Program-made: the position numbers and the translations under genes | In this document: piece by piece, positions 1 to 31,650 of the stretch | Numbering within the stretch: position 1 is the first letter of the stretch | Layout of the letters: each line of letters begins with the position of its first letter | Source: a virus | Length of the DNA stretch: 31,650 bases | Strand: one strand, 5' to 3' | Virus record (IMG/VR): IMGVR_UViG_3300012012_000202 | Coordinates: 1-31,650 of that record | The notes under the pieces: model-generated | What the model was told of the DNA's origin: nothing | Databases searched by the model: none | What the model saw: the letters and a program-made list of their open reading frames with translations, nothing else

Positions 1-402
1 CTCTTCCCATGTCATATTACGGGTATCAGGTTTGGGTTTAGTTTTTTTATTTGGTTTATCTTCATTGTGAGCGAATATCCAATAAGATAAGTCAGCGTTA
101 TTAAATACTGCTTCTAATCTTTCTCCCATTAATGCTCTCCACTCTTCCTTTGTTTTACATTTAAATGTTTTAGTAGCCATTGCTTTAAAGAGGGGACCTG
201 TTGTTTTATATCCATCTCTTAACGGATAAGGCCTTCTGCCTGTTGTTGCTGGTCTTCTACCATTTGCTAATGCTTTCTCTTTATTGTAATTGTTTGCCCT
301 TTTACTTCTACATTGCTTACATATGTTTGTTGCGAACTTATGCTTTTGGGCAATCTCTTTTGTTTCTCCGCAATGTATGCAAGTTCGTACTTCAATTCTC
401 AT
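1..402 (-). CDS. Zinc-finger hypothetical protein, partial (C-terminus outside window)
   Basis: An open frame runs from an ATG at 402 off the left edge, 134 codons without a stop. The N-terminus has two CxxC pairs (C8/C11 and C28/C31), which look like a treble-clef or ribbon-type zinc site. A basic stretch with GRRP repeats follows, then a segment rich in Trp and Lys (KTKEEWRAL, YWIFAHNEDK). The start overlaps the end of the sigma-like gene by 11 nt, so the two are probably translationally coupled. The zinc-finger head resembles that of the GIY-YIG protein at 2307-2831 and heads seen on phage nucleases, but no nuclease core is visible in the part present. Function unknown; DNA binding is an inference. 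Confidence 0.7.
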   Translation of the reverse strand, partial: MRIEVRTCIHCGETKEIAQKHKFATNICKQCRSKRANNYNKEKALANGRRPATTGRRPYPLRDGYKTTGPLFKAMATKTFKCKTKEEWRALMGERLEAVFNNADLSYWIFAHNEDKPNKKTKPKPDTRNMTWEE

Positions 403-943
403 CGTATGGATTATTTATAACTTCTTTTAAGTGTTGTCGAATCTTTTTTACCGCTAAGAACGTTGTACTCTTACTTATCTTTATATCGTTTGCAACTGCA
501 TCCAATGTCCTATCACTCATCCAATACAACTGAAAGATTTTAGATGCTGGCCACATCTTAGTTGATTCTAAATGTTTTAGTTCACTCATTACGTCATCAA
601 ATGCTTTCTGAATGTTCATATCTCTATCTACATCATAAGGTATGTCGATTTCATCCGAGTGAACCTCTTCCTTTAAAATCATTTTATTGTTTCTTTTTTG
701 TTTGTTTATCCAACGATGTTTTAAGAACTGCTGACAGTACATAATATTGTAGGAGTTTCCCCAAAAGATAGATGGATTGCATTTTTCAGCTAAATAAAGA
801 TAGAGGTCCTGCACTAAATCATCTGCAGAATCTCTATCCTTAGTTATATTCAATGCCATATTAAATAACCAATTGTGTGAATCAATATAAAGATGTTCTA
901 ATCTCTTATTACATTCGGTTAATAATAGGCTTCCACTAATCAT
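392..943 (-). CDS. Sigma-70 family (ECF-like) RNA polymerase sigma factor
   Basis: About 183 residues with the two-domain layout of a small sigma factor. An N-terminal region-2-like helix set contains DRDSADDLVQDLYLYLAE, followed by an aromatic and basic segment (HRWINKQKRNNK) where regions 2.3-2.4 are expected. A C-terminal helix-turn-helix (TLDAVANDIKISKSTTFLAV, then KKIRQHLK) fits region 4. I chose the ATG at 943 because it overlaps the upstream stop as TAATG; a longer frame begins at 964 and would overlap the neighbour by 22 nt. The protein may direct host RNA polymerase to phage promoters, possibly those of the late module. It is divergent, so an anti-sigma or other HTH regulator cannot be excluded. 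Confidence 0.72.
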   Translation of the reverse strand: MISGSLLLTECNKRLEHLYIDSHNWLFNMALNITKDRDSADDLVQDLYLYLAEKCNPSIFWGNSYNIMYCQQFLKHRWINKQKRNNKMILKEEVHSDEIDIPYDVDRDMNIQKAFDDVMSELKHLESTKMWPASKIFQLYWMSDRTLDAVANDIKISKSTTFLAVKKIRQHLKEVINNPYDEN

Positions 944-1194
944 TATTTTCTTTCTTTTACCCAATTATGTAAATGGTCTACTGCTCTTTTCCAATGTGCA
1001 CCTGCACTTCCGCAAGTACATGGACGTGGTTCGTTTTGGCCTCTAACTCTATTAAAGTTATCCCATATATATGGTGCTTTGTTTTCAGGTAGATATGCAC
1101 CAATTGAAGTTAGGGTTGCATTTAATTCCTGAAACTCTTCAAAACTTAATGGATGATACTTAGATTGTTGTACATCCGGCTTTAATTCTTCCAT
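943..1194 (-). CDS. Small hypothetical protein with CTCG motif
   Basis: An 83-residue protein. The C-terminal half carries PRPCTCGSAGAHWKRAVDHL, whose Cys pair and His residues could hold a metal, and ends in a basic amphipathic helix. I have the impression of similar small proteins in phages of Bacteroidota but cannot name a function. Its ATG is joined to the upstream stop as TAATATG and its own stop overlaps the sigma-factor start as TAATG. It is therefore part of a tightly coupled early operon. Confidence 0.65.
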   Translation of the reverse strand: MEELKPDVQQSKYHPLSFEEFQELNATLTSIGAYLPENKAPYIWDNFNRVRGQNEPRPCTCGSAGAHWKRAVDHLHNWVKERK

Positions 1195-1195
1195 A

Positions 1196-1462
1196 TTAGT
1201 TTACTTTTTTTAATTTAGGTAATTTCATTTCTGCTGGCTTTTGTGGTTGTATCTGCTGATTAGGATAAATAGGATTTGCTAAATTAGCGAACTTACTTAC
1301 TAAATCCCAATGTGGGTGGTTTGGTGAGAATGATATCCCCATGGCACCAAGGATTAATATTAAATCATTTACTGATTCTAACTTTGAGAAATCAATTAAG
1401 TAAACTGCTTTTGGGTCTACTTCAGGTTGTGTGTTTTCATTTGTAATTGTTGTAACTGGCAT
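1196..1462 (-). CDS. Hypothetical protein, 88 aa
   Basis: An 88-residue protein with no domain I recognise. The middle looks like a folded helical segment (VYLIDFSKLESVNDLILILG), and the C-terminal third is rich in Pro, Gln and Lys and probably flexible. It lies in the early operon between two other small genes, with short gaps on both sides, and its frame is uninterrupted. Function unknown. Confidence 0.55.
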   Translation of the reverse strand: MPVTTITNENTQPEVDPKAVYLIDFSKLESVNDLILILGAMGISFSPNHPHWDLVSKFANLANPIYPNQQIQPQKPAEMKLPKLKKVN

Positions 1463-1478
1463 AATTGTTTTGTTTTAT

Positions 1479-1661
1479 TTATAATTTAATTCTATTGTTG
1501 CAACCAAATAGGTTATCTAAATAATCACGTCTGCTATCGCATCCGCAATCTGTTTTTCTAAAGAATGTCCAAGCTATCCAGCCGGCCAATTGCTTCCCGT
1601 GACCTAATGTTATAACGGATATCAATCCTTCTAACCACGTTCCAAATCTAAATATACACAT
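1479..1661 (-). CDS. Small Cys-rich protein with CGCDSRR motif
   Basis: A 60-residue protein. The N-terminal half is hydrophobic (LEGLISVITLGHGKQLAGWI). The C-terminal half contains TDCGCDSRRDYLDNLFGCN, a CGCxxRRxxLxxLF pattern that I recall from small proteins of phages of Bacteroidota. Its start lies one nucleotide after the stop of the ribbon-helix-helix gene. The Cys residues could bind a metal, but that is an inference. Function unknown. Confidence 0.6.
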   Translation of the reverse strand: MCIFRFGTWLEGLISVITLGHGKQLAGWIAWTFFRKTDCGCDSRRDYLDNLFGCNNRIKL

Positions 1662-1662
1662 A

Positions 1663-1815
1663 CTAGTTTGTTTTATTGTTTGATAATGCTTGTCTAACTA
1701 ATGCTGCTATAAATCCACTCATCGAAAAACCATGGGTTTTACAATAAATTTTTAAGTAACGATGCAACTCTGCATCCATTTGAACCATTTTGTAATCTTC
1801 TTTTGCTTTTCTCAT
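1663..1815 (-). CDS. Ribbon-helix-helix (Arc/MetJ-type) DNA-binding protein
   Basis: A 50-residue protein. It starts with a basic tail, then a strand-like segment (YKMVQMDAELHRYLKIYC) and two helices (THGFSMSGFIAALVRQAL), which is the order of a ribbon-helix-helix fold. Such proteins bind palindromic operators as dimers and often repress their own operon. It lies directly downstream of the two endonuclease genes and is probably read from the promoter at 2842-2873, whose -33 element sits in a 9-bp-armed palindrome. Autorepression at that palindrome is an inference. The start is one nucleotide after the upstream stop. Confidence 0.7.
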   Translation of the reverse strand: MRKAKEDYKMVQMDAELHRYLKIYCKTHGFSMSGFIAALVRQALSNNKTN

Positions 1816-1816
1816 T

Positions 1817-2296
1817 TTATTTTATTTTATATTTTCCTCTTATTTTTCCTAATTTAGCTAACCTCATTTTCATTTTGGTTTCATCTGTATTCTTTCTACC
1901 TTTATGTGTTTTTGAAATTTTAGATTTAGCTTCTTCGTTATGCGTTTTACCTTTCATTGGATTTATTATTCTACCATCTTTGTGCGCATGTTTCATATTA
2001 TGTTTTCTATCGCACCATTCTAAATTCTCAACTCTATTATCATCTTTAATATAATTAATATGATTTACTTCAGGTAAATTATTTGGATTTGGAATATATG
2101 TTTCTGCAACTAGTCTATGAACTAAAAATAATTTGCCCCATTGCCCTTTTTTTGCATCATATTGTAATGAAACTAATTTGTATCCATTAGCATGCTTATA
2201 TTGATTTAATATTTTTGTTTCATTAAATTTATTTAATACAACTATACCATCTGTAGAAATACTATAATTTGTATCTTTATATTGTTTATAACTCAT
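1817..2296 (-). CDS. HNH homing endonuclease (NUMOD4/HNH_3/NUMOD3-like)
   Basis: A 159-residue protein with the typical order of a free-standing homing endonuclease. An N-terminal NUMOD4-like strand region (NYSISTDGIVVLN) comes first. The HNH core follows with VHRLVAETYIPNP, then EVNHINYIKDDNRVENLEWC, where NH and the later N are the likely catalytic and metal-binding residues. The C-terminal Lys-rich repeats (KSKISKTHKGR, LAKLGKIRG) look like NUMOD3 DNA-binding modules. Such enzymes cut at specific sites and spread their own gene. It is 10 nt downstream of a GIY-YIG gene of a different nuclease fold. Confidence 0.85.
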   Translation of the reverse strand: MSYKQYKDTNYSISTDGIVVLNKFNETKILNQYKHANGYKLVSLQYDAKKGQWGKLFLVHRLVAETYIPNPNNLPEVNHINYIKDDNRVENLEWCDRKHNMKHAHKDGRIINPMKGKTHNEEAKSKISKTHKGRKNTDETKMKMRLAKLGKIRGKYKIK

Positions 2297-2306
2297 AATG
2301 TGTATT

Positions 2307-2831
2307 CTACTTTAAGCGTACATTTAAACTTAATCCTAATTTGTTAAAGTGATTTATCATTGTGTATTCAATCGTTCTTAGTGTTTCTCTATCAGTACCA
2401 GCCATATCCAATACTACCCACTTATGTTTATCATAGCCGTACATATCAAATGATTTATGTAGTAGCGGCATTACACCACTATTGTGTAGGTATTCTTTTT
2501 TATGTGCGCTCTTTCTATAACTGAAAAGAGTTTGTGTAGAACCTACATATACTTTTTGTTCAGGATTCACAATGTAATATATTGCTGAACGTGAATCATC
2601 AGCTTTAACATTCTCTTTAACCCATTCGTTACAATATCCTACCCACTTGTCCCAATTATTTTTATACCATTGAGTTTGATATTCTGGTTTAGTTTCTCTG
2701 AAATTTTGATTAACTATCTTTACACAGCTTTTACACTTTGGCTGTCTAAAATCTTTGGATGCTGACATTTTATAATATTCAGAAAATGGTTTTGATTTAT
2801 TACATTGATTACAAACTTTCATAGGTGCCAT
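2307..2831 (-). CDS. GIY-YIG endonuclease with N-terminal zinc finger
   Basis: A 174-residue protein. The N-terminal 40 residues hold two CxxC pairs (VCNQCNKSKPF and PKCKSCVK), a small zinc finger likely to bind DNA. After a Trp-rich linker comes a GIY-YIG domain from about residue 83: AIYYIVNPEQKVYVGST carries the paired Tyr and the YVGS turn, then a basic helix (SYRKSAHKKEY) with the candidate catalytic Arg, and an acidic helix (DRETLRTIEYTMINHF) with the metal-binding Glu. It is probably a homing or mobile endonuclease. An alternative start at 2822 gives MKVCNQC and would leave more room after the predicted transcription start. Confidence 0.82.
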   Translation of the reverse strand: MAPMKVCNQCNKSKPFSEYYKMSASKDFRQPKCKSCVKIVNQNFRETKPEYQTQWYKNNWDKWVGYCNEWVKENVKADDSRSAIYYIVNPEQKVYVGSTQTLFSYRKSAHKKEYLHNSGVMPLLHKSFDMYGYDKHKWVVLDMAGTDRETLRTIEYTMINHFNKLGLSLNVRLK

Positions 2832-2841
2832 TTTATTTTTA

Positions 2842-2873
2842 TAAAGTTAATAAAAATATTTGGAATTACCAAA
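2842..2873 (-). promoter_or_regulatory. Bacteroidota-type promoter for the endonuclease/RHH genes
   Basis: Read on the minus strand, TTTG (2873-2870) is followed by exactly 20 nt and then TAACTTTA (2849-2842), one base from TAnnTTTG. Transcription would start near 2837, just before the GIY-YIG start codon. The -33 element lies inside the palindrome at 2855-2877. Confidence 0.6.
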
Positions 2874-2877
2874 TATT
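2855..2877. promoter_or_regulatory. Palindromic operator-like site over the -33 element
   Basis: A perfect inverted repeat with 9-bp arms, AATATTTGG and CCAAATATT, separated by 5 nt. It covers the -33 element of the endonuclease promoter, so a bound protein would block polymerase. The ribbon-helix-helix protein encoded downstream is the obvious candidate ligand, by inference only. Confidence 0.55.
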
Positions 2878-2918
2878 CTATACACATATATATGATTTAA
2901 AAAATCGTTTCGTGAGTT

Positions 2919-3122
2919 TTATCCAAAAAATTTATCAAAAACTTCTTCTTCAAATACTGATGTTTTGATTGTATCCTTAACTAATGGTTGATTAAAGTAC
3001 CTATACCATTCAGCAGGGTTCTTAGCTAACTCATGCCCAAACTTTGCATCTTCTGATAATTCAAAGTTAGGGTCTACTATTATTTCATTAACTACTTTTT
3101 TCTTATTATGCAAAGATTCCAT
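2919..3122 (-). CDS. Hypothetical protein, 67 aa
   Basis: A 67-residue acidic protein with no recognisable domain. It contains a central helical-looking stretch (EDAKFGHELAKNPAEWYRYF) and an acidic C-terminus ending in FDKFFG. Its start overlaps the end of the DUF4373 gene by 17 nt, so it is probably translated from the same mRNA and may act with that protein. Function unknown. Confidence 0.6.
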   Translation of the reverse strand: MESLHNKKKVVNEIIVDPNFELSEDAKFGHELAKNPAEWYRYFNQPLVKDTIKTSVFEEEVFDKFFG

Positions 3123-3885
3123 TTTTATATTGTTTTAATTTGTTTCTATAATTAGTTTGTGCTGAAGTATCACCTGGCAAATACATTTCTAATAAATTAT
3201 CAAACCCTCCATAATCTTCATCTATTTCTCTCATTACTGAATTGTATTTAAATCTACTATCTAAATCTACAAACTTTTGTATTACTTTATCAAGCATTTC
3301 ATAACTGAAATTAACTTCTGTTTCATCAATAAAGTAATCAACTTCATTATTTTCTATTTCAGGTAAATCAGGAGCATTATACGCAGCAAGTAGTTTACTT
3401 TTATCTAATATACTTTGCTTTACTTTACTATTGTCTACTTTACTTTCCTTTACTTTACTTTGTCTATTATTGGTATCAATAACTTCATTATTGTTAACAT
3501 TAACCCCACTCAACTTACTTATTGGTGAGTTATTACTACAATAATCCTTTCTACGAAGCAATACTGTATCCTCTAATCTTTTTGTAAATTTAGGACAATG
3601 TAAGTAACCATAATCAATTCTAAATAAATCTAACTGAATACAATAGTTAATAATATCCTTTAACTCATCAGCATCGCAATCATATTCAGATGTCAATAAT
3701 TCAATGTTACTATCATCCCATTTAATTTCAAAGTATTCAGTATCACCCAATAATTCTAATGTGATAATATAAATTGAATATCCTAAGTGTTTATACTTCC
3801 TACGAAGTGCTTTAATCTTAATGTCGTTTCTCATATCACAATCGTGTGAGAAATAATCAACATTATGTTTTACAGGTCTTGCCAT
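3106..3885 (-). CDS. DUF4373 (Lin1244/Lin1753-like) replication-type protein
   Basis: 259 residues. The N-terminus ARPVKHNVDYFSHDCDMRND and the following winged-helix-like region (LRRKYKHLGYSIYIITLELL) match the DUF4373 N-terminal domain known from phage and plasmid replication proteins. Residues about 150-175 form a low-complexity Lys/Ser/Val linker (KVKESKVDNSKVKQS), encoded by a direct DNA repeat at 3412-3466. The C-terminal 80 residues resemble a separate small domain. I place the start at 3885 (MARPVKH); the longer frame from 3924 begins inside a terminator-like hairpin and its first 13 residues look spurious. It is the first gene after the promoter at 4010-4041. A role in initiating phage DNA replication is inferred. 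Confidence 0.75.
   Translation of the reverse strand: MARPVKHNVDYFSHDCDMRNDIKIKALRRKYKHLGYSIYIITLELLGDTEYFEIKWDDSNIELLTSEYDCDADELKDIINYCIQLDLFRIDYGYLHCPKFTKRLEDTVLLRRKDYCSNNSPISKLSGVNVNNNEVIDTNNRQSKVKESKVDNSKVKQSILDKSKLLAAYNAPDLPEIENNEVDYFIDETEVNFSYEMLDKVIQKFVDLDSRFKYNSVMREIDEDYGGFDNLLEMYLPGDTSAQTNYRNKLKQYKNGIFA
3412..3466. repeat. Imperfect ~25-bp direct repeat inside the DUF4373 gene
   Basis: Two copies, at 3412-3437 and 3442-3466, differ by one substitution and one missing base, and each is built from ACTTTA units. They encode the low-complexity linker of the replication-type protein and could also act as iterons. Confidence 0.6.
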
Positions 3886-3894
3886 AATCTTAAT

Positions 3895-3943
3895 AAAAAA
3901 CCCCATTGAAAGTAAGAATCGCACTCTTACCTTCTCTGGGGTT
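3895..3943 (-). terminator. Terminator-like hairpin in the leader of the replication gene
   Basis: On the minus strand a 7-bp lower stem (AACCCCA with TGGGGTT), a 2x2 internal loop (GA/AA) and a 10-bp upper stem (GAAGGTAAGA with TCTTACTTTC, one G-U) close a 7-nt loop GTGCGAT. The stem runs into a T tract ending at 3895, 10 nt before the start codon at 3885. This placement suits an attenuator rather than the end of an operon. Confidence 0.7.
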
Positions 3944-4005
3944 GGTTTGGAATTTCTTCCGTTATCTTTAATACAATGTGCGATATTGTATGTTTTTTCT
4001 GAACT
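3895..4005 (-). promoter_or_regulatory. Structured 5' leader with two hairpins whose loops are complementary
   Basis: Transcription from the promoter at 4010-4041 should start near 4005 and give a leader of about 120 nt before the ATG at 3885. Hairpin 1 (3991-3971) has a 7-bp stem ATACAAT/ATTGTAT and loop ATCGCAC. Hairpin 2 (3943-3899) has loop GTGCGAT. The two 7-nt loops are exact reverse complements over their full length and the match does not extend into the stems, which points to a loop-loop (kissing) contact. The second hairpin is terminator-like, so the contact could control read-through into the gene. The ligand or partner, if any, is unknown. Confidence 0.6.
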
Positions 4006-4009
4006 GAAA

Positions 4010-4041
4010 CAAATATACTACAATTATTTTAAATTACCAAA
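4010..4041 (-). promoter_or_regulatory. Consensus Bacteroidota promoter for the early/replication operon
   Basis: On the minus strand TTTG (4041-4038) is followed by exactly 20 nt and then TATATTTG (4017-4010), a full match to TTTG-N20-TAnnTTTG. The -33 region reads ATTTGGTAATT, the same as in the endonuclease promoter. Confidence 0.75.
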
Positions 4042-4043
4042 TA

Positions 4044-4056
4044 ATATTCAGAATAT
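4044..4056. promoter_or_regulatory. 13-bp palindrome upstream of the early promoter
   Basis: ATATTC-A-GAATAT is a perfect palindrome two bases upstream of the -33 element of the early promoter. It is a plausible operator; the protein that binds it is not known. Confidence 0.4.
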
Positions 4057-4101
4057 CTGATTGACATATATAAATATCGTGAAAAAATAAAAACGAAAAA
4101 G

Positions 4102-4133
4102 CTTGGATTATTCAGGCGAATTTCGTATATTTG
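4102..4133 (+). promoter_or_regulatory. Bacteroidota-type plus-strand promoter
   Basis: CTTG (4102-4105), 20 nt, then TATATTTG (4126-4133). The -7 element is a full match. Transcription should start near 4138, only a few bases before the ATG at 4141. Confidence 0.65.
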
Positions 4134-4140
4134 GTCTGTA

Positions 4141-4290
4141 ATGAGAGATGAACTAACAAATAAGACTATGAATATGACAGACAAAGAGTTGAAAGAGCTT
4201 TACGCACAAATCCAAAAAGGATACGATGAACTGATGGAGAGAAACAGGCAAACCATCGAATGGATGAAAAGTGTAGGTTTACAAAAATAA
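4141..4290 (+). CDS. Small plus-strand helical protein, 49 codons
   Basis: The only plausible plus-strand gene in the window. It encodes 49 residues that look almost fully helical and charged (MTDKELKELYAQIQKGYDEL, then MERNRQTIEWMKSVGLQK), so a small coiled coil is likely. The strong promoter at 4102-4133 would start the mRNA near 4138, so use of the first ATG would be nearly leaderless; ATGs at 4168 or 4174 give a more usual short leader and remove a less structured N-terminus. It diverges from the early operon. Function unknown. Confidence 0.55.
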   Translation: MRDELTNKTMNMTDKELKELYAQIQKGYDELMERNRQTIEWMKSVGLQK

Positions 4291-4291
4291 T

Positions 4292-4323
4292 TTTGGAAAT
4301 GATAAAACTTTTTCCGATATTTG
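4292..4323 (+). promoter_or_regulatory. Second plus-strand promoter, for the small RNA
   Basis: TTTG (4292-4295), exactly 20 nt, then GATATTTG (4316-4323), one base from TAnnTTTG. It lies directly after the stop codon of the 49-codon ORF and just before the first hairpin of the candidate RNA. Confidence 0.5.
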
Positions 4324-4327
4324 TGTT

Positions 4328-4480
4328 ATAGTTAGAAAGAAGGACTTAATTAATACTGATATTTATTACACTTTTTGCATCAGTGTCCTTCTACCTTTCT
4401 ATATATCGATTGGTTTGTGCCATCTCCAATCGAATTTAATTTTGACCCCCATTGCGTTCTTGCTTTGGGGGTTTTTGTTT
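4328..4480 (+). ncRNA. Candidate structured small RNA with three hairpins
   Basis: About 150 nt without a credible ORF. Hairpin A (4333-4401) pairs TAGAA with TTCTA, AGAAGGAC (4338-4345) with GTCCTTCT (4385-4392), and ACTGAT (4355-4360) with ATCAGT (4379-4384), with one bulge on each side and an 18-nt loop. Hairpin B is an 8-bp perfect stem, TCGATTGG (4406-4413) with CCAATCGA (4426-4433), and a 12-nt loop. Hairpin C is the terminator at 4445-4480. A promoter lies just upstream. It could instead be the 3' UTR of the 49-codon ORF. I do not recognise it as a known RNA family. Confidence 0.55.
4445..4480 (+). terminator. Rho-independent terminator, plus strand
   Basis: A 7-bp stem, ACCCCCA (4445-4451) with TGGGGGT (4466-4472), and a 14-nt loop, followed by a T-rich tract. 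It ends the plus-strand unit. Confidence 0.8.
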
Positions 4481-4486
4481 GCGCAT

Positions 4487-4512
4487 AAAAAAACCCACTC
4501 TTTAGATGGGTT
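4487..4512 (-). terminator. Rho-independent terminator ending the late operon
   Basis: On the minus strand AACCCA (4512-4507) pairs with TGGGTT (4497-4492) around a 9-nt loop, followed by T residues to 4487. It starts 24 nt after the last late gene and faces the plus-strand terminator. Confidence 0.75.
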
Positions 4513-4535
4513 CTTTGTATTCGGTCGGTTATTCT

Positions 4536-4805
4536 CTATTTGCCTCTTTCTTCTAAATATTTTATCTCTACTCTTAATGCTGATACTTCTTCTACTAATT
4601 TTAGGATTTGTGCTCTCATTTCATCTTTCTCTTTAGATGATTGTTCTAATAGTAATTCTAATTTACTAATTCTAGTCTGACAATCCATTCGGATATATCT
4701 TTCATCATCTTCTTTATGTGATGCTCTTTTCTCAAAGTATCTCCACGCAGATGCTCCACCTAATGTGGTTATTGCCGTTATGATTACTGTGTATATATTT
4801 TCCAT
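4536..4805 (-). CDS. Membrane-anchored coiled-coil protein, possible lysis protein
   Basis: 89 residues. Residues about 4-20 are hydrophobic (IYTVIITAITTLGGASAW), one membrane segment near the N-terminus. A short basic stretch follows, then a long charged coiled coil to the C-terminus. This outline fits a holin accessory or inner-membrane spanin subunit, and the position at the end of the late operon suits a lysis role, but no specific family motif is visible. Its ATG overlaps the upstream stop as TAATG. A membrane-bound structural protein is the alternative. Confidence 0.55.
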   Translation of the reverse strand: MENIYTVIITAITTLGGASAWRYFEKRASHKEDDERYIRMDCQTRISKLELLLEQSSKEKDEMRAQILKLVEEVSALRVEIKYLEERGK

Positions 4806-5692
4806 TATTTATTTGCTTTTGGGTGTCCTTTAGGTAACAAATCAAAATCAGTATCATACTTTGGATTTTCAGGTCTACCATTCTTCAGTAAGTATAAATA
4901 AGCATTTACTCTAGCGTATGCCCATTGTTCTGCTGATTTTACTGCCGGCGAATGTGATGTATTAAATGCACCTAATCCTCTTTGGAATACTGATTTAAGT
5001 TGCCCTAATGTAGCATTACCATTTTTAGTATTTGATTCCTTTTCGTTAAATTCTTTTACTTTACCTTCTAATGTTTTCTCTTGCTCAGCGGTTACCTTTG
5101 CAGATTTACCACTTGCATCTCCCTTAGCTGTACCTTCACCTTTTGGATTAGGATTAGGTGTGTCAGACTTAGGTGCTTTAGGTGATTCTTTTATACCACC
5201 TCTCGGACCTACTTCTGCTAATTCTTCTTTGTGATATAAAGGTTCACTATCTTCACTATGTACTTCACCAGTCATTAATCTACCATCAGGACCTTTATGT
5301 GTTGGACCTGTATATAGTTCACCATCTGCAGTATAATGTGGAACACCTTCTGCCATTTCATCTATTGGTCCTCTACAATCAGGTACCTCTTTACCATCAA
5401 GTATCTTTGTACCGACTTGAATATAATTTTCCCAACATGGTTCTTCAAATTCGTATTCACCATTTGGTAGAATCTGTCCTAAGTTTATTCCTCTATACTT
5501 TGTATCGTATGCTACTCTAGCCATTACTTTAGATTGAGTATCTTTAATCTTACTCATCTTATCTTTATCGTAATATGAATTACAAATTGCAGCAGCTTGA
5601 CTTACTTCCTTACCGGCTTCTACCTCAATTGGTATGCAGTAGTTTAAATATTTATCTCTACTTTCTCCTGCTTTTGGTTTATCTACTGGCAT
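4805..5692 (-). CDS. Virion-associated hypothetical protein with GES...AIC motif
   Basis: 295 residues. The N-terminus has KPKAGESRDKYLNYCIPIEV followed by QAAAICNSYYDK, a pattern I associate with head-related proteins of phages of Bacteroidota. The middle contains short acidic repeats (HYTADGELYTGPTHKGPDGR) and a Pro/Gly/Lys-rich linker. The C-terminal 70 residues (FQRGLGAFNTSH, then EQWAYARVNAYLYLLKNG) resemble a domain of unknown function found in marine phage proteins, possibly DUF5824. It lies between a protease-like gene and the last late gene. Role unknown; a capsid-internal or processing-linked protein is possible. Confidence 0.6.
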   Translation of the reverse strand: MPVDKPKAGESRDKYLNYCIPIEVEAGKEVSQAAAICNSYYDKDKMSKIKDTQSKVMARVAYDTKYRGINLGQILPNGEYEFEEPCWENYIQVGTKILDGKEVPDCRGPIDEMAEGVPHYTADGELYTGPTHKGPDGRLMTGEVHSEDSEPLYHKEELAEVGPRGGIKESPKAPKSDTPNPNPKGEGTAKGDASGKSAKVTAEQEKTLEGKVKEFNEKESNTKNGNATLGQLKSVFQRGLGAFNTSHSPAVKSAEQWAYARVNAYLYLLKNGRPENPKYDTDFDLLPKGHPKANK

Positions 5693-5698
5693 ATATTT

Positions 5699-6022
5699 TT
5701 AATTTACGTTGTAAGTAATTCCGTTTAGTTCTAACTTCGTTATATTGTCATAGACAAACGTTCTGTAATCTCCCTTATTCATATCATACATAATCATATA
5801 TCCTAACGCATTGTAGTTATATGGTACTCCAGGGCTTCTGCTTGGACCATTGAATGTAAACACTTCTCTGCCTGAATAGGTATCACCTTCTAATGTTGAA
5901 CCCCATATTCTAAATGGTACGTTCTTATTAGCCAATGTCAAATTTCTCAATCTTCTAACTGAAATGATTTGAGGTTTCTCAAAGAATTGTTTTATTCTAT
6001 TATGTACCGAATTACTATTCAT
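5699..6022 (-). CDS. Hypothetical protein, 107 aa
   Basis: 107 residues. A basic N-terminal part (RIKQFFEKPQIISVRRLRNL) precedes a region rich in aromatic residues and predicted strands (FRIWGSTLEGDTYSGREVFT, then YDNITKLELNGITYNV). No family recognised. The start is joined to the upstream stop as TAATATG. It travels with the protease-like gene and may be a minor virion or accessory protein. Confidence 0.55.
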   Translation of the reverse strand: MNSNSVHNRIKQFFEKPQIISVRRLRNLTLANKNVPFRIWGSTLEGDTYSGREVFTFNGPSRSPGVPYNYNALGYMIMYDMNKGDYRTFVYDNITKLELNGITYNVN

Positions 6023-6023
6023 A

Positions 6024-7064
6024 TTAATCTAATAATGCGGGTGATACAATATCTTTTGCTTTTTCACCGGGATACGAACTATTTGGAATAGATGGATTAG
6101 ATTCAGTTTCAGTTAGTAAACCTAATTCTCTTAATTTATTTCTGCTCCATCCTAATCCTGCTTTACCACCCCACATCAAATATGAAATAGTTCCACAAGC
6201 ATTCATATCACTTTCATCGTAATATTCTTCAGCTCTACTTAAATAAGAATACATTCTCTTTATAGTTTCAACTGAAATAGGTTCTCCCTTTGCTAATTGT
6301 TGTGCACGAACTTTACCAACTTGAGTTGCACATTTGTTATTGTTCTTCTCATTTAGTTCAATTCCTTTCTTTGCATTATTAGAAATACCACTACCATAAT
6401 CAGAGTAAGATTCCATCTCTATCCTTTTACCCTTCTTAAACCTCTTATCCTTACGAATAAGCGCTTTAATTTGTCCGAGTAGTATATTTACCTCATTTTC
6501 ACTTAGCTCCTCTATATGCTTCTCTAAATCGATTTTAGAGGCCTGCACTAATGCGTGGGTAAAAAGACCTTCAATACTGAATCCTTTTACTTTACCTTCT
6601 TTTACATAATCATTCCAAACTTTGTCATCGGTAATCTTAAACATACCCATCCATGAACCATCAGGTATTCCTGATAAACCATAGTTATTTGATTTGTCTA
6701 ACTTACCTTCTTTAACCCAGCTTTCAACTAAATGCACTTTACCATTAATTGATTTATCGTGCTCAATGGTTGCTTTATCAGTATATTTTTTCATTAAGTA
6801 GTTTTGAGCTAATTTCTTAACAGTTTCTTTTGTAAAGAAAACGTGATAAGGATTACCCTCTCCATCTACTCTTAATATCTTCTTATCAGGTATTAGAATA
6901 GGGCCTAATACCATTCTTTGTTCATTATCTACTTTCGCAAACTGAACTACTTCTTTATCGAAGTAAACGAAATCGGATTCAATAGCCGGGGATTCCACAA
7001 GAGATATCGCGAAAACCTCATCTGTATCATCTTCAATTCGTAATTCGTATAATAAATCTTTCAT
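6024..7064 (-). CDS. Prohead-protease-like protein (XkdF / peptidase S78_2 type) with extra C-terminal domain
   Basis: 346 residues. The N-terminal 200 residues fit the XkdF-like serine protease family: FAISLVESPAIESDFVYF near the start, then IEHD with a candidate catalytic His at 102, and VKGFSIEGLF with a candidate nucleophile Ser at 163. The C-terminal part, about 220-320, is a separate module (CATQVGKVRAQQLAKGEPIS, then MYSYLSRAEEYY and WGGKAGLGWSRNKLREL) that I recall attached to head proteins in phages of Bacteroidota. Such proteases cleave scaffold and capsid proteins. The gene lies after the tape measure instead of next to portal and capsid, an unusual place. Confidence 0.75.
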   Translation of the reverse strand: MKDLLYELRIEDDTDEVFAISLVESPAIESDFVYFDKEVVQFAKVDNEQRMVLGPILIPDKKILRVDGEGNPYHVFFTKETVKKLAQNYLMKKYTDKATIEHDKSINGKVHLVESWVKEGKLDKSNNYGLSGIPDGSWMGMFKITDDKVWNDYVKEGKVKGFSIEGLFTHALVQASKIDLEKHIEELSENEVNILLGQIKALIRKDKRFKKGKRIEMESYSDYGSGISNNAKKGIELNEKNNNKCATQVGKVRAQQLAKGEPISVETIKRMYSYLSRAEEYYDESDMNACGTISYLMWGGKAGLGWSRNKLRELGLLTETESNPSIPNSSYPGEKAKDIVSPALLD

Positions 7065-7095
7065 ACTATATTAACAATTTCAAATTTAAAAATTA

Positions 7096-9222
7096 TCATC
7101 CACCCGTAAAGGTAGCTGCTCTGCTGGTGCGTCTATCCAACGCCTGTTGTGATGATACATCACCACTTACTACATAGGCTCTTACAGGTCTTTGTGCTGC
7201 TGATAATGTTTCAGCTATTTGTGAATTTGGATTCATTCCACCTGTTGTGTTTATTTGTGGTGCTGCTGCTCCTGCTACTCTCGGTGGTGCTATTGATGCT
7301 CCACCACTTACACTTCCTCCACCACCACCGCCGGTTACTCCCGCTTGTGCAGCTGCTTGGTTAATTTGTTGTATTGATTTAACTGCTCCAGCAACTGATG
7401 CTGCAATAGATAAACCTGCTGATACGGTATTAATTGCTACCCACGGCATACCAAACGTTAATGGTGATGCTGCTACTGCTTTGGCGTTAGCTATACCTGT
7501 TGATGCGATAATCTGTCCAATGGATGCAGCCTGTTGTATAATTACACCAGCGATTGCTAATGCTTTATTCTTTCCTGCTACTTGTCCTAACACATTTCCG
7601 AATTGTTGGAACAATCCTAAATATGCCATATTGATTTCTTGCTTAGCTGCTGCAGCTGCTTTTTCAGTTGCAATTTCTTGGTCTGTTATACCTTTTCTAG
7701 CATCAGCATATTTCTTACGAATCTCTGTCTTTTGAAATTCAGTAAGTTCAGTATTTTGTAATTCAGTTTCTTCTTGTTGACGAAGTATATCTCTTTGCTG
7801 TGCTAAACGAGCTAAATCCTGTTCAAAGTCAAATTCAACTAATTGATTTTGTGCATCTAAATCTTCTAAACGTGTTTGTAGACCTGTAAGTAAGATACCT
7901 CTTTCATCTGCTTGCTGTTTAAGAAGTTCTTCTTTTTTCTTATCATCAATTTCCTTTTGCTTAGCTGCATCTTCTTCGGCGAACTTAGTTCTCATTGTAG
8001 TAAGTTCAGCCTGTCTACCTGTTTCTAATAATGTGGTATCTTGGTTGTACTTTATAGCACTTGCAACTAATGATGAATACTTTTGATTTATTTCGTATTC
8101 AGTTTTTTCTCTTTCAGTTAATGTTGCTTTAAACGCATCCTCTTCACCTTTACGAATTTCAGCTAATTCACTATCTCTTAATTTATTCTGCTCATCAATC
8201 TCTCTTTGTTTCTGCTCTTTCTTTTTATCAGATGCTGCTCTATTCTTATCCGCTAATTCTTTATTTTTAGCCTCCTCCGATTTTAATTCTTCAGCTTTAG
8301 CATTATAGCCAGTTTCTAAATAAGAAGCATATGCATCTTTTGTAGCCTGTTGTCTTTTATCAAGGTTTTCTTGCGCCTTCTTTAATCCTTCAGCATCTAA
8401 TTTACCTAATCCCTCATTATATATTTTTACTGCTTCTTGCTCTGCAGCAAATGCCGCTTCGTAATCTTTATAAGATTGGTCTATATTATACTTTCTAATT
8501 TCCTCTTCAGTTTTACCCTGAGCTTTCATTTGAGCAATAGTAACCTTTCTTCTATTCTCTGCTGATTTAGCATTTAAATCAAATAGTCTAGCTTGTGCTT
8601 CTATTGCTGCGTTTGTTTTATCAATTGCTCTTTGTAATTCTTTTTCACCTGTTGCAGTTGCATATAATTCTTTAGCCATCTCTATCAAAGCAGATACTGC
8701 GAAACCAATAGCAACTACTAAAGCACCAACACCCGTAGCTGTTAATGCTGCTGCAAATGCGGTAGCTCCTGCTGCTGCAGTTCCTTCTGCAATACCAATC
8801 GCTGTAAATGACCTTGCTAATGCATTATTGATAACAGTATATACTTTTGTAATACCTGTAAGGTTACCAATACCTTTTGCAGTATCAACGATATCATTAC
8901 CTAATTCTACAAATGATGCCTGAACATTTGATATCTTAATACCACTAAATTGTTTTAAGGTAGCAATAGTTCCACTTAATTGTCCACCAGTAGGACTAAT
9001 AGGACGAGGTAGTTGACCTAATACATCCGCAAAGCTGCCAGCACCTGCTCTAGCACCAACTAAAGAGTCGTTTACATCATCAATCTGTCTTTGTAGATTA
9101 ATGAAGTCTTGCGAACCTACGGCAGTATCTTTTAACTGCTTTTTAAGCTCCCTAAGTTGTCTTAACGATGGTTCTACATCGGTTTCTACATCAACCTGTA
9201 CTTTTATCTTTTTGTCTGCCAT
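7096..9222 (-). CDS. Tail tape measure protein
   Basis: 708 residues. The N-terminus (KKIKVQVDVETDVEPSLRQL, then RELKKQLKDTAVGSQDF) is typical of tape measure proteins. Residues about 130-190 contain hydrophobic, Ala/Gly-rich segments (ATGVGALVVAIGFAVSALIE). Residues about 200-510 are a very long charged coiled coil, and about 550-630 a second Ala/Gly-rich hydrophobic region, followed by a Gly-rich tail. Tape measure proteins set tail length, and roughly 700 residues would correspond to a tail near 100 nm by the usual rule. Its presence indicates a siphovirus- or myovirus-type long tail. It overlaps the upstream 69-residue ORF by 19 nt. Confidence 0.88.
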   Translation of the reverse strand: MADKKIKVQVDVETDVEPSLRQLRELKKQLKDTAVGSQDFINLQRQIDDVNDSLVGARAGAGSFADVLGQLPRPISPTGGQLSGTIATLKQFSGIKISNVQASFVELGNDIVDTAKGIGNLTGITKVYTVINNALARSFTAIGIAEGTAAAGATAFAAALTATGVGALVVAIGFAVSALIEMAKELYATATGEKELQRAIDKTNAAIEAQARLFDLNAKSAENRRKVTIAQMKAQGKTEEEIRKYNIDQSYKDYEAAFAAEQEAVKIYNEGLGKLDAEGLKKAQENLDKRQQATKDAYASYLETGYNAKAEELKSEEAKNKELADKNRAASDKKKEQKQREIDEQNKLRDSELAEIRKGEEDAFKATLTEREKTEYEINQKYSSLVASAIKYNQDTTLLETGRQAELTTMRTKFAEEDAAKQKEIDDKKKEELLKQQADERGILLTGLQTRLEDLDAQNQLVEFDFEQDLARLAQQRDILRQQEETELQNTELTEFQKTEIRKKYADARKGITDQEIATEKAAAAAKQEINMAYLGLFQQFGNVLGQVAGKNKALAIAGVIIQQAASIGQIIASTGIANAKAVAASPLTFGMPWVAINTVSAGLSIAASVAGAVKSIQQINQAAAQAGVTGGGGGGSVSGGASIAPPRVAGAAAPQINTTGGMNPNSQIAETLSAAQRPVRAYVVSGDVSSQQALDRRTSRAATFTGG

Positions 9223-9413
9223 TTGGTTTTTATTTTATTCCAAACTATTGTCCAAGTTATTGGTTCAGTTTTTCTTTTAGAGTGTCTCTTAATCTTTGCT
9301 AAAGAATCTTTCCAATTATTAGGAAGTGCGTATTTTCCTTTAGCTATATCAACTCTTTCAGAAACACCATAGTATTCGGATGTGTTCAGTAATTCTATTA
9401 ATCCTTTTATCAT
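9204..9413 (-). CDS. Small basic hypothetical protein, 69 aa
   Basis: 69 residues, very basic in the C-terminal half (KIKRHSKRKTEPITWTIVWN). It overlaps the start of the tape measure gene. Small genes in this position are sometimes tail assembly factors, but no motif supports that here, and the chaperone-like gene of this phage appears to lie elsewhere. Function unknown. Confidence 0.5.
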   Translation of the reverse strand: MIKGLIELLNTSEYYGVSERVDIAKGKYALPNNWKDSLAKIKRHSKRKTEPITWTIVWNKIKTKWQTKR

Positions 9414-9437
9414 ATTAGAATAACAATATTAACTTAA

Positions 9438-10367
9438 TTAATTAGTGAGTGCGGAAATTTTTTCAACCTTTTGTATCCATTTATAATATTCATAGGAGCA
9501 TTTCCTTTCGTTTATATTCAAAGATTTGTTGTATGGTAAGGTATTTGTATATCCACCTTTATAAAACAAACCTGCACGGTCTTCTGTTACTCCTGCGTTA
9601 TGCATAAATTGGGTTACATCCCACATATCTATATTATCAGTAGCCCAACAAAAGTTCATTTCGCTAGCTATCTTTACTTCATTACCAAAGTACCAAGCAT
9701 TCCATAGTAAAGACCACATTCCTGCAGTCCATTTCTGAATAGGATAATCTACTTCATGCTTTTTAATATAAAGATGCTCCGTATCACAGAACATCTTATA
9801 TAGTTTTATACTATCACTTTCAACTTTATCCCAAAATTCATATGTAGAATTTTTGATTAAATGTTGTGCTCCACCACTTTGTGAATTACATATCTTAGGA
9901 ATTAGTGGATGAATACCTACAATATCTATCATTCTATCATAAACATCCTTTCCTTTTGATAATATATAATCGTAATTTATATACGATTTTGTATCACTAA
10001 AATACCATTCTTTTCCTTTAAGTAAGTTATTAAAAGCAATGGGTTTAGTTAATATTGTATCTGAATCGTGAAATAATATAGTTTCATTTTCTAATTCAAA
10101 ATACTTTTTTATATGTTGTTTTACTGCATTAAAGTATATTGCTGGTATATATTCTTTATTCTCTCTACTATCTTCATAAAAATAAAAGACTATATATGGA
10201 TAACTTCTTTGTAGTATTTTTATAGATTCAGGTATAAATCCATTTGTTGTTGAGAACAAAACGTGTATATCGTTTGGACTTACACCATTCATTATGAAAT
10301 TATTTATATACACTTCTACTTGCCAACTATAATAATCTGCAGCTGGTTGTGAACTTATCCATTTCAT
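9438..10367 (-). CDS. GT-A type glycosyltransferase
   Basis: 309 residues. The first 60 residues alternate strands and helices as in a nucleotide-sugar-binding fold. ETILFHDSDTIL places a DSD motif at residues 101-103, the usual metal and nucleotide-sugar site of GT-A enzymes. Further on, WYFSDTKSYINYDYILSKG, NSQSGGAQHLIKN and KWTAGMWSLLWNAWYFG resemble peptidyl-Ser galactosyltransferase-like proteins that I recall from plants, algae and marine phages. It sits inside the tail module, directly after the tail protein with the poly-Thr linker and before the tape measure, so a virion protein is a likely acceptor. Donor sugar and acceptor are inferred only. Confidence 0.68.
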   Translation of the reverse strand: MKWISSQPAADYYSWQVEVYINNFIMNGVSPNDIHVLFSTTNGFIPESIKILQRSYPYIVFYFYEDSRENKEYIPAIYFNAVKQHIKKYFELENETILFHDSDTILTKPIAFNNLLKGKEWYFSDTKSYINYDYILSKGKDVYDRMIDIVGIHPLIPKICNSQSGGAQHLIKNSTYEFWDKVESDSIKLYKMFCDTEHLYIKKHEVDYPIQKWTAGMWSLLWNAWYFGNEVKIASEMNFCWATDNIDMWDVTQFMHNAGVTEDRAGLFYKGGYTNTLPYNKSLNINERKCSYEYYKWIQKVEKISALTN

Positions 10368-10391
10368 AACAATTTAGTTTTATTCTATCAG

Positions 10392-11621
10392 TTATAGACA
10401 ACCACCATCACATGATGCGAATGTATTCAAAGTCAATGTGCTACCTATATCACCACTTACTACCGTATATGTTGATGTGGTTAATGATACACCTGCATTA
10501 TTAGCACAATTTGCATCATTAAGAATATTACCAGTTGTATAAACATTTGCGTATGTATCAGGTGAACCACATGGAGTCACTATTTGTAATTCTACATAAA
10601 TTGTATCACCAACATTTACACTACGAGTTCCACTTGATGTGCTACTTCTGCTTTCAACCGCAAAACCATTTACATATAAATCCATAGTTCCATTAGCTCC
10701 ACCTGTTTCACTATAACTCCATGCTAAAGTTGCAGTACCAGCGGTTGTTGTAGTTGTGGTTGTTGTGGTACTTGTAGTCGTGGTTGTTGTCGTAGTCGTT
10801 GTTGGTGTAAACAATATTGAATTAGATGGTGTTGATTGTGTACTACCCTGGCATTCAGTTATGATTCGGTAATAAGTAGCGCCAGCCGGAAGACTTAATA
10901 TTCTCGGTGATGTACATCCTGCAGTATTGTTACCACCCCAATTTATATTATCAGAAGATGTTTGTACAGTAACTGCAACACAATCAGCACAACCTCCACC
11001 TGAACCTAATGTAAATGATAAACTAATATTAGCACCTGTTTGTGTTACTGAATTTAATGTTGGTGTACAACATGGACTAACAACAGGAGTATTTTCAGTT
11101 GCACTACTAAATGTATCTGTAATGATTGGACCTAATAATTGTAAATTACAGGTACCATCTTTTAATGAATAATCGTTAATTGCTCTTAGGTGATAATAGT
11201 TTCCTCTAAAGTTTACTATATCATTCAATTCCATTTCAACGTAATCAGCCAAAGGAATAATTGCAGAGCAATTTAATAATCTCGTTTTAGGATTATAAAG
11301 TAGAGAAATATAAGTTTCCCAATATTGACTAAAAAGTGAACCAGTTGGTATAGTTCCATATGATGGTTGCTCGTTATTAAACAAAAGTGATTCAGAACCA
11401 GCAGTTGGAAAACTACCACTTACTACATTATAATTGTCAAAATATGGAAATTTATTTTGTTCTATTGTTACACCTGAATTAGTTAAACTACCACTTTCTA
11501 TATAAAATGATTCACAATCTACTAATCCATTATAAAAAAGTAAACGTGGTAATACCCTTGCAGGTTTGTATGCTGCATCGGAGATATAAGTTGGTATGTA
11601 TATGGGAATTCTTTGTGACAT
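10392..11621 (-). CDS. Tail protein with FN3-like domain and poly-Thr linker
   Basis: About 409 residues from the ATG at 11621 (MSQRIPIYIP), two nucleotides after the upstream stop; a start at 11630 would overlap it. The N-terminal 170 residues look like a baseplate or tail-tip structural domain (YWETYISLLYNPKTRLLNC). A Cys-rich fibronectin-III-like domain follows (TPTLNSVTQTGANISLSFTL, then TYYRIITECQGS). Next comes a linker of two runs of ten Thr around one Ser, and then a C-terminal beta domain with several Cys. The design suggests a tail-tip protein that displays a distal domain on a mucin-like stalk. The glycosyltransferase is the next gene. Confidence 0.7.
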   Translation of the reverse strand: MSQRIPIYIPTYISDAAYKPARVLPRLLFYNGLVDCESFYIESGSLTNSGVTIEQNKFPYFDNYNVVSGSFPTAGSESLLFNNEQPSYGTIPTGSLFSQYWETYISLLYNPKTRLLNCSAIIPLADYVEMELNDIVNFRGNYYHLRAINDYSLKDGTCNLQLLGPIITDTFSSATENTPVVSPCCTPTLNSVTQTGANISLSFTLGSGGGCADCVAVTVQTSSDNINWGGNNTAGCTSPRILSLPAGATYYRIITECQGSTQSTPSNSILFTPTTTTTTTTTTSTTTTTTTTTAGTATLAWSYSETGGANGTMDLYVNGFAVESRSSTSSGTRSVNVGDTIYVELQIVTPCGSPDTYANVYTTGNILNDANCANNAGVSLTTSTYTVVSGDIGSTLTLNTFASCDGGCL

Positions 11622-11623
11622 AA

Positions 11624-13639
11624 TTAACAAGATAATATTAATGAAACTTGACCAGTAGAGTCAATATATGCTGAATACTTTTGATACAAATAAGGATAAC
11701 CATATTTCCAATAAGAGAAACCTCCATCGAATGTTGTAGTTAAACTACTATCAGTATAGAATACCGTAACCATCTCTGGGTTTGGTTCTAAAGCATATAC
11801 GATAGTTGGATAATAGTAAGTATTACTACAAGCTGCAAAATTTGAATACCAACCAGAATCACCAATTGCATATGCATAAGATGTTAATATAGGATTTATT
11901 CCCCCAACAGAACCTGATAAACCTGTACCTGATATTCTGATTAATGGGTCTGATGCAAATGTAGTTTTAACTTCAAATTTACCTTGTGAGAAAAAGTTTG
12001 TTGTATCAGTATAATATGTTTTACTATATTCTCTATTTGCTTCTTTACTAAATTGTTGAGAAATAAAGTCTTGGTCTAATGTATCACCAAAGTTTAATTC
12101 ATTAACTGCTAAGTTGTTCGCAGGAATTACTTCTATCCTCTCATCTAAATTTATATATCTATTGAAATCTTTTACTTGTCCAGTCTTATACCAATTATTA
12201 AATGTTTCAATTATGAACTCATTTGATTTGGTTTTATTAGGATAGATTACTAAATTAAACTTCTTTTGTAAACCTGTAATAAAATCAATTTGCTTAATTC
12301 CATTTGTACCGAATGGCATATTGGATGGAATATCCATAATCCTACCATCAGCTGCCTGATTTACTTGCGTAATTTGTATATACGATTTAGTAGTATTATC
12401 CGGGTCCATAGTTACAACAGGCAAAGGCGGAGTCGATGAATTAGGACTCTGTCTTATCTGAAAATAATAACTGCCAGTAGGAATACCATACAATTTAAAC
12501 TGCTGTTGTAATTCATATGTTGTATTGATACCAGTATTTCTACTTTGTTGTAATTGGTCAAAGAATATAATGTATGATTGTAAAGCAGTTAAACCATATG
12601 CGGTAGAACTACCTGTTTCTATCATTCTTAATTGCCATGTTCCATTTGCGCTAAATGTACCTGGCATATTGTTTACTGAACAACTTACATTTACATTAAG
12701 GTTAAGAATACCTTCTAAGTTAGTTTTTTTTTCTACAGTGTATGCACCATTGTTATAAAATCCTTGCGCATCAGTTAATACATTATACCACGGAAGTGTA
12801 GTGAAACTACCACTAGTCAATACAACATCAGTCATATTACTACCACTAATTGGACCTACCTTTATTTTACCATATGTTTCCAAATCAACACCACTAAATT
12901 CAGGGTATTTTAAGGAATGATTACAAATCATATATACATCATCCATAAATGGTTCATTCATAAATGATGATGAATATGTGTATCCTTCTTCTTCAAAAAT
13001 TGCATCTAATACTGCTTTTACTCTGATTGCAGGTTTAAAGTTTTGTACAGTTAATGCACCATCTTGGTCATTTATTCCAAATGTTTGGAAATCACCAGCT
13101 GCGTATTGATACCCTGTACCATAATCAGCAAGGGGATATACTATATCTCCATTAAAAAGATTACCACCCCAGCTAGCTGAAATATTATCGTAAGATGCTG
13201 TATGGTTATATTTTGTAAGGGAACTTAAATCAGTTAAATAATTTCTATTAATATCTCTACCAAAAGATGACAATGTGCCGTATATAGTTACCTCATATGA
13301 ATCGATAAATTTATTTGCTAATACATTTACCTTATTCAGTTGAAGATACCCATTTGACAAATAGACTGAGTCAAAATCAAAGTAAGCCGGTACTTTTATA
13401 TTAGTTGCAAAAAGGAACGGCGAATCTATTGATATATCATACACATGCTCAAAGAAAGCATTGTTTACTTTTGTACCCGGCAAAGTTATTTGACGAGTAA
13501 AATCAGATGGTAATACTCCAATATCAAAAAGACCTGTTACGTTATTTGATAATTGAATATCCTCATCTGCGAAAAGGTCTAATTGTTGCCCATTGGCTAT
13601 TAATCGAAAGGTAAATCCTTGCGTTGATATAACTCCCAT
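11624..13639 (-). CDS. Large tail or baseplate structural protein
   Basis: 671 residues, mostly beta. The N-terminus (FRLIANGQQLDLFADEDIQL, then VLPSDFTRQITLPGTKVNN) matches a pattern I associate with tail proteins of phages of Bacteroidota. The middle carries a hub-like segment (KQIDFITGLQKKFNLVIYPN) followed by NEFIIETFNNWYKTG, which resembles the start of hub or tail-associated lysin folds. Its start overlaps the upstream stop as TAATG and it lies with two other tail proteins, so a tail-tip or hub role is likely. No catalytic motif is visible. An A9 run at 12732-12724 lies in Lys codons. Confidence 0.65.
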   Translation of the reverse strand: MGVISTQGFTFRLIANGQQLDLFADEDIQLSNNVTGLFDIGVLPSDFTRQITLPGTKVNNAFFEHVYDISIDSPFLFATNIKVPAYFDFDSVYLSNGYLQLNKVNVLANKFIDSYEVTIYGTLSSFGRDINRNYLTDLSSLTKYNHTASYDNISASWGGNLFNGDIVYPLADYGTGYQYAAGDFQTFGINDQDGALTVQNFKPAIRVKAVLDAIFEEEGYTYSSSFMNEPFMDDVYMICNHSLKYPEFSGVDLETYGKIKVGPISGSNMTDVVLTSGSFTTLPWYNVLTDAQGFYNNGAYTVEKKTNLEGILNLNVNVSCSVNNMPGTFSANGTWQLRMIETGSSTAYGLTALQSYIIFFDQLQQSRNTGINTTYELQQQFKLYGIPTGSYYFQIRQSPNSSTPPLPVVTMDPDNTTKSYIQITQVNQAADGRIMDIPSNMPFGTNGIKQIDFITGLQKKFNLVIYPNKTKSNEFIIETFNNWYKTGQVKDFNRYINLDERIEVIPANNLAVNELNFGDTLDQDFISQQFSKEANREYSKTYYTDTTNFFSQGKFEVKTTFASDPLIRISGTGLSGSVGGINPILTSYAYAIGDSGWYSNFAACSNTYYYPTIVYALEPNPEMVTVFYTDSSLTTTFDGGFSYWKYGYPYLYQKYSAYIDSTGQVSLILSC

Positions 13640-14808
13640 TATAATATTAATTTATAGCTTTGACCAAAATTAAATTCGAATTGGTATTGAATTAATTTAT
13701 CTACAACACCCGTTTTGAATGTCATATTTTGTGTTGCTATTGTTACAGGTCTTAATACACTATTTTTATTATCATACCAATATAATTCATCTGAAACTAA
13801 TAATTGTTTTATAATATCATTGTAATCTTCTGTCAGCCAGTTTGTATTTGCTGAAAGGGATTGCTTAGAATCAGAAACATAGTTTAATACTGAACTATCG
13901 GTTGATTGATATGAGAATGAAGATGCTTCCCACGTACCTATTTGTGGAGAATATGTTCTCTTTTCAGTTTGGAAAGATTGTCTACTTACTTCGTTTAAAT
14001 CTATATAGTTAAATTGCCCGTATCGGTTTTTAAAATATATTCTTTGATTTGGATATTTTGTAGCACAAACTACTTCAAATCTAACGCTAGTTCCGATTGA
14101 TGTAGAGCCGCTAAATGCTTGTAAACTATACCATTCAACAGAATTAATTGAGCCAGAATAAGGGAATCCTGTTTGTGAAGGAGCTTGTGAGAAATTAGCT
14201 ATACACAAAGATGTTGTTGTAGCATTTTGTGAAATATTTTGTGTGATTGAACCTAAGTTAGAATTATAAACAATTCTATCAGGAACAGTTGTACCTACAT
14301 TACCAACAAACACACCCATAGTTCCTAAATCAGTTGTTAAAACGGATTGTGTTACAGGTCCATCAGTCATTAATGGCCAGAATGGAGTTTTAGCTGATAT
14401 TTGTTGTCCTATTGCTTCAGGGAATATACCATACCCATCTAATGCTCTATAAGTTTGTGAACGAACGTGTGAGCCCGTTGCGTATGAACTACCTGAAAGA
14501 TATTGCCAATAGAAATCAACTGCATAATACATTACGTTTGAACTATTATCAATTCTCAAATCAGTTAATGTAGAGTTTATAATTCTATTCAAATCAAATA
14601 TACCAACATTCGCAGTATTAGGAAATTTAAGTATAGTATAATCAGCTACTGATGATGATTGAAATAATCCACCTTGCCAATAATATAATTCACCTACATA
14701 TTGAAATGAAGATGATGTATATACGGGTGTATCCTCAGCCACCGTAAATATAATAGGTGATTGAGCTAATGAGCAAGATGCAGGAGTTTGTGTTATAGAT
14801 AATGCCAT
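13639..14808 (-). CDS. Tail structural protein, 389 aa
   Basis: 389 residues, beta-rich with many Ser, Thr and Tyr. The N-terminus (LSITQTPASCSLAQSPIIFT) and the C-terminus (GVVDKLIQYQFEFNFGQSYK) frame a protein type I associate with tail modules of marine phages, but I cannot name a formal family. It lies directly after the neck protein and before the large tail protein, with which it is coupled by TAATG. Probably a distal tail or baseplate component. Confidence 0.6.
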   Translation of the reverse strand: MALSITQTPASCSLAQSPIIFTVAEDTPVYTSSSFQYVGELYYWQGGLFQSSSVADYTILKFPNTANVGIFDLNRIINSTLTDLRIDNSSNVMYYAVDFYWQYLSGSSYATGSHVRSQTYRALDGYGIFPEAIGQQISAKTPFWPLMTDGPVTQSVLTTDLGTMGVFVGNVGTTVPDRIVYNSNLGSITQNISQNATTTSLCIANFSQAPSQTGFPYSGSINSVEWYSLQAFSGSTSIGTSVRFEVVCATKYPNQRIYFKNRYGQFNYIDLNEVSRQSFQTEKRTYSPQIGTWEASSFSYQSTDSSVLNYVSDSKQSLSANTNWLTEDYNDIIKQLLVSDELYWYDNKNSVLRPVTIATQNMTFKTGVVDKLIQYQFEFNFGQSYKLIL

Positions 14809-14855
14809 TACGCTTTTATTTTAAATAACCAATGAAATCAAAAAAGTATTGGATG

Positions 14856-15254
14856 CTACTTTACATCCGCAAATTCAGAATCAATTGCTTGCTTAATAGT
14901 TTCAGCTACTTCATCAGCAATTTGATTTACATAATCATCAATTAACTTTTGTATTTGCGGGTCATTAATTGCTTTTTCAGCAAAGTTTATAGAGCCGGGT
15001 ACGTTCTTAGTTTTACCTCTCCTAACAGTAGATGATACGTTTGGGTCATTCCAAAACTTACCATACTCTGCACCTGGCGGAGAAACATCTAATTCAAATT
15101 CAACAGTACGTTTATTATTGATTTTAGATTCCTTAATCATACCTGAAGGACGATTGAAATCTGCTAACTTACGTTTTAGATTTCCCGTTTTCTTAGGTGC
15201 TTTGATTACTGCTAAATCTCTAATCCTATTTGCTATTTGTGCTAATGTTGCCAT
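14856..15254 (-). CDS. HK97 gp10-like neck / tail-completion protein
   Basis: 132 residues, the usual size for the family. The N-terminal helix (LAQIANRIRDLAVIKAPKKT, followed by GNLKRKL) with the Ala-Pro-x-x-Thr-Gly-x-Leu pattern is the hallmark of HK97 gp10-like proteins. The middle strand (RTVEFELDVSPPGAEYGKFW) and a C-terminal acidic helix complete the fold. These proteins sit at the head-tail joint. Here it is separated from portal and connector by two fibre genes, an insertion into the usual block. Confidence 0.7.
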   Translation of the reverse strand: MATLAQIANRIRDLAVIKAPKKTGNLKRKLADFNRPSGMIKESKINNKRTVEFELDVSPPGAEYGKFWNDPNVSSTVRRGKTKNVPGSINFAEKAINDPQIQKLIDDYVNQIADEVAETIKQAIDSEFADVK

Positions 15255-15263
15255 ATTAATTTA

Positions 15264-16796
15264 TTAAGGACATCCACAACTTGCAGTATTAAATGAGCCA
15301 CTTAAACAACTTCCTAATGTATTATACGAAAATAAACTAAAGCCAGTTACAGGTCTAACTCCCAAATTCATATCAATGCAATATGTTGCACCAATTGATG
15401 GATTAATAAGCGTAGCACTTCCACTATTACAATATGTTATTATTCCTCTACCCGTTGCGCTAGTAATTTGTATAGTATTACAACTAGCAGTAAGAAATAA
15501 AGATGAACTAACTGAATTTCCTGATATTACTATTGGATAATATGCGTTTGCTGATAATCCACTAATACTTCCACTTTGAGCACATCTATATCTTACATTA
15601 TTTGCAGGTATAATCTCTCTAGCCAAAGATGATGAATCTGCTGCAAAATATGAAGCAGTTATTCCTGAGTCACCTCCGAAAAATGTTACTATTTTTTCAT
15701 TAGAACAACTTGCAGTAGGTACACTTTGTGTTGTGCAAGTTTCTACGGTATAAACCTCATTAATACAACCAACTTGCAAATCACCTGTATATCCAAAATT
15801 ATTTGAAATATTATAATTTGGTTCACTGATATTTGTCCACCAATATGTAGAGCCACTAGCTATACAAATTGTTTGTGGTTGATATCCATAGATACTAGCT
15901 GAAAAAAATGTTGTTTTTCCACATGGAGTATATACTAAACTCCCTGTAGCATTTGGATAAAAACCACCATTTGTAGTAATATCTATCGTTGCTTGTTTAC
16001 ATCCACAACTTCCTGTTTCATCAAAAAATTCTGAACAATAATCATAAACAGGGTATTGAATTAATACACTACCACTTCCACCTCCTTTACCTATCCTACT
16101 AACATTTCCTCCACCACCTCCCATTCCATAGAATGGAGCTCCCTCATTTGATTCACCACTTTGTGAACCACCTCTACCATAACTAGTTCCATTGCAACTC
16201 AATCCAGAAGGTGCACCACTAAATGCATCCTCTGCACCTCCTCCTCCACAACCAAATCCCCAAGCAGATTCATTTACAAAGTTTATATATATTCCTACTT
16301 CTCCATTACCTGCACCATTTGTTCCACCAATACCACCTGCTCCACCATTAGGTGTACCACCTGCTCCACCTGTTGATGGAGCGTCACCCTTACCACCTCC
16401 ACCTCCAGTTGCAATCATTGATATATTACTTCCAATAAATGAAGATTGACTACCTGAAATTCCATCACTATTTCCATTAGGCTGATTTCCACCACCTTTA
16501 CCAACAACAGCATTATATGTTCCTTGAAATAATCTTGCATTAGTAGTGTAATTTACACCACCACCACCACCGCCACCGCCACCAAATGATGTATTTCTAT
16601 TACCACCTCCGCCGCCGCCACCTATTACAAAAATTTGAACATTATCAATACTTCCTTTTTGTACAACTAAATCGGCAGAGCCTGTGAATAAATGATATTT
16701 GTATTGCTGCGAACCAGAAATAAAATATCCTTGAACTCCACCGTCTGCAAATAAACACTTTTGTAGTGCACCTTCAAATGTTAATGGTATATACAT
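15264..16796 (-). CDS. Glycine-rich adhesin-like protein
   Basis: 510 residues. After a short N-terminal domain, residues about 70-250 are dominated by Gly runs (VIGGGGGGGNRNTSFGGGGG), resembling the Gly-rich domain of phage tail adhesins. These can form polyglycine-helix bundles that bind the host. The C-terminal half is Cys-rich with repeated modules (CSEFFDETGSCGCKQATIDI, YTVETCTTQSVPTASCSNEK). Probably a receptor-binding or decoration protein on the tail. Its start is joined to the upstream fibre gene as TAATATG. Confidence 0.65.
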   Translation of the reverse strand: MYIPLTFEGALQKCLFADGGVQGYFISGSQQYKYHLFTGSADLVVQKGSIDNVQIFVIGGGGGGGNRNTSFGGGGGGGGGVNYTTNARLFQGTYNAVVGKGGGNQPNGNSDGISGSQSSFIGSNISMIATGGGGGKGDAPSTGGAGGTPNGGAGGIGGTNGAGNGEVGIYINFVNESAWGFGCGGGGAEDAFSGAPSGLSCNGTSYGRGGSQSGESNEGAPFYGMGGGGGNVSRIGKGGGSGSVLIQYPVYDYCSEFFDETGSCGCKQATIDITTNGGFYPNATGSLVYTPCGKTTFFSASIYGYQPQTICIASGSTYWWTNISEPNYNISNNFGYTGDLQVGCINEVYTVETCTTQSVPTASCSNEKIVTFFGGDSGITASYFAADSSSLAREIIPANNVRYRCAQSGSISGLSANAYYPIVISGNSVSSSLFLTASCNTIQITSATGRGIITYCNSGSATLINPSIGATYCIDMNLGVRPVTGFSLFSYNTLGSCLSGSFNTASCGCP

Positions 16797-16797
16797 A

Positions 16798-18333
16798 TTA
16801 TGCGAAATAATTTGCTGCTACTGCGAATATCGAACCAGTATCAAAAGTTAAGAATGTAATTACATCTATTGATGATGTTATTGCGGTTGGTATATAAGAA
16901 AAGCCTGTTGGAAATTTAACAGATGCACTTCCTGTAAATTGAGAACCACTCGTTGTATTTGTTATTCTTAAAGATAAAGTTTGTCCTGGTTGTATATTAG
17001 TTGCTTCAAATCTAGTCGAACCTGATGGTAAAGATACAGTAAAGAAATTTCCTAAAGAACAATTCATACTTGCTGTATTTGATGATATTGTAATTGGAAA
17101 TACTTGTCCTCTAACACTTCCTGAATAAACCATAGAACCACTAACAACTAATGAGCCTGTTATAGTTTGATTACCTATAAAGTTATTACTTCCAGTAGTT
17201 GCGTATGAGCCTGTAAATGATGATAATCCATCAATTCTAGCATTTGTTATTCCATTAGAAGATGATACTGATTGAGATAAAGTATTTAATGCTATATCTG
17301 CTGATTGAGTATATGCGTTAAAAGAAGATGTATTAAGTTTGGTATCAATTTGATTTATCAAACTTCCCGTTGCTGCTGCTAATTCAGCTTGTGTAACAAA
17401 ATCTAATTGTACAGAAGTACTGAAAAATTCTAAAGCATCTAATCTAGCATCGACTGATGTACTAAATGTTGTATTTAAATAAGATGCGGTTGCTTCTACT
17501 GAATCTAATCTACTATCTACTGAAGTAGAAAAAGGAACGTATAATGAAGCCGTAGCCTCTACTACATCTAAACGAGAATCTACTGAAGTTGAGAATGGTA
17601 CATATAAAGATGCAGTTGCCTCTACTACATCTAATCTAGCATCTACTGATGTGCTGAAAGGAACGTATAATGAAGCAGTTGCTTCAACAACATCCAAACG
17701 TGCATCAACAGATTGTGAAAATGGTATATATAAACTAGCAGTTGCTTCAACAATATCTAAACGAGAATCTACCGAAGTAGAATATAAAGTTGCATTACCT
17801 ATTCCCGAAATAGTTGATGAAGAAATGTTATTAGAAACACCCATAGAACCTGTCAAAGAAGCGCTTCCTGACATTATCACGGAACCGATGAGTGTTTGTG
17901 TATCTGAAACCTCATCTCCTAATATATTGCTCCCTGATGAGTAAATAATCGATGATGATTCTATTAGTGTTACTACCTTACTTGCGAATAAAGTTCCACT
18001 AACAATTAAATCATTTTCTATTAACGCATTTGATGCAGTTATGTTTTGTGTTACATCCAAAGAACCTGTCAATGATGTTGCACCGCTAACTGATAAATTA
18101 CCATTAACTCTTACATCATCATTTACAGTTATCTTACCTTCTATATCAAATGTACCACTAACAACTAATTTGCCATCGATTGATACATCACCCAAAGTAT
18201 TCACATAGATACCTATACCATTACCTAATCCATCTTCCAATTCTACTTGCGTAGTAGATGCAGTAATATTACTGCCTAAGTGAATTAGTGATTGGAAACT
18301 TTGTGAAATATATAAGTTACTTAAACTTCCCAT
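16798..18333 (-). CDS. Fibre protein with 21-residue coiled-coil repeats
   Basis: 511 residues. The N-terminal 140 residues have beta repeats of the type VSGTFDIEGKITVNDDVRVN, as in trimeric fibre shafts. Residues about 180-305 contain about six copies of a 21-residue unit (SVDARLDVVEATASLYVPF), likely a trimeric coiled coil. A further module with SYATTGSNNFIGNQTITGSL is shared with the giant fibre at 24766-28659. The C-terminal 90 residues are a small beta domain (FFTVSLPSGSTRFEATNIQP). Probably a tail or neck fibre. It follows the tail terminator gene. Confidence 0.65.
   Translation of the reverse strand: MGSLSNLYISQSFQSLIHLGSNITASTTQVELEDGLGNGIGIYVNTLGDVSIDGKLVVSGTFDIEGKITVNDDVRVNGNLSVSGATSLTGSLDVTQNITASNALIENDLIVSGTLFASKVVTLIESSSIIYSSGSNILGDEVSDTQTLIGSVIMSGSASLTGSMGVSNNISSSTISGIGNATLYSTSVDSRLDIVEATASLYIPFSQSVDARLDVVEATASLYVPFSTSVDARLDVVEATASLYVPFSTSVDSRLDVVEATASLYVPFSTSVDSRLDSVEATASYLNTTFSTSVDARLDALEFFSTSVQLDFVTQAELAAATGSLINQIDTKLNTSSFNAYTQSADIALNTLSQSVSSSNGITNARIDGLSSFTGSYATTGSNNFIGNQTITGSLVVSGSMVYSGSVRGQVFPITISSNTASMNCSLGNFFTVSLPSGSTRFEATNIQPGQTLSLRITNTTSGSQFTGSASVKFPTGFSYIPTAITSSIDVITFLTFDTGSIFAVAANYFA
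17423..17784 (-). repeat. About six 63-bp tandem repeats in the fibre gene
   Basis: Each unit encodes 21 residues of the form FSTSVDARLDVVEATASLYVP. The protein copies are nearly identical while the DNA copies differ at many third codon positions. Confidence 0.75.
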
Positions 18334-18350
18334 TTTATATTATTTATCTT

Positions 18351-19220
18351 TTAATCGAATATCCATTTTCTATAAGCTACATCTGAACCTTGTCCCCATT
18401 TTTGTGGTGTTGTACTCCATATCTGCGGATTAGCCCATAGTTCACAATACTCACACGTTCCAAAATCAGCATATGGTAAATACAATATTGGTAAATTCAC
18501 ATAATCAAAATCGTTCTCACCTTCAAATGTACCTACAATAGTATAACAATTGTAATCATAATAGGTAGTGATATCTCTCGTAGCATTTGGAAAGTACTTA
18601 CTCATAAACACTTGCCCAATACTTCCTGATTCGCTTAGTACTGCTTTATATCTCTCACCACTATTACACTCTTCAATTAAATAGCCACTTCCCGAAGGGT
18701 TAACTAAAAAAAAAAGGCAACGATTTTTATCGTTGTGAGTAGTTAACTCAAAGTTGGCTACCCACCCCGCCAGTCCGTTATTGAACCTATCGGAGAAGGG
18801 TGTACAAACAATATCTCCGTTTACTTCAAATCCCTGCACCCCCCTCTGTGTGTATGCCGTTAAATCGTTTAATACTGCGAGTGTGTTAGCATGAATATCA
18901 ACCATGTCATCCACTCCGTAGAACGGAATTGTTTGAGCGTTTGTGCTACCTGATGATTCATTGTTTAAATTCTTTTGCTTATCAGCAATTGTTAATTGAA
19001 CTGTAAAAGTAGTTGTTGATGTTTCAAATCTACTATCAGTTATTAATACATTACCTAACGGATATTCAGGATACTGCTTATCATCTATTGAATCAATATC
19101 ACCATAGGTTACTGATTGAATCGATGGATGGTTCTTCATTATTGTCTTAAAATAATTTAGGACATTATAATAAAGTGAGTAGTTAACGCCTGTGTTATGT
19201 ACAATTTGTTGATTTGGCAT
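18351..19220 (-). CDS. Tail terminator-like protein with C-terminal extension and slippery site
   Basis: 289 residues in the zero frame. Residues 1-168 fit a tail terminator or completion fold (YYNVLNYFKTIMKNHPSIQS, then PLGNVLITDSRFETSTTTFT, and GWVANFELTTHNDKNRC at the end). At residues 169-172 the codons CTT TTT TTT TTA form C-T10-A. In the zero frame a Cys-containing extension of 117 residues follows (SGYLIEECNSGERYKAVLSE, later FGTCEYCELW). A -1 slip gives one Ser and a stop at 18702-18700, a 173-residue product; +1 also stops at once. Two isoforms are therefore possible. The head-tail connector gene is just upstream. Confidence 0.65.
   Translation of the reverse strand: MPNQQIVHNTGVNYSLYYNVLNYFKTIMKNHPSIQSVTYGDIDSIDDKQYPEYPLGNVLITDSRFETSTTTFTVQLTIADKQKNLNNESSGSTNAQTIPFYGVDDMVDIHANTLAVLNDLTAYTQRGVQGFEVNGDIVCTPFSDRFNNGLAGWVANFELTTHNDKNRCLFFLVNPSGSGYLIEECNSGERYKAVLSESGSIGQVFMSKYFPNATRDITTYYDYNCYTIVGTFEGENDFDYVNLPILYLPYADFGTCEYCELWANPQIWSTTPQKWGQGSDVAYRKWIFD
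18705..18716 (-). promoter_or_regulatory. Slippery site C-T10-A with a stop in the -1 frame
   Basis: The minus-strand run contains T-TTT-TTA in the reading frame, the classic U UUU UUA heptamer. A -1 TAA lies within the next six bases and a small CCC-TTC-GGG hairpin starts five bases downstream. The layout resembles dnaX, where slippage yields a short form. Confidence 0.5.
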
Positions 19221-19226
19221 AGTTTA

Positions 19227-19745
19227 TTATAATTGGATTCCCGCGAAGAATTGTGAACTTTGGTCAGGATAAATCTGAGTCTGATTACCAACTGATTCTA
19301 AATACTGCGGAATATTGTTTGAGTATGCTATTAAATAGTTTTGTAATCTTAACGCATAGTAGTCAGCATTCGTTTGTGTTATTTGTTTAAGGTAATCTAT
19401 CTCCGTTTTAGATGGAGCGACGCCTTGCTCACTTTGTTGCTTCACAGCGCCATTAGATTTAAATTGTACTGAACTGAATGGAATGTATTCTACACATGCA
19501 TACCATAATAAAGTATATTTGATGTGGTCATTCATTAAGTCCTGATAGTATGCATCCAAAGTACCAAAAGTTCCTGCTTCTATTCGTGCTTGTAAAAATT
19601 CAAATAGAACAGTACCTAAAAGATTCTTTAAGTATTTATCCTGTGCAGTTCTTACAAATGGTAATAGAGCATCTGCATCAATAGCACCCTGTAATGGTGA
19701 ATTTTTGATTATATCGTTTCGTGTTATAAATAGTGCGTATGCCAT
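19227..19745 (-). CDS. Head-tail connector (DUF6712-like) protein
   Basis: 172 residues, mostly helical. The N-terminus (LFITRNDIIKNSPLQGAIDA) and the segment FVRTAQDKYLKNLLGTVLFE resemble DUF6712 proteins, which I associate with the gp6-type adaptor next to the portal in phages of Bacteroidota. A further helix pair (KEITQTNADYYALRLQNYLI, approximately) ends the fold. It lies directly after the portal gene, the expected position for an adaptor ring that joins head and tail. Confidence 0.68.
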   Translation of the reverse strand: MAYALFITRNDIIKNSPLQGAIDADALLPFVRTAQDKYLKNLLGTVLFEFLQARIEAGTFGTLDAYYQDLMNDHIKYTLLWYACVEYIPFSSVQFKSNGAVKQQSEQGVAPSKTEIDYLKQITQTNADYYALRLQNYLIAYSNNIPQYLESVGNQTQIYPDQSSQFFAGIQL

Positions 19746-19753
19746 ATGGTTTA

Positions 19754-21055
19754 TTAATTAAATTCTTTTGTAAAAAATGCTGATTTAGTTCCTACTGTTC
19801 TGATAAAATCTATATCATCATTACTCATTTCAGTAATAGCAACATCTTCGTTTGTATCTACTGGCTCATCCTCAACAGTTGCCGGATTTTCCATTGAATC
19901 GTTTACTTCATCTTCTACTTGCTCAACAGTCTTATCAGTTTCTTCAGCAGTTGTTGAAAGAATTACTAATGGAGTTAATTGCTCAAAGTATAATTCAGTA
20001 TCAGCGTATCCACCACACGTTAATGCGTAATCAATAGCATTTAATAATACGTTTTGGAATGGCATGATAGTCATTGTTTGCATAATGCTAAATGCCGTTT
20101 TCATTTCTTCTGATTGAGAAGAGAAACCATTATTAGCAGTTCTGATACCAAACAATAAAGGTGATGTAATTCTATGCGATACTAAGATTCTATCTTGCGC
20201 ATATTCCGCAACATATTGAAACTTTTCGTGCAAATTGTCGATACTAATTGCATCAACAGTTGGTTTAGTGAGTGGGTCATCATTAAATGATAACATAAAA
20301 CGGCCAGCGTTATTTGTGCCCGTAAATTTAGCTTGAAGCAAATCTTCAATAGTTTGTCTTTCTTCTGGTGCAGGTACTCCATTATTAAAGTTTACCATAA
20401 CCAAAGGTAAGAACCCATTTGTAATATTGCTTAAATGCAAATTACTTAATTCAGCTTCACTTATACTGAATTGTAAAGATGATACATAATCAGGTAATGC
20501 GTAGTAGTATAATCCTGGACAATAGTGTTTGATATAAAGGATTTCCATTTTCTCATTTGATGTTTCAAACGCAGGTATCTTCTTTTTATCTCTTACTTTT
20601 CTAGCATCATTCCAATCTACACAATAGTAATAGTTCTCAATACGTGGAGAACCATAAAGCTTTTCAGCTCTAAGTGTTTGAACAGGAACGTGATACATCT
20701 TAATTATCTTAGTATGGTCATCATTCCAATATACTTGAAATGCAGCATTACCAAACAATTTAAAATCAAATGTTACTCTTTTCAATTCCTCTTGCGGAAG
20801 AATTTTAGCAATTACATTGTTAAGTTCTTCTCTTTTAGAGTAGATACCTTTACCAAATATTAAATCAGCAATTCCTTCGATGGATGCTGCATTGGTTGTA
20901 GAATGATTGTAAGCTGTTGTTACTGCATCAAAGAAATCATCGTGTCCATAAACACCAAATGGGACCCAACTATATCGGGTCTTTGTATCCTCCTGAATTA
21001 CAGGAAGTTGATTTGTGTTTACGTTAACTACTGAAAATTTTTGTTGTTGTTTCAT
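19754..21055 (-). CDS. Portal protein
   Basis: 433 residues, usual length for a siphovirus portal. Recognisable parts are an N-terminal arm, a helical wing region (ATVEDEP-type acidic tail excluded) with ADLIFGKGIYSKREELNNVI, a central beta stem (VTFDFKLFGNAAFQVYWNDD, then MYHVPVQTLRAEK), and a long helical stem and crown (FSSQSEEMKTAFSIMQTMTI). The last 60 residues are acidic. The portal forms the DNA channel at one capsid vertex. In this phage it lies after the capsid and tail tube genes, not next to the terminase. The start follows the upstream stop as TAATATG. Confidence 0.8.
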   Translation of the reverse strand: MKQQQKFSVVNVNTNQLPVIQEDTKTRYSWVPFGVYGHDDFFDAVTTAYNHSTTNAASIEGIADLIFGKGIYSKREELNNVIAKILPQEELKRVTFDFKLFGNAAFQVYWNDDHTKIIKMYHVPVQTLRAEKLYGSPRIENYYYCVDWNDARKVRDKKKIPAFETSNEKMEILYIKHYCPGLYYYALPDYVSSLQFSISEAELSNLHLSNITNGFLPLVMVNFNNGVPAPEERQTIEDLLQAKFTGTNNAGRFMLSFNDDPLTKPTVDAISIDNLHEKFQYVAEYAQDRILVSHRITSPLLFGIRTANNGFSSQSEEMKTAFSIMQTMTIMPFQNVLLNAIDYALTCGGYADTELYFEQLTPLVILSTTAEETDKTVEQVEDEVNDSMENPATVEDEPVDTNEDVAITEMSNDDIDFIRTVGTKSAFFTKEFN

Positions 21056-21056
21056 A

Positions 21057-21416
21057 TTAATCCATTATTATATATCGATTCTCTGATTGATGAGAAATAT
21101 ATTGTCTATTTTGATTTTCGTAAACGCTCTTATCAGTGCTTTGAGAAGCATATACCTGAATAGAACCATTCCAAAGCGGAGTAAGCGAACCACTATTGAT
21201 TAGCGTTGCTCTATACTCATCACCAACATTAACACCACTTATGTTCAAAGAGAATGATACATATGATTCATATCCTTCATATGTTAATCCACTTATAGAT
21301 GCAGTTAGGTTTTCCAAAGTTGTCATATCTTGCAAACTCATAGTAAACTGATTACTTGCAGTAGGCTGAGTTCTGAATACATATTGGTTGCTTTGTGATA
21401 TAAAATATGCTAGCAT
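21057..21416 (-). CDS. Hypothetical structural protein, 119 aa
   Basis: 119 residues, beta-rich. It contains ESYVSFSLNISGVNVGDEYR and a tail with many Tyr, Gln and Ser (DKSVYENQNRQYISHQSENR). I recall similar short beta proteins beside portal genes in phages of Bacteroidota but know no function. It is the first gene after the internal terminator at 21480-21511, so it is expressed by read-through or from an unseen promoter. Confidence 0.6.
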   Translation of the reverse strand: MLAYFISQSNQYVFRTQPTASNQFTMSLQDMTTLENLTASISGLTYEGYESYVSFSLNISGVNVGDEYRATLINSGSLTPLWNGSIQVYASQSTDKSVYENQNRQYISHQSENRYIIMD

Positions 21417-21479
21417 TATCTCGTATTTATCTTGTTCTTATCTATAAATAACAACTACGGAAGTATAAATAGTTAAAAC

Positions 21480-21511
21480 AAAAAAAGGGTACTACCGAAG
21501 TAATACCCTTT
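21480..21511 (-). terminator. Internal rho-independent terminator with UUCG loop
   Basis: On the minus strand AAAGGGTATTAC (21511-21500) pairs with GTAGTACCCTTT (21495-21484), 12 bp with one G-U, closed by a C(UUCG)G tetraloop and followed by a T tract. It lies 25 nt after the probable tail tube gene, within the late module. Confidence 0.82.
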
Positions 21512-21535
21512 AATAATTTATTCGCTTATACTGAA

Positions 21536-22072
21536 TTAGTTATATACGATTGTTGGTTGTGTTGATAAACCTGCGAATGGAGAAGTAGTTGTACTACCAC
21601 TCAAAAATGCTGCTGGCAATCTCTCCATACCTGTGAATGTTACTGAATAACCATAAAGGTCACCCATTGCTCCACCTGTTTGAATTGTACCTGCTGTTAC
21701 ATCTGCACCTTCTTTTTCACCAACTAACAATGCATCTCCGTTATTAGTCCAAACTACGATTTGAGGACGTCCATAAGCCATAAGCTTTAATTGAGTCGTC
21801 ATTTCGTTTGTTAATTTCTTCAAATTAAGAAGTAATTCCTGATTGAAGAAAGTTGTACCGTTATCACGAGATGTGTTTACAGTTTCAGTATATGAGCTGT
21901 TTCCTTTAAGTTCGTAGTAATATACAGTCGAGCCTGAAGGTAGGGCGGTTATTTCTCCGCTTCCGTTCTTTGTGAAAGAGCCAGTTGTAAAGTTAATAAA
22001 GTAAGCACCTTGTAGACCACCTACTGATTCTTTACATACTTCCTGACGTCCTTGCGTTAATAAACAAGCCAT
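21536..22072 (-). CDS. Probable major tail tube protein
   Basis: 178 residues, beta-rich. The central helix and strand (LKKLTNEMTTQLKLMAYGRP) and QIVVWTNNGDALLVGEKEGA, followed by TIQTGGAMGDLYGYSVTFTG and MERLPAAF, match a pattern I recall from tail tube proteins of phages of Bacteroidota. It follows the capsid gene and is followed by a strong terminator, consistent with high expression of a capsid-tube pair. A head decoration protein is the main alternative. Confidence 0.62.
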   Translation of the reverse strand: MACLLTQGRQEVCKESVGGLQGAYFINFTTGSFTKNGSGEITALPSGSTVYYYELKGNSSYTETVNTSRDNGTTFFNQELLLNLKKLTNEMTTQLKLMAYGRPQIVVWTNNGDALLVGEKEGADVTAGTIQTGGAMGDLYGYSVTFTGMERLPAAFLSGSTTTSPFAGLSTQPTIVYN

Positions 22073-22101
22073 ATCTTTTGTGTTTTAAGTTTTTAAAATT
22101 T

Positions 22102-22127
22102 GGTGGGAAGTTTGCGGCTGTCCCACC
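22102..22127. promoter_or_regulatory. Hairpin between capsid and tail tube genes
   Basis: GGTGGGA and TCCCACC form a 7-bp stem with a 12-nt loop. On the coding (minus) strand only AAATTTT follows, so termination would be weak; an mRNA stability or processing element is possible. Confidence 0.4.
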
Positions 22128-22151
22128 TTTTTTTATATTAGTTAGTTACTA

Positions 22152-23120
22152 TTAGTATGCACCATAGTAAACGATATCTTGTCCGATACCGAATTGAGTA
22201 CCTGCAGTATATCTCATTATGATTCTGTAGTTTTGAGAACCATCGATATTAGCCATGTCTAATACTCTTACTTCGTTATAGTCACTCATCAAACCTGTTC
22301 CGAAGAATAAGTTAGATTTTTGAGCTGCAACGATTTTAGAATCGCTCATACCTGGACATAATACGATTTCAACACCATTGAAGTTGAATGGCTTCTCGCC
22401 CACGTTCATAGAATTATTCCATCCGTTTGCACCAATAGCACCACCTGCTAAAGCTTGTTGGTAAGCTTTTGCTACGTTTGTTGGTACATAGAACAATAAA
22501 TCTTCTTTACCATATACAGTTGCTGGAACTGTATCTAATACAGAGTTCATTACTGATAATACGTTAGCTGAAGTAATAGAGCCAGAGATGATAACTGAAC
22601 CACTCTTAGCTGCTAATACTGCTCCTGAACCACTTGCTGCGATTGAAGCAGATAAAGCTGATTGGAAACCAGTGAATTGACCATTGATGTTAGTACCTTG
22701 CCAAATTGATTGTTCAGTTGCTTCTGCTACTTTACCACCAACGTAAGATACTAAATAGTCGTTGAATGATTTTGGAATCTCATCGAATGCAGAGAAACCT
22801 AATTGTAAAGCTTCCCAGCTGTCTACGAATTCTTGCTTACATAATTGTAAGTTAACTTGTAATTCTTTTGGTTCTAATACTCTTTCAGAGATTGCTACAG
22901 AACCTGATGTTGTGAAATCACAACTAGCATCTTGTACGATACCAGATACGTCTAATTTTTGGATTACAGATTTGAACTTCACGTTTGGCATGATAGTTAC
23001 ATATTTGTTATCCAAAGTTCTTGCACTTAACAATGCAGCTGCGATATAACCTGCAGCAGCTTCTCCAGCATATGTAGAGTTTGATATTGTAGGAAGTGCG
23101 AAATTTTGTCTTGCTTTCAT
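22152..23120 (-). CDS. Major capsid protein (HK97 fold)
   Basis: 322 residues. Segments typical of capsid proteins of phages of Bacteroidota are visible: an N-terminal Ala-rich arm (TYAGEAAAGYIAAALLSART), VKFKSVIQKLDVSGIVQDAS, the spine region (EPKELQVNLQLCKQEFVDSW) and the later NGWNNSMNVGEKPFNFNGVE and YRIIMRYTAGTQFGIGQDIV. It builds the icosahedral head. The upstream acidic protein is a likely scaffold. Compared with the neighbours, codons look more uniform and Lys/Thr-rich, consistent with high expression. A protease-like gene lies far downstream at 6024-7064, and whether this protein is cleaved is unknown. Confidence 0.82.
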   Translation of the reverse strand: MKARQNFALPTISNSTYAGEAAAGYIAAALLSARTLDNKYVTIMPNVKFKSVIQKLDVSGIVQDASCDFTTSGSVAISERVLEPKELQVNLQLCKQEFVDSWEALQLGFSAFDEIPKSFNDYLVSYVGGKVAEATEQSIWQGTNINGQFTGFQSALSASIAASGSGAVLAAKSGSVIISGSITSANVLSVMNSVLDTVPATVYGKEDLLFYVPTNVAKAYQQALAGGAIGANGWNNSMNVGEKPFNFNGVEIVLCPGMSDSKIVAAQKSNLFFGTGLMSDYNEVRVLDMANIDGSQNYRIIMRYTAGTQFGIGQDIVYYGAY

Positions 23121-23152
23121 TTTCCTTTGTTTTTAAATGATTTTAAATATTT

Positions 23153-23875
23153 TTACTTATAAAGTTTTGATAAGAAATTAGATTGTGTGTTCTTAATTTT
23201 CTTACCATAATTTTTGCTATTGTTTTCTGCTGAGAATTTAACACCTTCTTCGATTGGAGCACCATCTAATTTAGGTAATTCCATTTCTTCAATGTCATCT
23301 TCTTTTTTAATATCAGCTTCTTTGTCTACTACTTCCTCTTTTACTTTCTCCATATCCATCATCTTCTTTTCCATCTCTTCGATACGATAAGCCATCTCTT
23401 CCATTTTCTTTTTCATATCTCCCATTTCAGTAGTTTCTTCTTCTTTCATTGGAGCTTCATCATCTTGTGGGATAGTTTCAACTTCTTCAGTCTCTTCTGC
23501 CATCAATGTGCCAGATTTAACTTGACCTGATTGGTCTTTTACTTCGTTTGCTTTCTCTTTATCACCTGATGCTTGAGGAATATCTTCAACTTTAACATCT
23601 TCTAATTCTACGTTTTCTCTTTCAACGATTTTACCATCTTTGGTAATAGCTTTGATAAGAACTTCGTTTCCTTCAGAATCTTTTAATGCTAACTCGTGAG
23701 TTCCATCTGGTGCTGGAGTTTTAGTTCCATCTTCTGATACTACAAACAAATCTTCACCTACATCGAATGTAGCTGATTCTACGATTGTTCCGTCTTTTAA
23801 TTTTGCGTAAGTTAATTCTACTTCATCTGATGATAACAAAGTTAATATCTTACTTAATACTTTTTTAGCGTTCAT
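23153..23875 (-). CDS. Acidic coiled-coil protein, probable scaffold
   Basis: 240 residues. The first 90 residues form beta strands (VELTYAKLKDGTIVESATFD, then LFVVSEDGTKTPAPDGTHEL). Residues about 120-200 are strongly acidic with a Met/Glu/Lys coiled coil (MGDMKKKMEEMAYRIEEMEK). The C-terminus is basic (KNYGKKIKNTQSNFLSKLYK), as expected for the end that binds capsid protein. Position immediately upstream of the capsid gene and composition both fit a scaffold protein. It could also be a minor head protein. Confidence 0.65.
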   Translation of the reverse strand: MNAKKVLSKILTLLSSDEVELTYAKLKDGTIVESATFDVGEDLFVVSEDGTKTPAPDGTHELALKDSEGNEVLIKAITKDGKIVERENVELEDVKVEDIPQASGDKEKANEVKDQSGQVKSGTLMAEETEEVETIPQDDEAPMKEEETTEMGDMKKKMEEMAYRIEEMEKKMMDMEKVKEEVVDKEADIKKEDDIEEMELPKLDGAPIEEGVKFSAENNSKNYGKKIKNTQSNFLSKLYK

Positions 23876-23908
23876 AATTTTTTAGTTTTCTAAATTATAT
23901 AATATATA

Positions 23909-23931
23909 ACAACTTCGTTTTCAAAAGTTGT
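23909..23931. promoter_or_regulatory. Hairpin between LamG-like and scaffold-like genes
   Basis: ACAACTT and AAGTTGT form a 7-bp stem with a 9-nt loop in an AT-rich 64-nt gap. No clear T tract follows on the minus strand, so its role is uncertain. Confidence 0.35.
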
Positions 23932-23939
23932 AATTTTTT

Positions 23940-24764
23940 TTATTGTGTAAACCAATCTTCTATTGTTGTTAGTTCTGAATCACTTAGTGCTCTGTTGTAA
24001 ATTACTGCTTTGTAAAGGTTACCTTTAAAGTTTTGTCCACTTCCTACAAAGTTACCAACTTTAAATCCATTACCAGTTGCAGCAGTTCCACCATAAACAA
24101 AGAATTTAGCTGTATCGATTCCGGTTAATGTACCAATGTTAACATTATCGTTGTATATCTTAGATGAGCCAGATGCCACATTAGCCATCATTGCGTAAGT
24201 ATGAGCTACCGAACCTGTTGCAATTGTGTATGTAGCAGGGTCATCATAATATCCTATTGGTGAACCACCGCCTGAGTTGTAAACTTGCACACCCGCTCTT
24301 ACTGAACTTCTACCACTATTTCCACCAGCGTTTAAGAAGAAATCTGCTCCTAAATCAGGAGTACCACCCCACGTATTTATGAAACCTGTATTACCATTTA
24401 TAGAGCCAGTCTGATATTGTACCCCTGCGAATATTGTTTTTCTATTGTTCATATAAGAATTGAACACAGAAGATGTACATTCAACTCTAGCATTAGAAGA
24501 ATCAAATGTAAGAGCATTTGCCGAACCCGAACCTACTACATCATATAATGAGCCTGTAAATCCATTACCACTTAAATCGTAAACAAATCTACCACTTCCT
24601 GGCCAAGATGTTGTATCAGAGAAATCATAAACAACAACTGCGCCTGATGGAAGTGTTACTCCACCTCCACCAAATACTTGCGTAGAACCCAAATATGCAG
24701 CCGTAACTGTATTTGAGCCTAAATAAATATTACTAATTGTTGAACTTCCTAATGATATACTCAT
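23940..24764 (-). CDS. LamG / concanavalin A-like domain protein
   Basis: 274 residues. After a short strand repeat (SNIYLGSNTVTAAYLGSTQV) and a Gly-rich hinge, residues about 45-270 resemble a concanavalin A/LamG jelly roll: VVYDFSDTTSW, VYDLSGNGFTGSLYD, then VGNFVGSGQNFKGNLYKAVI and YNRALSDSELTTIEDW at the end. The closing IYNRALSDSE pattern is typical of LamG-3-like domains. It probably binds carbohydrate on the virion surface. It is coupled to the giant fibre gene by TAATATG and precedes the scaffold gene, so it may decorate head or fibre. Confidence 0.72.
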   Translation of the reverse strand: MSISLGSSTISNIYLGSNTVTAAYLGSTQVFGGGGVTLPSGAVVVYDFSDTTSWPGSGRFVYDLSGNGFTGSLYDVVGSGSANALTFDSSNARVECTSSVFNSYMNNRKTIFAGVQYQTGSINGNTGFINTWGGTPDLGADFFLNAGGNSGRSSVRAGVQVYNSGGGSPIGYYDDPATYTIATGSVAHTYAMMANVASGSSKIYNDNVNIGTLTGIDTAKFFVYGGTAATGNGFKVGNFVGSGQNFKGNLYKAVIYNRALSDSELTTIEDWFTQ

Positions 24765-24765
24765 A

Positions 24766-27700
24766 TTAAACTATTATGTATAATGTATTTGGGTCTTTAG
24801 GCGATAATGCTGCGTATTCTGCTGAACTCAATGAAATTATCTTTGTTACTGCTTCAGTACCTGTAAATGTATCACCTATGTTTGTTACAACACTACCACT
24901 TGCACTTCCTGATAAGAAGTTCATAGAGCCTGTGAATGAAGAGCTTCCACTTACGTTTAAAGAACCTTCTACAAATGTATTAGAACCACTATCGATTAAC
25001 AAACCAGTCTTTCTATTTGTATTAGAAGTACCCGTACCAATTGCAAATACAGTTTCACCTGTTAAATTTTTTGTTCCACTAATATCGTTAAATCTACCTG
25101 CGAATAGAGAACCTTGTCCACTATTTGGCGAATCAGCTCCTGCGAATGTAGAAGTTAGTGTACTACCTGTTATAATCAAGCTATTACCAATAACACCCGT
25201 TGCTAATATGTTACAATTATCACCTGTTCCCATTGATGATGATAAGAATGTACCTGCTAATAAGTTTGCAAAGAATTGTTTACCTTGCGTAGTAGATGTA
25301 TTTGTTCCACTTACATTTAATGCGTGTCCAATACCATAAATTGTATTTATGTTTGACCTAAGATTTAATACTGCTGCACTACTTCCAGATGCAGCTACAT
25401 AACTATTGTTTACAGTTATACCACCATTTTGTACGTTTGATGCGTATGTTATTGATGATGAGAAGCAGTTTAAGGTTATCGATGCACCAAACAATAAGTT
25501 ACCAGATATAGATACTGATGATGATAATGGTGTTGTAGGTGCGTTTACGTTAATAGTACCATTAAATAATGCGTTACCCTGTGTACTCATACCAGCGGTT
25601 GCTTTATCAAAACTATTTGCAGCAGATGCACCATAGTTTATTTGGCCACCCATTAAAATGTTTTGAGTAATAGAATATGCTGATGCACTTACAGGTCCTC
25701 TTAATGTAATTTGATTTGCTGATACGTTAGATAATACGTTACCCATAAATGATGGTGCGGTTAACATACTTCCACTTATTTGTGGAACAGAACCTGATGT
25801 TAACATTAAGTTGTGTGAACCACCTATATGTCTAATAAATCCAGCAGTTGGTGCTGCAGGTGATTGGAATATATTTGAACTACCACTAACAACAGTCGCT
25901 GTAGTTGTACTTCCGTTTTTGAATATTAAGTTTGAATTACTTCCACTTACTGATGCGGTTATGTATGCAAGAGATGAAGTATATCCATCAGCTATAATCC
26001 AAACACCTCTACCATAGAATGATGATGTAGTATTTACTTTAAATATAGGTGATGTAGTTCCTACTTCTAATGAACCACTAATTAATTGGTCACCTGTGAA
26101 TACGTTTGAACCTGTTGTAGCAAATGAACCTGTATTGATTGTTGATTGAGAAGCAGTATATGCGTTGAATGATGCAGTAGTTACTAATTTTTCTATTCCT
26201 AATACATTTATTTCATTACCCATACCATTATGGTTTGTGCAATAATAATATAAAGGAGTAGTTGTATCGTATCCTACTTGTATTTGTATAAAGTTTGAGC
26301 CACTCGTTACACCTGTTGTGTATTCAGTTGGTCCATTAGCCGTTGTTGAAAACTTAAATGGATGACTACCTACAATACCTGATAAGTCAAATCTATATGT
26401 TGGACCTGGTACAAAAGATAATTTAGGTTGATTAACACCATCTACTATATAATAATTAGAACCATTATTAGTTACAATTGCAGTTACTACACTTTCTGTT
26501 ACTGATGCAGTATATGCGTTGAATGAAGATGTGGTTACGAATGAACCAGTCTTAGCCTGAATATCATCTACTTCCGCTTGAATAGATTGTGTAAATGCGT
26601 TAGTCCCAGCTACTGATGCTGTAAATGCGTTTAATGCTGATATATCAGTTGGTGTAATAGATGATGAAGGTACGTTTTTCCAAAGTGAAGAACTTGCTTC
26701 ATACACTAACACATCTCCTTGTAATGGGTTTGTGATTCTTACATTATGTAATTCGTTTAATTCCCATCCATTGGATACGTTAACGAATATAGAGCCATTA
26801 TTTTGTTGTACTCTTAATACTTCACCAAGTGTTACAATATGTAAAGGTGCTTGTGGTTGTACGTTTGTAAATTGACCTGAAGATGATAAGTATAACACAT
26901 CTCCAGCTGCATATCCTAAAGCAGGGTCAGTATTTACACCAACTACTTTACCAATTACAATGATATCAGCGTAATCACCACTTACAGAAGTATTTGCTAA
27001 TATACCCAATGTATTTGCCGAAGTTGAATCATTATCCCAACTTGCAGTATTAAATTGTGGATTATCTCCTGTTGCTCCTGTGATTCTTACAACCCTACCA
27101 ATAGGTAGAGTTGATTGGTTAGCGTTTACAGCTGAAATAATTACGTTTCTAGCTAAAGATGCGGTTACTGCGTATTCAGATGAACTTACAGCCATAGAGG
27201 ATGTAACAGAAGAACTGATAAATCCTAATGCTGCTATTTGAGCAGAACCTGAAACAGTGCCTGGAGATACTGAGCCACTTGCATCAACTGTTAAGTTAAA
27301 AGTAGTTCCGTTACCTTTTGTAAATGTTATTACGTTTACGTTTACACTTGCAGTTACTAATGAAGATGCGGTTACTGCTGATGTTACCCAACTTCCGCTT
27401 TGTGCTTCGATTGAGTTTAATCTAGCATTTGCTGATTGTGTAAATGCGTTTGTTCCTGCTATACTTGCGGTAAATGTATTTGTACCGGCAATAGAAGCAG
27501 TGAATGCGTTAGTTCCTGCTATTGAAGCAGTGAATGTATTAGTTCCCAATACACTTGCACTAAATGCTTCTAATGCGTTTATCTCAAGCTGAGCACTTGC
27601 AGTAAATGTATTAGTATTCTTTATAGATGCTGTGAAAGCATTTATAGAACCAGTCCATTGGTTTATCTCATATGTTGAGTTACTTGCTGTATATGAGTTA

Positions 27701-28659
27701 ATAGCAGTTAACGAATTGTTAATAGTTGCTATTGATGTATTAGTAGATTGAGTAAACGCATTAGTACCAGCGATTGATGCCGTAAAATTATTTGTTCCTG
27801 CAATAGATGCAGTGAATGTATTTGTTCCAGCTACTGAAGCAGTAAATCCATTTAATGAATTTATTTTTGCATCAGCAGATTGTGTATATGAATTGAATGA
27901 TGAAGTAAGTGTATATCTTCCTAATGTAGATTGGTCTATACTTGCTTCTATAATTGCTACACCTGCTACCACAGTCGCAGTTATACCCGAACCTGTAAAG
28001 TTTAGGGATGTTGCAGTTCCTTGCAGAATACCATCATCTAAGATAGTCGTTGCTACCGATGCGGTAATGCCTGTAATTTGAGAACCATTACCAATAAAGT
28101 TACTAGCACTAACAAACGATGAAGCAGATATATTACCTACTATTGTTTGATTACCAATAAATGTATTAGAGCCCGTAGTTGCGTATGAACCAGTCTTAGC
28201 TTCTAAGCCATTTACTTCGCTCTGAATAGATTGTGTAAATACGTTTAATGAATTTATACTAATAGCAGTAGATGCGGTAAATGCGTTAGTCCCTGCTATT
28301 GATGCGGTGAATGCGTTAAGTGGACCTAAATCAGATACAACTACACTACCAGTATTTACAGTTACATTAAATGTAGAACCATTACCTTTTGTAAAAGTAA
28401 TAGTATTAAGATTTGCCGATGCGGTAATTAATAGAGAGCCGGTAGTTAAACCTGTTGCACTACCTGTAAATGCTTCTAATGCTGCAATTGATTGTTCCCA
28501 ACTTGCACTATCTGCTGTATATGATATCTCATCAACTAATGAGTCAATCATATCAGTATTGAATCCTCTTAAACGTGATGGAGTAATTGCTCCTGCATTA
28601 TTGTTTGGAAATTCAGTATTATTTGCTACCTTTAAGGCCTGTTTTGAAATTTCTGCCAT
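24766..28659 (-). CDS. Giant repetitive fibre / adhesin, 1297 aa
   Basis: 1297 residues, the largest protein here. The N-terminus (ALKVANNTEFPNNNAGAITP) resembles virion-attachment parts of fibres. Much of residues 90-480 consists of a 10-residue unit of the type AFTASIAGTN, likely a fibrous shaft. SYATTGSNTFIGNQTIVGNI recurs in the fibre at 16798-18333. Residues about 730-820 hold a cupredoxin-like domain (SHPFKFSTT, YYYCTNHNGMG). The C-terminal 400 residues are a beta-rich head ending in SAEYAALSPKDPNTLYIIV, an ending common in phage fibre proteins. Its position between terminase and capsid genes is unusual for a tail fibre; a head fibre is possible. Confidence 0.72.
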   Translation of the reverse strand: MAEISKQALKVANNTEFPNNNAGAITPSRLRGFNTDMIDSLVDEISYTADSASWEQSIAALEAFTGSATGLTTGSLLITASANLNTITFTKGNGSTFNVTVNTGSVVVSDLGPLNAFTASIAGTNAFTASTAISINSLNVFTQSIQSEVNGLEAKTGSYATTGSNTFIGNQTIVGNISASSFVSASNFIGNGSQITGITASVATTILDDGILQGTATSLNFTGSGITATVVAGVAIIEASIDQSTLGRYTLTSSFNSYTQSADAKINSLNGFTASVAGTNTFTASIAGTNNFTASIAGTNAFTQSTNTSIATINNSLTAINSYTASNSTYEINQWTGSINAFTASIKNTNTFTASAQLEINALEAFSASVLGTNTFTASIAGTNAFTASIAGTNTFTASIAGTNAFTQSANARLNSIEAQSGSWVTSAVTASSLVTASVNVNVITFTKGNGTTFNLTVDASGSVSPGTVSGSAQIAALGFISSSVTSSMAVSSSEYAVTASLARNVIISAVNANQSTLPIGRVVRITGATGDNPQFNTASWDNDSTSANTLGILANTSVSGDYADIIVIGKVVGVNTDPALGYAAGDVLYLSSSGQFTNVQPQAPLHIVTLGEVLRVQQNNGSIFVNVSNGWELNELHNVRITNPLQGDVLVYEASSSLWKNVPSSSITPTDISALNAFTASVAGTNAFTQSIQAEVDDIQAKTGSFVTTSSFNAYTASVTESVVTAIVTNNGSNYYIVDGVNQPKLSFVPGPTYRFDLSGIVGSHPFKFSTTANGPTEYTTGVTSGSNFIQIQVGYDTTTPLYYYCTNHNGMGNEINVLGIEKLVTTASFNAYTASQSTINTGSFATTGSNVFTGDQLISGSLEVGTTSPIFKVNTTSSFYGRGVWIIADGYTSSLAYITASVSGSNSNLIFKNGSTTTATVVSGSSNIFQSPAAPTAGFIRHIGGSHNLMLTSGSVPQISGSMLTAPSFMGNVLSNVSANQITLRGPVSASAYSITQNILMGGQINYGASAANSFDKATAGMSTQGNALFNGTINVNAPTTPLSSSVSISGNLLFGASITLNCFSSSITYASNVQNGGITVNNSYVAASGSSAAVLNLRSNINTIYGIGHALNVSGTNTSTTQGKQFFANLLAGTFLSSSMGTGDNCNILATGVIGNSLIITGSTLTSTFAGADSPNSGQGSLFAGRFNDISGTKNLTGETVFAIGTGTSNTNRKTGLLIDSGSNTFVEGSLNVSGSSSFTGSMNFLSGSASGSVVTNIGDTFTGTEAVTKIISLSSAEYAALSPKDPNTLYIIV
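26205..26470 (-). other. Cupredoxin-like domain within the giant fibre
   Basis: Coding segment for about 90 residues with YRFDLSG, SHPFKFSTT, a variable loop and YYYCTNHNGMG. The His of SHPF and the C-x2-H-x2-M cluster are placed like type-1 copper ligands. I recall such domains in marine phage structural proteins; metal binding is not shown. Confidence 0.5.
27441..27560 (-). repeat. Four 30-bp repeats in the giant fibre gene
   Basis: Units at 27441-27470, 27471-27500, 27501-27530 and 27531-27560 each encode a variant of FTASIAGTNA. They are in-frame coding repeats without spacers, so not a CRISPR array. Confidence 0.7.
27751..27840 (-). repeat. Three further 30-bp repeats in the giant fibre gene
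   Basis: Three adjacent 30-bp units encoding the same 10-residue motif as at 27441-27560, with many third-position differences. Confidence 0.65.
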
Positions 28660-28672
28660 TGTATATGTTATT

Positions 28673-28948
28673 TTAATCTAATATAATATCAAATCCATCA
28701 GAGTAGCCATCAGAGAATGCACCACCTCCGGTTCTGTTTGGTGATTCAATTACTCCAATACCCTGCTGCATCAAATGTCCTTTGCAGCATTTAACATCGT
28801 ATGTATCTGAATCCAAACACAAACATGCTCTTCTGCTATTCTTAGGTGAACTTAATCCCAAAGTAGGTCCAATATATATACCGCTATTGTTCTCCCTATT
28901 TACGGAGTAACGGAGATTTCCATTTCTACTATTTGACCATTTTCCCAT
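28673..28948 (-). CDS. Small Cys-rich virion-type protein
   Basis: 91 residues. The centre RRACLCLDSDTYDVKCCKGH with CxC and CC pairs, followed by LMQQGIGVIESP, is a pattern I recall from small structural proteins of phages of Bacteroidota, in which the Cys may bind metal or form disulfides. The C-terminus is acidic and Gly-rich. It is placed between the chaperone-like gene and the giant fibre. Function unknown. Confidence 0.6.
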   Translation of the reverse strand: MGKWSNSRNGNLRYSVNRENNSGIYIGPTLGLSSPKNSRRACLCLDSDTYDVKCCKGHLMQQGIGVIESPNRTGGGAFSDGYSDGFDIILD

Positions 28949-28992
28949 TGATACTTTGTTTATTAGAATAACAACTTCAGAAAGATAAATTG

Positions 28993-29262
28993 TTATCGGT
29001 TCTTTATTTTAGCAACATTTTCATTATGCATCAAAGTTTCCACAAATGATTTATCTGCTTTATAGCATAAGTATAACAGGCATTTCTCTAAGGGTTCTTT
29101 TGTAATAGACTCGAATTTGGTAATGTCCCCTGCGGCAAGCTCAACAATTGTAGCATATGAGCTCCACTTCTTTGCAAAATTGGCTTGATGTTGGGAGGAA
29201 GCTCCATCTCCATCGTAGATTTCAGGGTATCTTTCAGCAAGTCCGCTAATAAATTGTATAAA
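28993..29262 (-). CDS. -1 frame extension of the chaperone-like gene
   Basis: From the T10 run an uninterrupted -1 frame of 89 codons reaches a stop at 28995-28993, 95 nt beyond the zero-frame stop. It reads like a real protein: FIQFISGLAERYPEIYDGDG, then NFAKKWSSYATIVELAAGDI and TKEPLEKCLLYLCYKADKS. The Trp-centred FAKKW motif is one I recall from chaperone or assembly proteins in phages of Bacteroidota. There is no ATG near its start, so it should be made as a fusion to the first 168 residues of the upstream frame. If the T10 length were misread by one base, the two frames would simply be one gene. Confidence 0.65.
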   Translation of the reverse strand, partial: FIQFISGLAERYPEIYDGDGASSQHQANFAKKWSSYATIVELAAGDITKFESITKEPLEKCLLYLCYKADKSFVETLMHNENVAKIKNR

Positions 29263-29762
29263 AAAAAAAGTGCGCCAAAGTGTACGCTCATTGGAACATC
29301 TAAGAATCTGCTATGGTTCTCATCACCTGAATATGTTTTAATACTATACATCTCACCATGCTTCTTTGTTACAGGTCTATATAGTACACTCATTACCTTT
29401 GCCCAATTCTCATCTATTTGTATTTGCTGAAACTTAGTAATGTCCGAATAAGCACCATATGTCATTTGAGATAGGTTAGGCTCGAATCCGTATTCTACTG
29501 CATCTATTGTTATGAATCTTTGTAATGGTAAATCAGTCTTGCCTAAGAATGCACCTAACTCATTCTTAATCATATTATAATCATCTACTCCCAATCCTTT
29601 TAGGTATTCAACAGGTAGATTACATAAGTGCAATAAGAGCAGGGCTAGTGTTGCTTCTTCATCATCTTCGTATGCTTTTAATTCGTTCTGCAATACCAAC
29701 CACTTCTTTAAAGTGATATCATCATAGGATGTAGGTATTCTTAATTCTACTTCTTTTACCAT
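29088..29762 (-). CDS. Tail assembly chaperone-like protein, zero frame
   Basis: 224 residues in the zero frame. The N-terminal 165 residues (IPTSYDDITLKKWLVLQNEL, NLSQMTYGAYSDITKFQQIQ, NWAKVMSVLYRPVTKKHGEM) resemble proteins annotated as tail assembly chaperones or unknown late proteins in tailed phages. At residues 165-168 the codons CTT TTT TTT TTA contain the U UUU UUA slippery heptamer. The zero frame then gives 56 more residues ending in NSSLLQKNP; the -1 frame gives a longer extension. Two products sharing an N-terminus are typical of tail chaperones (gpG/gpGT), but the position next to the terminase instead of the tape measure is unusual. Confidence 0.6.
   Translation of the reverse strand: MVKEVELRIPTSYDDITLKKWLVLQNELKAYEDDEEATLALLLLHLCNLPVEYLKGLGVDDYNMIKNELGAFLGKTDLPLQRFITIDAVEYGFEPNLSQMTYGAYSDITKFQQIQIDENWAKVMSVLYRPVTKKHGEMYSIKTYSGDENHSRFLDVPMSVHFGALFFLYNLLADLLKDTLKSTMEMELPPNIKPILQRSGAHMLQLLSLPQGTLPNSSLLQKNP
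29259..29270 (-). promoter_or_regulatory. Slippery site C-T10-A for -1 frameshifting
   Basis: The codons TTT TTA preceded by T form U UUU UUA in frame. The site is identical over 12 bases to the one at 18705-18716. Ribosomal frameshifting or polymerase slippage could both join the two frames. Confidence 0.6.
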
Positions 29763-29950
29763 ATATTGTTTTGTTTTATTATTAATATTAATTGTTTTAC
29801 TTTTGCTTCTTCGTTATCTAACTTTGCTTGCATCATTATAATACCTGCTCTTAAATCTTCGTTTGTTTGTTGTAACTCTTTTGCATATAAGATTAAATCT
29901 CTAATCTCTTCTGCACTCCACGTTTGTTGTTTATCTAATACTGATGACAT
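29756..29950 (-). CDS. Small coiled-coil protein, 64 aa
   Basis: 64 residues, almost entirely a charged helix (SAEEIRDLILYAKELQQTNE, then AKLDNEEAKVKQLILIIKQN), so a coiled coil is likely. It overlaps the end of the large terminase gene by 20 nt and the start of the chaperone-like gene by 7 nt, which indicates coupled translation. Function unknown. Confidence 0.6.
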   Translation of the reverse strand: MSSVLDKQQTWSAEEIRDLILYAKELQQTNEDLRAGIIMMQAKLDNEEAKVKQLILIIKQNNIW

Positions 29951-31085
29951 ACTTTCCTTTGTTTGTTGCTTTTTGTGTTAACTTCATCATTGCTACATAT
30001 CTTGCAGCATCCAATAAGTGGTCAAGTCCACCTTCGGGTGTATCCGTAACATAACCATATTTGTCGGTTGCGTATTGATAGGCATACATTTCGTTGATTA
30101 GGTTTTGTGATTTCTTATGTATGTGTATCTTATGATTCTGCAATACTGATATTCCGAACTTAATACTATCAGGTCCTTTCTTAACAGGCTTTGCATTGAA
30201 TCCCATTCTATATAGTTCTTCTATACTTCTCGGCTCACTACTATCACACCATATCTCTTCAGATTTAGTTATGTCTAATTTATTTAGTTTATCCGAAATA
30301 TCCTTTAATACCAATCCCTTCTCATATAGTATCTCTTCTAAATAAATGTTATCACCATTCTTATATACAGCTACAACGGCTGTTGGGTCTGAACTATAAC
30401 CCCAGTCCAAACCAAATGCTACGAACTCAGCTTCATAATCTTCTACTATATCAAAGTTGTATATCGCTTTATCGTTTGCAGCAAACTCACCTTTACCATA
30501 TATTGCCCAATACTTTGGATTCTTTGTTTGCAGTTCTTCAATTGCTACAATCATTTCCTTTGGCAAATAGATGTTATCTTTATATGTGGTAACGTATCTA
30601 TCGCAATCTTGCATTTGTCTTAACCAATGATACGGGCTGACTGTTGGGTTATATGCTAATATGATTCTGCCTGTTGTACGAATACTTAATTGGAAATAAC
30701 TTTCTTCATCTAATTCCGAAGCTTCATCAATAAAGAGAATATCCGATTTAAGACCTCTAAGCTTTTCCGCATCATCCGAATTAATAAATTGAATAGTAGA
30801 TTCATTAAGTCTATAAATCCTATCAGTAATATTAAAATCATTATCGTTCCATATATCTAAGCTTTTTAGTATATCGCTGAAATCCTTCATTACAGTCCTT
30901 TTAAGCGATGGAATTGTTTTCCTTACTATTGTTATGGTCTGATTAGTTTGAAGCGCTTCTACGATAAGGAATTGAAGAATAGCGTATGTCTTACCGCTAC
31001 GTGTTCCACCAATGTGTTGCGATACCCTATTAGTTGAGTTTAGTAAGTTCTCATATGTAACCGTAGTGTTAATCGTGACTTCCAC
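29931..31085 (-). CDS. terL: Terminase large subunit
   Basis: 384 residues with all motor and nuclease motifs. Walker A is GGTRSGKT (26-33), Walker B is DILFIDEASEL with D120 and E121. The RNase H-like nuclease has acidic residues in FGLDWGYSSDP (D227), EIWCDSSEP (D281) and GGLDHLLDAARY (D355, D359). It cuts concatemeric DNA and pumps it into the head as part of a packaging motor docked on the portal. The layout fits the PBSX/Terminase_3 type. Its start overlaps the small-subunit gene by 17 nt. It is slightly short, but no motif is missing. Confidence 0.93.
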   Translation of the reverse strand: MEVTINTTVTYENLLNSTNRVSQHIGGTRSGKTYAILQFLIVEALQTNQTITIVRKTIPSLKRTVMKDFSDILKSLDIWNDNDFNITDRIYRLNESTIQFINSDDAEKLRGLKSDILFIDEASELDEESYFQLSIRTTGRIILAYNPTVSPYHWLRQMQDCDRYVTTYKDNIYLPKEMIVAIEELQTKNPKYWAIYGKGEFAANDKAIYNFDIVEDYEAEFVAFGLDWGYSSDPTAVVAVYKNGDNIYLEEILYEKGLVLKDISDKLNKLDITKSEEIWCDSSEPRSIEELYRMGFNAKPVKKGPDSIKFGISVLQNHKIHIHKKSQNLINEMYAYQYATDKYGYVTDTPEGGLDHLLDAARYVAMMKLTQKATNKGKYVISIR

Positions 31086-31362
31086 TCTTATTTATGTTTA
31101 CTGATATTTGATGTATCCTTTGGTCTATTTCAGCTTTCATTTCTACTGATGCTTTCTTTGGTACAATGTATTCCAATAATCTCATATAGAGTTTAGCTGC
31201 TTCAATTGGGTCACTCTTTCTAATCTTTTCTAAATCTTCTCTTAGTGCATCTAATCCACTATTTGCTAAACGAGCAACAGCAAGTTTAGCCTGTTCGGTA
31301 CTTCTATTCAGTGCACCTGTCGGTCTGCCCGTTGCTAACTTATGTCCTTTTTCAAATGGCAT
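31069..31362 (-). CDS. terS: Probable terminase small subunit
   Basis: 97 residues. The N-terminus (FEKGHKLATGRPTGALNRST) is basic with the KGHKxATGRPxGxxN pattern of small-subunit-like proteins in phages of Bacteroidota, and the rest is helical (RKSDPIEAAKLYMRLLEYIV). Small subunits recognise the packaging site and load the large subunit. Assignment rests on this pattern and on its position immediately before terL. A 78-nt gap lies upstream. Confidence 0.7.
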   Translation of the reverse strand: MPFEKGHKLATGRPTGALNRSTEQAKLAVARLANSGLDALREDLEKIRKSDPIEAAKLYMRLLEYIVPKKASVEMKAEIDQRIHQISVNINKSGSHD

Positions 31363-31440
31363 CTTTTTATTAATTTATATTATTTAAATATAACACAATG
31401 CTCTTACTTTGTAGTTGATGCGTATATATGTATATATAGA
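31363..31440. other. AT-rich gap before terminase genes
   Basis: 78 nt with TATATTTA on the minus strand, one base from the -7 element, but no TTTG at the right distance. A promoter that needs another sigma factor, or the packaging site, could lie here; neither is shown. Confidence 0.3.
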
Positions 31441-31575
31441 TTAGCTCAATAGCGCTTTCCAAATAGTGATTAACATATCGAATCCAAATGATAGTATGTA
31501 TAGTCCAAATAGCATTGCTAAGTAGAATGCCATCAATACCCATATTGGGTCTCTTTCTTTTTTATTCTCTTTCAT
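31441..31575 (-). CDS. Small single-span membrane protein, 44 aa
   Basis: 44 residues. A charged N-terminus (MKENKKERDP) is followed by one hydrophobic segment (WVLMAFYLAMLFGLYILSFG) and a short hydrophobic tail. It should insert in the host membrane with one span. Its ATG overlaps the end of the upstream ORF by 14 nt. Function unknown; superinfection exclusion or lysis roles are only possibilities. Confidence 0.6.
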   Translation of the reverse strand: MKENKKERDPIWVLMAFYLAMLFGLYILSFGFDMLITIWKALLS

Positions 31576-31650
31576 ATCTTTCTATTTTTTCTAATAACCA
31601 CATTCCGCAAATATCTTCATCTTCATCTACTACTATAAGATGATAGTTGT
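31562..31650 (-). CDS. Hypothetical protein, C-terminal fragment
   Basis: The last 28 codons of a gene that enters from the right edge, ending LIVVDEDEDICGMWLLEKIE and RYERE. Acidic, no family recognisable. It overlaps the start of the 44-residue membrane protein. Confidence 0.5.
   Translation of the reverse strand, partial: NYHLIVVDEDEDICGMWLLEKIERYERE

Follow-up and report, generated by a model that had tools for sequence, protein, structure and literature searches.

The leader of a replication gene in an IMG/VR virus record is, judging by sequence comparison, a member of an RNA family common to related uncultured phages, and the loops of its two hairpins, H1 and H2, almost certainly pair with each other or have at least been selected for the ability to do so. 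We read the element, with moderate confidence, as a cis-regulatory leader RNA, namely a transcription attenuator of phage replication genes that is gated by intramolecular kissing of these loops. The stretch of DNA analysed, hereafter the window, is the whole 31,650-base record, in which the leader and its gene lie on the minus strand.

Architecture of the window leader

Rereading of the sequence and folding recovered both hairpins with the stems, loops, GA/AA internal loop and T tract that an earlier note had described, and both lie between a promoter and the start codon of the DUF4373 gene, as that note had it (Table 1). What it called a consensus promoter is indeed a promoter, of the Bacteroidota type rather than the sigma-70 consensus. 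Its placing of a terminator-like hairpin 10 nt before the ATG (at 3885) is correct when counted from the T5 run ending at 3896, the distance from the T6 being 9 nt. The two loops, each exactly 7 nt long, are perfectly complementary. The leader folds at −35.5 versus −19.7 kcal/mol (z −5.1) and beats 200 of 200 dinucleotide shuffles; the minimum free energy program closes one G.U and one U-A pair within the H2 loop. H2 is very stable (−24.9 kcal/mol) and H1 alone is weak (−2.5 kcal/mol).

Table 1. Parts of the replication gene leader in the window
Feature	Position	Strand	Basis or remark
−33 box TTTG, Bacteroidota-type promoter	4038..4041	−	sequence; TTG-18..22-TAnnTT upstream in 24/36 related leaders
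−7 box TATATTTG, 20 nt from TTTG	4010..4017	−	sequence
Predicted RNA start	about 4003–4006	−	sequence
H1, close to RNA 5' end; stem ATACAAT/ATTGTAT (7 bp), 7-nt loop ATCGCAC at 3978–3984	3971..3991	−	
Linker TAAAGATAAC, conserved	3961..3970	−	columns invariant in A2 alignment
Linker core ATTAAAGAT (includes last base of H1)			common to most type B leaders (type B ACATTAAAGAT)
P2, small hairpin (GGAA GAAA TTCC)	3949..3960	−	type A only
H2, terminator-like, 7 + 10 bp, GA/AA internal loop, loop GTGCGAT at 3918–3924	3899..3943	−	
U-tract T6, directly 3' of H2 GGGG arm	3895..3900	−	
Replication gene DUF4373 / Lin1244_N (MARPVKHN...)	3106..3885	−	Pfam PF14297 E 1.3e-17; phrog_2562 replication initiation protein E 6e-28

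The chance of 1 in 16,000 that had been attached to the loop match applies to two given loops but not to the window as a whole, where about 0.1 comparable pairs are expected: 60 dinucleotide shuffles of the window, with every hairpin pair allowed, gave 6 comparable kissing pairs. Judged from the window alone the match is suggestive and only moderately improbable, and the reality of the pairing is decided by comparative evidence.

A family of leaders with two architectures

Relatives were gathered by protein search, by linker patterns that excluded the loops and by profile search. The element is present in about 45 uncultured phage contigs, which supplied 37 distinct complete leaders, and because these were found by loop-free linker patterns or by protein, the sample was not selected for complementarity. 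The records searched had one copy each. The window's leader and replication protein recur without change in L012, an 8.4-kb contig from a different sample.

The leaders fall into two types. Type A (the window, L003/L127, L030–L046, L063, L084, L098 and L128) consists of H1, the linker TAAAGATAAC, the small hairpin P2 and H2, the kissing loops being 7 nt long; P2 is retained as GGAA/TTCC, GAAC/GTTC or GAACTT/AAGTTC. Type B (L007, L009, L069, L071, L080, L081 and L099–L125) has a short GUCC/GGAC stem in H1, whose loop combines an 8-nt kissing segment with about six more bases, mostly ATTAAAGAT; P2 is missing from this type, and its H2 likewise carries a kissing segment of 8 nt. The two types have the whole plan in common, but hardly any sequence beyond the ATTAAAGAT linker core. 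Spacing from loop to loop is constant at 53–55 nt in type A and 43–47 nt in type B.

Several candidates were set aside: the pattern matches L047–L062 are coding or chance, opposite-strand matches of the model reflect the near-palindrome of H2, and a weak match in L044 (944–1025) is an ordinary terminator.

Compensatory change in the kissing loops

The H1 loop is the exact Watson-Crick complement of the H2 loop in all 37 distinct leaders, through 21 different pairs, the longest exact complementary segments being 6 nt in L128 and 7–10 nt elsewhere. Equal-length loops paired across leaders at random match in 8.7% of cases. In the A2 alignment of 16 distinct type A leaders, 7/7 kissing pairs show two-sided changes and none a one-sided change, with 93.8% of cells paired; the unpaired row of each pair is L127, shifted by one column in the MAFFT alignment but perfectly paired in its own sequence. 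The A3 alignment of 21 type B leaders has two-sided changes in 6/8 kissing pairs, again no one-sided change, and 99.4% of cells paired. The covariation score of the structure was reached by 0 of 500 shuffles and falls four- to six-fold when the partner is slid by one column. If each type descends from a single ancestor, the 21 pairs imply, whatever the tree, roughly 19 or more pair changes, with complementarity restored each time. At the finest scale, the only two differences between L031 and L043 fall one in each loop and compensate each other, and one and the same pair occurs in L030 and L033 with H1 and H2 having swapped loops. As plain duplexes, the kissing helices are computed at −7.4 to −15 kcal/mol.

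The stems covary as well, with 4/7 pairs of the type A H1 stem and 9 pairs of the H2 stem changed on both sides. G.U pairs are absent from the kissing helix in A2 and A3 yet common in H2, and their conservation in type B H2 indicates folding as RNA rather than DNA. The kissing loops are nevertheless the most variable part of the element: column entropy is 0.98 in kissing columns versus 0.54 in stems for type A and 0.81 versus 0.29 for type B, and 35–40% of the differences between close relatives fall in kissing columns, which make up 14–17% of columns.

Complementarity maintained by compensatory change, the hallmark of kissing-loop RNAs as a structural class, is thus found across 21 pairs with none broken in 37 distinct leaders, which bears out the kissing-loop reading of the earlier note. 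The covariation analysis that it had proposed in related phages turned up no leader with intact stems and lost loop complementarity, the pattern it had named as contrary, because homologous leaders restore complementarity after each change.

Promoter, terminator-like hairpin and leader geometry

A TAnnTT[AGT] motif stands 15–45 nt upstream of the first kissing loop in 29/36 leaders, compared with 22% of control positions, at an offset that is nearly constant within each type (mostly −32 to −35 in A and −17 to −20 in B), and in 24 of the 36 a TTG box lies 18–22 nt farther upstream. Given the layout of Bacteroidota promoters, the RNA presumably starts at or just before H1. Transcription from inside or after the hairpins, which the earlier note had named as contrary evidence, is not what this promoter predicts, since in most leaders it sits ahead of H1 at a fixed distance.

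Six to eight of the 8 bases 3' of the H2 stem are T in 36/37 leaders; the one outlier, L009, carries GGGGTTTTACTTTTT, its count having been taken beyond the end. The first reading frame of the relatives begins 6–21 nt past the element. The family thus conserves the anatomy of a leader attenuator, a GC-closed hairpin with a U-tract between promoter and start codon. The attenuator that had been proposed before the replication gene is well supported by this arrangement of promoter, H2, U-tract and ATG, termination itself being what we infer from it.

By a rough estimate the linker is just long enough to span a coaxial H1-kiss-H2 stack, so that cis pairing would be feasible but taut. Folding the leaders minus the 3' arm of H2, with pseudoknot-free folding, showed no antiterminator helix, and the loops of H1 and H2 complement only each other. 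On these sequences, kissing would act as a lock rather than as a classical switch helix. A kink-turn in the H2 internal loop, judged by eye, does not fit.

Downstream genes

By blastp at 1e-3, the first proteins downstream of the element sort into nine groups with no similarity to one another, and most of those with a PHROG match are replication initiation, helicase loader or primosomal proteins (phrog_2562, 6251/1701, 11233, 428, 270, 186, 4707 and others). In L102 and L110 a small frame comes first, followed by a protein that by eye resembles the replication-initiator-like ones of L100 and L105. DUF6291 (L031, L119) and the MAQRFTD/MAKRFTD group lack an assigned function, and a replication role for these two and for L044 is at best weakly indicated. 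The element is not tied to DUF4373 / Lin1244_N alone, given the nine downstream groups and the lack of the element in the DUF4373 relatives L066, L068 and L070. In a further DUF4373 relative, L067, the leader (about 1330–1450) is quite different, a long hairpin ATTAGAAGGGGAGTA...TACTCCCC with a T run.

An identical 102-nt leader precedes DUF6291 genes in L031, L034, L036 and L038 and a MAQRFTD gene in L035, which indicates that leader and replication gene recombine as separate modules. Six of the checked type A records and the window combine related terminases (58–76% identity) and the same leader type with different replication genes. With the leader standing before unrelated proteins, specific regulation by any of these proteins is unlikely, and the RNA itself or a host factor is the likelier regulator.

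Directly downstream of the replication gene, the window encodes an HNH/NUMOD3 homing-type endonuclease (1817–2296) and an endonuclease VII-like gene (2307–2831); a putative endonuclease-like frame, identified by eye, lies likewise downstream in L003 and L004. Upstream, on the same strand as the replication gene, is a DUF5824 protein (4805–5692) with no assigned function.

Distribution, hosts and published RNAs

Genes in 11 near-full phage records are almost all on one strand, at 31–34% GC, and none of these records contains a second copy of the element. No integrase was found in 18 records, for which reason the phages are probably lytic. They probably infect Bacteroidota, a host assignment drawn from the promoter type. 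The terminase gene of G013 is divided between the two ends of the record, which suggests that the genome is complete, circularly permuted and about 32 kb long.

Rfam searches at gathering score (RNAI, ctRNA_pT181, C4 and others) gave no match, and searches by E-value gave nothing convincing. The element was not found among sequenced phages and plasmids, a 26-base match to a Streptococcus phage being chance. A linker-pattern scan of genome contigs returned 95 matches, which a structure check reduced to scattered chance pairs. In 299 genomes from the family to which a Flavobacterium MAG belongs, searched without a positive control, R2 gave 0 matches and R1 three weak ones that are terminators without kissing, leaving no true element. 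The open-access literature searched does not describe the element, an absence that is no proof of novelty, and neither do main-text passages of two papers on structured RNA discovery (PMC2864571, PMC8040213). A GUCCY-hairpin motif is named in the main text of PMC2864571, in passages giving no Rfam accession.

Proposed mechanism and alternatives

We posit that the RNA starts at the promoter just before H1 and that the H1 loop can capture the H2 loop as it leaves the polymerase, ahead of synthesis of the 3' arm of H2. H2 with its U-tract would form an intrinsic terminator directly before the start codon, so that most transcripts would end as a leader RNA of roughly 100 nt and readthrough would express the replication protein. 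Kissing would then delay or strain closure of the very stable H2 and favour readthrough; we prefer to see it as an antagonist of H2 closure because H2 is stable without help. Attenuation of this kind is possibly supplemented by allele-specific feedback, in which terminated leader RNA bearing the same loops might accumulate and compete in trans, and expression would fall as phage copy number rises. The variable loops would suit a specificity function, by analogy, but may also reflect neutral compensatory drift.

Such competition could also be the main principle of control, the terminated leader of one copy binding the nascent leaders of others, which would provide feedback on copy number and exclude related phages in an allele-specific way, all without an antisense gene. 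We regard this as a tentative alternative. It would account for the kissing columns being the most variable of the element and enriched in differences between close relatives and for an identical leader serving different genes, and there is a precedent in IncK plasmids, which loop-only changes make compatible (PMC10724649). However, many RNAs have fast-varying loops, neutral compensatory drift looks alike, pairs of close relatives are not independent, and cis pairing enjoys a large concentration advantage. The further step, which we think doubtful, is a self-recognition system of lytic phages, in which the leader would use its kissing loops to gauge the dosage of its own gene and loop alleles would diversify so that the replication of co-infecting relatives is not shut off.

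Readthrough from upstream genes is likely, as genes in these phages lie nearly all on one strand, and H2 might only block such transcripts while the kissing fold, with H1 at the extreme 5' end, serves mRNA stability or translation. This is unlikely, since a terminator already stands upstream of the promoter in L044 (944–1025) and L003/L127 and other leaders follow an opposite-strand frame, yet H2 and its U-tract are kept in both situations; loop complementarity, moreover, is unnecessary for a barrier. That the linker core ATTAAAGAT is the sole sequence common to both types could point to a riboswitch, with this segment and the kissing fold sensing a ligand or protein, but the lack of an Rfam match, the shortness of the conserved segment beyond the linker and P2 flanks, and hypervariable loops unusual in an aptamer make this quite improbable. 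An inverted repeat acting at the DNA level, as protein-binding or origin sites that fall in the loops by chance, would be expected to lack G.U in the kissing segments, as is observed; given the exact loop placement in both architectures, the conserved G.U pairs in the stems and the U-tract after H2, which speak for RNA, we consider it very improbable.

Comparison with known RNA regulators

In ColE1, RNA I and RNA II kiss through 7-nt loops that are fully paired. The window element resembles this system in its 7-nt kissing loops, but the ColE1 loops pair in trans between transcripts of opposite strands and control a primer rather than an mRNA. A ColE1-like RNA acting in trans, which the earlier note had entertained, finds no backing in the family: an antisense promoter is not conserved (antisense motif in 9/36 leaders versus the sense motif in 24/36), and loop copies in hairpins elsewhere in 11 near-full records are scattered matches with no recurrent second partner. 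Trans action by the leader RNA itself is possible. The CI RNA of phage P4 and the C4 antisense RNA (Rfam RF01695) act in immunity, where termination or pairing controls replication or antirepressor operons. They are likewise phage RNAs that control such operons, but the present element has no Rfam match, belongs to probably lytic phages and carries both partner loops in one leader.

For plasmid pT181, a countertranscript-driven attenuator of the replication initiator is described (PMC3753616; Novick 1989, cited in PMC10724649). The likeness extends to a 5' leader of a replication gene, a terminator before the start codon and kissing hairpins; pT181, however, relies on an antisense RNA together with an antiterminator sequence, whereas here the partners lie in one RNA, no antisense promoter is conserved, and pseudoknot-free folding showed no antiterminator helix. 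The repZ/repA leaders of IncI and IncL/M plasmids form pseudoknots by long-range loop pairing, according to work cited in PMC10724649. As described there, they share with the element intramolecular loop pairing in a replication-initiator leader and specificity in the loops, but their pseudoknots act on translation under an antisense RNA, unlike the terminator-like H2. Variable recognition loops are also a feature of plasmid copy-control RNAs (PMC10724649). GOLLD and ROOL are encoded by phages, and kissing loops of GOLLD, ROOL and OLE, some of them intermolecular, are supported by covariation (PMC12286853). The present kissing loops are backed by the same kind of evidence, but those are large noncoding RNAs and this is a 100-nt mRNA leader.

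Significance

RNA control of replication is classic in plasmids and, to our knowledge, little described in lytic phages. What we describe appears to be an RNA element, not recognised before, that controls DNA replication in phages: a single module, whose intramolecular loop pairing is strongly supported, serves phages with differing replication genes, and its recognition letters evolve fast. The family supplies natural compensatory mutants for studying how kissing loops may gate a terminator, and lets one ask whether phages count genome copies or exclude relatives by RNA. If the self-recognition reading is true, it would amount to incompatibility mediated by RNA with no antisense gene involved.
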